A stretch of 64,000 nucleotides of DNA from Rhodobacter sp. (GTDB taxonomy: Bacteria; Pseudomonadota; Alphaproteobacteria; Rhodobacterales; Rhodobacteraceae), in the NCBI GenBank assembly GCA_027489175.1, contig JAIYAE010000019.1:124001-188000 (forward strand), in the 5' to 3' direction. This document shows, in pieces, positions 1-64,000 of the stretch (position 1 is the stretch's first letter; the number at the start of each line of letters is the position of its first letter). The notes below the pieces were generated by a model. It was not told the origin of the DNA. It worked only from the letters and a program-made list of their open reading frames with translations, and made no database searches. Both the position numbers and the translations under genes were made by a program.

Positions 1-2
1 CG

Positions 3-2708
3 GTGCTGGCCTCGTCGATCTCCGAGACGGTGCATCTGTTCGGGCAACTGCCGACGATCTGTTCGCTGGGCATCTTCCTGAACGGCCTGCCTTATGTCTA
101 TCGCTGGATCGTGTACGGCGGTTGGCGCAGTTGTGTGGCGGCAGTGATCTTTTCGGCCGCGACGACGGCGGCGCATCATGTGACGACGATCTTTGGCGGC
201 GTTCTATTCATCCTGCCCTTGGGCCTGCATGCGCTGAAGGCTGTGTCCGAGATCCGCCCGGCCAAGGGACGTTCATGGTTCTATGCGGGCTGGCGTTTTG
301 TTCCGCCTCTGGCCCGGGGCGCTGTGCTGGCAGTCCTGATGCTGGGCGCGATCGTGCTGACCGTGTTCCCGTACTGGTACTGGTCGGTCACCGACCCGAT
401 CACCCAGGTGTCGATCCCGCACGGCAGCCGGGAAAGCTTTCTTGAGCGCCTCGACCTTGGCCTTGTGTTCTTCGTCATCCCTTGGGGCGTGGCGATCCTG
501 TACCTGCCCTATGCGATCTACAAGACGGCGACCACGCGACTGTGGCCGCTGGGCCTGTCGCTGATGCTTTGCGTTCTTCTGGGCACTGGTGGCACTACCC
601 CCCTGCCCCGCGTGATCCTGGGCGGAGCTTTCGACATCCTGACGCTTGACCGCTTTACCTTCTGGGCGACGATCCTGATCCTGCCGTTCCTCGGCCTCAT
701 GTTCGACGGGCTGCTGCACGGCCGGTCGCGCCAAGCCATCGTGCAGGCCTTTGGCAATGGCAGTCACCGGCTTCTGGTCGGCGGCATCTTTGCCGCGATG
801 GTGGGGATGGCGGTCCTGCCCGCCGTTCTGCCGCGCATGCAGCCGACCCAACCCGAGTTTGTCGACCCTGCCCCCGTTGCCCGCTTCATGGCCGAGGATG
901 AGCATGACCGCTGGCGGTATCTGACCCTCGGCCTTGGTGACCAGTTTGCGTATCTGTCGTCCCAGACGACGGCGCTTTCGGTCGACGGCAACTATCATTC
1001 CGCCCGCCGCCTGCCCGATCTGACGCGGTTTTCGGTCGAGCGGCTGGAGAATGCCAAGTACCTGGGCGTTCCCGGGCTTGGGTCACTTCGCCAGTTTCTG
1101 GTCAACGCCGAGCGGTACAACCTGAAATATGTCTTCTCAAACGACGCGTTCTACGACCCGCTTTTGCACTTCACCGGCTGGACGCGGCTGAACCGGCTGG
1201 GCAATGGCATCGTGGTCTGGGAAAAGCCCGACATCCCGCCGCTGCCTCTGGTCCTGCCCCGCCGCGACATCCCGGCCATACATGCCTTGATGTGGGGTGT
1301 GTTGCCGCCACTGGCGTTGATCGCGGCGGCGCTGGTGTTCCTTGGCTCGGCCCTGCAGCGGACCTTTGGTGCAAGGCCTGGTGAGTTCCGGCCCGTTGCG
1401 CGCGGTGAGACCGGGTTCAGCAATCCTGCCCGCGTGCAGCGTGTGGTTCTGGGGCTGGCTGTCTTTGCCCTTGTCGCCGCAGCATTTCTGGGCTGGACGA
1501 TCCGCGAAAGACTGCTGCGCCCCGAACCTGCGGAAGCGGTGATTACCGCCTATTTCGGCGACCTGGATTTCCGCCGGCATGAGGCGGCCTTTGCCCGGCT
1601 TGACCCTGAAACGCGTGGCCGGTTCGAGGATGCGCAGTTCAGCTGGCGCTGGACCGGCGGACTTGTCGCGTCCTATGGCAAGCTGTCCGGCGTTACAGTC
1701 ACCCCCTTGCGGCGCGACGGGGCCATCGCGGACTTTACTGTGGCGCTGGACTGGCTGACCCCGCTTGACCAGCACCGGCAGACGCTGACGGTCCGCACGA
1801 TCCTGCGCGATGGCATATGGTACATCGCGCCCACGGCCTTGCGCCCGGTGCAGACGCCGCTGCTTTTGCTACGGCAAGAGGTGCTGGACCTTAACGTTGT
1901 CGGTCGCCGTCAGCCCCGGCCCGAGACCGACCTTCACCGTGACCGGCTGGACCGCCCACGCATCGCCATCAGCGGCGCGCGTCTGGTCCGCCATGATGAC
2001 CGTTATGCGGTGGTTGGCCAGATCACCAACGCCGACGCCGATCCGGCGCATCTGACGCTTGAGGCGGTGCTGCGCGGGCCGCGTCTGGCGCTTTCGCAGG
2101 CAACCTCGGGGTTGGTGAACGCCCATCGGCTGCTGGCCGCGGAAACCGCAGGCTTCCGCATCGACTTTGAAGGCGTGCTGTCCCTGCAGGACGCCCAGAC
2201 CGATGGCGAGTTTGACCCAACCCTGTTCATCCCGCCCGAATTCGCCGAGCCACCGGAAGCGGCCAGCCTGACCGCCCGCGCCTTGGTCACCGGCACCAAC
2301 CTTTACCGTGGGATCGCGCTGAACGGCCTGCGCACGAAGGTTGAGGGCGGGTCGCTGATCCTGACCGGGCTTGCGGTCAACACCGGCACGGAAACCGCCA
2401 GCATCGTCGGGCTGAACCTGCTGCTCTACGGCCCTGACGGCCTGCCGCTCTGGGCCGAGACGGGCTTTGTCGAGACGAATATCTACCCGGGCCAAAGCAC
2501 GCCGTTCCGCCTTGTCCTGCCACTGGGCAGCGAGATCACGGTGGTATCGGACCTGACCGATGCGGTGATCACCGTCAATGGCCGGGCGCAAGAGCCCGAC
2601 CTTGCGCTGCCTGGCGCGGCCGACGGTACGATCCCGCTGGATCCGGCCACCGGCTTTTCCCACCTGCGCCTTCTGGCCACGAGCATGACCCATGACCCGC
2701 TGTTCTGA
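3..2708 (+). CDS. Large multi-pass membrane protein with C-terminal beta-sandwich domains (5' partial)
   Basis: The reading frame is open to the window edge, so the true start lies upstream and the GTG at 3 is only the first possible codon. At least 901 residues are visible. Residues 1 to about 280 are a series of hydrophobic segments like a polytopic GT-C or polymerase-type membrane protein. About 290-420 is soluble, two more membrane segments lie near 425-450 and 478-498, and the rest is extracytoplasmic. The tail has two FxLYD/DUF3426-like beta-sandwich repeats, near 650-740 and 775-860. The next gene overlaps its end by 17 nt and glycan genes follow, so a role in polysaccharide assembly or export is inferred from context only. 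I do not recognise a named family. Confidence 0.75.
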   Translation: MLASSISETVHLFGQLPTICSLGIFLNGLPYVYRWIVYGGWRSCVAAVIFSAATTAAHHVTTIFGGVLFILPLGLHALKAVSEIRPAKGRSWFYAGWRFVPPLARGAVLAVLMLGAIVLTVFPYWYWSVTDPITQVSIPHGSRESFLERLDLGLVFFVIPWGVAILYLPYAIYKTATTRLWPLGLSLMLCVLLGTGGTTPLPRVILGGAFDILTLDRFTFWATILILPFLGLMFDGLLHGRSRQAIVQAFGNGSHRLLVGGIFAAMVGMAVLPAVLPRMQPTQPEFVDPAPVARFMAEDEHDRWRYLTLGLGDQFAYLSSQTTALSVDGNYHSARRLPDLTRFSVERLENAKYLGVPGLGSLRQFLVNAERYNLKYVFSNDAFYDPLLHFTGWTRLNRLGNGIVVWEKPDIPPLPLVLPRRDIPAIHALMWGVLPPLALIAAALVFLGSALQRTFGARPGEFRPVARGETGFSNPARVQRVVLGLAVFALVAAAFLGWTIRERLLRPEPAEAVITAYFGDLDFRRHEAAFARLDPETRGRFEDAQFSWRWTGGLVASYGKLSGVTVTPLRRDGAIADFTVALDWLTPLDQHRQTLTVRTILRDGIWYIAPTALRPVQTPLLLLRQEVLDLNVVGRRQPRPETDLHRDRLDRPRIAISGARLVRHDDRYAVVGQITNADADPAHLTLEAVLRGPRLALSQATSGLVNAHRLLAAETAGFRIDFEGVLSLQDAQTDGEFDPTLFIPPEFAEPPEAASLTARALVTGTNLYRGIALNGLRTKVEGGSLILTGLAVNTGTETASIVGLNLLLYGPDGLPLWAETGFVETNIYPGQSTPFRLVLPLGSEITVVSDLTDAVITVNGRAQEPDLALPGAADGTIPLDPATGFSHLRLLATSMTHDPLF

Positions 2709-3765
2709 CTTTGGCCTTGCCCTTGTCCTGATGCTGGCGGGCATGCCCGGACTGGCAGACACCCTCGTCTCCGACGCCTTTGGTCTGTTCGACCCTGCCA
2801 CAACTGCCCCCGAACGCCACGACTGGGCAGGCTGGACTGGCGCGGGCACGGTCGTCGCTCCACTAGACCCCGACCGTCTGGTCATCTTTGCCGGGCCGAA
2901 AAGCATGGTGGCAGGCAAGGACCCCGGCCATGTCATGGCAACGGTTGTTGACCGCTTTGGCAACCTTGTGGCGGACGGCACCACCGCCATGGTCACGGTC
3001 GCAGGCGCGGCCACGCCCGGGCAAACCGCTGGCGGCATTGTGGACCTGCTGGTCCCCCCACAGTCGCGGGCTTGGGTGCTGTTTGTGGGGGTCACCTCGG
3101 GGGGACGGCAAAGCCCGCAGGCGATGCTTGGCATCACGGCTGACATCGCGTCGATCCAGCCGGACATTCCCGGGGCCGTGGCGGACGCCCGGTCGGATAC
3201 TGAGTTCGTTCTGACCTCGTCCCCGATGGCCGACCGGTTCGGCAATCCCGTCCCCGATGGTACTGGCATTACAACCGTCCTGCGCCATCCCGATGGCAGC
3301 TACAGCATTGCCCAAGGGATGACCTTGCAGGATCAGAGCCTTGCCCGCTTCATCGCGCGCGACATGCCGGGCGGGGTGGAGGCCACGATCACGCTTGGCA
3401 CCAAAACCTCTCAGTCAGCGGCATTTTCCGTGCAGGCTCCAGTGTCCGCGGGCGCGCCGCCCCTTGAGGTGGAAAGCCTTCCTGACATCGATGCCTTGCG
3501 GCTGACCCTGGGGCCGTTTCTGACCACGGACGGTTACGCCCTGACGGATGGCGCTCAGGTGACCGTGACGGCCAACCTTGTCAGCGGACCGCCGGTGACG
3601 GGAACCGCCTGGGTGCTGGACGGCGAGGTCAGTCTTTTGCTGCCGATCACCACGTCAAGCGCAGTCCTGCGCCTGACCGTCGCATCGCCGCTTGGCCCGA
3701 TGGACCTGACGCCGGATTGGCACGCTGCCGTCGCCGCAGAAGCTTCCACAAGGATCAGCCCATGA
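2692..3765 (+). CDS. Secreted Ig-like (invasin-type) protein
   Basis: A 357-residue protein with an N-terminal hydrophobic signal segment (about residues 8-22, ending near GLADT). The body is rich in beta-strand and polar residues and contains repeated phrases such as DRFGN and DGTG, typical of Big-1/invasin-like Ig domains that carry a variable polymer-facing strand. It starts inside the end of the upstream membrane protein gene (17-nt overlap), and its stop overlaps the next start as ATGA, so the three are probably translated together. It probably works in the periplasm or at the surface with the glycosidase-like protein that follows. No catalytic motif is visible. Confidence 0.7.
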   Translation: MTRCSDFGLALVLMLAGMPGLADTLVSDAFGLFDPATTAPERHDWAGWTGAGTVVAPLDPDRLVIFAGPKSMVAGKDPGHVMATVVDRFGNLVADGTTAMVTVAGAATPGQTAGGIVDLLVPPQSRAWVLFVGVTSGGRQSPQAMLGITADIASIQPDIPGAVADARSDTEFVLTSSPMADRFGNPVPDGTGITTVLRHPDGSYSIAQGMTLQDQSLARFIARDMPGGVEATITLGTKTSQSAAFSVQAPVSAGAPPLEVESLPDIDALRLTLGPFLTTDGYALTDGAQVTVTANLVSGPPVTGTAWVLDGEVSLLLPITTSSAVLRLTVASPLGPMDLTPDWHAAVAAEASTRISP

Positions 3766-5279
3766 CGCGCCCTTTTGCCCGCAGTCTTGCTGTGCTGGCT
3801 TTTCTTGGCCTTACTGCGGCGGTGCTTTGGACCGCCGCGCAATCCTTTGTGGCGTCGCAAGAGCGCAGCCGTGAATACCGCTACCTTTCGGAAGCGCTTG
3901 ATCCCGTGGAACTCCCCGCCCGGACAGTGGCTTGGACCGCGCCGGTCCGTCCGCTGGTGCGCGAGGTCACGCCCGGCGATCAGGCATTGGTCGGGACCGC
4001 GCTGACCGAAGCCTGGCGCGCTTTTGCTGCGGCCTCTGACACCGGAGAGACTGCCCTTCTGGCGGACCATTTCGCTGGCATAGCCCTTGGACGGGCCAAC
4101 CTTGCCGCGCAAGAGGCCTTGCGGGACGGCAGCCGCATGGTCGTGCTGGAACAGACCGCGCGGCCGGAGTTTCTGCATCTCGACGGTTCGGTCTTTCAGG
4201 TCTCGGCCAGTGCCGCGACGGTGCGCTATGCCTTGCGTGACGGGGCTTTGACGCAATACGCGCTGACGGTGGACGATGTCCGGACGACGCTGACCAACGA
4301 GACGACCGGCTGGCGCATCTTCAGCCATGAGAGGACCGGCAGCCGGGATCTTGCGGCCCCGACGCGGCCGAAGCTGGAGCTGCCACGGCTTGTGGGCGTC
4401 AACTATTACCCCGCAAAGACCCCGTGGCGGCAATTCTGGGCCGAGTTCGACCCTATGGTCATCGCTGGCGATTTGACCCTGGTCGCTGGTCTTGGCGGCA
4501 ATTCCGTCCGCATCTTCCTGCCGGTCGCCGACTTCGGCCCCGACTCCGACGGAGAGAGCAACCTTGAAAATCTGGAGGTCTTTCTCGATCTTGCTCATGC
4601 CCGTGGGATCCGGGTCATCCCCACACTTTTTGACATGAAGCCCGGCTATCGGCCTGCGCTTTGGGCGGATGACGTGGCCTACCTGCGCCGCGTGCTGCCC
4701 GTTCTTGCCGCAAAGCCCGCCGTGGTGCTGGTTGACCTGAAGAACGAGCCTGACCTTGACCGCGACACCCAAGGTGCGGGGCTGGTGGACGCCTGGCTGA
4801 CCACAATGGCGCTTATGGCGCAGGACATCGCACCCGGGCTTGCCCTGACGATCGGCTGGTCAAGTGCCGAAGCAGCGCCCGACCTGGTGCAGCTTGTCGA
4901 TGCGGTGTCCTACCACGACTATGCCGAAGTTGCCGGCACCGCCGACCGGCTGGCCAAGGTTCGCGCCATGGCGATGGACAAGCCCGTTCTGGTGACCGAG
5001 GTCGGGGCAAGCTCTTACACGTTGGCACTTGGTTTTCCCGGGTCCGAGGCCGCACAGGCCGCCGCTCTTCAAGACAGGCTGGCCCAGCTTGCCAGCGCGG
5101 ATGGGGTCCTGATCTGGACGCTACATGACTTTGCGAGCCCCGATGCCGCAGCCGTAGGCGCCTCGCCTTGGGTCCGGCGGCTGCAGTCGCGCTTTGGCCT
5201 TTACGACGCAACCGGCGCCCTGAAGCCGGCTGGTCACGTGGTGTCACAGGCCTTCGCCTTGGCGCCGAAAGCTCCCTGA
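3762..5279 (+). CDS. Secreted or membrane-anchored clan GH-A glycosidase-like protein
   Basis: The ATG at 3762 overlaps the previous stop (ATGA); an upstream in-frame start at 3717 would enter that gene and is rejected. The 505-residue product starts with a signal/anchor segment (about residues 5-25). A linker domain follows, then a TIM-barrel from about residue 210 that opens with GVNYYP. Clan GH-A hallmarks are visible: the acid/base glutamate in KNEPD (E329), a YHDY segment, and the nucleophile glutamate in VTEVG (E413), followed by LIWTLHDF. Such enzymes (GH5/GH2/GH39-like) cut beta-linked glycans. Inside a polysaccharide operon it could trim, edit or release the polymer. The exact family and substrate cannot be fixed from the sequence alone. 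Confidence 0.75.
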   Translation: MTRPFARSLAVLAFLGLTAAVLWTAAQSFVASQERSREYRYLSEALDPVELPARTVAWTAPVRPLVREVTPGDQALVGTALTEAWRAFAAASDTGETALLADHFAGIALGRANLAAQEALRDGSRMVVLEQTARPEFLHLDGSVFQVSASAATVRYALRDGALTQYALTVDDVRTTLTNETTGWRIFSHERTGSRDLAAPTRPKLELPRLVGVNYYPAKTPWRQFWAEFDPMVIAGDLTLVAGLGGNSVRIFLPVADFGPDSDGESNLENLEVFLDLAHARGIRVIPTLFDMKPGYRPALWADDVAYLRRVLPVLAAKPAVVLVDLKNEPDLDRDTQGAGLVDAWLTTMALMAQDIAPGLALTIGWSSAEAAPDLVQLVDAVSYHDYAEVAGTADRLAKVRAMAMDKPVLVTEVGASSYTLALGFPGSEAAQAAALQDRLAQLASADGVLIWTLHDFASPDAAAVGASPWVRRLQSRFGLYDATGALKPAGHVVSQAFALAPKAP

Positions 5280-5468
5280 TAGTCGGCCCTATACCGATCA
5301 GCCCGAACCTATCCTTTTGGTGCCGGGACAGGGACGGCACCCCTCCCGCATAACCTTGCTGGGACCGAAGCGGCGGCCGAAGGGCTTGGCTGGGGATGCA
5401 AGCTCAGCTCTGGGCAGAGCGCGGCGCTGCTTCGGGACCCTCAACCTGTTCAGTGCAAGGAAACCCAA

Positions 5469-6698
5469 ATGTCCGTCGTCTTTTCGCCCCGCCGCATCGC
5501 GCTTGTCACCGCCTTTCCGCCGGGCCGGCTGACGCTGAACGAATACGGCCTGCACCTGGCCAAGGCCTTCGCCGCCCGGGCCGATGTGTCCGAAGTCGTC
5601 GTGATCGCCGACCGTCTTGACCACCCGGAAGCCGAGCTTGAGCTTGGCCCGAAAATCCGCGTGCGTCGCGTCTGGTCGTTCAATGCGCCGCTTTCAGCGC
5701 TTCGGATCGTTGCGGCGCTGAAGGCCGAGCGGGTAGACGGCGCGGTCTTCAACCTGCACATGGCCAGCTTCGGCAGCAGCGAGATTCCTGCCGCCCTTGG
5801 CCTTTGCGCGCCCTTGGCCGCCCGGCTGGCAGGTGTTCCGTCGGGGGTCATCGCCCACAACCTGATCAGCGGTGTGGATCTGGAGCAGACCCAGCTTAAG
5901 GGGCAAATCTTGCGGCAACGCGTGGTGCGGCTTGGGGGCGCGGTGATCACCCGGGCGCTTCTGGCCGCGAACTACCTGACCGTGACGCTGGCAAGCTACC
6001 GTGAGGATCTGGCCCGCCGTTACCCCCACGCCCGGGCGATGTTGGTGCCGCATGGCACGTTCGACACCGAAAGCCGCAACCTGATGCCCAGCCGTGACCG
6101 GCCGCTGCGCATTGTCACCATGGGCAAGTTCGGCACCTACAAGCGGCTGGAAACGCTGATTGCCGCTTTCCAGAAGTTGCGCAGCCAGCCGGGCCTTTCT
6201 GGGTTGGAGTTGGTCATCGGCGGCTCTGACCATCCGAACACGCCGGGTTATATGGCTTCGGTCGCAGAAAGCTGCGCGGACCAGCCCGATATCCACTTCC
6301 ACGGCTATGTGGCCGAGGATGATATTCCCGCCTTCTTTGCCAAGGCGCGGGCCAGCGTTTTCGACTACAGCGCAACCACGGGCAGCTCAGGCGTGTTGCA
6401 CCAGACCGCCACCTACGGCGCAGTGCCGGTCTTTCCCCGCATCGGCGACTTTGTGGACGTCTGCCGGGATGAAGGGCTGGACGGCGCGAACTACGATGCC
6501 GGCGAAGTCGACGGCATGGCCCGGGCCATCACTGCACTCCTGGACGATCCCGACCGCGCCGACCGCCTGGCACGGGCGAACCGCGCCGCAGCCCTTGGTA
6601 TGCCAATCTCGGAAGTGGCCGAGGTGCATATGCGTGAGTTGTCCATGTTCTGGCGCAGCCCGGAAGAAGAGACGCGAGGGGCCGAATTCGCCAGCTGA
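5469..6698 (+). CDS. Glycosyltransferase, GT4-like
   Basis: A 409-residue GT-B-fold protein. The N-terminal Rossmann half contains LTLNEYGLHLAKAF, the usual donor/acceptor-side glycine/asparagine region. The C-terminal half begins at TMGKFGTYKRLETLI, the standard GT4 segment after the hinge. It also has LVIGGSDH and a nucleotide-sugar-site segment around GSSGVLHQTATYGAVPVFP. AAGGAAA lies 5 nt before the ATG. It sits after a 189-nt gap and before a hairpin terminator, so it may be its own transcript within the glycan locus. Its sugar donor is unknown; GDP-mannose is plausible because manC and manB are nearby. Confidence 0.8.
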   Translation: MSVVFSPRRIALVTAFPPGRLTLNEYGLHLAKAFAARADVSEVVVIADRLDHPEAELELGPKIRVRRVWSFNAPLSALRIVAALKAERVDGAVFNLHMASFGSSEIPAALGLCAPLAARLAGVPSGVIAHNLISGVDLEQTQLKGQILRQRVVRLGGAVITRALLAANYLTVTLASYREDLARRYPHARAMLVPHGTFDTESRNLMPSRDRPLRIVTMGKFGTYKRLETLIAAFQKLRSQPGLSGLELVIGGSDHPNTPGYMASVAESCADQPDIHFHGYVAEDDIPAFFAKARASVFDYSATTGSSGVLHQTATYGAVPVFPRIGDFVDVCRDEGLDGANYDAGEVDGMARAITALLDDPDRADRLARANRAAALGMPISEVAEVHMRELSMFWRSPEEETRGAEFAS

Positions 6699-6729
6699 CA
6701 CGACTTGGCGATCTATACGAAAGAACAGC

Positions 6730-6760
6730 ACGGGGTTCCGAAAGGAGCCCCGTTTCGTCT
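6730..6760 (+). terminator. Rho-independent-type terminator after the GT4 gene
   Basis: A 10-bp stem (acggggttcc paired with ggagccccgt, one G-U pair) has a GAAA tetraloop at 6740-6743 and is followed by TTCGTCTTT. It lies 31 nt after the glycosyltransferase stop, ahead of the next gene's ribosome site. Confidence 0.7.
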
Positions 6761-6867
6761 TTCGGGATAGGTCGCCTACCCGTTGGAAACCCGTTCATAT
6801 CCAGAGGGTTGCGAGACGCAGGCGCGCATCGGTGGCATCTTTCGGTCAAGCTGGAAAGGACCCCGAA

Positions 6868-7758
6868 ATGACCGACCTCGCCCTCATCGCCGCCCAAGGT
6901 TCAAACGTCGTTACGCTGTTTCACGCCGCGACCCCGTCGCTGGCCGTCAGCGCGGCGGTCGTGGTGCCCTGCTACAACGAAGCCGAGCGCCTGAACCTTC
7001 CGGCCTTCTCGGCTTTTCTGCAGGAAGTCCAGGGGATCAGCTTCGTCTTCGTGAACGATGGCAGCCGTGACGCAACGCTTGCGGTTCTGGAAACCCTGCA
7101 CGCCGCGCATCCCGACCGGGTCGAGGTGCTGTCGCTGAGCCGCAATTCGGGCAAGGCTGAGGCCGTCCGCCAGGGTCTGGCCCATGCCGCCGCCAGTGGG
7201 GTCGATTTCGTTGGCTATTGGGACGCTGACCTTGCCACGCCGCTTGACGCCATCGTGGACTTTTTGCGCCTTGGCCAGCGCTATACCGAGATCGAGGTCG
7301 TCTACGGCGCGCGCCTGCAGCTTTTGGGTCATTCCATTGATCGCAAGCTGTCGCGCCGCATCATCTCGCGCATCTGTGCCAAGCTGGCCCGCATCGCGGT
7401 GGGCCTGCCGATTGGCGACACGCAATGCGGTGCCAAGCTTTTGCGCAACACCCCGCGCCTGCACCAGGCGCTGGCGCAGCCCTTCTCGGCCGGGTGGCTT
7501 TTCGATGTGGAGCTGTTCAGCCGCCTCGCCGCGACTGCCGCCTCGCGAACCGGCGCCTTCTATGAGTATCCGCTGGCGGAATGGACTGAGGTGCCCGGCT
7601 CGAAGATCACCGGTCGGGCCATCCGCCGCGCCGGCTTTGCGATGCTGCGCCTGATCGCTGAGCGCCACCTTGGCCTGCCCGCACGCGCCATGGCTGCCGA
7701 CCTGCCGCAGTTGGTCATTGCGCATGGCCTAGCGACCGTTGACCAGAAGGCCGCCTGA
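6868..7758 (+). CDS. Glycosyltransferase family 2 (dolichyl-phosphate-sugar synthase-like)
   Basis: The ATG at 6868 follows a GGAAAGGA ribosome site; a longer in-frame opening upstream lies over the GT4 gene and is rejected. The 296-residue product has the GT2 opening VVVPCYNEAERL (near residue 31), FVNDGSRD, SRNSGKAEAV, and the metal-binding acidic motif in WDADLATP (near 119). The QCGAKL and WLFDVEL phrases are typical of polyprenyl-phosphate glucosyl/mannosyl transferases. There is no obvious membrane anchor. It probably loads a lipid carrier with a sugar for the glycan made here. The flippase start lies just beyond its stop, suggesting coupled expression. Confidence 0.85.
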   Translation: MTDLALIAAQGSNVVTLFHAATPSLAVSAAVVVPCYNEAERLNLPAFSAFLQEVQGISFVFVNDGSRDATLAVLETLHAAHPDRVEVLSLSRNSGKAEAVRQGLAHAAASGVDFVGYWDADLATPLDAIVDFLRLGQRYTEIEVVYGARLQLLGHSIDRKLSRRIISRICAKLARIAVGLPIGDTQCGAKLLRNTPRLHQALAQPFSAGWLFDVELFSRLAATAASRTGAFYEYPLAEWTEVPGSKITGRAIRRAGFAMLRLIAERHLGLPARAMAADLPQLVIAHGLATVDQKAA

Positions 7759-7759
7759 C

Positions 7760-9049
7760 ATGCCCGCCTTCGCCTTGTCCCGACGGATGCGTCCTGCCCT
7801 GTTCGCGGGACCAGTCTTTGCGATCTTCCTGTCGGCCAATCTGGTCAACCTTGGCAATCTTGGCTTCAACGTGCTTTTCAGCCGCTGGATGGGGCCCGCG
7901 CTTTTCGGCCAGCTTGCCACGCTGCTGACCCTGTTCTTGGCGGTGATGGGTGTCCTTGGGGCCTTGCAGCTTGCCATCAGCCAGCGCATTGCCGCGGACC
8001 CTGACCAAGGCGAGGCGCTGCTGGCCAAGCTGGCGCGGCTGTCGCAGCGTGGTCTTGTCATCGGGTTTGCCGCCCTGCCCGTCCTGATTGGTGGGACGCT
8101 GGCCGTTAACCTTGGCCCCGGCCTTGGTCTTGACCGCCCGCTTCTGCCGCTTCTTCTTCTGTGCCTGCCCTTTGCCTTGCCCTTGGCACTGGCCCGGGGT
8201 GTCGTGACCGGCCGCCTTGACGCCCACCGCGTCATCGTTTCGGCGCAGGTCGAGATGTGGGTCCGCCTGATCGGGTCTGCGCTGACATGGCAGGCCGGCC
8301 TTGGTCTTCCGGGGGTCACGGCAACCATCGCCCTTTCGGTCCTTGCAGGCTGGTTGCCGCTTCGGACAGCCGTTGGCCCGACCGGCATTACCGAGGCCAC
8401 CGTTCCCACCGCCGCCACGGCTGGCCTGTTTCTGGCGGCCCTGCCCTTCGCCGTCTTGCAGGCCGGGCAGATCATTCTGATGGACGGGGATGTGATCCTT
8501 GCCCAAAGGCTTCTTGGTTCTGAAGAAGCGGGTTATGTCGCTGCCCTTGGTCTTTTCCAGCGCATCCAGTTCTTCGGCTGCTTCAGCCTTGCCGCCATCC
8601 TGCTGCCGGTCGTCGCGGCCGAGGTGTCCGCTGGCCGCAACCCGTTGAAGGCCGCCCGACCCGTCTTCGCGCTCTATGCTGCCGTGACCGCCCTTCTGAT
8701 CGGCCTTGCCTGCGTGGCACCCGGCCCGGTTCTGACCTTGCTGGTCGGCCCCGCCTTCCTGCCCGCCGTGCCCTATCTGCCGGTGATATCGGCCGCTGCC
8801 GGTGCCTTCACGCTCAGCTACCTTCTGGCGACTTACCTTGCGGCCCTTGGCGACCGGTCGGGCATCTGGGCCATCGCCTTGGCCTGCCCGGTCCAGATCA
8901 TCGTCCTGGCCCTGCTGTCTGACAGCCTTGGCACCCTGATCGGCGCGAAACTTCTTTGCCAGCTGGTGCTTGTGGCCTCGCTTCTGTTTCGCGCCGCCCG
9001 CCGCAGCCTTTCCACCCCGACCCCATCCCCCCAACCCCTGAACGCATAA
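7760..9049 (+). CDS. Oligosaccharide flippase (Wzx/MATE-like)
   Basis: A 429-residue very hydrophobic protein with roughly 12 membrane segments. The N-terminal segment around NLVNLGNLGFNVLFSRWMG is typical of polysaccharide-export flippases. The ATG at 7760 sits 1 nt after the stop of the GT2 gene; the earlier TTG at 7739 would overlap that gene. It is expected to move a lipid-linked oligosaccharide across the inner membrane for periplasmic polymerisation or transfer. The context between a lipid-sugar transferase and GDP-mannose genes supports this. Confidence 0.8.
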   Translation: MPAFALSRRMRPALFAGPVFAIFLSANLVNLGNLGFNVLFSRWMGPALFGQLATLLTLFLAVMGVLGALQLAISQRIAADPDQGEALLAKLARLSQRGLVIGFAALPVLIGGTLAVNLGPGLGLDRPLLPLLLLCLPFALPLALARGVVTGRLDAHRVIVSAQVEMWVRLIGSALTWQAGLGLPGVTATIALSVLAGWLPLRTAVGPTGITEATVPTAATAGLFLAALPFAVLQAGQIILMDGDVILAQRLLGSEEAGYVAALGLFQRIQFFGCFSLAAILLPVVAAEVSAGRNPLKAARPVFALYAAVTALLIGLACVAPGPVLTLLVGPAFLPAVPYLPVISAAAGAFTLSYLLATYLAALGDRSGIWAIALACPVQIIVLALLSDSLGTLIGAKLLCQLVLVASLLFRAARRSLSTPTPSPQPLNA

Positions 9050-9060
9050 GGAATCTGCCC

Positions 9061-10485
9061 ATGTCCCAGCCCAAGATTCATCCGGTCATCCTGTGTGGCG
9101 GCTCTGGCAAGCGCCTCTGGCCTGCCTCGCGCAAAAGCATGCCCAAGCAGTTCGTCCGCTTCGGCGACGATGACAGCCTTTTGCAGCAAACGATCCGCCG
9201 TCTGGAAGACATCAGCTGCGCCCCGCCGGTCCTGCTGACCGCGAACGACTATCGCTTTGTCGTCGCCGAACAGGCTGCCGAGCTGGGCGTGAAAGGCCAC
9301 CGTCTGGTGGTCGAGCCCGAGCAGCGCAACACAGGCCCCGCTGTCTGTGCCGCAGTCGAGCTGATCCAGGCGCAGGACCATGATGCGCTGGTGCTTATCT
9401 GCCCGGCCGACCACGTGATCACCGATGTCATGACCTTCGCAAATGCCGTCGCCGCCGCCATCCCCAACGCCGTGAAAGGCGAGATCGTGACCTTCGGCAT
9501 TCGCCCCGATCGTGCGGAAACTGGCTTTGGCTACATCGAACTGGCCAATGAAGCTTCTCCCGATGGCGTGCCGCAGCCGTTCCACAGGTTCACCGAAAAG
9601 CCCGAAGCGGTGAGCGCCGAGGAAATGGTTGCAAGCGGCCGTTTCGTCTGGAATGCGGGGATTTTCCTCGCTTCCGCAAAGACGCTGATCTCGGCCTTTG
9701 GCCGCCACGCGCCTGGCTTGCGCGCCGCCGTCCGCCGGTCGATCCGCGAGGCGAAGACTGACCTCGATTTCCTGCGCCTTGGGCCCTGCTATGCCGAAGC
9801 CCCTGACCTTTCCGTCGACTACGCGGTGATGGAACATGTGAGCGGCACGGTCGTGCCGATCTCGGTCGGGTGGAGCGACATGGGCAGCTGGCGCGCGGTC
9901 TGGGAAGCCACCCGGCGCGATGCTGCCGGTGTGGCTTTGACCGGTCAAGCGCTGGCGCTGAATTGCCAGGATACGCTTCTCAGCGCGCGGGATGACCAGA
10001 TCCAGATCGTCGGCATCGGCCTGCGCAATATCGCCGCCATCGCAACGCGCGACGCTGTCCTCATCGCCGATCTCGACAGTGCGCAATCCGTGGCGGACGC
10101 CGTAAAGGAGCTGAAGTTGCGCAAGGCGCCGCAAGCCGAAAGCTTCCGCCAGGAATACCGCCCCTGGGGCCATTACGAGACCTTGGCCCTTGGCAAGCGC
10201 CATCAGGTCAAATGCATTGTCGTGAAGCCGGGCGGTGAGCTGTCCTTGCAAAGCCACGTGCACCGGTCGGAGCATTGGGTCGTCGTAGAAGGCACGGCCC
10301 GTGTCACCATCGGCGACACCGTATCGACCCTTTCGGAAAACCAGTCAGTCTACATCCCGCTTGGGGAGGTTCACCGGCTGGCCAACCCCGGCAAAGTGGA
10401 ATTGCGGCTGATCGAGGTGCAGACCGGCGCCTATCTCGGAGAGGATGACATCATCCGCTACCAGGACATCTACGCCCGCGCCTGA
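9061..10485 (+). CDS. manC: Mannose-1-phosphate guanylyltransferase / mannose-6-phosphate isomerase
   Basis: A 474-residue bifunctional enzyme of the usual length for ManC/AlgA. The N-terminal nucleotidyltransferase opens with LCGGSGKRLWPASRKSMPKQF-type residues (about 9-28) and carries RFTEKPE. The C-terminal cupin isomerase domain (from about 360) has RPWGHYETL and KPGGELSLQSH with metal-binding histidines. It converts fructose-6-P to mannose-6-P and mannose-1-P plus GTP to GDP-mannose in the cytoplasm. The ATG at 9061 is chosen because the longer in-frame start lies inside the flippase gene. It works with the following phosphomannomutase. Confidence 0.93.
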   Translation: MSQPKIHPVILCGGSGKRLWPASRKSMPKQFVRFGDDDSLLQQTIRRLEDISCAPPVLLTANDYRFVVAEQAAELGVKGHRLVVEPEQRNTGPAVCAAVELIQAQDHDALVLICPADHVITDVMTFANAVAAAIPNAVKGEIVTFGIRPDRAETGFGYIELANEASPDGVPQPFHRFTEKPEAVSAEEMVASGRFVWNAGIFLASAKTLISAFGRHAPGLRAAVRRSIREAKTDLDFLRLGPCYAEAPDLSVDYAVMEHVSGTVVPISVGWSDMGSWRAVWEATRRDAAGVALTGQALALNCQDTLLSARDDQIQIVGIGLRNIAAIATRDAVLIADLDSAQSVADAVKELKLRKAPQAESFRQEYRPWGHYETLALGKRHQVKCIVVKPGGELSLQSHVHRSEHWVVVEGTARVTIGDTVSTLSENQSVYIPLGEVHRLANPGKVELRLIEVQTGAYLGEDDIIRYQDIYARA

Positions 10486-10494
10486 CCCTGTCAT

Positions 10495-10525
10495 GCCGGG
10501 CGGACTGCCCCCCGCCCGGCCCTTT
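10495..10525 (+). terminator. Hairpin between manC and manB
   Basis: A perfect 9-bp GC stem (gccgggcgg at 10495-10503, ccgcccggc at 10512-10520, 8-nt loop) is followed by a short CCTTT. The U-tract is weak, so it may attenuate rather than stop transcription into manB. Confidence 0.4.
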
Positions 10526-10551
10526 ACAACGTTTGCCATCGGACCCCACCC

Positions 10552-11952
10552 ATGACCCGTATTCCCTGTTTCAAAGCCTATGACATCCGCGGCAAGGTCG
10601 GCATCGAGCTTGACCCCGACTTTGCTGTCCGCCTTGGCCGTGCCGTGGCCGTCTGCCTCACACCGGGTAAGGTCGTCATCGGCCGCGACGTGCGCGAAAG
10701 CTCGCCCGAGCTTGCGGCGGCCCTTGCCTACGGCCTCAGCGCCGGGGGTGTGGATGTCCTGAACCTGGGTCTCTGCGGCACAGAGGAGGTCTACTTTGCC
10801 ACCGACAATATTGGCGCCGGTGCGGGGATCATGGTCACCGCTTCGCACAATCCGATCGAGTACAACGGGTTCAAGCTGATTGGCCCCGGTGCCCGGCCGC
10901 TGACCGATGCCGAGTTTCGCGGGATCGAGGCTATGATGGCGTCCCCAATGCAACCAAAGCCTGAGATTTCAGCAGGCACGGTCATGCCGGTTGACCTGCG
11001 CCAGGCTTACGTCGACCGGGTCCTGTCCTTTATCGACCCCGCTTCGCTTGCGCCATTGCGCATTGTCGTCAATGCCGGAAATGGCGCTGCTGGCCCGACG
11101 TTCGACGCGATTGCGGGCGCGCTGTCAGACAAGGGCGCACGGCTTCACATCATTCGCGTCCATCACACTCCGGACGGGCGTTTTCCGAACGGCATCCCGA
11201 ACCCGCTTTTGCCGGAAAACCATGCCGCGACGGGCGACCACGTCTGGGCATCCGGGGCGGATTTCGGGGTGGCTTGGGACGGCGATTTCGACCGCTGCTT
11301 CTTCTTCGACGCTACCGGCGCGGCGATACCTGGAGAATACGTTGTAGGCCTTCTTGCGCGAGCCATGCTTGAACGCGATGGTCCGGGTGCTATCGTCCAC
11401 GACCCACGCGTCGTCTGGAACACCCGGAGCATCGTCGAGGCGACGGGCGGTCACGCCGTGCCCTCTCCGGTCGGTCATGTCTTCATGAAAGACCGGATGC
11501 GGCGAACCAATGCCTGTTATGGCGGCGAGATGTCGGCCCACCACTACTTCCGCGACTTCATGTATTGCGACAGTGGAATGATCCCTTTGCTGCTGATCCT
11601 TGAGCTTCTGTCGCGCACCCGGCGCAGCCTTGCAGGCGAAGTCGCAGAGATGCGGCGGAATTACCCGTCGTCGGGTGAGATCAACTTCCGCGTAGCCGAT
11701 CCTGCCCGCATCGTCGCCGCCATCCGCGCGCATTTTGCCGACCGGGCCGTTCTGGTAGACGTCCTCGACGGTCTTAGCCTGGAGTTCCCTGACTGGCGCT
11801 TTAACTTGCGCTCGTCGAACACCGAGCCGCTGCTGCGACTGAACGTCGAGACGGCTGGCTGCCCGACTCTGCTTTGGGAGCGTCAAGAAGAGATGACCCA
11901 GTTGATTCACCTTGCGGCTGTCAGCCCAAATCTGGCTTTTCTGGAGTCCTAG
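10552..11952 (+). CDS. manB: Phosphomannomutase / phosphoglucomutase
   Basis: A 466-residue member of the alpha-D-phosphohexomutase family. The phosphoserine loop TASHNPIEYNGFK is near residue 96, the Mg-binding loop DGDFDRC near 243, the sugar-specificity segment GGEMSAHHYFRD near 325, and the phosphate-binding tail loop RSSNTEP near 422. These are all key elements, at the normal length. It interconverts mannose-6-P and mannose-1-P (and usually the glucose forms), feeding ManC. It lies 66 nt downstream of manC and closes the glycan locus. The next gene is a decayed transposase. Confidence 0.93.
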   Translation: MTRIPCFKAYDIRGKVGIELDPDFAVRLGRAVAVCLTPGKVVIGRDVRESSPELAAALAYGLSAGGVDVLNLGLCGTEEVYFATDNIGAGAGIMVTASHNPIEYNGFKLIGPGARPLTDAEFRGIEAMMASPMQPKPEISAGTVMPVDLRQAYVDRVLSFIDPASLAPLRIVVNAGNGAAGPTFDAIAGALSDKGARLHIIRVHHTPDGRFPNGIPNPLLPENHAATGDHVWASGADFGVAWDGDFDRCFFFDATGAAIPGEYVVGLLARAMLERDGPGAIVHDPRVVWNTRSIVEATGGHAVPSPVGHVFMKDRMRRTNACYGGEMSAHHYFRDFMYCDSGMIPLLLILELLSRTRRSLAGEVAEMRRNYPSSGEINFRVADPARIVAAIRAHFADRAVLVDVLDGLSLEFPDWRFNLRSSNTEPLLRLNVETAGCPTLLWERQEEMTQLIHLAAVSPNLAFLES

Positions 11953-12033
11953 GATGCGGACTCACCCGGTCTGAGGCAGGTGGTCTCAGGTCTGCTAACT
12001 CCCGAGCCGAAGGGGTCGACGATCAGCAATTCT

Positions 12034-12804
12034 TTCTGGCTGACCAACGAGCTTATGGAACGGCTGTAGCCGTTCTGTCCCAAGAGCCATGGAAACATGT
12101 GTCGATGACTGTCGCGTGCTGAACAGCATAATCTTTATCAATCGCATGGTCGCGACATGCGATGCTGCGCGCGAGTATGGTCTTCCCAAGACCCTCTACA
12201 ACGAATGGAAGCGCTGGTGTGATATGGGTGTCTTTGCCCGAATGATGGAGGGCCTGCACTTCGAGGGTAACCATCAGAAGAGCATCATGATCGACGCGAC
12301 CTATCTGAAATCACACCCTACGGCTTCGGGCCTTCGGACGTAAACGGAAGGCCCGACGATCAGCGCGGTGGTCTGAACTGGCGCACGAAGGAAGGGCGGA
12401 ACATCAATCGGCACGGCGTCAGGGACGCCAAGAGTCGTCCGTTAATGTTCTTCATTTTCGTAGGTCAAGTTGGTGACTTCACCGGCACTTCGATCCTGAC
12501 GAGCAGTCTGCTTGCTGCCGACTGGGTGATCACAGATCGCGCCGGTGACGCCGATTGGTTCCGAGATGCTTGGAAAGACGAGCGGATACGCCCCTGCTTC
12601 TGCGGTCGGAAGTTGCAAGGCAAAGCTGTCCACTTCGAAAACCACCACTATCGCCTCCACAACCGCATCAAGATAATGTTGGGTCGATCGAAGAACTGGC
12701 CGAGGGTCGCCACGCGCTGTGACAGTTGCGCCAAGACCTTTCTTTCCGCCGTTGCAGTCGCGGGCCTGTGCAGAAGACCTCATGCAATCCCACACGTCCT
12801 TTAG
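12034..12804 (+). pseudogene. Decayed IS5-family (IS427-like) transposase
   Basis: Three pieces of one transposase lie in order. First is FWLTNELMERL (12034 on), broken by an in-frame TAG near 12067. Next is a frame at 12089-12343 with IFINR, LPKTLYNEWKRW, FARMMEGL and IMIDATYLKSH, the first catalytic Asp region of IS5-group DDE enzymes. Last is a frame at 12445-12804 with VITDRAGDADWFRDAWKD, a degraded Arg-rich segment, HNRIKIMLGRSKNWPRVATR and FLSAVAVAGL, the DDE tail. The Glu-containing helix is recognisable. Stop codons, frameshifts and a scrambled middle show it is inactive. I could not define terminal inverted repeats. It borders the copper island and may mark how that island arrived. 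Confidence 0.85.
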
Positions 12805-12884
12805 CTTTTGGCCTCGCCTCCCGAACTGTTGAGTACGATCCCTTGGCCCGTTACCGTACAGTGCCGAAAACTGGAGTGGAGCAT

Positions 12885-13349
12885 ATGGCCCTGACAACTC
12901 GACGGACGTTCCTATTGGCCATATCGGCTTTTGCTTTGGCGTCTCCGCTGGCAGCGGAGGGAGAATTGTCCATTCATGTGGTCAAGGATCCTGGCTGTCC
13001 CTGCTGCAACGCTTGGATCGGTTACTTGCGCGACAACGGGTTCGCAGTCAGCTTTGAAGAGCGCAGCATCGATGACCTGGCGGCGTTTAAACGACAGCAA
13101 GGCATTCCGGACACGTTGGCATCTTGCCACACCGCCACTATAGGCCGCTACACGATCGAAGGGCATGTGCCCGCCGCCGATATCCGCAGACTGCTGGCTG
13201 AAGCCCCCGATGCCATCGGCCTGGCAGTTCCAGGCATGCCATACGGCTCTCCCGGAATGGGCCCGGAAACGGAGCGTGACGCCTATGACGTCATCCTGAT
13301 CGGCCGCGACGGGACGGCCACGGTCTACTCACGGTATGAGGCGGCCTGA
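12885..13349 (+). CDS. DUF411 metal-binding protein, periplasmic
   Basis: A 154-residue protein with a signal peptide of Tat-like look (TTRRTFLLAISAFALASP), cleaved near AAEGE. The mature part has the DUF411 signature: HVVKDPGCPCCNAWIGYL (cysteines near 36-40), then LASCHTATIG and YTIEGHVPAADIRRLL. It ends with a small domain including GMPYGSPGM. The family is tied to copper (and silver/gold) tolerance and probably binds metal through the CPCC cysteines. The start at 12885 begins the signal peptide; upstream in-frame codons lie in the transposase remnant. It is convergent with the DUF305 gene and adjoins copZ, copA and cueR. Confidence 0.85.
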   Translation: MALTTRRTFLLAISAFALASPLAAEGELSIHVVKDPGCPCCNAWIGYLRDNGFAVSFEERSIDDLAAFKRQQGIPDTLASCHTATIGRYTIEGHVPAADIRRLLAEAPDAIGLAVPGMPYGSPGMGPETERDAYDVILIGRDGTATVYSRYEAA

Positions 13350-13378
13350 CACTTTGTAGCAGGTCGTCTCGGAGTGGG

Positions 13379-13409
13379 CACCGGCAGATGGGGTGTTCAC
13401 CTGCCGGCG
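13379..13409. terminator. Hairpin between convergent DUF411 and DUF305 genes
   Basis: A stem of about 10-12 bp (caccggcagatg with cacctgccggcg, one mismatch) lies between the two convergent stops, with no clear U-tract. It could serve as a two-way terminator. Confidence 0.45.
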
Positions 13410-13418
13410 CCGAATGAC

Positions 13419-13853
13419 TTACATGCCTTTCTTCGCGAGCCAGGCTTTCATCTGTGCAATCTCTGTCTCTTGCGCCGCGATCACAGCTTCGGACAGGGCG
13501 CGGATTTCGGGGTCGGTGCCATATTGCAACTGCACTTTCGCCATGGCCACTGCCGCCTCGTGGTGCGGGATCATGCCCTTGACGAAGTCCACATCGGCAT
13601 CGCCGGTGTAGGGGATCATCATGTCCTTCATCATGACGTCCATCGCCGCTGCATAGGCCACGACAGCCGGGTTGTCCGCCAGTTCGGGCGGGATCATCGA
13701 AGCGTGGTTCATCATGCCCATGCCCTCCATCCCGGCCATGCCGGAATGGTCCATGTTCGAATGATCCATGTCTTCCATCGTGGTTTGGGCAAAGGCCAGC
13801 CCGCCCGCGATTGCAATTGCGCCAGCGATCAGCGCGAGGTTCCGGTTTTTCAT
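13419..13853 (-). CDS. DUF305 copper-tolerance protein (CopM-like), periplasmic
   Basis: About 144 residues. A signal peptide ends at AFAQ, then comes a Met/His/Asp-rich stretch ([20 protein letters not shown]) typical of copper-binding periplasmic proteins. The DUF305 helical domain follows, with [10 protein letters not shown] and the family motif [13 protein letters not shown] (near residue 100). Two ATGs are possible: 13859 leaves only 2 nt after the AAGGAC ribosome site, while 13853 leaves 8 nt, so 13853 is preferred. It lies 27 nt behind copZ on the same strand and is probably co-transcribed from the CueR-type promoter there. The family sequesters Cu(I) in the periplasm. Confidence 0.88.
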
Positions 13854-13880
13854 CTTCATCGTCCTTTGATTGATTTTCAG

Positions 13881-14069
13881 TTACGCAGGCGCAAAGCCGG
13901 CGTCGGCCAGCACTGCTGCCAATTGCTCGCGAGGGGCGGTCGTCGTCACATCAACCCTGTGCGTCGCGGGGTCTGCCTTCACTACGGCCAACGGATCGAC
14001 GGACTGGATGGCCTTGGTAACGCCACGCGCGCAGCCACCGCAGGTCATGGTTTCGATATGGAACTGCAT
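13881..14069 (-). CDS. copZ: Copper chaperone, heavy-metal-associated domain (CopZ-like)
   Basis: A 62-residue single HMA domain with the metal loop MTCGGCARGV at residues 8-17, where Cu(I) is held by the two cysteines. The start at 14069 is preferred because AAGGAG lies just before it; an upstream ATG at 14102 has no such site and would add an unrelated leader. The product carries Cu(I) to the CopA ATPase encoded divergently. It heads a two-gene unit with the DUF305 gene and is preceded by a promoter with a 19-bp spacer and a MerR-type dyad. Confidence 0.88.
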   Translation of the reverse strand: MQFHIETMTCGGCARGVTKAIQSVDPLAVVKADPATHRVDVTTTAPREQLAAVLADAGFAPA

Positions 14070-14105
14070 GGGTAACTCCTTCTTGGGTTTCGCCTCATGC
14101 AAACA

Positions 14106-14136
14106 CAGATAGGGCTTCCAACGGTTGTAAGGTCAA
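14106..14136 (-). promoter_or_regulatory. CueR-type promoter of copZ-DUF305
   Basis: On the minus strand, TTGACC (14136-14131) and TATCTG (14111-14106) are separated by exactly 19 bp. The spacer holds an imperfect dyad (CTTACAAC ... GTTGGAAG). A stretched 19-bp spacer with a dyad inside it is the hallmark of promoters activated by MerR-family copper sensors such as CueR. Confidence 0.75.
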
Positions 14137-14174
14137 GAGCACAAGCCTGTGATCAACTTCCTTCATCAACCCTC

Positions 14175-14205
14175 TTGACCTTACCATCATGGGAAGGACT
14201 ATCTG
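14175..14205 (+). promoter_or_regulatory. CueR-type promoter of copA-cueR
   Basis: TTGACC (14175-14180) and TATCTG (14200-14205) are spaced by 19 bp. The spacer has the dyad ACCTTACC/GGGAAGG, close to classical CueR boxes. The ATG of copA lies 35 nt downstream. It mirrors the minus-strand promoter about 70 bp away with the same hexamers. Confidence 0.8.
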
Positions 14206-14239
14206 AGGAGGCGGAACAGAGTCGAAAAGGTGGTCCGCG

Positions 14240-16714
14240 ATGAACATCAGCCCCAAGAACATGCAGCCCGATCTGGCTGCGACAGTTGTCCTCGATGTCG
14301 AGGGCATGACCTGCGCGTCCTGTGTCCTCCGGGTCGAGCGTGCCTTGAAGGGCGTTCCGGGAGTTACGGCCGCATCGGTCAACCTCGCCACCGAACGGGC
14401 AGAGGTCACCGGCCTTGGGCTGGACCGGGCAGCCCTGGTGGAGGCGGTTGGCGCTGTGGGCTACGATGTTGCCTCGCCCCCCATTGACCTTGAAATCGAA
14501 GGGATGACCTGTGCGTCCTGCGTTGCGCGCGTGGAACGTGCGCTGAAATCCGTGCCGGGCGTCACCGACGCAACCGTCAACCTGGCGACCGAGCGGGCGC
14601 ATGTCATCGGACTTGCCGATCCAACGGCGCTGATCAGGGCTATTGAAGCGGTTGGCTATGATGCACGGCTGGCGGTGCCGGCCTCAGGTGTATCGGATGA
14701 ATTGGCGGCCCGGAAGGCGGCTGAGGAAACGACCCTCAAGCGTGATCTTTGGATTGCCGCAGCGCTGTCCCTGCCAGTGTTCCTGCTGGAAATGGGATCG
14801 CACCTGTTCACGTGGGTGCATATGGCGGTGATGAACACCATAGGCATGCAGAACAGCTGGTATCTGCAGTTTGCTCTGACCACAGTCGTCCTGCTCGGCC
14901 CCGGGCGGCGGTTCTACATCAAGGGCTTTCCGGCACTGGCGCGTCTGGCCCCCGACATGAACAGCCTGGTCGCCGTCGGCACCTCCGCCGCCTATGGCTA
15001 CTCGCTCGTGGCGACCTTTGCGCCTGCTGCGCTGCCTGCGGGCACCGTAAACGTGTACTACGAGGCGGCAGCGGTGATCGTGACGCTGATCCTTCTTGGC
15101 CGCCTACTGGAAGCGCGCGCCAAGGGGCGCACCTCTGAGGCAATCAAGCGGTTGGTGGGCCTCCAGCCCATGACCGCCCGTGTTCTGAAGGACGGCACCG
15201 CCCTTGAAGTGCTGATCGCCGAGGTACGACCCGGCGACCTTGTCGAGGTGCGTCCTGGTGAGCGGGTGCCGGTGGATGGCGCGGTGACTGCAGGCGCAAG
15301 CTGGATTGACGAAAGCATGATCTCGGGCGAACCCCTGCCCGTCGAAAAGACCCTTGGCAGCGCCGTCACCGGCGGCACCGTCAACCAGACCGGGGCCTTC
15401 ACCTTCCGCGCAACTGCGGTGGGTGAGGCAACGATGCTGGCGCAGATCATCCGCATGGTCGAGGCAGCTCAGGGCGGCAAACTTCCGATTCAGGCGCTGG
15501 TTGACCGGATCACAATGTGGTTCGTCCCTGCAGTGATGGCGCTGGCCGCGCTGACCTTTGCCGTCTGGCTGGTCTTTGGCCCCGATCCGGCGCTGACCTT
15601 CGGCCTCGTGAATGCTGTGGCCGTGCTCATCATCGCCTGCCCCTGCGCCATGGGCCTTGCCACGCCGACCTCGATCATGGTCGGCACCGGGCGGGGGGCG
15701 GAACTCGGAGTGCTGTTTCGCAAAAGCGAAGCCCTGCAGGCCCTGCAGGACGTGCGCGTCGTGGCCTTTGACAAGACCGGCACGCTGACGGAAGGCAAGC
15801 CCCGCCTGACCGACCTGCACCTTGCCCCCGGTTTTGACCGGGCGAAGGTCTTGGCGGCCGTGGCGGCGGTCGAGGCAAAGTCCGAGCATCCGATTGCCCG
15901 CGCCATCGTCGCGGCGGCAGTCGAGGAAGGTCTCGTCCTGCCGGATGTGACCGGGTTTGCATCGCTTACCGGCTACGGTGTCGAGGCAAAGGCGGGGGGC
16001 GCCCAAGTCGAAATCGGCGCTGACCGTTTCATGACGAAACTGGGTCTGGACGTGACGACTTTCGCCGAGGTTGCGGTCCGGCTGGCGGATGAGGGCAAGT
16101 CGCCGCTTTACGCCGCCATTGACGGCCGTCTGGCGGCGATCCTTGCGGTTGCGGATCCGGTCAAGGCGACGACACCGCAGGCCATCCGCGCCCTGCATGG
16201 GCTGGGGCTGAAGGTCGCGATGATCACCGGTGACAACGCCCGGACCGCGCAGGCCATCGCGCGCCAGCTTGGCATCGACGAGGTGGTGGCTGAGGTTCTG
16301 CCCGACGGCAAGGTGGAGGCCGTGAAACGCCTCAGGGCGCTGGGCCCGCTGGCCTATGTCGGCGACGGCATCAACGATGCGCCTGCGCTGGCCGAGGCGG
16401 ATGTGGGGCTGGCTGTCGGCACTGGCACCGATATCGCCATCGAGGCGGCGGATGTGGTGCTGATGACGGGACGGCTGACAGCGGTGTCCGATGCCATCGC
16501 GCTGTCCAAGGCCACGATGCGCAACATCCGGCAGAACCTGTTCTGGGCGTTCGCTTACAATGCGGCGCTGATCCCGGTGGCGGCGGGTGTGCTGTGGCCG
16601 TCGTTCGGCATCCTCTTGTCGCCGGTTTTTGCCGCCGGCGCGATGGCGTTGTCATCGGTCTTTGTTCTTGGCAACGCGCTGCGACTGCGGCGCTATTCGC
16701 AAACTTTGTCCTGA
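14240..16714 (+). CDS. copA: Cu(I)-translocating P1B-type ATPase
   Basis: An 824-residue P1B-1 ATPase. Two N-terminal HMA domains carry GMTCASC motifs (near residues 22 and 88). Eight membrane segments follow, with the ion-binding CPC in [13 protein letters not shown] (near 466). The actuator motif is SGEPLPVEK, the phosphorylation site DKTGTLTEG (near 511), the nucleotide-site His-Pro is in SEHPIARAI (near 548), and [10 protein letters not shown] marks the hinge (near 708). All elements are intact. It exports Cu(I) from the cytoplasm to the periplasm using ATP. It is transcribed from a CueR-type promoter and followed by cueR, giving autoregulated copper export. Confidence 0.96.
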
Positions 16715-16727
16715 AGGAACCCGTCCC

Positions 16728-17192
16728 ATGAACATCGGTGAAGCGGCCAAAGCCTCGGGCGTGTCGGCCAAGATGATCCGCTACTACGAATCCACCGGCC
16801 TGATCCCGACGGCTGGGCGCACGGGATCAGGATACCGGGTATACTCGGACACCGAGGTGCAAATGCTGCGCTTCATCCGCCGGTCGCGCGACCTGGGCTT
16901 TCCAGTCGAAAAGATCGAGGAGCTTCTGGCGCTGTGGCGTGACCGATCCCGCCACAGTGCCGACGTCAAGCGTTTGGCGCAGGAGCAGATCGACGGGCTG
17001 GAACGCAAGATCAACGAGATGCGGGCGATGAAGGAAACCCTGCAGCACCTTGCCGATGCATGCTGCGGCGACCAGCGGCCCGACTGTCCGATCCTTGCAG
17101 ATCTTGGCAGTGGACCGACCACAATGAATGGCGATGCAGGGGCTCGCGGCCGGCAGCGCAGGCAACCAGAGCCGCACCGCGCCGCAGAGTGA
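16728..17192 (+). CDS. cueR: Copper-responsive MerR-family activator
   Basis: A 154-residue MerR-type regulator starting 13 nt after copA. The N-terminal winged helix (MNIGEAAKASGVSAKMIRYY) leads to a dimerisation helix. The metal loop contains ACCGDQRPDCPI, matching the paired-cysteine Cu(I) site of CueR-type sensors. The tail beyond about residue 128 is longer than in E. coli CueR and is low-complexity. It should bind the two 19-bp-spacer promoters between copZ and copA and activate them when Cu(I) is bound. Confidence 0.9.
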   Translation: MNIGEAAKASGVSAKMIRYYESTGLIPTAGRTGSGYRVYSDTEVQMLRFIRRSRDLGFPVEKIEELLALWRDRSRHSADVKRLAQEQIDGLERKINEMRAMKETLQHLADACCGDQRPDCPILADLGSGPTTMNGDAGARGRQRRQPEPHRAAE

Positions 17193-17373
17193 CCGGGTCG
17201 CTTCTCGCGCGTGTTGTCCGATGAAACCAGTCTGCTACGCTTGTGGACGTTCGGTTGTTGGGTTGCGCGGCCCGGGTTCACGGCAACTGCCTTGGAAGAC
17301 GCCAGGTTATGCCCCCGGTTCCAGTTTAGCGGGCGTCAAGCAGTCAGTCTGGCGATTCCTCTGACACGGCCGC
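17193..17373. other. Non-coding gap before the broken Crp/Fnr gene
   Basis: No supported gene in 181 nt. It may hold the eroded N-terminal half of the regulator that follows, but no frame gives a convincing cyclic-nucleotide-binding fold. Confidence 0.4.
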
Positions 17374-17727
17374 ATGGCTCGCTTTGACGGGTTCGCCCGA
17401 CATACCGTCGGCACTCTTGGTCAGCGGATGCATGAGAAGAACGACCGGATCATGCGAATGGCGACGCAGCAGGTCGAGCAGCGGATGCCCGACGCCCGCT
17501 AGCAGCTGATAAACCAGTCGGGCCACCAGCGCGCGATCGGGATCGAGATCGACTTTCCGGTCAGCCAGCAGGACCTGTCAGAGATGAGTGGCACGACCCT
17601 GCACACGGTCAGCCGGGTTCTGAGCGCCTGGCAGAAGTCAGGCATCGTTCAAAGCGAGCGCAGGACGATCACAGTCGTTCAGCCGCACCAGCCTCTGCTT
17701 TTAGCGCAGGCGTCGTCGATGACCTGA
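17374..17727 (+). pseudogene. Crp/Fnr-family (NnrR/DnrE-like) regulator, decayed
   Basis: Only the linker helix and DNA-binding domain remain. The frame from 17374 reads MARFDGFARHTVGTLGQRMH, then a dimerisation-helix-like stretch ending at QRMPDAR. An in-frame TAG at 17500-17502 follows. Reading then continues through INQSG, GIEIDFPVSQQDLSEMSGTT and LHTVSRVLSAWQKSGIV to a natural-looking end near PHQPLLLAQ. The HTH with TLHTVSRVLSAW is characteristic of the NnrR/Dnr group that senses NO or low oxygen. The sensor half is missing. Its end overlaps the minus-strand DUF1858 gene. It looks like the residue of a nitrogen-oxide regulatory locus. Confidence 0.8.
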
Positions 17728-17852
17728 AACAGCCCGACCAGACAGCCGAAGCAGAGCATGTCTTGACCAATGATGACCGGGATCGTTTCCGGCCACCGGC
17801 GTAGAATGTCCGCGATGGACAGGTCCGCATCGTCAAAATGTGGATCTCTCAT
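17679..17852 (-). CDS. DUF1858-domain redox-disulfide protein (short)
   Basis: A 57-residue protein matching the DUF1858 (hybrid-cluster-protein-associated) fold: an acidic start (MRDPHFDDADLSIADIL), RWPETIPVI and the redox motif MLCFGCLVG. ATG 17852 is preceded by AAAGGCAG; the longer frame upstream is non-coding in character. The C-terminus (AKSRGWCG) differs from the usual EYGLDEDxFxxEL-type tail and overlaps the end of the broken Crp/Fnr gene, so it may be truncated. Relatives often accompany denitrification or low-oxygen genes in this family. Its function is unknown. Confidence 0.6.
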   Translation of the reverse strand: MRDPHFDDADLSIADILRRWPETIPVIIGQDMLCFGCLVGLFQVIDDACAKSRGWCG

Positions 17853-18051
17853 GGGTCTGCCTTTATTTCCGAAAAGCCCGACCAAGAAGTGTTGCAGACG
17901 TTGTTCCCGCACAAACTTCGCGCAGGTGTTCAAATGCTGATCCCGACCGCGCTGTTCGCGGCCTGACCTTGGTTGGCCTTGTGGCGCGAGCAGGTAGCGT
18001 TCCGGCCGACGGTTGAAAACGTGCAGCCTTCGCGATCCGGCAGTTGTCCCC

Positions 18052-20436
18052 CTAAAGGCTCTCCGCCTTGGCCACATGACCCTTCACCGCAACAAAGCTG
18101 TCCGGCGTGACCGAGATCGAGTCGATCTTCGCCTTTACCAGAAGGCGGGCGAAGGCGGGGTTGTTGGAAGGGGCTTGGCCGCACAGGCCGACCTTTGCCC
18201 CGGCCTTGTGCGCCCGGGCGATCAGGCTTTCGATCATCCAGAGCACGGCGGGATCGGACTCGTCGAAAAGATGCGCCAGATCTTCGGCGTCGCGGTCGAT
18301 CCCCAAGGTAAGCTGCGTCAGGTCGTTCGAGCCGATGGAAAAGCCGTCGAAGCGGGAAGCGAAGTCTTCGGCGAGGATGACGTTGGACGGTATCTCGCCC
18401 ATGACATAGATCTGCAGTCCGTCCTTGCCACGTTTCAGGCCGTGTTTCGCCATTGTGGCAAGGACACGGTCGGCTTCCGTCGGGGTGCGGCAGAAGGGGA
18501 TCATCACGACCACATTGTCGAAGCCCATCTCCTTCCTCAGCCGTTTGATCGCCTGGCATTCGAGCGCAAAACCCGCCTCGTAGCGCGGCGAGTAGTAGCG
18601 CGAGGCACCGCGGAAGCCGATCATCGGGTTCTCCTCGTGTGGCTCGAACTCACGTCCGCCAAGAAGCTCGGCATATTCGTTGGTCTTGAAATCACTCATC
18701 CGGACGATGACCGGTTTCGGATAGGCGACGGCAGCGATCTGGGACAGGCCGCGGGCGAGGCCGTCGACAAAGTATTCAGTCTTGTCCGCGAAGCCTTTGG
18801 TCAGTTCGGCGATTTCGGCTTTGGCCGCCTCGTCCTTGAGCGTGTCGAAGTGGACCAGCGCCATCGGGTGGACCTTGAGGGCGCTGTTGACGACGAATTC
18901 CATCCGCGCGAGGCCGACACCGTCAATGGGCAGGCGCCACCAGCGGAAAGCGGCAGATGGGTTTGCGAGGTTGAGCATGACGTGGGTCCGGGTCTTCGGC
19001 AGGTCATCGACGCGAACTTCTTCGGCAGAATACTCGGCGATGCCTTCGTAGATCACGCCTTCGTCGCCGCCCGCGCAGGAGACGGTAACCTCTTGCTCGT
19101 CATGCAGGATCTGGGTCGCGTTGCCGGTACCGACAATGGCGGGAAGGCCAAGCTCGCGGCTGACGATGGCGGCGTGGCTGGTGCGGCCGCCGTGGTCAGT
19201 CACGATGGCCGAAGCGCGCTTCATGATCGGGACCCAGTCGGGGTCGGTGGTGCCGGTGACAAGGATCGAGCCATCGACGAACTGGTCGATTTCATGCGCG
19301 CTTTCGATGATGCTGACGCGGCCAGTGGCGACGGCGGACCCGACGCTGAGGCCTTTCAGGAGGGGCTTGCCGGCCTTCTTCACCGTGTAGGATTTGATCG
19401 CCCCGGCATCGATGCGGGATTGCACGGTTTCGGGGCGGGCCTGGACGATGAACAATTCGCCCGTGTCGCCGTCGCGGGCCCATTCCACGTCCATCGGCTG
19501 ACCGTAGTGGTCTTCAATGGTCACGGCCATGCGGGCAAGATTGAGGATTTCCGCGTCGCTGAGGACCCAAGCTGCGCGTTCGGCCTTGGAGGTGGGGACG
19601 TTCTTCGTCTCGCCGCTGGCCGAGCCGGCGTAGATCATCTTGATCTCTTTCGCGCCAAGCGATTTCTTCACGATGGGGGTGAGGGATTTCTTCGCCAGGA
19701 AGGGCTTGTAGACCTCATACTCATCGGGGTTGACCGCGCCCTGCACGACGTTCTCCCCAAGACCCCATGCGGCGGTTATCAGGGCCACCTTGTCAAAACC
19801 GCTTTCGGTATCGATCGAGAACATGACGCCCGAGCCGCCAGTGTCCGACCGGACCATGCGCTGAACGCCGATGGAAAGCGCCACCTTGGTGTGGCCGAAG
19901 CCCTTCAGCTGGCGGTAGGTGATCGCCCGGTCGGTGAAAAGCGAGGCGTAGCAGCGCCGGCAGGCGGCAAGGACGGCCCTTTCGCCGCGCACGTTCAGGT
20001 AGGTTTCCTGTTGGCCCGCAAAGCTGGCATCCGGCAGGTCCTCAGCCGTGGCAGAGGAGCGGACAGCGACGGGAAGGTCAGTGGTCTTGGCGCGGCGCGA
20101 CAGCTCACGATAGGCGCTCAGGATGTCGCCTTCGATGTCCTTGGGCCAGTCGCCGTGAAGGATCATTGCGCGGACCTGGGAGCCTGCCTCATGCAGCGTG
20201 ATCTTCTGGTCATGCCAGCGCGAGATCACATCGTCGATCCGTTGGTCGAGGGTGTTCGCGGTAAGGTAGGCCCGGTAGGCATCCGCCGTGGTCGCAAAAC
20301 CACCAGGCACCTTGATGCCCTTCTTGCCAAGCTGGCGGACCATCTCTCCCAATGAACTGTTTTTACCGCCGACCAGGGCGACATCGCCGCGCGACAGGTC
20401 CTCGAACCACATGACATTGACAGATTTCTTCAGCAT
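18052..20436 (-). CDS. ppsA: Phosphoenolpyruvate synthase
   Basis: A 794-residue enzyme of normal PpsA length. The N-terminal ATP-grasp part begins WFEDLSRGDVALVGGKNSSL. The central swivelling domain has the phosphohistidine motif GGRTSHAAIVSRELGLPA (near residue 418). The C-terminal TIM-barrel has GSNDLTQLTLGIDRD and the catalytic-cysteine region GLCGQAPSNNP (near 750). It converts pyruvate + ATP to PEP + AMP + Pi for gluconeogenesis. The start at 20436 is chosen for its strong GGAGGAG site; the longer frame from 20508 has no support. It is divergent from the small gene at 20572. A large open frame on the opposite strand is only a GC-rich shadow. Confidence 0.95.
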   Translation of the reverse strand: MLKKSVNVMWFEDLSRGDVALVGGKNSSLGEMVRQLGKKGIKVPGGFATTADAYRAYLTANTLDQRIDDVISRWHDQKITLHEAGSQVRAMILHGDWPKDIEGDILSAYRELSRRAKTTDLPVAVRSSATAEDLPDASFAGQQETYLNVRGERAVLAACRRCYASLFTDRAITYRQLKGFGHTKVALSIGVQRMVRSDTGGSGVMFSIDTESGFDKVALITAAWGLGENVVQGAVNPDEYEVYKPFLAKKSLTPIVKKSLGAKEIKMIYAGSASGETKNVPTSKAERAAWVLSDAEILNLARMAVTIEDHYGQPMDVEWARDGDTGELFIVQARPETVQSRIDAGAIKSYTVKKAGKPLLKGLSVGSAVATGRVSIIESAHEIDQFVDGSILVTGTTDPDWVPIMKRASAIVTDHGGRTSHAAIVSRELGLPAIVGTGNATQILHDEQEVTVSCAGGDEGVIYEGIAEYSAEEVRVDDLPKTRTHVMLNLANPSAAFRWWRLPIDGVGLARMEFVVNSALKVHPMALVHFDTLKDEAAKAEIAELTKGFADKTEYFVDGLARGLSQIAAVAYPKPVIVRMSDFKTNEYAELLGGREFEPHEENPMIGFRGASRYYSPRYEAGFALECQAIKRLRKEMGFDNVVVMIPFCRTPTEADRVLATMAKHGLKRGKDGLQIYVMGEIPSNVILAEDFASRFDGFSIGSNDLTQLTLGIDRDAEDLAHLFDESDPAVLWMIESLIARAHKAGAKVGLCGQAPSNNPAFARLLVKAKIDSISVTPDSFVAVKGHVAKAESL

Positions 20437-20501
20437 CGGGTGCTCCTCCGGGGCCTGAGTAACTGCACTCGGGATCATGCGCCCTTCGGTCAGTCTCGGA
20501 G

Positions 20502-20515
20502 TTGACACGGATCAA
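20502..20515. promoter_or_regulatory. FNR/FnrL-like operator
   Basis: TTGACACGGATCAA matches the FNR consensus TTGAT-N4-ATCAA at 9 of 10 positions. It lies 56 bp before the start of the 120-residue gene and 66 bp before ppsA, a position from which an activator could act on either. Confidence 0.5.
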
Positions 20516-20571
20516 GGCGGACAGCGGAAATTCACGCTTTACTGGACGGGAACCAGACATGAGGTCCGAAG

Positions 20572-20934
20572 ATGATCAAGGCTGACATCCTAAACGTGAT
20601 GAACCGGGTCAGGGGCGCTTCGTCGCTGGATGCTGCGTTGCTGGTTGACGCGGCCGAGGTTGTTCGGCGGGTCTTTCCGTCGGTGCCCGTCCTTTCGCAA
20701 GCCACGCTTGAACCGGTTGAAGCGATTCTGCATCTGATCGACCTTTGCCTGCCGGGCTGGTCGATCCAGCTGACCGGCAAAGCGACGGAGCCGAATGGTC
20801 ACTGGCGGTGCTCGTTGCGCGAAACCCGGGGCAGCGACGAGATTGATCTTGTCGGTCTAGGGGCTGGCAAGGTGGTCGCGCTGGCCCTTCTGGAAGCGCT
20901 GTTGAACGTGGCCCAGCAAAAGGCGCGGGGCTGA
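20572..20934 (+). CDS. Small conserved hypothetical protein
   Basis: A 120-residue protein I do not recognise. It has an N-terminal helical half (NRVRGASSLDAALLVDAAEVV) and a C-terminal half with a beta-like segment (HWRCSLRETRGSDEIDLVGLG) followed by a helix (VVALALLEALLNVAQQ). There is no signal peptide and no membrane segment. The composition and clean reading frame look coding. It stands alone, divergent from ppsA, behind an FNR-like box, which hints at expression under low oxygen. Confidence 0.6.
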   Translation: MIKADILNVMNRVRGASSLDAALLVDAAEVVRRVFPSVPVLSQATLEPVEAILHLIDLCLPGWSIQLTGKATEPNGHWRCSLRETRGSDEIDLVGLGAGKVVALALLEALLNVAQQKARG

Positions 20935-21061
20935 AAGCATTCGCAAGCTGCCGCGACGCCTGGCGGACAAGACCTCGCTCGTTGGTTCTTGCGTTTGACC
21001 TGCTTCGGCACCTGCGCCCGACCTTGGCAATGTGGTTTTCTATACCGGAGGCCCTTACGGC

Positions 21062-21772
21062 ATGACGGCCGAGATCGTCTTTCGCGCTAAAGGACTGACC
21101 AAGGTCTACCGCAATGGGGCCTTGGAAGTGCATGCTCTGCGCGGCATCGATTTCCAGGCGCGAAAGGGCGAGTTCATCGTGATCCTCGGGCCATCCGGCT
21201 CGGGCAAGTCTACTTTCCTGAACATTGTAGGCGGGCTTGATAAGGCGTCTGCAGGAGAGGCGTGGTTCGAGGACCACCAGCTGACTGCGCTTGATGAAAA
21301 GGGACTGACCCAGTACCGGCGCGACCATGTCGGCTTTGTGTTCCAGTTCTACAATCTGGTCCCCAGCCTGACGGCCCGTGAGAACGTCCAACTCGTCACC
21401 GAAATTGCCCGAAAGCCCATGTCGGCCGATGAGGCGCTGGCGTTGGTCGGCCTTTCGGAACGCGCTGACCACTTCCCGGCCCAGCTGTCCGGTGGCGAAC
21501 AGCAACGCGTCGCCATTGCCCGGGCCATCGCCAAGAACCCCGAGGTCCTTTTGTGCGACGAACCCACCGGGGCGCTGGACAGTGCGACGGGGATCAAGGT
21601 GTTGGAGGCGCTGACCCAGGTCAACCGGGCGGTTGGGGCGACCACGTTGGTCATCACCCACAATGCCGCGATCCGCGACATTGCCGACCGTGTGATCCGC
21701 TTTGCCGATGGCCGGATCGTTGAGGAAAGCGTGAATGCCACGAAGAAGGCAGCGGCGGAGGTCTCATGGTGA
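21062..21772 (+). CDS. ABC exporter ATPase (MacB/LolD-like)
   Basis: A 236-residue ATPase with Walker [10 protein letters not shown] (near residue 42), Q-loop [18 protein letters not shown], signature [14 protein letters not shown], Walker [12 protein letters not shown] and the switch His in VITHNA. These phrases are typical of the MacB/LolD/FtsE branch. The start at 21062 follows a GGAGG site; the frame's GTG at 21032 lies before that site. The stop overlaps the next gene (7 nt), and the three genes 21062-25341 form one operon for a tripartite exporter. Confidence 0.92.
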
Positions 21773-24129
21773 TTGCACCGCTCAGACGCAAAGTCCTGCG
21801 TGATCTGGTCAGGCTATGGGCGCAGGTCCTGGCCATCGCGCTCGTTCTTGCGGCGGGTGTCGCGACGTTGATCCTTGGGAACGGCGCCTATTCCTCGCTC
21901 TATGAGACCCGCTCCAAGTACTACGAGGACAACCGCTTCGCCGATGTCTTCGCCGACGTCACGCGCGCACCCCGCGCCCTTCTGGCCGAGATCGAGGAAA
22001 TCGAAGGCGTGCTCGACGCCGAAGCGCGGATCGTGAAGCTTGGGCTTCTGGATATCGACGGGATGAAGGAACCGGGGTCGGTGCTTTTCGTTTCGCTGCC
22101 GGGGAACGGGGCAGGATTGAACCAGCTTTATCTACGGCTTGGCCGGCTGCCGGACGCGCAATCCGCCAAGGAGGTCGTGGTCGCGGACGGGTTTGCCAAA
22201 GCGCATAACCTCGGCCCAGGAGATACGCTGCCGGTGCTGATGAATGGGCAACGACGGGAGCTGCAGATCACTGGCGTCGCCCTGTCGCCGGAGTTCATCT
22301 ATGCCCTCGGCCCCGGCCAGATGATGCCCGACCCGCGCCGTTTTGGCATCGTTTGGGCCCCTCGTGCCAGTCTGGAAGCGTCGTTTGATCTGGAAGGCGC
22401 CTTCTCGAATGTTGTCCTGAAACTTGCTCCCGGCGCCAACCCGGACCGTGTGATCGAGACGCTGGACCGGCTGACCGCGCCTTATGGCGGGGTCGGCGCG
22501 TCGCCCCGCAAGGACCAGATCAGCCACGCATTTCTGGATGCGGAATTGAAGCAACTTTCGGCGATGGTAAAGGTCCTGCCACCGATCTTCCTTTTGGTGG
22601 CTGCGATGCTGGTCAACATGACCCTGTCGCGCCTCATTGCGCTGGAGCGCGAGCAGATCGGGCTTCTGAAGGCGATCGGCTATTCTTCGCGTTCCATCGC
22701 GCAGCATTATGTCGAGTTTGTCGTCGTGATCGCCTTCGTTGGCATCTTGATCGGCATGGCGGCTGGCACCTGGCTTGGAACAGGGATGGCGCAGATGTAC
22801 GCGCGGTTCTTTTCGTTTCCCTATCTGGTTTTCACCCGCGATCCGCAAATCTACGGGCTGGCCGCTGTCATCACCCTGGCTTCGGCCATCGGCGGGGCGC
22901 TTTACGCCGTCCGCACCGTGTTGCGTCTGCCGCCTGCCGTCGCGATGGCGCCGCCTGCACCGGCGGTCTACCGGCAACGGATGGGCTGGTTTCGCAGGCT
23001 TTTGCCCATGCCCCAGACAGGCGTGATGGTGGCGCGCCACCTGTTCCGCTGGCCGTTTCGCACCGCTTCCAGCACGATTGGTGTTGCGATGGCGGTGGCG
23101 ATCCTGGTTGCGTCCCTTTGGTCCTTCGGGTCGATCAACTACATGATCGACATAACCTTTTTTCGCACTGAACGGCATGACGCTCAGGTGGTCTTCGGCG
23201 CGCCTGAGCCATATCGCACCCTCTTCGCGGTTCGCCAGATGCCGGGTGTGCTGGTGGCCGAACCCTTCAGGTCGGTCTCGGCGAAGATCAGCCACCAGAA
23301 CCTTTCGAAAAAGCTGGCCATTGTCGGACGGCCTGCCGGATCCGAGCTTTCCCGAGTGCTTGATGCTGACTTGCGGCTGATGGAACCGCCCGCGGCTGGC
23401 CTGATCCTGACCGAAGCGCTGGCCGATGCGCTGGGCGTACGGCCCGGCGATCTGGTCACGGTCGAGGTGTTGGAGGGTGCCCGCCCGACCGTAACCCTGC
23501 CGGTCAATGGCGTTTCCCTCGGCTATGTCGGGCTTGGCGCGGCCATGGAAATCGGTGCGTTGAACCGGCTGATGGGCGAAAGTGCCCTTGTTTCGGGCCT
23601 GAACCTGAAGATCGACAAAGCTCAGGACGCCGCCTTCTACGCCGCCGCGAAGGCAGCCCCCAAGACTGAACACATCACAGTCACGGCGCTGATGCTGGGC
23701 CGCTTCAAGGAAACGCTGGCCGAGAACATCACCGTGATGATCACCGTCTACGTCAGCCTTGCCACCATTATCGCCGTTGGCGTGGTCTACAACTTCTCGC
23801 GCATTGCGCTGTCCGAACAGGGGCGCGAGCTGGCCAGTCTGCGCGTCCTTGGCTTCACCAACCGCGAGGTGGCGGGTGTTCTTTTCGGCGAGCTCGCCGT
23901 CGTCGTCCTGCTGGCCCAACCCATCGGCTGGCTGATCGGCTATGGCATTGGCCTGGCGATGGTTGCCGCCTTTTCCTCGGACCTTTACCGCGTGCCCTTC
24001 GTCATGGGGCGCGATGTCTATGCGACCGCAAGTCTGGTCGTTCTGGCCGCAGCTCTGGTCTCGGCCTTCGCGATCCGGGGCCGGATCAACAATCTCGACA
24101 TGATCGAAGTCCTGAAGACACGGGAGTGA
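21766..24129 (+). CDS. FtsX/MacB-type ABC exporter permease (duplicated FtsX domain)
   Basis: A 787-residue permease. An N-terminal membrane helix (residues 20-40) precedes a periplasmic MacB-PCD-like domain to about 270. Three helices carrying the FtsX core ([17 protein letters not shown]) follow. A second cycle comes after residue 430: helix, periplasmic domain, and a second FtsX core ([20 protein letters not shown]) with three helices to about 775. This double layout is typical of LolCE/DevC-like or YbbP-type permeases. It pairs with the upstream ATPase and downstream HlyD-type adaptor. The substrate is unknown; lipids, lipopeptides or toxic amphiphiles are plausible. Confidence 0.88.
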
Positions 24130-24132
24130 CCC

Positions 24133-25341
24133 ATGCGCCGCCTTATCCCCGCCGCCGCCTTGCTTGTCTTGATCGGGTTTCTGGTTTGGGCCTTCCTGCC
24201 CCGGCCCGTTGAAGTTGATGTGGCTGAGGTCGCACCCCGCACGCTTGAAATCATCGTCGAAGAAGAGGGAGAGGCCCGCATCCGCGAGGTTTTCACCGTG
24301 TCGGCAACGATCACCGGCAAATTGCAGCGCATCAGCCTTCATGCAGGCGACAGCGTAACCGCTGGCGAGACCGTTGTTGCCTCGATTGGTCCCGCTGCAC
24401 CGGTCCTGCTGGACAGCCGGTCACGGGCAGTGGCAGAGGCGTCCGCCGCCGCTGCGCAGGCCGCAATGGACCTGGCCCGCGCCCAGCTTATGCAGGCGGA
24501 AGCGACCTATGAGTTCATGACCACCGAGGCCAACCGGGCCACCGCGCTTTACGAAAAGGGTGCGATTTCGCAGCGGACCTATGACAACGCCATTCTAGCG
24601 CGGAAGACTGCGCAGGCCGCGGCCAGCAGCGCGGTTGCCAATCTGGCCGTCCGGGAGAAAGACCTGGAAAGCGCCCTCGCCGTTCTGCGCCCGGACAAGT
24701 CCGACGAGGCGGGCAGATGCTGCGTCGAGATCGTGGCACCGGTCTCAGGCCGGGTGCTGCGGGTCCTTACCGAAAGCGAACAGGTGGTCCAGTCCGGAAC
24801 GCCGATCCTGGAAATCGGCGATCCGCGCAGTCTGGAAATCATGGTCGAGCTTCTGTCGCGCGATGCGGTCCGGGTAAAGGAGGGCGCGGCAGCGATGATC
24901 ACCGGCTGGGGGGGCGCGCCGGTTGCCGCAGTGGTGGAGCGGGTGGAGCCTTCCGCTGTGACCAAGGTCTCGGCCCTCGGGATCGACGAGCAACGGGTCA
25001 AGGTGATCCTAGCTCTGACTGGCCCGGCTAAAGAATGGAGCCAGCTTGGCCACGGTTTTCGGGCCATCGCCCGGATCGTCCTTTGGCGAGAGGACGAGAT
25101 TCTGACAATCCCGGTCGGCGCCCTTTTCCGCGATGGCTCAGACTGGGCAACTTATGTCGTGCGGGACGGTCGGGCGCAGTTGCAGACCATCTCTCTTGGC
25201 GAACGTAACGAGAGCTTTGCACAGGTGCTCGACGGCCTGCAGGCCGGTGACCTGGTCGTCCTCCACCCCAGCGACCGTGTGGCAGACGGCGTAACCGTGG
25301 CAACTAACGCGAGTGCTGACACTTCGAAGGGTCAAAACTGA
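24133..25341 (+). CDS. Periplasmic adaptor protein (HlyD/MacA family)
   Basis: A 402-residue protein starting 3 nt after the permease. An N-terminal anchor (LIPAAALLVLIGFLVWAFLP) is followed by a barrel/lipoyl half (VEVDVAEVAPRTLEIIVEEE). A long helical hairpin spans about 95-180 (SRAVAEASAAAAQAAMDLARA). The second lipoyl half has VEIVAPVSGRVLRVLTESEQ, then a beta-barrel and membrane-proximal domain. Such adaptors link an inner-membrane FtsX-type ABC pump to an outer-membrane channel. No TolC-like gene is adjacent, so a chromosomal TolC elsewhere is expected. Confidence 0.88.
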   Translation: MRRLIPAAALLVLIGFLVWAFLPRPVEVDVAEVAPRTLEIIVEEEGEARIREVFTVSATITGKLQRISLHAGDSVTAGETVVASIGPAAPVLLDSRSRAVAEASAAAAQAAMDLARAQLMQAEATYEFMTTEANRATALYEKGAISQRTYDNAILARKTAQAAASSAVANLAVREKDLESALAVLRPDKSDEAGRCCVEIVAPVSGRVLRVLTESEQVVQSGTPILEIGDPRSLEIMVELLSRDAVRVKEGAAAMITGWGGAPVAAVVERVEPSAVTKVSALGIDEQRVKVILALTGPAKEWSQLGHGFRAIARIVLWREDEILTIPVGALFRDGSDWATYVVRDGRAQLQTISLGERNESFAQVLDGLQAGDLVVLHPSDRVADGVTVATNASADTSKGQN

Positions 25342-25398
25342 GGTTGGGCCTGCCCATCCGGCAAATCCGAGCAGGATCCGCCTGGCGGTGATGCACCC

Positions 25399-25545
25399 AT
25401 CCGCTTCCCGCTCTCGGTGCGCACTGTAGCGGATCTTCTGCACGAACACGGCATCGAGATCCTTCATGAAACTGTGCGGTACTGGTGGAACAGGTTCAGC
25501 CCGATGTTCGCCGCCGAGATCCGGGGCAAGCGTGTCGAGGCGATG
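25399..25545 (+). pseudogene. IS6-family (IS26-like) transposase fragment
   Basis: About 49 codons reading IRFPLSVRTVADLLHEHG, IEILHETVRYWWNRF and SPMFAAEIRGKRVEAMRG. This is the conserved N-terminal region of IS6-family transposases, just before the first catalytic Asp. The DDE core is missing and the frame then runs into unrelated sequence. No flanking inverted repeats were recognised. It marks an old insertion between the exporter operon and the TctA-like gene. Confidence 0.8.
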
Positions 25546-25686
25546 CGAGGAGCCGCTCTCGCCGAGTGGCGCGGCCTTCTCTCGGACTGGTCGAAAGCTG
25601 GGGCTGGGGTAGCGCAGACTGGTTCGCATTCGTCTTATAGACCCTCAGGGAGTGTTCCCAGCATGGTCCTGGCGAACGTCAGCACG

Positions 25687-27600
25687 CTAGAAAAGCCAGA
25701 TCCAGGGTTCGGGCCAGGATTGCGGGGCGAGGAGATCAAACAGACTGTACATCACCGTAGCGACGAGGCCTGCAGCCAGGGCCGCGCGGGGGACTGTTGG
25801 GTGGCGATGTGCCAGGGCCGCGAGCAGGATGAAGATGGCGGGCCCTGCGAGGTGGCCGACAGCAAGCAGCAAGAGCGCGAGCCCTGCGGTCGTTTCAAGA
25901 AAACGGGCGTCCGCGGCGATGCCCTTCGTCTCGCCCTCACCCGCTTGGGCGGCGTGGCGCAACAGGCGCGGCAGTATGGGCACTGCGGCCAGCATCAGCG
26001 CCAGTGCCACGACCGCCGGAAAGAGTGCCGCGCCTGCAGGGAGCTTTGTGCAGGCGATCAGGCATCCCACGGCCACCAACACGGCACCAAGGCCCAAGGC
26101 CGCATCACCGCGACCAAGCGATTGGCCAGTAGACCCGGCGCTGTCCCTGCGAAAACGCCGGACCTGGCGCAGGATCAACAGGGTCGACGCACCCAGGATC
26201 AGGATCACCAGCGGCTGCGCCAGCCATGACCAGCCCGAAATCTGCCAGGACAGGAAGAAGAAGCGTTCAAGGTTGGGCCCAAGCACCAAACCCAAGGTCA
26301 GCGCCGGACGCGACCAGCCATAGCGCTTCATTGCGAGGCCAAGCGCCGAAAAGACAAGCAACACAACAAGGTCACGCGGGTCCTTCGATGTCTGGAAGGC
26401 CCCGACAACCACGAAGGCCAGCGCCACGGGGACAAGCACCGTGGCCGGCACAAGCGCCAAACGTGCGAGTTGCCGTGTCATCAGGAGGCAGATCACCGCG
26501 CCAAGGACATTGGCAAGCGCGATGGTCAAGACCAGCGACACGACAAAGGGCGCCTCGTCGCGCAAGAGGTCGGGCCCGGGCGTCAAGCCATGGATCGTGA
26601 AAGCTCCGAGAAGCAGCGCCATGGGGGCCGATCCGGGAATGCCGAAAGCAAGCGTCGGCAAAAGCGAGCCGCCCTCCTTGGCATTGTTGGCACTTTCGGG
26701 AGCGATCACGCCTCGGATGTTGCCCTCGCCAAACGCGGGGCCCTTGCCGGGTCGACGGGCAGCATCGCCGTAGGCGACCCATTCGATCACGATCACGCCG
26801 ATGCCAGGCACCGCGCCCAAAAGGGCGCCAAGCCCACCACTGCGCAGGACGAGGGGCAAGTTGCGCAAGGTCTCGCCAATACCCTGGCGCAAGCCCTTCG
26901 GGTCGGGCGTCGTTCCGACATCCGCGATCCGGCCCTTGGCGATCAGGCCGGCAAGCTCGGGGACGGCGAAAAGCCCAAGGAAGACAATGGCCGTCGGAAA
27001 ACCATCCCAAAGGTAGATTTGGCCGAAGGTCCAACGCTCGGCCCCTTCGTAGGGATCAAGCCCGGTGAACGCGATCAGCGCGCCCAGAAGGGCTGCGATC
27101 AGGCCCTTCACCGGGTCCTTGCCGGCAAGCATGGCTACAAGTGTCAGCCCGAAGGCGGTGATGGCGAAGAGGTCGGCGAAATTCAGGAACAGAACCAGAG
27201 GCCGCATGATCGGCAAAGCCAGCGCCAGAAGAAACGCGCCGAAGAGCCCACCGATCAGGGACGCCGAATAGGCTGCACCCAACGCGCGCGCTGCTTGTCC
27301 CTGCCGTGCAAGCTGGTGCCCGTCGACCACTGTCGCCGCCGCGCCCACAGTGCCCGGCACCCCGATCAGGACAGCCGGAATCGTGTCGGAGGTCGTGGTG
27401 ACCGACGCCATCCCCAAAAGCAGGGCAAAGGCCGCGATCGGGTCCAGTGAGTAGGTCAACGGGATCAGCAGCGTCAGCCCGAAAATCCCGCCAATCCCGG
27501 GAATGACCCCGATGACCAGCCCAAAGCAGACACCGGCCACCAACAGGGCTAGCCGATGCCATTCCATCAGGGCGGTCAGGGCTAGAAGAAACGTCTCCAC
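25687..27600 (-). CDS. Tripartite tricarboxylate-type transporter, TctA fused to a TctB-like domain
   Basis: A 637-residue membrane protein starting at GTG 27600. Residues 1 to about 490 match TctA: VIGVIPGIGGIFGLTLLIPL near 30-50, SVTTTSDTIPAVLIGVPGT near 66-85, and a second-repeat glycine loop at AVPGIGVIVIEW. TctA proteins are normally about 500 residues. The extra C-terminal part (about 495-637) has roughly four short hydrophobic segments and opens with GRGDAALGLGAVLVAVGCL, like the small TctB subunit. No separate tctB is nearby. It is the permease for the binding protein encoded 17 nt upstream. The substrate is a carboxylate by family; the exact one is unknown. Confidence 0.85.
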   Translation of the reverse strand: METFLLALTALMEWHRLALLVAGVCFGLVIGVIPGIGGIFGLTLLIPLTYSLDPIAAFALLLGMASVTTTSDTIPAVLIGVPGTVGAAATVVDGHQLARQGQAARALGAAYSASLIGGLFGAFLLALALPIMRPLVLFLNFADLFAITAFGLTLVAMLAGKDPVKGLIAALLGALIAFTGLDPYEGAERWTFGQIYLWDGFPTAIVFLGLFAVPELAGLIAKGRIADVGTTPDPKGLRQGIGETLRNLPLVLRSGGLGALLGAVPGIGVIVIEWVAYGDAARRPGKGPAFGEGNIRGVIAPESANNAKEGGSLLPTLAFGIPGSAPMALLLGAFTIHGLTPGPDLLRDEAPFVVSLVLTIALANVLGAVICLLMTRQLARLALVPATVLVPVALAFVVVGAFQTSKDPRDLVVLLVFSALGLAMKRYGWSRPALTLGLVLGPNLERFFFLSWQISGWSWLAQPLVILILGASTLLILRQVRRFRRDSAGSTGQSLGRGDAALGLGAVLVAVGCLIACTKLPAGAALFPAVVALALMLAAVPILPRLLRHAAQAGEGETKGIAADARFLETTAGLALLLLAVGHLAGPAIFILLAALAHRHPTVPRAALAAGLVATVMYSLFDLLAPQSWPEPWIWLF

Positions 27601-27617
27601 CGGTGCGCGCTCTGGCG

Positions 27618-28595
27618 CTACTGCACCAGCGCCCGGGCAGCCTCTTGCAGGGTCGGGTCAGAGGCGAGATAGCCATCGATCATCGCCTCGACCTTGGTAC
27701 CACTGGTCATGAACAGCTCGAATCCCTGGCGCTCGGCTGCCGCGGCGAATTCTGGATCTGCCGCAAGACCATCAAACGCTGCCCGCAAGCGCGCCAATGC
27801 CTCGTCCGATGTGGCGGGCGGGGCGATGAAAGGCAGATGGACCGTCCCCGAGGACATCACCAGCTGCAGCGCCTTGCGCATCGCCTCGTCCGGCACGCGG
27901 TCCAGCAGGAAGGCGACCCCCGGAATTTCGTTCTTCGGCGTCGGAGAAAGTTCAACGACCACGTTGAACCGATCCATCATGTCGCCCTTGGACAGGGTGG
28001 TCAGGCCAATGCCGCACCGCGCACCGATTTCCCCGCGCTCCATTGCAAGGTCGATCTCGGTGGCGCTTTCGAAGCCGGTCACAATCTCGAACTTCGCGCC
28101 GAGCGCGTTCTTGATCGCCGCCGGGTATGTGTAGGTCGTGCTGTCCTTGCCGGTCGCGCCGACCTTGAAGTCCTGCGTCAGGAAGGCGTCAAGACTGTCA
28201 ATCCCCGCAGCCTTTGGCGAGATGCAGTAAGAGGCCGAGTTGGTCATGCTGACCAGATAATGCGCTTTGGTCGGGTCGAAATCCGTGCTTTCCGGGTCAA
28301 AGATCGGCATCAACGCCAGCGCCGAGCTTACCGTGGCGATCTGGCTGCCATCGGTGACTTCGCTGGCCATGACCATCTTTGCCAGCTTGACGCTGCCGGC
28401 ACCGGGGACATTTTCGACGACCACCTCGGTCGTGCCGGGCAAGTGGCGCGTGATATGGTCGGCAATCAACCGCGCCGCCTCGTCGTAAGAGCCGCCGCTG
28501 CCATAGCCGACCTGAATGGTCAGCGTCTCGGCTTGGGCAAGGGAGGAGAGCGAAAGGACAAAGACACTGCTGAGAATTGTCGAACGCAGGAACAT
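27618..28595 (-). CDS. Tripartite tricarboxylate transporter substrate-binding protein (TctC/Bug family)
   Basis: A 325-residue periplasmic protein with a clear signal peptide (TILSSVFVLSLSSLAQAETL). The mature part begins TIQVGYGSGGSYDEAARLIA, a variant of the Bug-family opening, and continues with VVVENVPGAGSVKLAKMV, the standard loop after the first strand. Length and fold fit TctC. It delivers an anionic substrate to the adjacent TctA/TctB fusion. Upstream, 33 nt away, an AMP-forming synthetase gene runs in the same direction, so the imported acid may be the substrate activated by that enzyme. Confidence 0.85.
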   Translation of the reverse strand: MFLRSTILSSVFVLSLSSLAQAETLTIQVGYGSGGSYDEAARLIADHITRHLPGTTEVVVENVPGAGSVKLAKMVMASEVTDGSQIATVSSALALMPIFDPESTDFDPTKAHYLVSMTNSASYCISPKAAGIDSLDAFLTQDFKVGATGKDSTTYTYPAAIKNALGAKFEIVTGFESATEIDLAMERGEIGARCGIGLTTLSKGDMMDRFNVVVELSPTPKNEIPGVAFLLDRVPDEAMRKALQLVMSSGTVHLPFIAPPATSDEALARLRAAFDGLAADPEFAAAAERQGFELFMTSGTKVEAMIDGYLASDPTLQEAARALVQ

Positions 28596-28628
28596 CAGGA
28601 TTTCTCTTTCCGGAATAGGGGGTTCGGG

Positions 28629-30047
28629 CTAAGGGGCGGTCATGGTTTGCAGATGGGTCGAGAGGCTGGCGCGGTCGATCTTGCCCGCAGCCGTGACGGG
28701 AATGGCGGCAACGTTGATGATGCGGAACGGGTAGCGCGGGCCCAGTTTTCCGGCCAGCCAATCGGCAAGGGCTGCAGCCTTGAAAGCGGGACCTGGCACA
28801 ACGGCCAGACCGACCATATCGCCCCCACCCGGGTCCGGCAGACGGAAAGCGGCGACATCCGCGATGTCCGGCTGGCCTTGCACAATCGCCTCGAACCATT
28901 GTGGCGCACGCTTGTTGCCACCGATGTTGAGAAACTCTGACCGTCGCCCCAGAAATTGCAGCGTCCCGTCGGCAAGGCGTCGGCAGATGTCGCCGGTTGC
29001 AACCCAGCCATCGGCATCGGTCAAAGAGGCGCCCGAGGGGAAATCGGTCACGCGGATCGGTTCGGGCACCCGCAACCAAAGCTCGCCCCCGGTTGTCGGG
29101 TCGGCCGGGGCGCCGCTTTCATCCACGAAGCGGTGGTCGAAATCAGGGTAAGGCTGGCCCACCCGGCCAGGAAGGTCCGGCTGTTCAGCCGGGCGCACAT
29201 GCGCGATCGAGCCGGTTTCGTTGCTGCCGTAGCACAGGAACACCTCGGCCCCGAACAGCGCCTCGGCCCGCGCGGCAAGATGGGGGGCGACTTCGCCGCC
29301 GCCCACCATGATCCGGCGCAGACTGACGGGCGCTGCGGCCCCCGCCTCGACCGCGGCAAGCAGGCGGCGGAAGTTCCATGGCGACAGGAAGGCCGTCGTT
29401 GCGCCAACGGCGGCGATGCCGCGCAGGTTGGCGGCATCATCCGCGACTGTATGAAGTTGAAGGACCCCGGACAGGACGCTGCGCGCCATGTAGTTGAAAA
29501 ACGGGCTTGATCCAGGGGCGTAACCAATGAAGACCGGACCCTCTGGCTGACCGCGCATCTCTTGCCCACGTTCGGCCCGCGCCAGAAGTCCGGCGTCGGT
29601 GATCAGGCGAAGTTTGGGCGTTCCGGTCGTCCCCGAAGTCGTCCGCACCATTGCGCCGCCCGGATGGATCGGCACGGCGCGGCGCGGCGAACGGATCCAG
29701 TCCGGGCCAACGGCGATATCTGCCACGCCAAGTGGCTTGGCGCCGGCGGTGACCAGATGCCAGTCCACGGCAATGCCCTCGCCGCTTCGCGGCATCGGTC
29801 CGATCGCCGTTGCACCGATCCGCAAGAGCGCCAGCCTAAGGGCGCTTCCGGCAATGGAATCCGACACATGGACCGACACCAGATCCCCGGCGGCAACCCC
29901 GTTGTCCTGCAGCGCCTCGGCAAAGGCGATCACGGTGAAGAAAAGGTTCCCAAAGGTGACCGGAGTGCCCGTCGGATCAATCATTGCGACCTTGGCCGCA
30001 TACGACCGGCAGCTGGCCTCAAACGCTTCTGAAAAGCCCCTGATCAT
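28629..30047 (-). CDS. AMP-forming acyl/aryl-CoA synthetase-like enzyme (ANL superfamily), copy 1
   Basis: A 472-residue ANL enzyme. Its phosphate loop is TTSGTTGTPKL (near residue 135), the adenine-site motif YGSNETGSI (near 275), the hinge region TGDICRRLADG followed by GRRSEFLNIGGNKR (near 355-375), and the C-terminal catalytic lysine is in TAAGKIDRA (near 457). It is shorter than most acyl-CoA ligases (500-550). It should activate a carboxylic acid as acyl-AMP and may transfer it to CoA or another acceptor. It precedes the TTT binding protein on the same strand and is divergent from copy 2. Confidence 0.82.
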   Translation of the reverse strand: MIRGFSEAFEASCRSYAAKVAMIDPTGTPVTFGNLFFTVIAFAEALQDNGVAAGDLVSVHVSDSIAGSALRLALLRIGATAIGPMPRSGEGIAVDWHLVTAGAKPLGVADIAVGPDWIRSPRRAVPIHPGGAMVRTTSGTTGTPKLRLITDAGLLARAERGQEMRGQPEGPVFIGYAPGSSPFFNYMARSVLSGVLQLHTVADDAANLRGIAAVGATTAFLSPWNFRRLLAAVEAGAAAPVSLRRIMVGGGEVAPHLAARAEALFGAEVFLCYGSNETGSIAHVRPAEQPDLPGRVGQPYPDFDHRFVDESGAPADPTTGGELWLRVPEPIRVTDFPSGASLTDADGWVATGDICRRLADGTLQFLGRRSEFLNIGGNKRAPQWFEAIVQGQPDIADVAAFRLPDPGGGDMVGLAVVPGPAFKAAALADWLAGKLGPRYPFRIINVAAIPVTAAGKIDRASLSTHLQTMTAP

Positions 30048-30196
30048 CTATTCCTTGCCCTTGGGTCACCATACTGGCCACCCACGCCACGCACAAGAAG
30101 CGTCATATGCAAATGCGCGTAGGCTTGACCTTGCCCCGGCACAGGTCAAGGTGCCAATGCCGCTGATCAAGACCGCCCGAGCCGGAGACCCGACGC
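30048..30196. promoter_or_regulatory. Divergent promoter region between ANL copies 1 and 2
   Basis: 149 nt separate the two divergent starts. It must hold promoters for both strands. I could not pick out confident -35/-10 pairs or an operator. Confidence 0.4.
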
Positions 30197-31642
30197 ATGA
30201 CCCTGATCTCCTCCTTTGCCCGGATGGCGCTGACCCGTCCGCAGAAAATCGCGCTGATCACGGAAAAGAGCCAGATGAGCTATCATGACCTGCTGCAGCT
30301 GGTGCAGGTCATGGATCTGGAACTTGTCACCCGTGGGCTGCGGACCGGGCAGACCGTGGTCATGGCCAGCAAACGGCCCGAACTTTGTGTGGCCCTGACG
30401 CTTCTTTTGTCCTGGCGCGGGCTGACGGTCATCTTCGCGCCGCCGGAGCAGGTGGCAGAGGCGGGCCTCGCGTTTGACTATGTGCTTGCCACCGAACCAA
30501 GCCCGTCCGTGCCGCGTGCCCGCCAGATCATCGTCGAGCCTGCGTGGTTCGGTCTGCTTGGAACACTGACGCTTCCGGATTTCACGGGGCCGACCAATCG
30601 GCAGCCTGGGATCTTCGTCTATCGGTCCTCGGGGTCGACCGGAGTGCCGAAATTCATCCGCTCTTCCGAGGCTGATCGCGTGGCCGATGCGCCGCGCCAT
30701 GCGTTCATGGGGGAAGTGGACCTTGGGTCGCGCCGCCTGATCTCCACGCTTTCGCTGCATTCCGGGTGGTCGATGTCCGTGGTGCTGGCGACGCTTCTTG
30801 CGGGTGGATCGGTCGTTGCACTTGCGGAAGGTGCTGCAAACGCCCTGCCCTGGATCGACCTTTATCATGTCGACACGTTGGCTGCCTCACCTGCCCTCCT
30901 GCAGCTTTACCTGCAGGAGGCTGGGGCGGCTCAGTATCTGTCCGGGCTGCGTGATATCCGGCTTGGTGGCGCGCAGTCAGGGCCGCGGTTGCTTGAAGAC
31001 TTCTCGCGTCTTTGCAGCGCGCGGCTGCACCTTGGGTACGGGTCCGCAGAGATTGGCCCCTGTTTCCGTTGGATTTACGACAGCACGCAACCGCGCCCGT
31101 CAGGATATCTGGGACCGCTGCGCCGCCCGGATCTGGAGTTGGGCTTTTTCGACGAGGATCTGAAGCTGCTTCCGACGGCAAGCGAGGGGCTGGTCGGTTT
31201 TCGCCCGGTCAAAGGCAGTTTCCAGCGCCAATACCTTGTTGAAGGGGCGGACGCCAAAACCGGGTTCATCAACGGATGGTTCATCACAGGCGACATCCTG
31301 CGCCGTGAAGGGGATGATTACTTTATCGTCGGACGCGCGAAAGAGGTCGTGAACTACGGCGGGAACAAATTCGCACTTTCACAGGTGCGACAGGTGCTGG
31401 AAGCCGCGTTTCCTGGAGCGATGCTCGCCCCGGTGGCACTTGCCGATGCGGACGGGATTGAACGCCTCGGCGTGGTCTATAGCGCAGCGCGCACCCTGTC
31501 CGAAGCGGAGCTGACGGCCGCCGTCGCCCCCTATTTCAAGGGTCTCAAGGTGTTGCAGTCCTTGCGGGTCGATCGGCTGCCGTTGACCGAAACGGGAAAG
31601 ATTGATTTGCGCCGCGCCAAGGCCATGCTGACGCTTGGCTAG
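30197..31642 (+). CDS. AMP-forming synthetase-like enzyme (ANL superfamily), copy 2
   Basis: A 481-residue ANL enzyme with P-loop YRSSGSTGVPKFIRS (near residue 143), LGYGSAEIGPCFRW (near 280), the hinge TGDILRREGDDYFIVGRAKEV (near 360) and the catalytic lysine region LTETGKIDLRRAK (near 470). The N-terminal half has little similarity to copies 1 and 3, so its acid substrate is likely different. No acyl-carrier gene lies next to it. The ATG at 30197 starts a clean domain. It ends 73 nt before the convergent OMP gene, with a hairpin terminator between. Confidence 0.82.
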   Translation: MTLISSFARMALTRPQKIALITEKSQMSYHDLLQLVQVMDLELVTRGLRTGQTVVMASKRPELCVALTLLLSWRGLTVIFAPPEQVAEAGLAFDYVLATEPSPSVPRARQIIVEPAWFGLLGTLTLPDFTGPTNRQPGIFVYRSSGSTGVPKFIRSSEADRVADAPRHAFMGEVDLGSRRLISTLSLHSGWSMSVVLATLLAGGSVVALAEGAANALPWIDLYHVDTLAASPALLQLYLQEAGAAQYLSGLRDIRLGGAQSGPRLLEDFSRLCSARLHLGYGSAEIGPCFRWIYDSTQPRPSGYLGPLRRPDLELGFFDEDLKLLPTASEGLVGFRPVKGSFQRQYLVEGADAKTGFINGWFITGDILRREGDDYFIVGRAKEVVNYGGNKFALSQVRQVLEAAFPGAMLAPVALADADGIERLGVVYSAARTLSEAELTAAVAPYFKGLKVLQSLRVDRLPLTETGKIDLRRAKAMLTLG

Positions 31643-31650
31643 TCGATCAA

Positions 31651-31683
31651 AAGGAAAAAGCCGCACCAGAGGACTGGCGCGGC
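31651..31683 (-). terminator. Terminator of the OMP gene (possibly two-way)
   Basis: A 10-bp stem (gccgcaccag/ctggcgcggc, one mismatch) with loop AGGA. On the minus strand it is followed by CTTTTTCCTTTT, a good U-tract. It lies between the convergent ANL copy 2 and OMP genes. Confidence 0.75.
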
Positions 31684-31714
31684 CATTCATTGCAAGATCA
31701 GCGGCAGTCCTGCC

Positions 31715-32320
31715 CTAGAAGCGGAAACCCACCCGGATGGAAACCGTCGTAAGATCGACGTCGTCCATGTAGTTCTCAGCCGGGCCACCATAGAGCGTGC
31801 CGCCAACATCCAAATTGCGCTTGGTGATGTCGCCGCCGATGAAGATGTTGTCGGTGACCGAAGTTTCAAATCCAGCGCCGAAGTTGAAGCCCGAGACGTC
31901 GCCACCGGTTTCATCGTCGATTTCAACGGCCACATCGCCGACACTGTACCCAAGCGAACCGTAGAACAGGGTGTTGCCCACCACGGTCCCAAGACGGCCC
32001 TTCAGGTCAATCAAGTTGCTGATGGAGCCTGCGTACACTGCGTCTGGATCATCGGACTCAGCTTTGCCGACCAAGCCAAGCTCAGCCCCGTAAACCAGAT
32101 TGCCAGAGACGAAGTTGTAGCCGGCGAAAAGCGACCCGCTCGGTCCACCGTCGAAGGAATATTCGTCATTGCCAAAAGCAAGAAAGTCACCGGCCTTGGC
32201 ACCAACCCCGACGCCCCCGTAGAAGCCTCCGACATCCTGCGCTTGGGCCAGACCCGCCGAACCTGCGAGGAGCGCTGCAGCACCACCGACAACTCGAACA
32301 GCAACATCTGTTTTTGCCAT
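31715..32320 (-). CDS. Outer-membrane beta-barrel protein (OmpA-like/porin-like 8-strand type)
   Basis: A 201-residue protein with a signal peptide (VRVVGGAAALLAGSAGLAQA). The mature part alternates short hydrophobic strands and turns: GFYGGVGVGAKAGDF, SGSLFAGYNFVSG, LVYGAELGLVG, GNTLFYGSLGYSVGDVAVE, GFNFGAGFETSVTDN. It ends with an aromatic residue (RVGFRF), the signal for outer-membrane assembly. This fits a small 8-strand OMP_b-brl barrel. The ATG at 32320 begins the signal peptide; the longer frame upstream does not. It stands alone between ANL copies 2 and 3, and the link with them is unknown. Confidence 0.85.
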   Translation of the reverse strand: MAKTDVAVRVVGGAAALLAGSAGLAQAQDVGGFYGGVGVGAKAGDFLAFGNDEYSFDGGPSGSLFAGYNFVSGNLVYGAELGLVGKAESDDPDAVYAGSISNLIDLKGRLGTVVGNTLFYGSLGYSVGDVAVEIDDETGGDVSGFNFGAGFETSVTDNIFIGGDITKRNLDVGGTLYGGPAENYMDDVDLTTVSIRVGFRF

Positions 32321-32451
32321 GATTTTTCCCAAGCAAAAGAATTCGTCTATGCGGATGTTAGATGAAAATCTGACCTTGGGGAAGTTTGATATTCGCACCC
32401 CGGTGCACGGTTTTTGCATGCGACAAAGCGGCAACAGCGGATCTGGCTCCG

Positions 32452-33936
32452 CTAATCAGCCAGGACGTCCCGCGCCTTTGCCTGGCGCCGGAACTTGCCG
32501 TCAGCCACAAGCTGCACGCAGGCGCGGCGGTCGGCCTTGCCGTTGGCATTTCGCGGCAGGCTGTCGGCGAACAGGAAGCGTTTGGGCACAATCGCCTCTC
32601 CGCCCAGGGCAAGCAGGGTCAGGCGCGCTTGCGACAGGACTGCAGGCATGTCGGCCCCGGCTTCGAGGCTTAAGAAAGCGCGCAGGCCATCGGTCCCTTC
32701 GACATCAGGCAAGGTGAAGGTAATGGCGTCCTTGACCCCAGGAACGCCCAGCAGCGCAAAGTCGAGGAGCTGGGCGTTTACCTTTTGGCCGCCCAAGTTG
32801 AACTGCTCATTGTTGCGACCCGTGATATGGAACTGTCCCTGTGCATCCCAAAGACCCAGGTCGCCGGGATAGAACCAACCGCCGCGAAAGCTTGTCGCTG
32901 TCGCTTCGGGCGCGTTGATGTAACCGGGGGCGAGGTAGCTGTTCCTGACCCGGATGATCCCCTCGGCCCCTGTAGGGAGCGGGTGGTCTTCACCGTCCAC
33001 CACCTGCACCTCTGCCCCCGAAGCCAGTACCGTCCGGCTATTGACGCTGCCGTCGGGCGCCAAGGTCTTGATGGTCGAGAGGGCGTTGAAGCCCTCTGTC
33101 GATCCGTAGCCGACCCAGACCGCCTGGAATCCGTCCAGCAGCTTTCGCACCAAGGGTTCTGCCGCCGGTCCGCCGGAAAGCTGGATCGCCGGGACCTTCC
33201 CCTTCCAGATGATGGTCCCAAGCCCGCTCATCGCCTGCGCCGGTGAGGCAAGCGCAAAGCCGACGCCGTCGTCAAACCAGTTTTCAGCGTCGCGCCCGTG
33301 CCGGACCGATCCTGCGTGCAGCAGCGCGGTGACCGCATAGGTCAGCCAAACCGGTGCCGAGACCGGAAAAAGGCTTGCCAGTCTTTTCTGCCCCCAGTCC
33401 AGCCGCGCGGAATTGGCGACAATCCGGTCTTGGACAATCCGGTGTGACAGGCCGACCAGCTTTGGCGTCCCCGTCGTGCCCGAGGTCTGGCTGATCATCC
33501 AGATGTCGTCATTACTCTTGAAGCCCGCGAATGGCAGGGCCGTCCCGGGCGCAACCGAACCGGCGCTAAACCAGCTTTCGTCCAGCAAGGTTACAGGCAC
33601 CGGCGAAGGCGCTGGCAGGCTGCCATCGTCCAGCACCATGTCGAGGGCAAGTCGGTCCGTCCCAAGAAGGTTGCCGTGGCCGAAAATCCAGCGCGCGCCC
33701 AAGAGGGCAGTTGCGAACAGCGAGGCCAGGGCCACGACGGGATCTGCGGTCCGGACCGCGATCGTGCTGCCTGGACCGAGGCCGCGGTCATGAAGGCCCA
33801 AGGCGATGCGCAGGCTGGCCTCAGCCAATTGACCGTGGGAAACCATCAGACCGGAGCCGACGATTGCTGGCCGGTCCGGATGGGCAGCCACGCCGCCAAT
33901 ATAGCGCCGGGCGAGGTTTGATGGATTGAGGGTCAT
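32452..33936 (-). CDS. AMP-forming synthetase-like enzyme (ANL superfamily), copy 3
   Basis: A 494-residue ANL enzyme. Motifs in order are MISQTSGTTGTPKLVGLS (near 148), VWVGYGSTEGFNA (near 275), YPGDLGLWDAQGQFHITGR (near 375) and the catalytic lysine in LPRNANGKADRRA (near 470). The glycine-rich segment NNEQFNLGGQKVN shows an intact C-terminal flap. All core residues for adenylation look present. It runs opposite to copy 2, with the OMP gene between. The three ANL genes in 5.3 kb are too different from each other to be recent duplicates. Confidence 0.82.
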   Translation of the reverse strand: MTLNPSNLARRYIGGVAAHPDRPAIVGSGLMVSHGQLAEASLRIALGLHDRGLGPGSTIAVRTADPVVALASLFATALLGARWIFGHGNLLGTDRLALDMVLDDGSLPAPSPVPVTLLDESWFSAGSVAPGTALPFAGFKSNDDIWMISQTSGTTGTPKLVGLSHRIVQDRIVANSARLDWGQKRLASLFPVSAPVWLTYAVTALLHAGSVRHGRDAENWFDDGVGFALASPAQAMSGLGTIIWKGKVPAIQLSGGPAAEPLVRKLLDGFQAVWVGYGSTEGFNALSTIKTLAPDGSVNSRTVLASGAEVQVVDGEDHPLPTGAEGIIRVRNSYLAPGYINAPEATATSFRGGWFYPGDLGLWDAQGQFHITGRNNEQFNLGGQKVNAQLLDFALLGVPGVKDAITFTLPDVEGTDGLRAFLSLEAGADMPAVLSQARLTLLALGGEAIVPKRFLFADSLPRNANGKADRRACVQLVADGKFRRQAKARDVLAD

Positions 33937-34053
33937 GTGGGGCTGCTTGCCTTGTCAGATGGAGCCAGACTGGCCTGATGGACCAGAAGCGTCAATCCAC
34001 GGCGTCCGTGACCGGAAGGTCAGGGGAAGATGGGATGCCGCAAGCGCGGGCCG

Positions 34054-35292
34054 TCAGCCGAAAAAGCCAATCTGCAAGACGCGCCCGAACCCAGGGGGTG
34101 GCGTATCGGTTGGCGTTGCCCAAATCACCGGAAAGCGGGGGGCGGGGGGCAAAGGAGCATCAAGGTCGGTAAGGACAATCAGCACCGCGGGACGGATCGC
34201 GGCAGCGCGGGCGAAAAGATCGCCGTAGTCGGTGCCGCCCCCACTGCGCAGGGGGGTTCTTGTCAGGGCCTGCCAGCCATCGGGATCAAGACGCAGTTCC
34301 TGGAACACAGCCTCATCAAAGGCCAGAAGATGCGCCTCGGCCCCGGTGCGGCGGGTGATCCCCTCAGCCTCGGCCAGGAAAAGGCGAAGGGTTTGCGGGT
34401 CGATGGATGACGAGGTATCAAGCCCGATCACGATCCGCGGACACTGGCTTTGGCGCAGGCGTCCCGGTTCATATACCGGGGCGGGGGTGCCGCGACGCTC
34501 GGCCTCGGCCATGCGGGCGACCCAGGCGCCCGAGGGGCGACGCCAGCTGGTTTGCGGCCGGTCTGTCAGAGCCAGGGCCAGAAGGCGGCGCAGATGCACT
34601 TCCCAGGGGGTGGCTGCGGGGGCGAGGTCGGCAAGGATCGCGCCCAGTCGACCGATCCCCTGCCCCGCTTTCCGCCCAGCCTCGATCGCGCGGAGCATCT
34701 GGTTGCGCCAATCGGCGGCGGATTGGGGTTTGGCGTCATCCTGCGGGTCACCCGCGCCCAGGTCCTCAGCAAAACCCCGGGTCTTGGCCCAATCTTTCAG
34801 GCGCTTGGCGCGACCCGCGTCGCTGTGCAGCGCCATGGCAAGACGGTCCGCGTCCCAGCGTTCCAGAGCTGCGATGGGGGTAGGTTCGGGGATGCCCGCC
34901 TGCTGCAAGAGGTCCGTCAGTGTGACGGCAGGGCGCGGGATGGCGTGTCCGGCAAGGATCAGCGTGTCGTTGATGATCCCATCTGCCGCCAGACCGTAAA
35001 GAGAGGGATCAAAACCGTCGCCCAGCCGTTCCCGAAGCCCCGCCATCCGGGGGGAATGGCGCAAGGCGACGTGCAGGATGTGATGGGCAACGAGGCCCAC
35101 CTGTTCGGGCAGGGCAAGCTGGTCAAAGGCGGGGCCGTAGGTGATGACCTCACCCGCGGTCACCGTCGCACCGTCGCCGTCGCGGTGGCGGCACCACAGG
35201 CCAAGGACGGCCAAGGCTGGGTCCACCTCACCCAGATGGGCCAGCGCGCGGGCGGCGCGTCGGGTATGCGCGCCCGTGGGCTCCGCCCTCAC
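34054..35292 (-). CDS. VWA-like protein with metallopeptidase-like N-terminal domain (DUF2201-like)
   Basis: A 412-residue protein starting at GTG 35292, which overlaps the stop of the MoxR gene (GTGA). The N-terminal half resembles the putative metallopeptidase domain of DUF2201, with GLVAHHILHVALRH at about residues 60-73, where the family normally has an HExxH-type helix. Here the Glu position is His, so peptidase activity is doubtful. The middle has LGDGFDPSLYGLAADGIIND. The C-terminal VWA-like domain carries a MIDAS motif, IGLDTSSSIDP (near 300), and SGGGTDYGDLF. It is expected to work with the MoxR ATPase as a metal-dependent adaptor or chaperone pair. Confidence 0.82.
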   Translation of the reverse strand: MRAEPTGAHTRRAARALAHLGEVDPALAVLGLWCRHRDGDGATVTAGEVITYGPAFDQLALPEQVGLVAHHILHVALRHSPRMAGLRERLGDGFDPSLYGLAADGIINDTLILAGHAIPRPAVTLTDLLQQAGIPEPTPIAALERWDADRLAMALHSDAGRAKRLKDWAKTRGFAEDLGAGDPQDDAKPQSAADWRNQMLRAIEAGRKAGQGIGRLGAILADLAPAATPWEVHLRRLLALALTDRPQTSWRRPSGAWVARMAEAERRGTPAPVYEPGRLRQSQCPRIVIGLDTSSSIDPQTLRLFLAEAEGITRRTGAEAHLLAFDEAVFQELRLDPDGWQALTRTPLRSGGGTDYGDLFARAAAIRPAVLIVLTDLDAPLPPAPRFPVIWATPTDTPPPGFGRVLQIGFFG

Positions 35293-36389
35293 GGCAAGCC
35301 TGCGGCCTGCCGGTCGGCGGCATAGGCGGCATAGGCGTCTGACGTGGCGAACGCGTCGGCCCACCCCTTTTCCAGCGCGCGGCCGATCAGAAGCTCGAAC
35401 CCGAAGGTGGCAAGATCGCTGAGCGGCAGGCCCTTCGCCATGGCCCCCTGCCCCCGCAGATCGGCAAGGATTTCAATGGTGGCGGGCAGGGTCTTTTCGC
35501 TGGCCGCGCCGACCAGGCCATAAACTAGGGCGGTCAGACCATGGAGCGTGGCCGGGTAAAGGGCGGCGCGGTCAGCGCGGGGGGTGGCAAGCATCAGGTC
35601 GATCTGCACCGTGGCCGCGATCTCATCGGCCAGAAGGGCAAACTCGGCGGCGGGGGCAGAGCCCACGGTGCCTGCAATCATCACTTGCCGCAGGGCGCGG
35701 TCCGGCACGGCAGACATGATGCGGCTGACACGGGTCCAGCTGCGCGGGGTGCAGGCGATCATCTGGCCCCGGCGCAGGGCGTCTTCGGTGGTTTCCAGAA
35801 GGTCTGGCCTGGTGCGGATAAGAGCCGCGACCGTGGGGTGGATGCCTGCAGGCAGGGCATAGTGCTTCAGCCAGTCCTCGGCCGAGGCCTGAACGATCAC
35901 ATGCACCAGCCGGTCGCTGAGCGCCGTGCCCATGTCATAGGCAATCGCCCCATCCTCAACCTGGTTGCCCGCGGCCACGATCATCACGTTTGCGGGCAAG
36001 AGGTGCCGCCCGACGCGGCGCTCCTGCAACAGGCCGTAGACCGTGGGCTGCAAGGATGGCGCGGCTGAGGTCAGTTCGTCCAGAAACAGGATCGCGGGCG
36101 CGTCCGTGTCAGGCAGGTCCTCCGGGCGATACCAGACCGTCTTCGACGTGGCATGGTCGAAATAGGGCAGGCCGCGCAGGTCCTGCGGCTCGATCGTGGT
36201 CAGGCGCAGGTCATAAAGCTGGGCACCGATACGGGCGGCAAGGGTCTGCACCACCTCGGTCTTCCCAACACCTGGGCGGCCGTGCAGCATCCAGGATGTG
36301 GTCAGGGCACCTGCGACCTGCGCATCCCAAGCCGCTTGCAGCACCCGAAGCGCCTCACCTGCGGAAACGGTGGTTGCGTTGACGGTCAT
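35289..36389 (-). CDS. MoxR-type AAA+ ATPase
   Basis: A 366-residue AAA+ protein with Walker A HGRPGVGKTEVVQ (near 43), Walker B ILFLDELTSA (near 100), sensor 1 in VMIVAAGNQVEDGA and an arginine finger region near LSDRLVHV. This is typical of MoxR-type ATPases paired with VWA proteins. Start and stop overlap the neighbours by 4 nt each (ATGA upstream, GTGA downstream), giving a tight three-gene operon 37072-34054. Such pairs remodel or mature protein complexes, often inserting metals. The client is not evident here. Confidence 0.88.
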   Translation of the reverse strand: MTVNATTVSAGEALRVLQAAWDAQVAGALTTSWMLHGRPGVGKTEVVQTLAARIGAQLYDLRLTTIEPQDLRGLPYFDHATSKTVWYRPEDLPDTDAPAILFLDELTSAAPSLQPTVYGLLQERRVGRHLLPANVMIVAAGNQVEDGAIAYDMGTALSDRLVHVIVQASAEDWLKHYALPAGIHPTVAALIRTRPDLLETTEDALRRGQMIACTPRSWTRVSRIMSAVPDRALRQVMIAGTVGSAPAAEFALLADEIAATVQIDLMLATPRADRAALYPATLHGLTALVYGLVGAASEKTLPATIEILADLRGQGAMAKGLPLSDLATFGFELLIGRALEKGWADAFATSDAYAAYAADRQAAGLP

Positions 36390-37072
36390 GAGGCGGCCTT
36401 TCGCTTTTCAAGCACTGCCGCCAACCGGGCATGGGCGCTGACGGCGCGTGCCTCTTGGGTGATGCTGCGCAGATAACGGTTCTCACGGTGATTGACGGCA
36501 AGGAGGTCACGCTCAGTAAAGGCACTGTCAAAGAGCGTGCTCAGCGTGGCGCGGTCGGCGGCGTCCAGCTTCAAAAGCCGGGGCTCTGGCTGGTCCGTTT
36601 GCACCGAGACCAGCGTCAGCGGTGGCGCGCGGCCAAGTTCGGACTGTTCGATCACAAGGTGAAGCTGGCCTTCGGTCAGGTCATGGCGGGCGGCCAGGCT
36701 GCGCAGGATGGCGCGGGCACGAAAAGTCAGGGTGTCCAGCCTGCGCGCGCCTTCATCCAGGGTGACGCCCCTTTCCCGCGCGGCTTTGGTCGGACGCATC
36801 ACGCGCAGTTCCACCCAGGCCACGACGATCACCATGACCAAAGGCGCCTGCATCACCGGCATGGCCCATTCGCGAGAATAAAGTGGCACCAGAACAAAGG
36901 GCAGTAACGGGACAATAAAGCGCAGAAACTCCATCTCGAACAGAAGGCGCAGCCAGAGGCCAAGACCGCCCCCGCGCGGGATGACCTGCACCCGGCCCAG
37001 GAATTTGCGCGGCAAGCTCTGGGTCTGCAAGATGCCCCGGTTGGCAATGGTGGCGTCAGTCATGATGAGCAT
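36386..37072 (-). CDS. Unknown membrane protein in MoxR-VWA operon
   Basis: About 228 residues; the ATG at 37072 is preferred over a TTG at 37078, and ATG 37063 is also possible. Two hydrophobic segments (about residues 48-64, LRFIVPLLPFVLVPLY, and 71-88, VMQAPLVMVIVVAWVEL) are followed by a cytoplasmic helical domain with RPTKAARERGVTLDEGARRL and a charged C-terminus. The family is not recognised. The stop overlaps the MoxR start (ATGA), so it is part of the same system and may anchor the complex to the membrane. Confidence 0.7.
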   Translation of the reverse strand: MLIMTDATIANRGILQTQSLPRKFLGRVQVIPRGGGLGLWLRLLFEMEFLRFIVPLLPFVLVPLYSREWAMPVMQAPLVMVIVVAWVELRVMRPTKAARERGVTLDEGARRLDTLTFRARAILRSLAARHDLTEGQLHLVIEQSELGRAPPLTLVSVQTDQPEPRLLKLDAADRATLSTLFDSAFTERDLLAVNHRENRYLRSITQEARAVSAHARLAAVLEKRKAAS

Positions 37073-37132
37073 GGTCAAGGAAGAATAGCGCCGGGCGCGG
37101 GGTTTGCCAGCGCGCCGGACAAATGGTCCACC

Positions 37133-37912
37133 TCAGGCGCGCAAGGTGAAGCCGCGGGCGATGTGGTTGCGGACGAACCAGATCATCGCCACGCCCGGCA
37201 AAAGCGACAGGCAGGTCATGGCCATGACCATTCCGATATTGGTCTGAAAGGTGAACATGGCCTGAATCGCCATGGTGATCGGCTTGCCGCCGGTGACGGT
37301 CAGGATGCGGGCAAAGACCACCTCGACCCAAGAGAAGATGAAGCAGAAGAAGGCTGCGACCCCGATCCCCGGCGCGATGGCCGGGATCAGGTGGCAAAAG
37401 AAAAAGGCGGGGCCGCTGTGGCCGTCGATGAACGCGGTCTCATCCAGCTCGCGCGGCACCGCACGGATGAAGCTTTCCAGGATCCAGATCGCGACCGGCA
37501 GGTTGAAAAGGCAATGCACCAACGCGATTCCCACCGGGGAATTGACCAGCCCAAGCTCGGCAAACAGAATGAAGATCGGCAAGGAAAGGACAACCGGAGG
37601 CGTGACGCGGAACACCAGGATCGCCAGCAGGAAATGCCGGTCGCCCATGAAGCTGTAGCGCGCCAGGGCATAGGCTGCGGGCAGGGCCACGGCGATGCAC
37701 AGCGAGACGTTCAGAAGGACATAGATGGCCGAATTCAGCATGGCGGCCCGCAACTCGGGCGACGCAAGGACAGCGGCATAATTCATCAGGCCAAAGCTGC
37801 CGCGCGTGACACCTTCACCGCCCAGGGTGGCCGTGAAGCTAAGAAGGATCGCCTGCGCCAAGGGCAAGAGGATGAAAGCGGCCAGCGCCAGCAGGGCAAG
37901 GACGCGCATCAT
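37133..37912 (-). CDS. ABC sugar-type transporter permease (MalG/UgpE-like)
   Basis: A 259-residue permease with six membrane segments and the EAA-type loop DETAFIDGHSGPAFFFCHLIP (near 165). The start at 37912 overlaps the stop of the partner permease (ATGA); the longer frame is inside that gene. It belongs to the carbohydrate uptake CUT1 family. No ATPase or binding protein gene is adjacent, so this pair must use subunits encoded elsewhere or be a remnant. Confidence 0.85.
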   Translation of the reverse strand: MMRVLALLALAAFILLPLAQAILLSFTATLGGEGVTRGSFGLMNYAAVLASPELRAAMLNSAIYVLLNVSLCIAVALPAAYALARYSFMGDRHFLLAILVFRVTPPVVLSLPIFILFAELGLVNSPVGIALVHCLFNLPVAIWILESFIRAVPRELDETAFIDGHSGPAFFFCHLIPAIAPGIGVAAFFCFIFSWVEVVFARILTVTGGKPITMAIQAMFTFQTNIGMVMAMTCLSLLPGVAMIWFVRNHIARGFTLRA

Positions 37913-38757
37913 GCCCCGCGCCGCCGCGTGGCAAGGACAAAGGCCCAGACAACGCACAGCACGATCAGGAAATACAAGACCGCGCGGGCCGCGGCCTGGC
38001 CGTAGGAGAAACCCTTGATCTCTTCGCCAAGCTCGATCGACAGAAAGCGGGTGGCGTCGCTGGGGCCTCCGGCGTTGATGGCGAAAGCCTCGGTGTAAAT
38101 CATGAAGCTGTCGACAAAGCGGAGGAGAAAGACGATGGCCAGCGCCCCCGCGATGCGCGGCAGTTCGATATGGCGGAACACGGCCAGGCGACTGGCCCCG
38201 TCGATGGCCGCGGCCTGCCGGTAGGCGGGCGGGATCGAGGACAGGCCCGCATAGGCCAGCACGACGACGAGGCCCAGCCAGTGCCAGGTATCAACGGTCA
38301 GGATCAGCGCCCATGTGTGCCAACCGGTAAACTTGTAGTCAAAACCGATGGCCGCAAGCCCAGGGCCCAGCAGCCCGGTGTCGGGGTTGATCAGGCCCAG
38401 CCACAGCATCGGGATCATGTTCCAGGGCACCACAAGCGGCAAGGCGACCATCATCAGCCCCCAAACCGCCCAGCGCCCGCAGCCAAGAAGCACCAGCGCC
38501 ACGGCGATGCCCAAGGGCACCTGGATTGTCAGGACCAGCGCCGAAAACAGCAGGCTCCGGCCAAGCGAGGCCCAGAAACGGTCAGATCCAAGGATGTCGG
38601 CAAACCATTCGACCCCCACCCAATGCACGTCGCTAAGGGTGAAGATATCGTGGAACCCGTAGTTGATGACCGCCAGCAACGGCAGCGCACCCACGACGCC
38701 CAGAAGCAGCAGGGCGGGCAGCAGAAGCCACCAGGCACGGTTGTCATATGGTGGCAT
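37909..38757 (-). CDS. ABC sugar-type transporter permease (MalF/UgpA-like)
   Basis: A 282-residue permease with about six membrane segments and the cytoplasmic EAA loop YRQAAAIDGASRLAVFRHIEL (near 200). The preferred start is ATG 38757, behind GGGGGAG. It is coupled by a 4-nt overlap to the second permease. Both lie downstream of a LysR gene on the same strand (65-nt gap), without ATPase or binding protein in the window. Confidence 0.85.
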   Translation of the reverse strand: MPPYDNRAWWLLLPALLLLGVVGALPLLAVINYGFHDIFTLSDVHWVGVEWFADILGSDRFWASLGRSLLFSALVLTIQVPLGIAVALVLLGCGRWAVWGLMMVALPLVVPWNMIPMLWLGLINPDTGLLGPGLAAIGFDYKFTGWHTWALILTVDTWHWLGLVVVLAYAGLSSIPPAYRQAAAIDGASRLAVFRHIELPRIAGALAIVFLLRFVDSFMIYTEAFAINAGGPSDATRFLSIELGEEIKGFSYGQAAARAVLYFLIVLCVVWAFVLATRRRGA

Positions 38758-38822
38758 CGGCTCCCCCGGTTGGCACCAGCCGACAGGCAAGCGCAGCGGG
38801 TGTCAAGGGTGAACCGGTGCCT

Positions 38823-39773
38823 CTAGCGGCGCCAGACCACCGCGTTTTCATGCCGCTGGATCAATTGCTTCATCGTGTCGAAGGCCTCGACGACGAAATC
38901 GGCGAAGATTGCGGCGGCGGGGTTCTGGTCCGCTTCGGACAGCCGCAGGATGCCCAGGTTGCGCTGCGGCTGGGGAATGTCGACAGGCAGAACGGTGATC
39001 CGGCTTTGCTTGCGTTCAGCAAAGGCGACCGAGAAGGGCAGCACGGCCAGCGCGTCGGTTTCCGCCAGATAGTTCATGAGGCTAAGGAGGGAGCCGCCCG
39101 AATAGCGGATGTCGAGGTCGATCGAGCCAAGCGAGGACCGGATGGCGAAAAGGTCGGCCAGAAGCGGTGACCCCGGCAGTGGCGCGACCCAAGGGTAAAG
39201 CGCCAACTCACCGAGATCGAGGCGCTTGGTGCGGATCAGGGGGTGGCCCAACCGGCAGCAGACCACGTTGCGCGCGGCAAGGATCGGCTGGAACCGCAGG
39301 CCCTTGGGTTCACCCGAAGTGCCAAGCGGCACGATCCCAAGATCAAACTGGGCGGCGCGCAGGCCCGCGCTCACCTCGGCCAGATTGCCATAGCTTTGTT
39401 CGACCATGACATCGCTGTGCTTGTTCTGAAACTCGGCAATGATCCGGCTGATCATCGCGTCCATGAAGAAGGGCACGCCACAGACCCGCACCATCCCCCG
39501 CGTGCCGCGAAGCAGGCTTTGCACGGCTTCGGCCGCGCGGCGGCTTTCAATCAGGATGCGGCGGCCGTGCGTGGCAAGCTGAATGCCAAGCTGGGTCGCC
39601 TGCAGGGGGCGATGACCGCGCAGGAACAGCGGTTTGCCAACCCTCGCCTCAAGCTGCGCCAGCGAGCGCGAGACGGCGGGCTGCGCCAAGCCCAGCGCTT
39701 CGGCGCCCTTGCTGACGCTGCCTGCGTCGACGACTGCAGCAAGCTGGATGAGGTGCGTTTCGCTCAGCTTCAT
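38823..39773 (-). CDS. LysR-family transcriptional regulator
   Basis: A 316-residue LysR protein. The HTH is at the N-terminus (DAGSVSKGAEALGLAQPAVS, near residues 16-35), with the linker helix to about 85. The effector domain begins at GMVRVCGVPFFMD. It is divergent from the intradiol dioxygenase gene with 87 nt between, the classic layout for LysR control of aromatic catabolism. It probably senses a pathway intermediate and activates 39861 onward. The downstream permease genes on its own strand may be read through. Confidence 0.9.
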   Translation of the reverse strand: MKLSETHLIQLAAVVDAGSVSKGAEALGLAQPAVSRSLAQLEARVGKPLFLRGHRPLQATQLGIQLATHGRRILIESRRAAEAVQSLLRGTRGMVRVCGVPFFMDAMISRIIAEFQNKHSDVMVEQSYGNLAEVSAGLRAAQFDLGIVPLGTSGEPKGLRFQPILAARNVVCCRLGHPLIRTKRLDLGELALYPWVAPLPGSPLLADLFAIRSSLGSIDLDIRYSGGSLLSLMNYLAETDALAVLPFSVAFAERKQSRITVLPVDIPQPQRNLGILRLSEADQNPAAAIFADFVVEAFDTMKQLIQRHENAVVWRR

Positions 39774-39860
39774 AACAAAATGGTATATAGACTGACAGTA
39801 AACTTATCAACCAGCCGGGTCGCGCCGCCTAACCTTCAATCTCCGGGGGGGAGATCGGAA
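39771..39860. promoter_or_regulatory. LysR / dioxygenase divergent control region
   Basis: 87 nt, A/T-richer than its surroundings, separate the two divergent starts. An imperfect dyad ATAAC-N6-GTATAT begins at 39772 and overlaps the LysR start codon. TGACAGTAAACTTATCA follows. These are candidates for LysR-type binding, but not certain. Confidence 0.35.
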
Positions 39861-40733
39861 ATGGACGGACGGCCAGCCATTGGCGGTGAAAGCAGGGTTG
39901 CCGCAGAATTGCGGGCACGGCTGCAGTCCGCTGGGCCCGACCGGCTCAGCCAGGCCGTCGGCATGATCCTGGGCCACGCCTTCGCCGTGCTTGAGGACCT
40001 GAAGCCAACCGAGGCCGAGTTCGAGCAGCTTTTGCAGTTCCTGACCGATGTCGGCTACGCCACTGATGCGCGGCGGCAGGAGTGGGTCCTTCTGGCCGAC
40101 ATCTTCGGCTTTTCCGATCATGTGGCCGGCTGCAGTGACCGCGGCGATCCGGTGGCCACGCCCACCACCCTTGCCGGGCCGTTCTACCGCCCCGACGCCC
40201 CCCGCCTGCCGCATGGCGCAAACATCAGCCGTGATGGTGTGGGGGCGCCGCTGTCGGTGACCGGGCGCGTCACCTCAACCTCTGGCCAGCCGATCTGCGG
40301 CGCCGAGGTGGAGGTGTGGCACGCCAATGGCGAGGGGCGCTATGAAAACCAGGACCCCGATGGCCAGCCCGAACACAACCTGCGCGGCCGGTTTGTGACC
40401 GAAGCCGATGGCGGCTTTGCTTTCCAAACCGTGCGGCCCGGTGGATATTCCCTGCCAGACGATGGCCCGGTGGGCCGTCTTGCGCGGCGGCTTGGCCTGT
40501 CGCTCGACCGCCCGGCGCATCTGCATTTCGCCGTGACGGCCCCCGGCCATCACCGGCTGGTCACAGCGATCTTTGACGGCAGCGACAACGCCATCAACCG
40601 GGACGCGCTTTCAGCGGTCAAGCCCGGCCTGATCGGCACTTTCCAGCCCGTGACGACGGGCCATTCATTGGACGTGGCGCTTGTGCTTCTGCCCACCGCC
40701 CCGTCCCAAACCCACCCCGCTTTGAAAGGATGA
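39861..40733 (+). CDS. Intradiol ring-cleavage dioxygenase (hydroxyquinol/catechol 1,2-dioxygenase type), copy 1
   Basis: A 290-residue non-haem Fe(III) enzyme. The N-terminal helical dimerisation domain is followed by GPFYRPDAPRLP and the catalytic beta-sandwich. Visible Fe ligands are the Tyr in EGRYEN (near 155), the Tyr in GGYSLPDDGPVG (near 194) and the HxH in RPAHLHFAV (near 218-220). The GPVG phrase favours the hydroxyquinol group. It cleaves 1,2,4-benzenetriol or a catechol between the hydroxyls to maleylacetate or muconate. The ATG follows a GGGGGGAGATCGG site. A longer frame upstream lies over the LysR gene. Confidence 0.88.
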   Translation: MDGRPAIGGESRVAAELRARLQSAGPDRLSQAVGMILGHAFAVLEDLKPTEAEFEQLLQFLTDVGYATDARRQEWVLLADIFGFSDHVAGCSDRGDPVATPTTLAGPFYRPDAPRLPHGANISRDGVGAPLSVTGRVTSTSGQPICGAEVEVWHANGEGRYENQDPDGQPEHNLRGRFVTEADGGFAFQTVRPGGYSLPDDGPVGRLARRLGLSLDRPAHLHFAVTAPGHHRLVTAIFDGSDNAINRDALSAVKPGLIGTFQPVTTGHSLDVALVLLPTAPSQTHPALKG

Positions 40734-41692
40734 TGTCCATGGCCCTTGTCTCCGGCTACCACCACCTGACGATGAGCACGCATGGCGTGCAGGAAGATTT
40801 CGACTTCTACACCAAGATCCTCGGCCTGCATTCAGTCAAGCGCACGGTGCTGTTTGACGGCACGTTGCCGGTCTATCACCTGTATTACGGCTCACCCAAC
40901 GGCGACGCCTCCACCATCATCACGACCTTTCCGTTCAAGAAGCCAGGCATCTACGGGCGGCGCGGCAGCAACCAGACCCGGACCATCATGCAGGCGATCC
41001 CGATGGGGTCGGCCAGCTTCTGGCTGGACCGTCTGAACCGCATGGGCGTGCCCGCCACCATGGGCGACCGGTTCGGTCTGACCCGGGTGATCTTTGCCCA
41101 CCCTTGCGGCATCCCGCATGAGCTGGTCGAAAACCCCGGAGACACTCGCAAGCCAATCACCAACGCCGCCCAAGCCATTGGTGAGGCGCATGGCATCCGT
41201 GGCATCTTCGGCGGCACGGTCGCGGTGATGGACGCCTCCGCGATGGAGGAATTCCTCGACATCGGCATGCAGTTCCGGCGCGAGGCGACGGATGACAACG
41301 GCAGCCTCTGGGTCGTGCCGGAAAACAACGGCCTGCATTCGGTGATCGAACTGGTCGTCGACAAGGGCCCGCAAGGCACCTGGACGCTGGCAGGCGGCAC
41401 GGTCCATCACCTCGCCTTCAACACCGGGACCGAGGACAACCAGATTGCGCTGAAGGCGCGCCTCGAAGGCATGGGGTATACCGATGTCAGCGAGCAGAAG
41501 GATCGCAACTACTTCAAGTCGATGTACATGCGGTCGCCCGGCGGGGCGCTGTTCGAGCTTGCCTGGACGGTTCCGGAAGGCTGGGCCAAGGACGAACCCG
41601 CCGACGCCATCGGCAAGTCGCTCGTCTTCCCGCCGTGGTTCGAAGACCGCCGGGCCGAAATGGTGGCGGGCCTGGAGCCTGCAGACTTCTGA
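40730..41692 (+). CDS. VOC-family ring-cleaving dioxygenase (PcpA/LinE/MhqO-like)
   Basis: A 320-residue two-module glyoxalase-fold protein. Fe ligands expected for PcpA-like para-hydroquinone dioxygenases are all in place: His in SGYHHLTMS (near 11), His in GGTVHHLAFN (near 225) and Glu in GALFELAWT (near 275). It overlaps the upstream stop (ATGA). The family opens hydroquinones to acylated or hydroxymuconic products. In this operon it gives a second route into maleylacetate or acts on substituted hydroquinones. A role as a quinone-detoxifying dioxygenase is an alternative. Confidence 0.85.
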   Translation: MMSMALVSGYHHLTMSTHGVQEDFDFYTKILGLHSVKRTVLFDGTLPVYHLYYGSPNGDASTIITTFPFKKPGIYGRRGSNQTRTIMQAIPMGSASFWLDRLNRMGVPATMGDRFGLTRVIFAHPCGIPHELVENPGDTRKPITNAAQAIGEAHGIRGIFGGTVAVMDASAMEEFLDIGMQFRREATDDNGSLWVVPENNGLHSVIELVVDKGPQGTWTLAGGTVHHLAFNTGTEDNQIALKARLEGMGYTDVSEQKDRNYFKSMYMRSPGGALFELAWTVPEGWAKDEPADAIGKSLVFPPWFEDRRAEMVAGLEPADF

Positions 41693-42351
41693 TGCCGGGG
41701 ATCGTGGACATCCAGCGCCTTGGCGTGACGGTTGACCGGGCAAGGGTGCTTTGCATCCTGCTGCACGGCCGCAACCAATCGCCCGAGGCGATGGAGGCGG
41801 CGGTCCTACGTCATCTGTCCACGCCGGATGTGGCCTTTGCCCTGCCCCGCGCGGGCGACAAATGCTGGTACACGGCACTGGCCGTTGATCCCTTGTGCGC
41901 CAAGACCTGGGCCGAGCTGGGAACCTCGCTTGGGCATCTTGCGACACTGGTCCAAAGCCTGCGGGATCAGTTTCCTGGCAGGGCGGTGGTGCTGGCGGGC
42001 TTCAGCCAAGGGGCCTGTCTGGCACTGGAGCACGCTTTCACCGGCAAAGCCCCACCCGACGCCGTTGTGGCGCTGACCGGCTGCCGGGTGGGCGTGGCGG
42101 GCGATGACCGCCCCTCGCAACTGCAGCGCGGCCTGCCAGTTTATCTTTCGGCCGGGCAGGATGATCCCTGGATCCCCTTGCCCGCCTTTGCCCAAGCCGC
42201 CATCGAACTGGGCGCTGGTGGAGCCACCCTGCGGATGGACGTCTTCCCGGACCGCCCGCATGAGGTGTCGGCGGCAGAGATTGGGATGCTGGACTCGGTC
42301 TTGTCAGACCTTGCCGCCGGTCGCGCGCCATCTTTTGGAGGCGCAAGATGA
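41692..42351 (+). CDS. Phospholipase/carboxylesterase-family alpha/beta hydrolase
   Basis: A 219-residue hydrolase of the short carboxylesterase family. It has ILLHGRNQSPEAM near the start, the nucleophile elbow GFSQGACLAL (Ser near 103), an acid residue in SAGQDDPWIPL (near 160) and His in FPDRPHEVS (near 192). The start at 41692 overlaps the stop of the dioxygenase (TGATG). It may hydrolyse an ester or acyl-type ring-fission product from the VOC dioxygenase, or free an aromatic ester substrate. Confidence 0.82.
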   Translation: MPGIVDIQRLGVTVDRARVLCILLHGRNQSPEAMEAAVLRHLSTPDVAFALPRAGDKCWYTALAVDPLCAKTWAELGTSLGHLATLVQSLRDQFPGRAVVLAGFSQGACLALEHAFTGKAPPDAVVALTGCRVGVAGDDRPSQLQRGLPVYLSAGQDDPWIPLPAFAQAAIELGAGGATLRMDVFPDRPHEVSAAEIGMLDSVLSDLAAGRAPSFGGAR

Positions 42352-43406
42352 CCCGGCCCTTCACCTTCCCCGGCCTTGCCACCCGTGTGGTCTTTGGCCA
42401 CGGCACGCTGGCACAGGTACCGGAGGAAGTGGCCCGTCTTGGCCACAGCCGCGCGCTGGTCCTGAGCACACCCCAGCAAGAGGCGCAAGCGCAGGCCTTG
42501 GCCGCAGCGCTTGGCGCTCGTGCCGCTGGCGTCTTTGCCGGAGCGACCATGCACACGCCGGTTGAGGTGACCGACACCGCCGTTGCCGCCTACGCCGCCA
42601 TGCGCGCGGATTGCGTCGTCAGCCTGGGTGGCGGATCGACCACCGGGCTTGGCAAGGCCATCGCCACCCGCACCGGGGCGGATCAGGTTGTGGTCCCCAC
42701 CACCTATGCCGGGTCCGAGATGACCGACATCCTTGGCGAAACCGCAGGCGGTGAGAAAACCACCCGCCGCGATGCCAGCATCCGGCCCGAGGTGGTGGTC
42801 TATGACGTGGACCTTACGCTGACCCTGCCGGTGGGCCTCACCGTCACCTCAGCCCTGAACGCCATCGCCCATGCGATGGAGGGGTTCTATGCCCCCGACC
42901 GCCACCCGATCACCGAAGCGCTTAGCCGCGATGCGATGACGGCCTTCGCCCGCGCCCTGCCGGTGCTGGTGAAGAACCCCACGGATGCAGCCGCCAGGGC
43001 CGATGCGCTTTACGCCGCCTGGGGGTGTTCCACCACCCTCGGACACGTCACCATGGCACTGCACCACAAGCTGGCGCATGTCCTTGGTGGCAGCTTCGGC
43101 CTGCCCCATGCAGAGACCCATGCGGTCCTTCTGCCGCACACCACTGCGTACAACGAAGGAGCGGTCGACGGCCTTCTGACCCCGATCCGCGATTCCTTTG
43201 GGCATGGTACCGCCGCGAAGGGCCTGTGGCACTTCGCCAAAGCCTGCGCAGCACCCCTGCGATTGGCCGACCTCGGCCTGACCGAGGCCGACCTTGACCG
43301 AGCCACCGACATTGCCACCCGCAACCCCTATGCCAACCCGCGGCCAGTTACCCGCGACGGCATCCGCCACCTGCTGCAAAACGCCTATGACGGGGAATGC
43401 CCCTAA
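42348..43406 (+). CDS. Maleylacetate reductase
   Basis: A 352-residue member of the iron-containing alcohol dehydrogenase family, of the length typical for maleylacetate reductases (about 350, against 380+ for ADHs). It opens TRVVFGHGTLAQVPEEVARL, has the dinucleotide motif SLGGGSTTGLGKA (near 93), VPTTYAGSEMT (near 118) and the histidines in AIAHAMEGFYA, LHHKLAHVLGG and LPHAETHAVLLPH. It reduces maleylacetate to 3-oxoadipate with NAD(P)H, directly after the hydroxyquinol dioxygenases. It is coupled to the esterase by ATGA. Confidence 0.92.
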   Translation: MTRPFTFPGLATRVVFGHGTLAQVPEEVARLGHSRALVLSTPQQEAQAQALAAALGARAAGVFAGATMHTPVEVTDTAVAAYAAMRADCVVSLGGGSTTGLGKAIATRTGADQVVVPTTYAGSEMTDILGETAGGEKTTRRDASIRPEVVVYDVDLTLTLPVGLTVTSALNAIAHAMEGFYAPDRHPITEALSRDAMTAFARALPVLVKNPTDAAARADALYAAWGCSTTLGHVTMALHHKLAHVLGGSFGLPHAETHAVLLPHTTAYNEGAVDGLLTPIRDSFGHGTAAKGLWHFAKACAAPLRLADLGLTEADLDRATDIATRNPYANPRPVTRDGIRHLLQNAYDGECP

Positions 43407-43440
43407 AACCACCAGAACTGAAAAAAGGGAGGAATGACAG

Positions 43441-44715
43441 ATGATTACCAGACGCAAACTGCTCCGCTCCGGTGCGGCGACCGGCCTTGCCCTCGCCACC
43501 CCCGGCCTTTTCGCCCCCGCCATCGCGCAAGGGGCGAAGATCCGCATCGGCTATGTCAGCCCACAGTCCGGGCCGCTGGCCGGCTTTGCCGAAAGCGACG
43601 CCTACAACATTGAAAGCTTCCTCGGCACCCAGGTCGGCGCGAACTTTGAGGTGATCGTCAAGGACAGCCAGTCCGACCCGAACCGCGCCGCCGCCGTGGC
43701 CAAGGAACTGATCGTCGATGACGAGATCAACTTGATGATCGTCGCCTCTACCCCCGAAACCACCAACCCGGTCGCCACGACCTGCGAAGCGGAGGGGATG
43801 CCCGTCATCTCGACCAAGGCACCGTGGCAGCCCTGGTTCATCGGCCAGCAAGGCAACCCGGGCGACCCGGCCAGCTGGAAGCCGTTCGACTTCGCCTTCC
43901 ACTACTTCTGGGGGCTGGAGGATGTGATCGCCGTCTTCCTGAACATGTGGAACCAGATCGAGACCAACAAGCAGGTCGGCGGTCTGTTCCCCAATGACGG
44001 CGACGGCAACGCCTGGGGTGATCCGAACGTGGGCGTCGGCCCCGGCTTTGCGGCGCAGGGCTATACCCTGAACGATCCGGGCCGCTACCAGAACCTGAAC
44101 GACGATTTCTCGGCCCAGATCAACGCCTTCAAGGCCGCGAACTGCGACATCGTCACCGGCGTGGTGATCCCGCCCGATTTCACCACCTTCCGCAATCAGG
44201 CGCTGCAGCAGGGCTTCAACCCCAAGATCATCACCGTGGCCAAGGCCATCCTCTTCCCGCAATCGGTTGAGGCTTTGGGTGAGGCGGGCCACAACCTGTC
44301 GTCCGAGGTGTGGTGGTCCAACACCCACCCGTTCACATCCTCGCTGACCGGGCAGTCGGCCGCAGACCTTGCGGCGGATTACACCGCCAAGACCAGCCGC
44401 CCCTGGACCCAGCCGATCGGCTTTGTCCATTCGCTTCTGGAAGTGGCGTCGAACGTCATGGGCCGCGTGTCGGACGTGACCGATGCCGAAGGCGTCGCTG
44501 CGGCGATTGCGGCGACGGACATGGACACGATGGTCGGCAAGGTGGCCTGGAACGGCGCAGGCGTGCCGCCCTTCGCCGCGGCCAACGTCTGCAAGACCCC
44601 GCTCGTCGGTGGCCAATGGCGCCGCAATGCCGACGGGACCTTCGGCCTTGTCATTGTCGACAACCAGACCGCGCCGAACATTCCGACCGGCGGCACGATG
44701 GAGGCGCTGGCCTGA
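43441..44715 (+). CDS. Liv-type ABC substrate-binding protein, Tat-exported
   Basis: A 424-residue periplasmic-binding protein with a twin-arginine signal (MITRRKLLRSGAATGLALAT), cleaved near AIAQG. The mature part begins IRIGYVSPQSGPLAGFAESD, as in leucine/aromatic-acid binding proteins of the type 1 fold. It sits 34 nt after maleylacetate reductase and behind AAAGGGAGG. It probably captures the aromatic growth substrate for the LivG/F/H/M-like importer that follows. Amino acids are less likely given the context. Confidence 0.9.
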   Translation: MITRRKLLRSGAATGLALATPGLFAPAIAQGAKIRIGYVSPQSGPLAGFAESDAYNIESFLGTQVGANFEVIVKDSQSDPNRAAAVAKELIVDDEINLMIVASTPETTNPVATTCEAEGMPVISTKAPWQPWFIGQQGNPGDPASWKPFDFAFHYFWGLEDVIAVFLNMWNQIETNKQVGGLFPNDGDGNAWGDPNVGVGPGFAAQGYTLNDPGRYQNLNDDFSAQINAFKAANCDIVTGVVIPPDFTTFRNQALQQGFNPKIITVAKAILFPQSVEALGEAGHNLSSEVWWSNTHPFTSSLTGQSAADLAADYTAKTSRPWTQPIGFVHSLLEVASNVMGRVSDVTDAEGVAAAIAATDMDTMVGKVAWNGAGVPPFAAANVCKTPLVGGQWRRNADGTFGLVIVDNQTAPNIPTGGTMEALA

Positions 44716-44734
44716 CGCCAGTGCTGCCACCCTT

Positions 44735-44765
44735 GCGCTCCGGGGCTTTTCCCGGGGCGCGTTTT
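44735..44765 (+). terminator. Attenuator-like hairpin after the binding protein gene
   Basis: A 10-bp stem (gcgctccggg/cccggggcgc, one G-U) with a 6-nt loop is followed by GTTTT. It is placed so that the binding protein can be made in excess over the ATPases and permeases behind it. Confidence 0.6.
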
Positions 44766-44782
44766 CAACTGGGACTTGCCCT

Positions 44783-45514
44783 GTGACCCCTCCCGTGACC
44801 GTTCTCGACCTTGCCAATGTCTCGAAAAGCTTCGGTGCCTTGAAGGTGACCGACGACGTGTCCTTTTCGGTCCCGAAGGGACAGGCGCTCGGGATCATCG
44901 GGCCGAACGGTGCGGGGAAATCAACGCTTTTCAACCTGATCACCGGCAACATCCTTGCCGACACCGGTCGCGTGACCTTCCTTGATCAGGATGTGACACG
45001 CACCCCCGCGATGACCCGCGTGCGCATGGGCGTGGGGCGCAGTTTCCAGATCCCCCAGCCGTTCGAGGGGCTGACCGTCTTTGAAAACCTGCTGACCGCC
45101 GCTGCTTTCGGTCAAGCCAAACGCGAGGCCGAGGTCGAGGCGGAATGCGCCCAGATCCTTGCGGACACGGAACTCCTCCGCCGGGCGAATGACCTTGCAG
45201 GGTCTTTGTCCCTGCTGGATCGCAAGCGGCTTGAAATGGCACGCGCTATGGCCACTGGGCCGGAACTTCTCCTTCTCGACGAAATCGCCGGCGGGCTGAC
45301 CGAAGGCGAATGTCAGGCGCTGGTCGCGACGATCCAGGCGCTGCACGCCAAGGGCACGACAATCATCTGGATCGAACATGTGCTGCACGCCCTGACCTCG
45401 GTGGTTGAACGCCTTCTGGTCCTTGATTTCGGCAAGGTCATCGGCATCGGCGCGCCGGATCAGATCATGGCCTCACGCGAAGTGCGCGAGATCTATCTGG
45501 GGCTGGAGGTTTAG
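44783..45514 (+). CDS. Liv-type ABC importer ATPase (LivG-like)
   Basis: A 243-residue ATPase: Walker A GPNGAGKSTLFNLITG (near 39), QIPQPFEGLTVFENLLTAA, signature variant LSLLDRKRLEMARA (near 150, degenerate as is usual in LivG), Walker B LLLLDEIAGGL and switch His in WIEHVLHAL. The start is taken as GTG 44783, because the open frame reaching further back overlaps the binding protein gene. It is followed within 2 nt by the LivF-like gene. Confidence 0.9.
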   Translation: MTPPVTVLDLANVSKSFGALKVTDDVSFSVPKGQALGIIGPNGAGKSTLFNLITGNILADTGRVTFLDQDVTRTPAMTRVRMGVGRSFQIPQPFEGLTVFENLLTAAAFGQAKREAEVEAECAQILADTELLRRANDLAGSLSLLDRKRLEMARAMATGPELLLLDEIAGGLTEGECQALVATIQALHAKGTTIIWIEHVLHALTSVVERLLVLDFGKVIGIGAPDQIMASREVREIYLGLEV

Positions 45515-45516
45515 CG

Positions 45517-46218
45517 ATGCTGGAAACCCATAGCCTCACCGCCTCCTACGGCCAGTTCAAGGCGCTGTTCGGCATCGACCTGACGATCGGCGCCGGCGAA
45601 TGCGTGGCGATCATCGGGGCCAATGGTGCGGGGAAATCCACGCTGATGCGGTCGATCAGCGGTGTCCTGAAGAACGCGCCCGGGATGGTGGTCCACAAAG
45701 GGACGCCCATCGGTGACTTGCCCGCTGACGCCGTCCTGCAACGCGGCATCGCCATGGTGCCCGAGGGGCGCAAACTTTTCCCATCCTTGTCGGTCGAGGA
45801 AAACCTGCTAATCGGCGGGCAAATCCGCCGCGGGGACGGACGCTGGACCCTTGAGACGGTCTACGATCTTTTTCCCATCCTGAAGGAACGCCGCCTGTCG
45901 CCCGCCACCGCCCTGTCCGGCGGCCAGCAGCAGATGGTGGCGATCGGCCGGGCACTGATGTCCAACCCCGAACTCCTTCTTTGTGACGAGATCAGCCTCG
46001 GCCTTGCCCCGGTGGTGATCCGTGACATCTACGCCGCCCTGCCGCGCATCCGCGAAACCGGGGCGGCAGTGGTGATCGTGGAACAGGACATCACCCGCGC
46101 CTTGGCCGTGGCCGACCGGGTCTATTGCCTGATGGAGGGCCGCGTTACCCTGACCGGCCCCACCGCCAGCATCACCCGCGACGCCGTCCACGCCGCCTAT
46201 TTCGGGGATGCCGCATGA
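45517..46218 (+). CDS. Liv-type ABC importer ATPase (LivF-like)
   Basis: A 233-residue ATPase with Walker A IIGANGAGKSTLMRSI (near 34), MVPEGRKLFPSLSVEENL, signature ALSGGQQQMVAIGRAL, Walker B LLLCDEISLGLAP and switch His replaced by Gln in VVIVEQDITRAL, as is usual for LivF. It starts 2 nt after the LivG-like gene and forms the heterodimeric ATPase of the importer. Confidence 0.92.
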   Translation: MLETHSLTASYGQFKALFGIDLTIGAGECVAIIGANGAGKSTLMRSISGVLKNAPGMVVHKGTPIGDLPADAVLQRGIAMVPEGRKLFPSLSVEENLLIGGQIRRGDGRWTLETVYDLFPILKERRLSPATALSGGQQQMVAIGRALMSNPELLLCDEISLGLAPVVIRDIYAALPRIRETGAAVVIVEQDITRALAVADRVYCLMEGRVTLTGPTASITRDAVHAAYFGDAA

Positions 46219-46375
46219 CCCCTGCCTTGCTCTTTTCGGCAAATACTCTCCGGGGGTCTGGGGGCAGAAGGCCCCCAGCGACCGAGCCGGTTGGCGCGCT
46301 TGCGCGCCAGAGGCGAGACAAAGGCTTGCGCGCCAGCGCTCCGGTCAGCAACCGCTGGACCCTGCGAGGTGCCGC
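46219..46375 (+). repeat. Intergenic hairpin element between the LivF-like and LivH-like genes
   Basis: 157 nt holding two perfect stems: ctgggggc/gcccccag (46258-46265, 46271-46278) and tggcgcgc/gcgcgcca (46292-46299, 46302-46309). The preceding phrase CTCCGGGGGTCTGGGGGCAG has, from memory, the look of a palindrome scattered through Rhodobacteraceae genomes. A related hairpin occurs at 48896. It interrupts an otherwise tight operon and may tune mRNA stability. Confidence 0.5.
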
Positions 46376-47239
46376 ATGATCTGGCTTGATACCATTGTGC
46401 AGGGCCTTCTCCTGGGCGGGCTTTACGCCCTCTTTGCCGCGGGCCTCAGCCTTGTGTTCGGGATCATGCGGCTGGTGAACCTCGCGCATGGCGATTTGAT
46501 CGTGCTGGCCGCCTTCATCGTCCTTGTGGTGGTTGAGGCGACAGGCCTGAACCCTTTCCTGTCAGCCCTGATCGCGGCCCCTGCCCTTTTCGCCTTTGGC
46601 TGGGCGCTGCAGTGGTTCGTCTTCAACCGCGTCCTCGGCAAGGACATCCTGCCGCCGCTCCTCGTCACCTTTGGCCTGTCCATCGCCCTGCAGAACGGGA
46701 TGCTTGAGGTGTTCTCTGCCGATAGCCAGCGCATCCCCGCCGGTCCCCTGGAAAGCGCCTCGGTCGATCTTGGCGCCGTCACGGTCGGGATCATGCCGCT
46801 TTTGACCTTCGCCTCCGCCGTGGCGGTGATCTTTGCCCTCAACCAGATCTTCTACCGCACCGCGCTTGGCCGCGCCTTCCGCGCGACGTCCGATGATCCG
46901 GTCACGGCCAGCCTGATGGGCATCAACCCAAGGTCGGTCTTTGCCATGGCCACGGGACTGGCGATGGTCATCGTCACCATTGCCGCCCTTTACCTTGGGA
47001 TGCGGTCAAATTTTGACCCCTCCATCGGCCCTGCCCGCCTGATCTTCGCGTTTGAGGCGGTGATCATCGGCGGCCTTGGCTCGCTTTGGGGCACGCTCGT
47101 GGGCGGGGCGATCATCGGGGTGGCGCAGACCGTTGGCGCGCAAATCAACCCGGAATGGCAGATCCTTGCCGGGCATCTGGCGTTTCTCGCGGTTCTCCTC
47201 GTGCGGCCAAGGGGCCTGTTCCCCCGGGCGGTGGATTGA
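46376..47239 (+). CDS. Liv-type ABC importer permease (LivH-like)
   Basis: A 287-residue permease with about eight membrane segments. It opens IVQGLLLGGLYALFAAGLSL and contains GIMRLVNLAHGDLIVLAA, the LivH signature region, then ALGRAFRATSDDPVTASLMG, the ATPase-contact loop. The start at 46376 fits the family; the frame extends back through the hairpin region but is not coding there. The stop overlaps the next gene (TGATG). Confidence 0.9.
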   Translation: MIWLDTIVQGLLLGGLYALFAAGLSLVFGIMRLVNLAHGDLIVLAAFIVLVVVEATGLNPFLSALIAAPALFAFGWALQWFVFNRVLGKDILPPLLVTFGLSIALQNGMLEVFSADSQRIPAGPLESASVDLGAVTVGIMPLLTFASAVAVIFALNQIFYRTALGRAFRATSDDPVTASLMGINPRSVFAMATGLAMVIVTIAALYLGMRSNFDPSIGPARLIFAFEAVIIGGLGSLWGTLVGGAIIGVAQTVGAQINPEWQILAGHLAFLAVLLVRPRGLFPRAVD

Positions 47240-48330
47240 TGGAGCACGCCATGCAAGTCACCGTCACAACCCGCACCCGCGCCAGCACCGTGGCAGGTTT
47301 TGTTGCGCTTGGGCTCATTGCGCTCGGGCTGATCCTGCCGGCCTTCGCCTCGCGCAGCCTGATCCAGGATCTGTTCTTCATCCTGACCATGCTGACGCTC
47401 GCCCAACTGTGGAACCTGATCGCAGGCTATGGCGGGATGGTTTCTGTCGGCCAGCAGGCCTTCGTCGGGATCGGCGCCTATGCGATGTTCGCGGGCGTGA
47501 TCCTTTGGGGTTGGGACCCGGTTCCAGCCATCCTTCTGGGCGGCGTCGCGGCTTTCCTTCTGGCGATCCCGATGGCATTTTTCGCCTTCCGCCTGCAGGG
47601 CGCCTATTTTGCCATCGGCACCTGGGTCATCGCCGAGGTGACGCGGCTGGTCATCGCCCAATGGAAAACCCTTGGCGGCGGCACCGGCACGTCGCTGCCG
47701 CGTGAAGCGACATCCGACATCATCGGCGTCGCCACCATCGCCGAGCTTTTCGGCCTGCGCGACGCCGCCGCCCGCGATGTGCTGGCCTATTGGCTGGCAC
47801 TGGCCCTCGCCGTGGGCACCATGGCCGCGATCTATGCGCTTCTGCGGTCCCGCAACGGCCTCGCGCTGACCGCGCTTCGCGACAACGACAATGCCGCGCG
47901 GTCGGTCGGCGTGGATGCAGGTCGGCTGAAATGGCTGGTCTTCTTGGCCGCCGCCGCGATGACCGGCTTGGTCGGTGCGCTGATCTACATGCAGACCGCC
48001 CGCATCTCTCCCGATGCGGCGTTCAGCGTCACCAGCTGGACGGCGTACGTCATCTTCATCGTGGTCATCGGCGGGATCGGCCGGCTTGAGGGGCCGATTG
48101 TCGGCGTCCTGGTGTTCTGGGGCCTGCAGACCGCGTTCTCCGACTATGGCAGCTGGTATCTTCTGGCGCTTGGCCTGATCGCCATTGCCGTCATGCTCTT
48201 CGCCCCGCGCGGGCTGTGGGGGCTGTTCGCCAGCCGCACGGGCATTGCTCTCTTTCCTGTCCAGCGTCGCCTTGTAACGAGTGGCCTTGTTACCGGCCAA
48301 CCAAACACTCAAAGGGAGGAAGTCACATGA
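47239..48330 (+). CDS. Liv-type ABC importer permease (LivM-like)
   Basis: A 363-residue permease with about nine membrane segments, IAGYGGMVSVGQQAFVGIGA (near 55, LivM signature) and ALRDNDNAARSVGVDAGRLK (near 212, contact loop). ATG 47239 overlaps the LivH stop; ATG 47251 has a better-spaced TGGAG and may be the true start. The stop overlaps the following gene (ATGA). It completes the four-subunit importer. Confidence 0.9.
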   Translation: MEHAMQVTVTTRTRASTVAGFVALGLIALGLILPAFASRSLIQDLFFILTMLTLAQLWNLIAGYGGMVSVGQQAFVGIGAYAMFAGVILWGWDPVPAILLGGVAAFLLAIPMAFFAFRLQGAYFAIGTWVIAEVTRLVIAQWKTLGGGTGTSLPREATSDIIGVATIAELFGLRDAAARDVLAYWLALALAVGTMAAIYALLRSRNGLALTALRDNDNAARSVGVDAGRLKWLVFLAAAAMTGLVGALIYMQTARISPDAAFSVTSWTAYVIFIVVIGGIGRLEGPIVGVLVFWGLQTAFSDYGSWYLLALGLIAIAVMLFAPRGLWGLFASRTGIALFPVQRRLVTSGLVTGQPNTQREEVT

Positions 48331-48872
48331 CCAAAGACACGTCCAGCCTGACCCGCCGCGATGCCCTTGTCGGGGTGTCCGTGGCCTTGGCCGCAACTGG
48401 TGCCGCAACAGCCGTTGTGGCCCAGTCGGCAACCGATGAAGAAAGAAAGGCCGTGGCCGAAAGCTACCTGAAGTCGCTTGATGCTGGTGGGGTATCGCCC
48501 ACCACCGGGCTTGGCCTCTTTGATCACTTCGCCGATGATGCCGAGGTCTTCTTTCCCAAATGGGGCGTCGCGCGCGGCAAGGAGGAGGTCATCCAGATGT
48601 TCACCGATGTGGGCGGCACCCTGAAAGGGATCAAGCACAACTACGATGGCTTCATTTGGTACATGAACGGGACCGACAGCTTTGCCGTCGAGGGAACCTC
48701 CGAAGGCGAGCACCGCGACGGCCCATGGGTCGCCGACCAGCCCAAATGGGGCGCGGGCCGCTTCTGTGACTGCTTCACCGTTTCGGGCGGCAAGATCACC
48801 CGTCTGTTCATCTATCTTGACCCCGATTACGCCGGCAAGGACACCGCCCGCTACGGCTGGATTCCCGCCTGA
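48327..48872 (+). CDS. Tat-exported SnoaL-like (NTF2-fold) protein
   Basis: A 181-residue protein with a twin-arginine leader (LTRRDALVGVSVALAATG) cleaved near VVAQS. The mature part is an NTF2/SnoaL-like fold: KAVAESYLKSLDAGGV, FDHFADDAEVFFPKWG, GKEEVIQMFTDVGG, and a C-terminal sheet with FCDCFTVSGGKITRLFIYLD. The ATG overlaps the LivM stop and follows AGGGAGGA. The family includes small ketosteroid-isomerase-like enzymes and binding proteins. An exported copy inside a transporter/catabolic operon suggests periplasmic handling of the aromatic substrate. The real activity is unknown. Confidence 0.75.
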   Translation: MTKDTSSLTRRDALVGVSVALAATGAATAVVAQSATDEERKAVAESYLKSLDAGGVSPTTGLGLFDHFADDAEVFFPKWGVARGKEEVIQMFTDVGGTLKGIKHNYDGFIWYMNGTDSFAVEGTSEGEHRDGPWVADQPKWGAGRFCDCFTVSGGKITRLFIYLDPDYAGKDTARYGWIPA

Positions 48873-48893
48873 GACCATTCCGCCTGACGACCC

Positions 48894-48919
48894 TTGGGGG
48901 CAGGCTTGCCCCCAGTTTT
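48894..48919 (+). terminator. Hairpin before the flavin monooxygenase gene
   Basis: GGGGGC (48896-48901) pairs with GCCCCC (48908-48913), extended by a T-A pair and followed by AGTTTTC. It lies between the SnoaL-like and monooxygenase genes and could stop or attenuate the upstream transcript. The stem resembles the one at 46258. Confidence 0.5.
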
Positions 48920-48941
48920 CCTGCAGCGAAGGCAGCGCATC

Positions 48942-50696
48942 ATGACTGATATCTCGACCGACGTTCTGATCATCGGCACCGGACCTGCGGGCAGCGCCAC
49001 GGCGGCCTTGCTTGCGTCCTACGGGGTGGAGACCCTGGTAGTGAACCGCTACCGCTGGCTGGCCCACACGCCCCGCGCCCATATCACCAACCAGCGCACG
49101 ATGGAGGTCTTGCGGGATCTGGGACCAGAGGTTGAGGCCGAGGCCTACATGCACGCCGCCGACCAGGACCTGATGGGCGAAAACGTCTTCTGCGAAAGCC
49201 TTGCCGGGGAAGAGCTTGGCCGGATGAAAAGCTGGGGCAACCATCCCTTGTCGCGCGCCGAACACCTGATGTCGTCCCCCACCCGGATGAACGACCTGCC
49301 GCAAACCTTCATGGAGCCGATCCTCTTCAAGACCGCCTGCGCACGCGGCGCGCAAAGCCGGATGAGCATGGAATACCTTTCCCACGTGCAGGACGACAGC
49401 GGCGTGACCACCACCTGCCGTGACCGGCTGACGGGCAAGGATGTGGTGATCCGGTCGAAGTTCCTTGTGGGGGCCGATGGCGGCAATTCCCTTGTAGCCG
49501 AACACTGCGGCCTACCGTTTGAAGGCAAGATGGGTGTCGGTGGGTCGATGAACATCCTCTTCCGGGCGGACCTGTCGCGCTATGTCGCGCATCGGCCGTC
49601 GGTCCTTTACTGGGTCATGCAGCCCGGCGCGGATGTGGGCGGCATCGGCATGGGTCTGGTCCGCATGGTGCGGCCCTGGAACGAATGGCTGATTGTGTGG
49701 GGTTATGACATCAACCAGCCCACCCCCGTGGTGGACGCCGCGATGGCGACCCAGGTCGCACGGCAGCTGGTCGGCGATCCGGAGCTTGAGATCGAGCTGA
49801 TCAGCGCCAACACCTGGACGGTGAACAACCAATACGCGACCCACATGCAAAAGGGCCGCGTCTTCATCATGGGCGACGCCGCACACCGGCATCCGCCGTC
49901 GAACGGGCTGGGCTCCAACACCTCGATTCAGGATGGATTCAACCTGGCCTGGAAGCTGGCAGCGGTCGTGAAGGGCCACGCGACGACGGCGCTTCTCGAC
50001 AGCTATTCCCCGGAACGCGCTCCCATCGCCAAGCAGATCGTCACCCGTGCCAACCAGTCCATCGGCGAATTCGGCCCGATTTTCGAGGCGCTGGGGATGG
50101 ATGGCGGCGTCGACCACCAGAAGATTCAGGCCAGCATGGCCGCGCGCTGTGATGCAACCGAGGCCGGGGCCAAGCAGCGTGAGGCGCTGCGGAAAGCCAT
50201 CGAGTTCAAGAAATACGAATTCGACTGCCACGGGGTGGAGATGAACCAGCGCTACACCTCCACCGCCGTGGTGACGGATGGCCAGCCCCAGCCTGCCCCA
50301 AATGGGGACATGGAGTTGCACTACCAGCCCACCACCTGGCCCGGCGCGCGCCTGCCGCATGTCTGGGTCTTCGGCGCAGATGGCAAGCAACACTCCACCC
50401 TCGACCTCTGCGGTCGCGGGCAGTTCACGCTTCTGACCGGCATCGGCGGTGAGGCTTGGGTTGCGGCGGCCAAGGCCGAGGCGGCAAAGCGCGGCATGAC
50501 CATCCGCACCCATGTGATCGGCCCGCGTCAGGCGATTTCTGACCACACCGGCGACTGGGCCCGCGCCTCGGAAATCGCCGATGACGGCTGCCTTCTGGTG
50601 CGCCCCGACCACCACGTCGCCTGGCGCAGCCCGCGCCTGTCGAAAGACCCCGCTGCCGATGTCGCGCGGGTCCTGACCTCCATCCTTGGCAAGTGA
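48942..50696 (+). CDS. FAD-dependent aromatic hydroxylase (phenol 2-monooxygenase/TfdB-like)
   Basis: A 584-residue class A flavoprotein hydroxylase. Motifs: FAD-binding VLIIGTGPAGSATAALL (near 10-26), the DG motif LVGADGGNSLVAE (near 175), the GD motif FIMGDAAHRHPPSNGLGSN (near 310) and a thioredoxin-like C-terminal domain (from about 440). The TPRAHITNQRTMEVLRDLG segment is characteristic of the phenol-hydroxylase/TfdB branch. It inserts one OH ortho to a phenolic OH using NAD(P)H and O2; with resorcinol-type substrates this yields hydroxyquinol. The start is ATG 48942. The hydroxyquinol dioxygenase follows directly. Confidence 0.88.
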   Translation: MTDISTDVLIIGTGPAGSATAALLASYGVETLVVNRYRWLAHTPRAHITNQRTMEVLRDLGPEVEAEAYMHAADQDLMGENVFCESLAGEELGRMKSWGNHPLSRAEHLMSSPTRMNDLPQTFMEPILFKTACARGAQSRMSMEYLSHVQDDSGVTTTCRDRLTGKDVVIRSKFLVGADGGNSLVAEHCGLPFEGKMGVGGSMNILFRADLSRYVAHRPSVLYWVMQPGADVGGIGMGLVRMVRPWNEWLIVWGYDINQPTPVVDAAMATQVARQLVGDPELEIELISANTWTVNNQYATHMQKGRVFIMGDAAHRHPPSNGLGSNTSIQDGFNLAWKLAAVVKGHATTALLDSYSPERAPIAKQIVTRANQSIGEFGPIFEALGMDGGVDHQKIQASMAARCDATEAGAKQREALRKAIEFKKYEFDCHGVEMNQRYTSTAVVTDGQPQPAPNGDMELHYQPTTWPGARLPHVWVFGADGKQHSTLDLCGRGQFTLLTGIGGEAWVAAAKAEAAKRGMTIRTHVIGPRQAISDHTGDWARASEIADDGCLLVRPDHHVAWRSPRLSKDPAADVARVLTSILGK

Positions 50697-50704
50697 GGCC
50701 GACC

Positions 50705-51580
50705 ATGACCACTGAAAGCGGCTATTTCACCGAAAGCACCTCTGACAAGGTCGTCACCGCCCGCAACGCGGCAGCGCAAGACCCGCGCCTGAAGCAGGTG
50801 ATGGAAGTCATCACCCGCAAGCTGCACGAAGCGGTGAAAGAGATTGAACCGACCGAGGCGGAATGGTTCCGCGCCATCATGTTCCTGACGGAAACGGGGC
50901 ACACCTGCACCGACTGGCGGCAGGAGTTCATTTTGCTATCGGACGTCTTGGGCGTGTCGATGCTGGTAGATGCGATCAACAACCGCAAACCCTCGGGCGC
51001 GTCGGAAAGCACGGTCCTCGGCCCGTTCCATGTGGCCGACGCCCCGGAACTGCCGATGGGCGCGGACATCTGCCTGGACCAGAAGGGGGATCCGATGCTG
51101 GTGCATGGCCGCATCCTGGACACCCAGGGCAACCCGATTGCCGGGGCCAAGATCGATGTCTGGCAGGCCAATGACGAAGGCTTTTACGACGTCCAGCAAA
51201 AGGGCCTGCAGCCCGATTTCAACCTGCGCGGCGTGTTCCGCACCGGGGCGGATGGCAGCTATCACTTTCGCGGGGTGAAGCCGAAGTTCTACCCGATCCC
51301 GGATGACGGCCCGGTTGGCAAGCTGCTGGGCGCGCTTGGCCGCCACCCCTACCGCCCCGCGCATCTCCATTTCATCATCGAGGCACCCGGTTACTCCCGT
51401 CTGGTGACACACATCTTCGACCCCGATGATCCCTACATCCATTCGGATGCCGTCTTTGGCGTGAAGGAAAGCCTGATGGCCGAATTCAAGCCCGTCTCGG
51501 ACCTCGCCAAGGCCAAGGCCGCAGGTTTTGACGGCCCCTATTTCGATACCGAGTTTGATTTCGTCCTGGCCCCGGCATGA
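50705..51580 (+). CDS. Hydroxyquinol 1,2-dioxygenase-type intradiol dioxygenase, copy 2
   Basis: A 291-residue Fe(III) intradiol enzyme of canonical hydroxyquinol-dioxygenase layout: helical N-domain with FLTETGHTCTDWRQEFILLSD, STVLGPFHVADAPELPMG, Fe-ligand Tyr in EGFYDVQ (near 161), Tyr in KFYPIPDDGPVGKLL (near 197) and RPAHLHFIIE with HxH (near 221-223). It converts 1,2,4-trihydroxybenzene to maleylacetate. ATG 50705 is preferred; a GTG at 50693 overlapping the hydroxylase stop is possible. It is distinct from copy 1 at 39861, so the cluster carries two paralogues. Confidence 0.9.
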   Translation: MTTESGYFTESTSDKVVTARNAAAQDPRLKQVMEVITRKLHEAVKEIEPTEAEWFRAIMFLTETGHTCTDWRQEFILLSDVLGVSMLVDAINNRKPSGASESTVLGPFHVADAPELPMGADICLDQKGDPMLVHGRILDTQGNPIAGAKIDVWQANDEGFYDVQQKGLQPDFNLRGVFRTGADGSYHFRGVKPKFYPIPDDGPVGKLLGALGRHPYRPAHLHFIIEAPGYSRLVTHIFDPDDPYIHSDAVFGVKESLMAEFKPVSDLAKAKAAGFDGPYFDTEFDFVLAPA

Positions 51581-52401
51581 AACCCTGCATCATCTGCGTC
51601 GCCATCACCGGGTCGTTGCCACGCAAGGCGCATAACCCGGCGGTGCCGATTTCCATTGCCGAACAGGTGGAAAGCACCCATGCGGCGTTTGAGGCAGGCG
51701 CCTCCATCGCCCATTGCCACGTGCGCAACGATGATGAAACCCCCTCCTCCAACCCCGAGAAATTCGCGCGGCTGCTGGAGGGGTTGCGCGCCCATTGCCC
51801 CGGTCTGATCGTGCAGTTTTCGACCGGCGGCCGGTCCGGTGCGGGGCGTGAGCGGGGCGGGATGCTGCCCCTGCGGCCCGACATGGCGTCCCTCACCGTG
51901 GGGTCGAACAACTTTCCAACCCGGGTTTATGAGAACCCGCCGGACCTTGTGGATTGGCTCGCCAGCGAAATGCTGACCTACGACATCAAGCCGGAGATTG
52001 AGGCCTTCGACCTAGGCCACATCCACCAAGCCGCCGCCATGGCGCGGGATGGGCGGCTGAAGGGCCCGCTGTATGTGCAGTTCGTGATGGGCGTGAAGAA
52101 CGCGATGCCTGCAGACCGGGACGTGTTCGACTACTACATCCGCACGGTGAACCGCCTTTTGCCGGACGCCGAATGGTGCGCCGCCGGGATCGGGCCGCAT
52201 CAGATTGAGCTGAACGAATGGTGCGTCGCCGCTGGGGGCCACGCCCGCACGGGGCTTGAGGACAACCTGCGGCTGGACCGCAATACCCTCGCGCCCTCAA
52301 ACGCGGCCTTGGTCCAGCGTGTGGTGGACCTGTGCGACAAGTACGACCGCAAGGTCGCCACCCCGGCTGAGGCGCGGGTAATGCTGGGCTTGCCCGCGTA
52401 A
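51577..52401 (+). CDS. BKACE (DUF849) beta-keto acid cleavage enzyme
   Basis: A 274-residue TIM-barrel protein of the beta-keto acid cleavage family. It has ICVAITGSLPRKAHNPAVP, the metal-binding histidines in IAHCHVRNDDETP (near 46-48), FSTGGRSGAGRERGGML, and GGHARTGLEDNLRL with the conserved Glu (near 229). It overlaps the dioxygenase stop (ATGA). The family condenses a beta-keto acid with acetyl-CoA and cleaves it to acetoacetate and a new acyl-CoA. In this operon the natural candidate is 3-oxoadipate, giving succinyl-CoA and acetoacetate. That substrate is inferred from position. Confidence 0.87.
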   Translation: MKPCIICVAITGSLPRKAHNPAVPISIAEQVESTHAAFEAGASIAHCHVRNDDETPSSNPEKFARLLEGLRAHCPGLIVQFSTGGRSGAGRERGGMLPLRPDMASLTVGSNNFPTRVYENPPDLVDWLASEMLTYDIKPEIEAFDLGHIHQAAAMARDGRLKGPLYVQFVMGVKNAMPADRDVFDYYIRTVNRLLPDAEWCAAGIGPHQIELNEWCVAAGGHARTGLEDNLRLDRNTLAPSNAALVQRVVDLCDKYDRKVATPAEARVMLGLPA

Positions 52402-52405
52402 GCCA

Positions 52406-53107
52406 TTACAAGGGCTTGCGCGCCACACCCATGTAGAGCACCGCCGTCAGCGGCAAGGGGCCAAAGGTCAGGTCCAACCGCCGGTTCACCCCGCGCGGAC
52501 CAAGACCGGTGACCTTGCCCGGCACCAGCCCCGCGCCTAACATCGCTCGGCGCAGCTCATCCGGCTTGATGAACATCGCCGGGTCATGCGTGCCGCGCGG
52601 CAGAAGGCGCAGCACATCCTCGGCCATGGTGATCGTGGCCAACTTCGCCAACGGGTTGCGGTTGATCGTGTCGTAAAGGAACATGCCACCAGGGCGCAGG
52701 GTCCGCGTCACCTCGGCCAGGACCTTGTCCAGATCTGCGACATGCTCCAGCACATCGACGCAGACCACGGCGTCAAAGCTGGCAGCGGGATAGGGCAAAT
52801 CCTCACCCACACCGGTGTGATAGACGATGTCCAGCCCCCCTTCCAGGGCATGGATGCGCGCCGCGTCAATCGCGGCGGCGGCAGGGTCGATCCCCGTCAC
52901 CCGCGCCCCCCTCTGCGCCAGCGCCTCGGCCATGAAGCCACCGGCGCAGCCAAGGTCGAGGACATCCTTGCACCGCCAGTCGATCTGCCGGTCAAACCAG
53001 CGCAAGCGGCCCGGCACCAGGTTTTTCAACGTCCGCACCCACCGGATGTCATCCGACCACCATTGATCGGCGACACGGTCATAAATCGTCAGGTCATTGC
53101 GGGTCAT
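52406..53107 (-). CDS. UbiG-like SAM-dependent O-methyltransferase
   Basis: A 233-residue class I methyltransferase. It has DVLDLGCAGGFMAEALAQRG (motif I, near 49), VTGIDPAAAAIDAARIHA, ASFDAVVCVDVLEHVADLDK and TLRPGGMFLYDTINRNPLA. These phrases match UbiG, which methylates two hydroxyls during ubiquinone synthesis. The N-terminus (YDRVADQWWSDDIRWVRTLKNL) also fits. However, it sits at the end of a photolyase operon (14-nt overlap with the gene before it), so it could be a paralogue with another substrate. It is convergent with BKACE, only 4 nt apart. Confidence 0.8.
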   Translation of the reverse strand: MTRNDLTIYDRVADQWWSDDIRWVRTLKNLVPGRLRWFDRQIDWRCKDVLDLGCAGGFMAEALAQRGARVTGIDPAAAAIDAARIHALEGGLDIVYHTGVGEDLPYPAASFDAVVCVDVLEHVADLDKVLAEVTRTLRPGGMFLYDTINRNPLAKLATITMAEDVLRLLPRGTHDPAMFIKPDELRRAMLGAGLVPGKVTGLGPRGVNRRLDLTFGPLPLTAVLYMGVARKPL

Positions 53108-53903
53108 GGCGGTCCTTCGTCAGGCGCGGCAGCGCATAGGGGACAGCGGCGCGATAGGCCTCAAACCGCGCACCATAACGCGCGGCAAAGCGGCGTTCCT
53201 TCAGGCGGGGGGCGACCAAACAATAGGCGGTCAGGCTGATGGCAAGGGCCAACTGGTCCGGCGTCCAGACCGGCACCGTCCACAAGGTCAGCGCGAAGGC
53301 CACGTAAATCGGCTGGCGGATCAGCCGGAAAAGCCCTTGCGTCGGCATGTCGGGAAAGACTGGCCGGATACGCGCCAAAAGTGACAGCCAGCCCAGCGCC
53401 CCCGACTGCACCTCGGCCCCGGCGTCGAAACTGGCTTTCAGAAGCAGCAGCCAGCTTGCCCCGTAAGCCACGCTCAGCACCCAGAAAACCGCCCCCTCCG
53501 CCCGCCACCAGACAATGCCCGACGGCGTCCAGAGGGCAAAAAGCGCAAGGAGTTGGAGAGAGGCGATGATTGCGTAAGTCGTCGTCGCCAGCGTCGCGCC
53601 ATGCGCCCCAAGCCGGGCAAGAAGCCGGCTACCGGGGCCGGTCAGCAAGGCCGAATGGGCCAGCGGAAACTGCAGGATCAGGGCGGCATTTGCAACGGCC
53701 GCCCAAGGCCACGGCACAGTCCCCAGGCTTTCGCTCAGGCCAAAGAACATGGCGACGATCATCGCCAGCACCCCGGCGGCAAAGGCCACATGACAGATCA
53801 TCCCCATGACCAACGCAAGCGCAATCCGCCCTCCGCCTGGCGAAGGGTGCAGGCTTGCGCGGACCAGCGCGATCAATCGGGCAATACGGGGATCAGCGAT
53901 CAT
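53094..53903 (-). CDS. Membrane protein, NnrU / isoprenylcysteine methyltransferase-like
   Basis: About 269 residues with six or seven hydrophobic segments. The C-terminal region FRLIRQPIYVAFALTLW followed by APRLKERRFAARYGARFEAYR matches the SAM-binding end of phospholipid/isoprenylcysteine methyltransferases and NnrU-like proteins (PIY, then E-x2-RYG-x-FExYR). ATG 53903 is used; GTG 53909, overlapping the upstream stop, is an alternative. It probably methylates a lipid or membrane molecule. Its end overlaps the UbiG-like gene by 14 nt. Confidence 0.75.
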   Translation of the reverse strand: MIADPRIARLIALVRASLHPSPGGGRIALALVMGMICHVAFAAGVLAMIVAMFFGLSESLGTVPWPWAAVANAALILQFPLAHSALLTGPGSRLLARLGAHGATLATTTYAIIASLQLLALFALWTPSGIVWWRAEGAVFWVLSVAYGASWLLLLKASFDAGAEVQSGALGWLSLLARIRPVFPDMPTQGLFRLIRQPIYVAFALTLWTVPVWTPDQLALAISLTAYCLVAPRLKERRFAARYGARFEAYRAAVPYALPRLTKDRHDPQ

Positions 53904-53905
53904 GC

Positions 53906-54835
53906 TCACTGCGCCAACAGATCCTCGGCAATGGCGGTTCCGCTTGCCCATGCGGCCTCAACCCTTGGGCCGATGCACCAGTCACCGCCAAGGTAAAGTG
54001 AGTCGTCAGCACTGCGCAGGAAGGGCTTTCCCAACGGCGTGGTCACCCGGGCATAGCGCCAGCGGTGCGCCTCGGCATGGGTCACGGCGTCCGGCGACGC
54101 CCCTAGCCGGTCAAGCAGCAGCGGCAGCATCAGCGCCACAATCTCAGCCGGGGTCTTCTCCAGATGTGCCTCACTGAATGCAGTGCTGACCTGCGCGACC
54201 CATGCCGTCGCCTCTCCACCAGGGCGGCCAGGTTTCTGGCTGTCCTGCGCGATCCATGACAGCGGATCACCAGCGTCCTTCCGCGTCACGAAAGGCGCAG
54301 GACGCCGCACGGCAGCCATCAGCGTCAGGCAGGGGGCAATCCGCACCCCCGCCAAAGGGGCAACCAGTGGATGGACGGCCCCCAGAAGCCCCGCCACCTG
54401 CGGCGCGGGGACCGTGATGACCACCCGCTCCGCTGCAAGGTCACTGTCGCCAACCCGCAAGGTCCAGCCACCGGCCACAGCCGTCAGACCCGTGACCAAG
54501 GCGTTCTGCCGCACCTCCAGCCCCGCACCCAGCGCCTTGGGCAGGGCCGACATGCCGGGCGTGCCGACCAGATGGCTGCGCCCGCTGCCATCGGCCCAAA
54601 GGGCAACCGCACCCTTTTGAGACAGCTCCTGAAGCACCGCCGCGAACCTGGCCCCCTCCGCCGTCACGTATTGCGCCCCATGGTCGAACTGCAGCCCTGC
54701 GGCCCGGCGCGTGGCCACCCGCCCGCCAATGCCGCGCCCCTTGTCCAGAATGACCACCGACACCCCGGCATCTGCCAACCGCCGCGCGCAGGCAAGGCCC
54801 GCGATCCCGGCCCCGATCACCACAACCGGGGTCAC
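53906..54835 (-). CDS. FAD-dependent amine oxidase / renalase-like oxidoreductase
   Basis: A 309-residue flavoprotein starting at GTG 54835, which overlaps the photolyase-like stop (GTGA). It opens with VVVIGAGIAGLACARRLADAG (dinucleotide motif), VVILDKGRGIGGRVATRRA and FDHGAQYV, the renalase/NAD(P)-FAD pattern. It ends with LYLGGDWCIGPRVEAAWASG, the second FAD contact. The longer frame upstream lies within the photolyase-like gene. Such proteins often neighbour photolyases in alphaproteobacterial light- or singlet-oxygen-stress operons. The substrate is unknown. Confidence 0.82.
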   Translation of the reverse strand: MTPVVVIGAGIAGLACARRLADAGVSVVILDKGRGIGGRVATRRAAGLQFDHGAQYVTAEGARFAAVLQELSQKGAVALWADGSGRSHLVGTPGMSALPKALGAGLEVRQNALVTGLTAVAGGWTLRVGDSDLAAERVVITVPAPQVAGLLGAVHPLVAPLAGVRIAPCLTLMAAVRRPAPFVTRKDAGDPLSWIAQDSQKPGRPGGEATAWVAQVSTAFSEAHLEKTPAEIVALMLPLLLDRLGASPDAVTHAEAHRWRYARVTTPLGKPFLRSADDSLYLGGDWCIGPRVEAAWASGTAIAEDLLAQ

Positions 54836-56052
54836 TGGACCACCAGCTTCGCCAATATCTGCGGGATCTGTTGCTTGACCTTGAAAAACCCAGCCGAGGC
54901 ATAGGGCCAGATCGTGCTGTCCCAGTCCCGCCGCCATTCGGCCAGCACGATGCCCTTCGCGGCCAGATAGGGCGCGGCGTCATTCATCCAGTCCTTCAGC
55001 GGCCCGCGCGTGACGTAAGGTGTGGCGATCTGCGTCGCCCCGGTTGCGGCCGCCCATTTCGCCAACACATCCGGGTGGTCGGCCCGCAGGGCCACCGGTG
55101 TCACGCCTGCGCGCGCGGCGGCATCGGTCAGCGCACCGGCCTCAAACGCGATCACAGCGTCAGACACCTCCAGCGGCGACCGAAGATGGCTGGCGGCCAA
55201 GGTGGCGGCGCCGACGATGCTCAGACCCGCAAGGTCGAACTCCTCGATCCGGCAATCCTCATCCGTCAGGAGCAGCGCCGTCGGCCGCCCGCCTTCGGGC
55301 GCGCGGAAGCTGCGCAGCGGCATCAGGGGGGGCAGACCATCCGGCTCAGTCGCCTCCAGCCCTTGGGTCACCTCCACCAGATCGCTTTCGCGTGGGGTAA
55401 AGCGTTGGCCGGTGAAGGTGGCGATATTCCAGGCCTGCGCGTGATAAGGCTTGCCCCGCGTGTGCAGCCCCGCCACCCAGCGCCAGCCCAGCGTGTTGGA
55501 CGCCGCATCGCCATCCAGAAGATGCCGGTAGAAGAAATCCGCCCCAAGCCGCCACGGCAGCCCGAGTGTGAAAATCCAGATCGACGCGAACCACATCCGC
55601 GCGTGGTTGTGCAGATACCCCGTCTCCACCAGTTCTTCCGCCCAGGCATCCATGCAGGCCAACCCGCTTTGCCCGTCCATCGCGCGGTCGACGTCGCGCC
55701 GCAGACGCCGGTCGCGGTCAAGGGAAGCAAGGTCCGCCTCAAGCCCCTGACGGTAGCTGGCCCAGACCTGCGGGCGACGCTCCAGCCAGCCCTTGAAATA
55801 GGTCCGCCAGATCACCTCTTGCACGAACTTCTCAGCCGATTCCGGCCCATGCGCATCAAGGGCGGCGGCGACCACTTCACCTTCCGTAACCAGCCGACGG
55901 CGTATCCAGGGCGACAGGACCGACACCGCCTTGTGCTGCCCCGGCCCCCGGTCATAGTTGCGGCCGCTGGCATAGCGCAGCCCCATGCCGGGCACGAATG
56001 CCGTAAGCCGGGCCAGCCCTTCGGCGCGCGTTGGGGTGAAGCTGCTGGTCAT
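54832..56052 (-). CDS. Photolyase/cryptochrome-like flavoprotein with permuted domain order
   Basis: A 406-residue protein. The FAD-binding helical domain, normally C-terminal, is at the N-terminus: AVSVLSPWIRRRL (near 42), FVQEVIWRTYFKGWLERRP (near 76), TGYLHNHARMWFASIWIF (near 145), FFYRHLLDGDAASNTLGWRWV (near 175) and AGLHTRGKPYHAQAWN. About residue 255 onward is an alpha/beta domain: GRPTALLLTDEDCRIEEF, VIAFEAGALTDAAARAGVTP, LAKWAAATGATQIATPYV and KGIVLAEWRRDWDSTIWPYA. It resembles the antenna/Rossmann domain that usually comes first. Light-driven DNA repair or signalling is likely, but not proven for this layout. Confidence 0.82.
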   Translation of the reverse strand: MTSSFTPTRAEGLARLTAFVPGMGLRYASGRNYDRGPGQHKAVSVLSPWIRRRLVTEGEVVAAALDAHGPESAEKFVQEVIWRTYFKGWLERRPQVWASYRQGLEADLASLDRDRRLRRDVDRAMDGQSGLACMDAWAEELVETGYLHNHARMWFASIWIFTLGLPWRLGADFFYRHLLDGDAASNTLGWRWVAGLHTRGKPYHAQAWNIATFTGQRFTPRESDLVEVTQGLEATEPDGLPPLMPLRSFRAPEGGRPTALLLTDEDCRIEEFDLAGLSIVGAATLAASHLRSPLEVSDAVIAFEAGALTDAAARAGVTPVALRADHPDVLAKWAAATGATQIATPYVTRGPLKDWMNDAAPYLAAKGIVLAEWRRDWDSTIWPYASAGFFKVKQQIPQILAKLVVQ

Positions 56053-56061
56053 GCCGATCCT

Positions 56062-56079
56062 CTGAGTCCTCTCACTCAG
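56062..56079. promoter_or_regulatory. Inverted repeat just upstream of the photolyase-like gene
   Basis: A perfect repeat, CTGAGT-N6-ACTCAG, lies 10-27 nt before the start codon at 56052. It could be an operator or an RNA hairpin in the leader, close enough to affect translation. Confidence 0.35.
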
Positions 56080-56286
56080 AAGCTGTTCTGCCCGCGCCCG
56101 AATTCAACCCGATGCGTCAGCTTGCCCTCCCCCTGCCGCGGGTGATTTGTCGGCAAGAAACTCGGCTCCGTGCCGCTGCACTCTGCCCCGCTGGCTGCAA
56201 AGTCTGCGGTGGGCGCACAAGTTTCAGGCAATCTCTGATCAACTCAGGTCAGAAGAACCATTCCTTGTGTCGAATCGTGTTGGGCT

Positions 56287-56302
56287 TTTACTGTTTGGTC
56301 AA
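56287..56302. promoter_or_regulatory. Possible RutR-like operator upstream of the BMP importer
   Basis: TTTACTGTTTGGTCAA matches 11 of the 14 defined positions of the RutR consensus TTGACCA-N2-TGGTCAA, with the right half-site perfect. It lies 38 bp before the binding-protein start. RutR senses uracil, which the cytosine-deaminase-like gene in this operon would produce. Confidence 0.35.
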
Positions 56303-56339
56303 AAGAAGACGTCACTTCAACAACGGGGACACCAAACAC

Positions 56340-57353
56340 ATGACCATCGGGACATTCACCCTCTCGCGGCGCGGCCTGCTTCTGGGCGGCGGCGCTGCTC
56401 TTGTTGCCGCGAACCTGCCACATGCGGCCCGCGCGCAAGAGGCGATCAAGATGGCGGGCATCTATACGGTGCCGGTCGAACAGCAGTGGGTCAGCCGCAT
56501 CCACATCGCGGCCGAAGCGCTGAAGGCGGCGGGCACGGTCGATTACACCTACACCGAAAACGTTGCCAACACCGACTACCCCCGCGTCATGCGCGAATAT
56601 TGCGAGGCGGGCGTCAAGCTGATCGTCGGTGAGATTTTCGGCGCTGAGGCTGAGGCACGTGAGGTCTGCGCCGAATATCCGGACGTGGCCTTCCTTCTCG
56701 GTTCCAGCTTTATGCCGGACGAAGCCGCGAACCCCAACCTCGCGGTTTTCGACAACTACATCCAGGACGCGGCCTATCTGTCGGGCATCGTCGCGGGCGG
56801 CATGACCAAGGGCAACATCGGCATGGTCGGCGGCTTCCCGATCCCCGAGGTCAACCGCCTGATGCATGCCTTCATGGCCGGGGTGCGTGAGGTGAAGGCC
56901 GATGCGACCTTCCAGGTCAGCTTCATCGGATCGTGGTTCGACCCGCCGAAAGCCAAGGAAACCGCCTTCGCCATGATCGACGGCGGTGCCGACCTGCTTT
57001 ATGCGGAACGCTTCGGCGTCAGCGATGCCGCAAAGGAGCGGGGCGTCCTTGCCATCGGCAATGTGATCGACACGCAGGCCGATTACCCGGATACCGTCGT
57101 CACCTCGGCTCTCTGGCACTTCGAACCCACGCTGAACGCGGCCGTTGCCGCCGTGCAGGCCGGTACCTTCAAGGCCGAGAATTACGGCACCTACTCCTAC
57201 ATGATTGCCGGGGGCTGCTCCCTTGCCCCCCTTGGCACGTTTGAAGGCAAGGTTCCGGCCGAGGTCATGGCCATGGTGGCCGAGAAAGAGGCCGCCATCC
57301 GCGCAGGCACCTTCACCGTGACGATCGACGATACCGAACCGAAGTCGTCGTGA
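56340..57353 (+). CDS. BMP-family ABC substrate-binding protein, Tat-exported
   Basis: A 337-residue protein with a twin-arginine signal (TLSRRGLLLGGGAALVAANL) cleaved near ARAQE. The mature part is of the Med/BMP type 1 fold: MAGIYTVPVEQQWVSRIHIA, LIVGEIFGAEAEAREVCAEY, VFDNYIQDAAYLSGIVAGGM and GNIGMVGGFPIPEVNRLMHAF. It binds nucleosides, purines or other bases in the periplasm. The start at 56340 gives the Tat leader directly; the long upstream frame is non-coding. It heads a five-gene operon ending with the deaminase at 62140. Confidence 0.9.
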   Translation: MTIGTFTLSRRGLLLGGGAALVAANLPHAARAQEAIKMAGIYTVPVEQQWVSRIHIAAEALKAAGTVDYTYTENVANTDYPRVMREYCEAGVKLIVGEIFGAEAEAREVCAEYPDVAFLLGSSFMPDEAANPNLAVFDNYIQDAAYLSGIVAGGMTKGNIGMVGGFPIPEVNRLMHAFMAGVREVKADATFQVSFIGSWFDPPKAKETAFAMIDGGADLLYAERFGVSDAAKERGVLAIGNVIDTQADYPDTVVTSALWHFEPTLNAAVAAVQAGTFKAENYGTYSYMIAGGCSLAPLGTFEGKVPAEVMAMVAEKEAAIRAGTFTVTIDDTEPKSS

Positions 57354-58894
57354 CCCAAGCGCAAGCAAAGGCGGAGGTTGTCCTCCGCCTTGACCTCATC
57401 ACCAAAAGCTTCGGTCCATTGCGGGCGAATGACGCCATCTCGCTCACGCTTCGGCGGGGCGAGGTGGTGGCGCTGCTGGGCGAAAACGGTGCGGGCAAGA
57501 CCACGCTGATGAACATCCTCTTCGGCCATTATGTGGCCGATTCCGGGGAGGTGGACGTGTTCGGCCAGCCCCTGCCGCCCGGACAGCCCCGCGCGGCCCT
57601 GAAGGCAGGCGTCGGGATGGTCCACCAGCATTTCACCCTTGCCGGCAATCTGACCGTGCTGGACAACATCACCCTTGGGACCGAAAGCCTCTGGTCGCGC
57701 GGCCGCGGGCGGGCAGTGGCGCGGGCGAAGGTTGAAGCCCTCGCGCGTGATTTCGGGCTTGTGGTGGACCCGATGGCCAAGGTCAGCCGCCTGACGGTCG
57801 GGGAACGCCAGCGGGTTGAGATCCTGAAAGCGCTGTACCGTGATGCAAAGATCCTCATCCTCGACGAACCCACCGCCGTCCTGACCCCGCAAGAGGCCGA
57901 GGCCCTGTTCGCCACCCTGCGCAAAGCCACCGCGCTTGGCCTCTCTGTCATCTTCATCAGCCACAAGCTGCATGAGGTGATGGCCATTGCCGACCGCTGC
58001 CTTGTGCTGCGCCATGGCCGTGTGGTGGGCGAGGTGGACACCCACGCCACCGACAAGGCCCGTCTAGCAGCCCTGATGGTTGGGGGCGAACTGACCCTGC
58101 CCAAGGCCGAAGCAAAGGTCGCCGGCCCGATGCTGATGGAGCTTCAGTCGGTCAGCACCCCCGACCGCGGCCCTGCTCCGGGGCTGAAGGCGGTAAGCCT
58201 TGCGTTGCGCGCAGGCCAGATCACTGGGCTTGCCGGCGTGTCCGGCAACGGGCAGGCGGCGCTGGCTGACCTCATGTCCGGCCTTGCGCAGCCGGCTTCG
58301 GGCACACTGGCGTTGAACGGTGCGCCAGTCACTCAGTGGTCGCCACGGACTGCCGTGGCGCAGGGAATCGGCCGCATCCCCGAGGATCGCCACCACACGG
58401 GCAGCATCGCCGACTTCGACCTCACCGAAAACGCTGTGCTTGAGGGCTACCGGAGCCGCTTTTCCAAGGCGGGCTGGATGAACTGGCCCGCGGCCCGCGC
58501 CTTCGCGGAAGGGATCATCGCCACCTATGATGTGCGCTGCCCGGGGCCTGCGACCCGCATCCGCCTTCTCTCCGGCGGCAATATGCAAAAGCTGATTCTG
58601 GGCCGTGCGCTGGCCCCCGGCCCGCAGATCATTTTGGCCAACCAACCGGTGCGGGGCCTTGATATCGGCGCCATCGCCTATGTGCAAAGCCAGCTGATCG
58701 CCGCGCGCGACCGGGGCGCCGCAATCCTTTTGATCTCTGAAGACCTTGATGAAATCATGGGCTTGTCAGACGTTCTTCATGTAATGTCTCAAGGTCGCCT
58801 TAGCCCCGCTTTCCCGCGCGGCAGCATGTCCGCACCCGAGATCGGCCTCTGGATGGCCGGTCAAGGGTTCACCGAGGGTCGCCATGCGGCTTGA
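57350..58894 (+). CDS. BMP-type ABC importer ATPase (duplicated, RbsA/NupA-like)
   Basis: A 514-residue double ATPase. The first half has Walker A LLGENGAGKTTLMNILFG (near 44), signature VGERQRVEILKALYR and Walker B LILDEPTAVLTPQ. The second half has a degenerate P-loop (LAGVSGNGQAALADLMSG), signature LLSGGNMQKLILGRAL and Walker B IILANQPVRGLDIG, where Asp is replaced by Ala-Asn, as in many BMP-system ATPases. GTG 57350 overlaps the binding-protein stop (GTGA). Confidence 0.9.
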   Translation: MTQAQAKAEVVLRLDLITKSFGPLRANDAISLTLRRGEVVALLGENGAGKTTLMNILFGHYVADSGEVDVFGQPLPPGQPRAALKAGVGMVHQHFTLAGNLTVLDNITLGTESLWSRGRGRAVARAKVEALARDFGLVVDPMAKVSRLTVGERQRVEILKALYRDAKILILDEPTAVLTPQEAEALFATLRKATALGLSVIFISHKLHEVMAIADRCLVLRHGRVVGEVDTHATDKARLAALMVGGELTLPKAEAKVAGPMLMELQSVSTPDRGPAPGLKAVSLALRAGQITGLAGVSGNGQAALADLMSGLAQPASGTLALNGAPVTQWSPRTAVAQGIGRIPEDRHHTGSIADFDLTENAVLEGYRSRFSKAGWMNWPAARAFAEGIIATYDVRCPGPATRIRLLSGGNMQKLILGRALAPGPQIILANQPVRGLDIGAIAYVQSQLIAARDRGAAILLISEDLDEIMGLSDVLHVMSQGRLSPAFPRGSMSAPEIGLWMAGQGFTEGRHAA

Positions 58895-59927
58895 GCCGAT
58901 TGCCAACCCAAGCACCCTTCGCCGCCTTGGCTTGCCCGCCCTTGCGCTGGCCGCAACGATGGCCGTCGCCACCCTGCTTGCGCTTGTTGCCGGGGCCGAT
59001 CCTTTCGCCACCCTCGGCCAGATTGCCACCGGGGCGCTGGGGTCGCGGCTGGCAGTGCTTGAGACGCTGAACCGCGCCACCCCCCTGATCTTTACCGGCC
59101 TTGCCGTCGCCGTCGCCTTCCGGGCCAAGCTTTGGAACATCGGGGCCGAGGCGCAGCTTTATGCGGGCGCTATCGCCGCCGTGCTTCTGGGGACCGGCGA
59201 GCTTGGCAGCCCTTGGGTGCTGCCCGTCTCTGCCCTCGCCGCAATGCTCGCAGGGGCGCTGATCCTCCTTGGCCCGGTCCTTCTGAAAACCCGCCTCGGG
59301 GTGGATGAGGTGGTCACCACACTCCTTCTCAACTTCATCATGCTTCTTTTCGTCAGCTACCTGCTGGAAGGCCCGCTGAAAGACCCGATGGGCATGGGCT
59401 GGCCCAAATCCCCCGCCCTGATCCCCGAGGCGCGCCTGCCCCGCATCGTTGAAGGCCTGCGCCTGCATTGGGGCTTTGCGCTGGCGCTGATCGCCGCCGT
59501 CCTCGTCTGGATCATCCAGACGCGCACCACCCTTGGCTTTGAAATCCGCGCCGTCGGGCAGAACCCCGCCGCCGCGCGCTTTGCGGGCATCCCGGTCAAC
59601 AGGGTCCTGCTCAAGACCGCGCTTCTGTCCGGGGGCCTTGCAGCCCTTGCGGGCTGGTCTGAGGTTGCGGGGCTGAAAGGCCACCTCTCCCAAGACCTTT
59701 CGCCCGGCTTTGGCTACACCGGCATCATCGTCGCGATGCTGGCCCTTCTCCACCCACTTGGCGTGGTCATCAGCGCCCTCTTCGTCGCCGGAATCTTCGT
59801 CGGATCGGATGCGATGAGCCGCACCGCCGGCGTGCCGACTTACATCGCCGACATGCTTCTTGCCACCGCGCTCCTCTTCATGGTCCTGGCGATCCTTCTG
59901 ACCAAGATGCGCGTGGTCCGGGGATGA
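58884..59927 (+). CDS. BMP-type ABC importer permease 1
   Basis: A 347-residue permease with roughly nine membrane segments: AATMAVATLLALVAGADPFA, FRAKLWNIGAEAQLYAGAIAA (a conserved BMP-permease phrase), GVDEVVTTLLLNFIMLLFVS and RFAGIPVNRVLLKTALLSGG. It overlaps the ATPase by 11 nt and the second permease by 4 nt. It forms the membrane channel with permease 2. Confidence 0.9.
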   Translation: MRLEPIANPSTLRRLGLPALALAATMAVATLLALVAGADPFATLGQIATGALGSRLAVLETLNRATPLIFTGLAVAVAFRAKLWNIGAEAQLYAGAIAAVLLGTGELGSPWVLPVSALAAMLAGALILLGPVLLKTRLGVDEVVTTLLLNFIMLLFVSYLLEGPLKDPMGMGWPKSPALIPEARLPRIVEGLRLHWGFALALIAAVLVWIIQTRTTLGFEIRAVGQNPAAARFAGIPVNRVLLKTALLSGGLAALAGWSEVAGLKGHLSQDLSPGFGYTGIIVAMLALLHPLGVVISALFVAGIFVGSDAMSRTAGVPTYIADMLLATALLFMVLAILLTKMRVVRG

Positions 59928-60871
59928 GCGACATCATCGACATCCTGATCTCCGCCAGCTTCTGGGCCGCTGTGATCCGCATCGCGACGCCCCTGATCTT
60001 CGCCACGATGGGCGAACTGATCTGCGAACGCGCCGGCGTGCTGAACCTGGGGATCGAAGGGATCATGGTCATCGGCGCCTTCACCGGCTGGATGGCGGTC
60101 TACCAGGGCATGCCCCTTTGGGGCGGCGTGGCCACAGCCATGGCGGCCGGAATGCTGTTCGGCCTCCTCCACTCCACCCTCACCGTGCCCTTCGGTCTGT
60201 CCCAGCACGTCGTCGGCCTGGGCGTGACGCTCCTAGCCACCGCCACCGCCTCTTTCGCCTACCGCCTGATGCTGCCCGAAGTGACCAGCCCCCCGAAGAT
60301 CGAACCGTTTCAACCGCTTGACCTGCCAGTCCTCAGCGATCTTCCCTTCCTGGGTGAGGCGATCTTCCAGCAAACCGCCCTGACCTGGGCCGCCTTCGCC
60401 GTGGCCGCCCTGACCGCCTTTACCCTCTACCGCACCCCCCTTGGCCTTGCCCTCCGCGCCGCGGGGGAAAACCCTGCGGCGGTTGAGGCGCAAGGGCTTT
60501 CCGTCACCGCCCTGCGGATGGGCGCGGTCATTGTCGGTTCGGGCCTCATGGCCTTGGGGGGCGCGTTCCTGACCCTCTCCGCCTTCTCAAGCTTCTTCTT
60601 TGAGATGGTCAACGGCCGCGGCTGGGTCTGCGTGGCGCTGGTCGTCTTCGGCGCGTGGAAGCCCGGCAAGGCTGTCCTCGGTGCGATCCTTTTCGCCGCG
60701 TTCGACGCCCTGCAAATCCGCCTGCAACAGACTGACCTCGGCGCTGTCCTGCCGTACCAGCTGTTCCTTGCGGCGCCCTATATCCTCTCCATCCTCGCCC
60801 TCATCCTGATGTCGCGCCGGGCCGAGGTGCCTGCAGCCCTAATGCTGCCCTACAACAAGGGGGAACGCTGA
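59924..60871 (+). CDS. BMP-type ABC importer permease 2
   Basis: A 315-residue permease: RIATPLIFATMGELICERAG, VLNLGIEGIMVIGAFTGWMA (the family's signature), TPLGLALRAAGENPAAVEAQ and GRGWVCVALVVFGAWKPGKA. It has about eight to nine membrane segments. ATGA overlap at the start; its stop is followed directly by the deaminase ATG. Confidence 0.9.
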   Translation: MSDIIDILISASFWAAVIRIATPLIFATMGELICERAGVLNLGIEGIMVIGAFTGWMAVYQGMPLWGGVATAMAAGMLFGLLHSTLTVPFGLSQHVVGLGVTLLATATASFAYRLMLPEVTSPPKIEPFQPLDLPVLSDLPFLGEAIFQQTALTWAAFAVAALTAFTLYRTPLGLALRAAGENPAAVEAQGLSVTALRMGAVIVGSGLMALGGAFLTLSAFSSFFFEMVNGRGWVCVALVVFGAWKPGKAVLGAILFAAFDALQIRLQQTDLGAVLPYQLFLAAPYILSILALILMSRRAEVPAALMLPYNKGER

Positions 60872-62140
60872 ATGTTCGATCTTCTGGTCAAGGGCGGCAC
60901 GCTGCCCGATGGCACGGTGGCCGATATCGGCATCACCGGTGACCGCATCGCCGCTGTGGGCAGGTTGGACGCCGAAGCGGGGCGCGTGATCGACGCAACC
61001 GGCGACCTTGTGGCCCCCCCCTTCGTCGACCCGCATTTCCATATGGACGCAACGCTCAGCTACGGCCTGCCCCGGGTGAACGCCTCCGGCACCCTTCTGG
61101 AAGGCATCGCACTTTGGGGCGAGTTGCGCGACATCGCCACGGTCGACGACATGGTCACCCGTGCCGTCACCTATTGCGACTGGGCGGTCAGCATGGGCCT
61201 GCTGGCCATCCGGACCCATGTCGACACCACCCCCGACCATCTTCGCGGGGTCGAGGCGATGCTGGAGGTCAAGCGCCGCGTCGCCCCCTACCTTGACCTG
61301 CAACTCGTTGCCTTCCCGCAGGACGGGCTGTACCGCACCAAGACCGGCCGCCAGAACCTCCTCCGCGCTTTGGACATGGGCGTCGATGTCGTCGGCGGCA
61401 TCCCGCATTTCGAACGCACGATGGAGGAAGGCGCTGAGTCTTTGCGCGACCTAGGCCGCATTGCCGCCGAGCGCGGGTTGATGTGGGATGTCCACTGCGA
61501 CGAAACCGATGACCCGATGTCCCGCCATGTCGAGACGATGGCGCGAGAGGTGACACGGCACGGCTTGGGCGGGCGGGCGGCGGGCAGCCACCTCACTTCC
61601 ATGCACTCGATGGACAACTACTATGTGTCCAAACTCCTCCCCCTCATTGCCGAATCGGGCATGACGGCGATCCCGAACCCCTTGATCAACATCACCCTGC
61701 AAGGCCGACACGACAGCTACCCCAAGCGGCGCGGCCTGACCCGGGTGAAGGAAATGCAAGCGTTGGGCATCCCCGTCGGCTGGGGCCAGGATTGCGTGCT
61801 TGACCCCTGGTATAGCCTTGGCACCGCCGACATGCTGGATGTGGCCTTCATGGGCCTCCATGTCGCGCAGATGACCCATCCGGCGGAAATGGCGCGCTGC
61901 TTTACCATGATCACCGAGACGAACGCGCAGATCCTGAACCTCGCAGGCTACGGCCTGAAATCCGGCGATCAGGCAAGCCTGGTGGTTCTTGACGCCGGTA
62001 CTCCGGTTGAGGCGCTGCGCTTGCGGCCAGACCGGCTTGCGGTCGTCTCACGCGGGAAGGTGGTAGCGGAACGCCTGCGCAACGACTGTCGGCTTGCCCT
62101 GCCAGGCCGTCCGCCAGCCGTGCGGCGGCGGCACGGCTGA
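60872..62140 (+). CDS. codA: Cytosine deaminase-like amidohydrolase
   Basis: A 422-residue metal-dependent amidohydrolase of CodA length. Motifs are [19 protein letters not shown] (metal HxH near 55-57), [20 protein letters not shown] (near 208), [10 protein letters not shown] (near 238) and [15 protein letters not shown] (near 305, Asp metal ligand). It should deaminate cytosine or a related base to uracil plus ammonia. Linkage to a nucleobase/nucleoside importer supports base salvage as nitrogen source. The last residues ([12 protein letters not shown]) are encoded by a terminator-like stem and are probably not functional. The exact base is unproven. Confidence 0.87.
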
Positions 62141-62147
62141 CGGACGG
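62107..62147 (+). terminator. Strong hairpin overlapping the end of the deaminase gene
   Basis: A 17-nt arm (62107-62123) pairs with 62131-62147 at 16 of 17 positions, loop GGCGGCG. The deaminase stop codon (62138-62140) lies inside the right arm. No U-tract follows, so it may be a Rho-assisted end or an RNA-stability element for the operon's 3' end. Confidence 0.55.
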
Positions 62148-62478
62148 CCCGAAAGCGGCATGTCAAAAGCCATCAGCGGGGCCCTTTCCGGATCATATTG
62201 TCGCCATTGAATAATCTGCCGGATCGCTGGGCGTCAGGCCCTGTTGCCCCGGGAAAGCCATAAAAGTCCTGCTTCATCCCATGGTTGAGCGCACCGGTCC
62301 TTCATTATTCCATCCAAGCGCCCCATTTTCGCCGTCATCCACAACCAAGCATCAAACTGTAGATTGGTGCGCGGGCGTGGACGATGCCAGGCGATGCGCG
62401 GGAAATGTTTGTATCCCCCGCTGCGTCGCTGTTGCTGAGGCATCCAGACAGGCCGCGCTTTCGGGAAGGATGGGCAAG
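62148..62478. other. Intergenic region upstream of the kinase
   Basis: 331 nt with lower GC than its neighbours. It contains several AT-rich patches (for example ATTGAATAATCTG near 62208) that could hold the kinase promoter. I see no confident -35/-10 pair, RNA gene or repeat. Confidence 0.4.
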
Positions 62479-64000
62479 ATGGCGCAGCAGAAAGCTGTCG
62501 AGGCTCCTATCGAGGATGCTGACGATCTCGTTGACGAGCTTCAGCCCGGCACGAAGCTGCTGAAGGGCCAGTACACGATTGTCCGTTACATCAACAGCGG
62601 CGGCTTTGGCATCACCTATCTGGCCAAGGACAGCCTTGATCGGGACGTTGTGATCAAGGAATGCTTCCCCAGTTCCTTCTGCCGCCGGTCGAAGACCATG
62701 GTGACGGCCCGGTCGCGAGCCCATACGGCTGAGCTGCGCTCGGTCATCCAGCTTTTCGTGCGCGAAGCGCGGCACCTGTCGAAGATTGTCCATCCGAACA
62801 TCGTCGCCGTGCACCAGGTCTTTGAAGACAACGGCACCGCCTACATGGCGATCGACTTCATCAACGGGCTGGACCTGCAACAGATCATCGACGGTCAGGG
62901 TCCGATGCCCCAGGCCGAAGAGATCGTCCTGATGACCGAAAAGCTGTTGGCTGCGGTTGGTTTCATCCATTCCAACGACATGCTGCACCGCGATATCTCG
63001 CCCGACAACGTGCTGATCGACCACAAAGGTCAGCCGATCCTGATCGACTTTGGCGCCGCGCGTGAACATGCCAGCCAGACCGGCCGGGCCATGTCGGCGT
63101 TGCGCGTGGTCAAAGACGGCTACTCGCCGCAAGAATTCTATATCGCCGGGTCCGAACAAGGCCCGTGGAGCGACCTTTACGCTTTGGGTGCCACGCTTTA
63201 CCACCTCATCAGCGGCGAAGCCCCGGTCAACGGCCAGGCGCGGCTTGCCGCTCTGGCCGAGGACCAGCCGGACCCCTACACTCCGCTGGTCGGGCGATAT
63301 GAAGGCTATCCGCCGGGTTTTCTGGCCGCGATCGACAAAGCGCTCAGCACCCTGCCCAAGCAGCGCGTGCAGACGGCACAGGAATGGCTGGCGATGTTCC
63401 GGCCCGGCGTCCACTTGCCCATCGACCCGAACGACGACATCGCCGCCGCCGTGCAGGCCATGGTGGCCAATGCTCGGGCCGAGGCTGCCACCCGGATCGA
63501 AGCGCAAGGTGCGACGGCCGAGTTCGGCGGTCCGCCACAGCTGGCGCGGCAGGTGTCTCAGCCCCAGCCAAAGGCGGCTGACACGCAGGCAAAACCAGCC
63601 GTGGCGCCACAGTCCAAGCTGGCCCCCGAGGCCGGCACGACGCGCCGCAGCGGCATGACGGTCCAGCTTGTCGGCGGTGTGGCGGCTGCGCTGGCGATCG
63701 TCGGTCTTGGCCTGATCCTGATCGGCGGCGAAGAGGCGGCCGTGCCAAGCGCCGAGACCGCTGCGGTCACCGGCACGGCAACCGCTTCCCTTGCGGCCGG
63801 GCAACCGGCACCCGCCACCGAAACTGCGGAAGAAACTTCCGCCGAGAGTGCCGCAGCGCCCGCCGCCCCCGAAACGGTGGCAGCTGCGCCTGCCGAGGAC
63901 GCCCCAGAGGTCAGTGCTGCCGATCCGGTCGCCGCTGTTGCGGCCACCGATACTGCCGCTGAACCGACCGCTGACTCTGCAGGCGAAACCGCGGCAGCTG
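62479..64000 (+). CDS. Hanks-type Ser/Thr protein kinase with membrane anchor (3' partial)
   Basis: The frame is open to the window end (507 full codons). ATG 62479 has GGGAAGGA 8 nt before it; ATG 62470 is too close to that site. The kinase domain has a Gly loop INSGGFGITYLAKD (near 38), the lysine in VVIKECFPSSF, the helix-C Glu in FVREARHLSKIVHPNI, catalytic LHRDISPDNVLID (near 170, Ser replacing the usual Lys-adjacent residue) and DFGAAR (near 190). YSPQEFY follows in place of APE. A helix at about 398-416 is followed by a long Ala/Pro/Glu/Thr-rich tail. This form often accompanies phosphatases and secretion or envelope-stress systems. A large opposite-strand frame is a shadow. Confidence 0.88.
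   Translation, partial: MAQQKAVEAPIEDADDLVDELQPGTKLLKGQYTIVRYINSGGFGITYLAKDSLDRDVVIKECFPSSFCRRSKTMVTARSRAHTAELRSVIQLFVREARHLSKIVHPNIVAVHQVFEDNGTAYMAIDFINGLDLQQIIDGQGPMPQAEEIVLMTEKLLAAVGFIHSNDMLHRDISPDNVLIDHKGQPILIDFGAAREHASQTGRAMSALRVVKDGYSPQEFYIAGSEQGPWSDLYALGATLYHLISGEAPVNGQARLAALAEDQPDPYTPLVGRYEGYPPGFLAAIDKALSTLPKQRVQTAQEWLAMFRPGVHLPIDPNDDIAAAVQAMVANARAEAATRIEAQGATAEFGGPPQLARQVSQPQPKAADTQAKPAVAPQSKLAPEAGTTRRSGMTVQLVGGVAAALAIVGLGLILIGGEEAAVPSAETAAVTGTATASLAAGQPAPATETAEETSAESAAAPAAPETVAAAPAEDAPEVSAADPVAAVAATDTAAEPTADSAGETAAA

Follow-up and report, generated by a model that had tools for sequence, protein, structure and literature searches.

A class of photolyases known as NewPHL or SPL, in which the FAD domain comes first and is followed by a C-terminal 'Z-domain', has been described in two papers, one of them PMC13274461. 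These two papers report repair of cyclobutane pyrimidine dimers (CPDs) in single-stranded DNA and give Dinoroseobacter shibae as an example; Methylobacterium mesophilicum and Prochlorococcus Phr7 are further examples. PMC13274461 speaks of 'NewPHLs or SPLs' with 'inverted domain topology', names the D. shibae protein A8LJA9 and refers to Emmerich et al. 2020, words from whose title also occur in PMC9426592. NewPHL is listed in PMC12083526 among the subfamilies retaining the Asn that controls FAD redox chemistry. According to PMC9498864, CPD repair in single-stranded DNA has also been reported for DASH cryptochromes, and Xu et al. 2021 view short photolyase-like proteins as a possible origin of the family. 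The question of which domain order arose first in the photolyase/cryptochrome family depends in part on whether the C-terminal domain of such proteins is a relocated antenna domain. A literature search under circular-permutation wording for photolyase did not find the class, because the papers speak of inverted topology or reverse order.

Here we analysed a photolyase-like gene and its neighbours in a 64,000-nucleotide stretch of Rhodobacter sp. DNA (the window). The gene and its two domains were placed as follows:

54832..56052, minus strand: gene for a probable NewPHL-type (inverted-topology) photolyase of 406 aa (open reading frame, FAD_binding_7 match, full-length homologues, predicted model)
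55336..56052, minus strand: N-terminal FAD/catalytic helical domain, residues 1 to ~239 (phmmer alignment to 1dnp, structural alignment, conservation counts)
54841..55284, minus strand: C-terminal alpha/beta domain ('Z-domain'), residues ~257-404, weakly antenna-like (DSSP of the model, hhalign against antenna domains)

In Pfam, FAD_binding_7 matched residues 76-209 (E = 7.2e-23), while the DNA_photolyase antenna domain (PF00875) had no match anywhere in the protein at E = 1; likewise, a PF00875 profile search of its own genome did not return this protein. The top match among PDB sequences was the T. thermophilus photolyase, with residues 9-220 aligned to its residues 179-379. Matches to NCBIfam models (DASH, PRK10674, 8-HDF photolyase, plant cryptochrome, phr2) lay over the FAD domain and were all far under their cut-offs. 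The predicted structure had a pLDDT of 93.7 with high confidence for both domains (the model lacks Met1, so that its numbering is the protein numbering minus 1), and residues 2 to ~239 superposed on the part of photolyases that is C-terminal to the antenna. This comparison of the whole model was driven by model residues 1-238; two of the 50 rows (7pub_Ff and 4k03_B) extended into the C-terminal domain, and nothing is drawn from them. Pfam, model and structural alignment thus bear out the preliminary description, which had placed an FAD domain at residues 1 to about 240 and an alpha/beta domain from about 255.

The residues that mediate CPD repair in class I photolyases are well established, and most have a counterpart here. 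In the phmmer alignment to 1dnp, E79, W82, R83, N149, R152 and M153 align with E274, W277, R278, N341, R344 and M345 of E. coli photolyase, and W167, D180, D182, N186, W190 and W192 with W359, D372, D374, N378, W382 and W384. Eleven of these positions (all but D182) were identical in 109/109 aligned rows (104 different sequences, window protein included) and were kept in all six more distant members, and D182 was conserved in 108/109 rows. Two deviations, read from the alignment, would count against a CPD photolyase: the position of E. coli W338 is Tyr in the window protein and in 106/109 rows, and no Trp of the window protein stands opposite W306 of the electron-transfer chain.

With a probability of about 0.92, the gene at 54832..56052 encodes a NewPHL-class photolyase (SPL) that would split CPDs. 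From the fold and active-site residues, a light-driven CPD reaction can be proposed: the N-terminal helical domain is predicted to bind FAD, and once excited by light in the blue or near-UV range, the reduced flavin would pass an electron to the dimer, which would then be split. By analogy with the characterised members, single-stranded DNA may be the preferred substrate. The small C-terminal alpha/beta domain would replace the missing N-terminal antenna domain and close the FAD site; in the work of Emmerich and colleagues from 2020, the C-terminal domain is said to close this site rather than to hold an antenna pigment with certainty.

Assignment to the class was further assessed by comparison with D. 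shibae, to which the window's organism is related. The D. shibae genome in our set (G035, with a 190,506-base contig that over its first 4000 bases is 100% identical to NC_009955 from D. shibae DFL 12) encodes an FAD-first protein of 405 aa (L114:3884-5101), which we infer to be A8LJA9. The window protein aligned with it over the full length at 46.8% identity (57.0% within residues 1-237, 31.9% in the remainder). The window protein thus displays the features of NewPHLs, namely a predicted N-terminal FAD/catalytic photolyase domain, the inverted topology, full-length homology to the D. shibae protein, the absence of Fe-S cysteines (C133 and C267 are its only two cysteines) and the CPD photolyase active-site residues except W338 (Tyr) and W306 (none opposite). 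It is an ordinary member of a published class. The reversed domain order is real, but the novelty implied for it in the preliminary description is lost, since the same order defines NewPHLs: the arrangement that caught the eye is the hallmark of a class published earlier.

The preliminary description had proposed looking for the same order in other Rhodobacteraceae, and the homologues showed it. Among 149 genomes from the same family, 131 had some match and 50 (own genome included) had a homologue of at least 44% identity, giving 51 matches, one of which is a contig-edge piece. Two NewPHL-type genes occur in one genome (G006), at 73% and 51% identity to the window protein. When named genomes were scanned, at least 595 stretches were returned, at least 587 of them encoding relatives, and 80 loci were kept; three of these (L074, L075 and L077) were contig-edge fragments and were not used. 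A profile restricted to the C-terminal domain had matches in 13 of the 299 genomes sampled from the phylum; 12 lay in open frames of 379-514 aa and one, a weak match, in a frame of 171 aa. Matches spanning 80% or more of the protein were present in eight plasmid records; in the two best, a megaplasmid of Ruegeria sp. TM1040 and a Peteryoungia desertarenae plasmid of 708,533 bases, the product is labelled merely "FAD-binding domain-containing protein". All 109 aligned rows were FAD-first, and none showed a normal antenna domain upstream. One locus, L099 (478 aa by the start rule), was excluded from the tree and the conservation counts; its extra N-terminal stretch, judged by eye, carries no antenna motif. 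That the gene is an ordinary photolyase, truncated or mis-assembled so that its antenna domain is missing and a chance reading frame has been added, is scarcely credible: beyond the missing N-terminal domain nothing speaks for it, whereas the shared order in 109 rows, the recurrence of the C-terminal domain in open frames of other genomes and a predicted model confident for both domains all argue against it.

Next we examined the C-terminal domain, which the preliminary description had likened to an antenna domain. DSSP of the model gave the element order b-b-a-b-a-b-a-b, which fits an antenna domain minus its first helix. The C-terminal domain of the window protein alone had no Pfam match. 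DNA_photolyase was weakly matched by the C-terminal domains of 2/30 members (best E = 0.063), a level equalled by chance families such as DUF3197 (E = 0.019), and a search of PDB sequences with the C-terminal domain profile gave nothing convincing (best E = 0.054). Using hhalign, 30 C-terminal domains aligned in register with 30 PF00875 antenna domains over 79 columns (probability 24.7%, P = 0.00079). With 110 C-terminal domains against the antenna profile the score was 27.7 (probability 20.8%, P = 0.0011), as compared with 15.1 for the reversed template and at most 22.2 for 200 column shuffles; two of 200 block shuffles scored higher. Addition of six more distant members raised the score to 29.0 (probability 27.7%, P = 0.00064); L099 was kept in both of these profile sets. 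Fourteen control profiles from neighbouring genes reached at most 18.5, with a Rossmann methyltransferase at 14.6; most of them are thin (eight contain between one and three sequences), the two UbiB profiles overlap, and HK_Pd, which was read from a cut gene in a frame containing 22 stops, is no real protein control.

These results can be read in two ways. An unrelated alpha/beta module may have been recruited as a cap, which would make the architecture a domain replacement and not a permutation. The lack of a Pfam match for the window's domain, DNA_photolyase matches at the level of chance families, an HH probability of just 21-28% and the two higher-scoring block shuffles are consistent with such a cap; an in-register match over ~80 columns with P = 0.0006-0.001, the score of 29.0 against at most 18.5 for the controls and the predicted element order, in which the first helix of the antenna fold would be lost, argue against it, and we consider it rather unlikely. 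The C-terminal domain is probably related to the antenna domain but reduced, which the profiles support but do not prove. The antenna-like character claimed for it has modest support from profile register, P values and element order, and falls short as to HH probability and block shuffles.

To place the window protein within the class, a tree of the 109 rows was computed by a quick method with SH-aLRT support and midpoint rooting. The window protein fell into a clade of 58 rows (support 98) from Rhodobacterales, Devosia, Bosea, Halomonas, Hoeflea and plasmids, many of which come from metagenome bins and are possibly misassigned. The D. shibae protein belonged to a separate clade of 30 rows (support 98). 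The 58-row branch does not hold the D. shibae protein, and its substrate could therefore have drifted. Downstream of the photolyase gene, the window carries the following genes:

53906..54835, minus strand: next gene, for an FAD amine oxidoreductase that we take to be renalase-like, 309 aa from a probable GTG start (Pfam Amino_oxidase and NAD_binding_8 on the longer open reading frame 53906-54937; recurs beside homologues)
53094..53951, minus strand: ICMT/PEMT-like protein, start uncertain (Pfam PEMT, ICMT only under the cut-offs; recurs beside homologues)
52406..53107, minus strand: class I SAM methyltransferase (Pfam Methyltransf_11; recurs beside homologues)

The renalase-like gene probably starts at a GTG that overlaps the stop codon of the photolyase gene as GTGA (54832-54835, minus strand), which suggests translational coupling of the two genes. 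At 40% identity or more, the renalase-like gene was found at 13/58 loci of the window's branch, the ICMT-like gene at 15/58, the methyltransferase gene at 12/58 and a UbiB gene at 8/58, as compared with 0/51, 0/51, 0/51 and 1/51 of the remaining loci, a contrast biased because the queries, taken from the window (three of its genes) and from two members of its branch, favour this branch. The tally includes two pairs with identical proteins (L048/L049 and L007/L082) and a partial methyltransferase match at L005, and the window's own methyltransferase, lying outside L004, was not counted. Flanks extended only 1.5 kb per side for 13/58 and 17/51 loci, and up to 6 kb for the others. Most of the 58 loci had none of these neighbours within the available flanks, the matches being concentrated in the window's nearest relatives. 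Outside the branch, weaker matches (30-35%) were found for the renalase-like gene (L106 and L109) and the methyltransferase (L096 and L106). Varying subsets of the UbiB-type kinase, renalase-like, ICMT-like and methyltransferase genes occur at 52406-54835 (minus strand) in the window and at L006, L034, L035, L036, L038, L043, L045 and L059. At L043, UbiB, photolyase, renalase-like, ICMT-like and methyltransferase genes follow one another consecutively.

A brief literature search for a UbiB/renalase operon with a photolyase in Rhodobacter returned none, and this branch-specific neighbourhood may be the part that is new: the window adds to the class a NewPHL branch with a recurrent gene neighbourhood. 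Only tentatively, and with doubt, do we suggest that the branch is a distinct, horizontally spread form of NewPHL (Rhodobacterales, Devosia, Bosea, Halomonas and large plasmids), in part in an operon with a UbiB-type kinase, a renalase-like flavoenzyme, an ICMT-like protein and a methyltransferase, which would join light-driven DNA repair to quinone/membrane-lipid photoprotection. Another reading is functional divergence of the branch, its members serving as a flavin photoenzyme in light sensing or in a lipid/quinone photoprotection operon and not mainly in DNA repair. The separate 58-row clade, the concentration of the neighbour genes there as against the other 51 loci and the GTGA overlap point in this direction; however, the mapped CPD-repair residues are unaltered in the 58 rows, most of the loci lack these neighbours in the available stretch, the contrast carries the bias of its queries alongside weaker matches elsewhere, and neighbours related to light stress would be no argument against repair. 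We regard such divergence as improbable, and a CPD-splitting NewPHL remains our preferred reading.

Finally, the window protein was compared with the other photolyase classes, including those encoded in its own genome. A DASH cryptochrome was rejected, as the protein scored 70.2 bits against a TIGR02765 cut-off of 317.05; so were a class I photolyase (no N-terminal PF00875 match) and an FeS-BCP/PhrB protein (no match to PF04244, the DPRP domain, and two cysteines instead of four). The genome itself encodes an ordinary-order photolyase that looks like class I (L001, at 305 bits with its best model, under the cut-off of that model), along with another protein matching PF00875 and PF03441 (L002) and an FeS-BCP-like protein matching PF04244 (L149); against the DASH model, L001 and L002 were both under the cut-off. 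At L001 (G000:C32), the ordinary-order photolyase is followed by an ORF in the same direction (ORFs 619-2106 and 1820-3379), whose product presumably resembles cyclopropane-fatty-acid synthase.

Class I CPD photolyases (E. coli 1dnp and T. thermophilus 1iqr) share the fold of the FAD domain and most of the active-site residues with the window protein, but carry an N-terminal antenna domain and measure 471 (1dnp) and 420 (1iqr) aa, whereas the window protein, at 406 aa, is without this domain and reversed in order. DASH cryptochromes have a similar FAD domain, and here too the order is reversed in the window protein. Phr4+Phr5 and Phr6 of Synechococcus/Cyanobium also have the reverse order, with the FAD domain ahead of the photolyase domain, but Phr4 and Phr6 have four Fe-S cysteines, unlike the window protein with its two cysteines. 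Prochlorococcus Phr7 is, like the window protein, without Fe-S cysteines. With NewPHL/SPL proteins the window protein shares the FAD-first order, the short C-terminal domain and the absence of an N-terminal antenna domain. It differs from the D. shibae NewPHL in belonging to another branch, with a C-terminal part just 32% identical, and the neighbour genes of the window's branch were not found beside members of the D. shibae branch at 40% identity.
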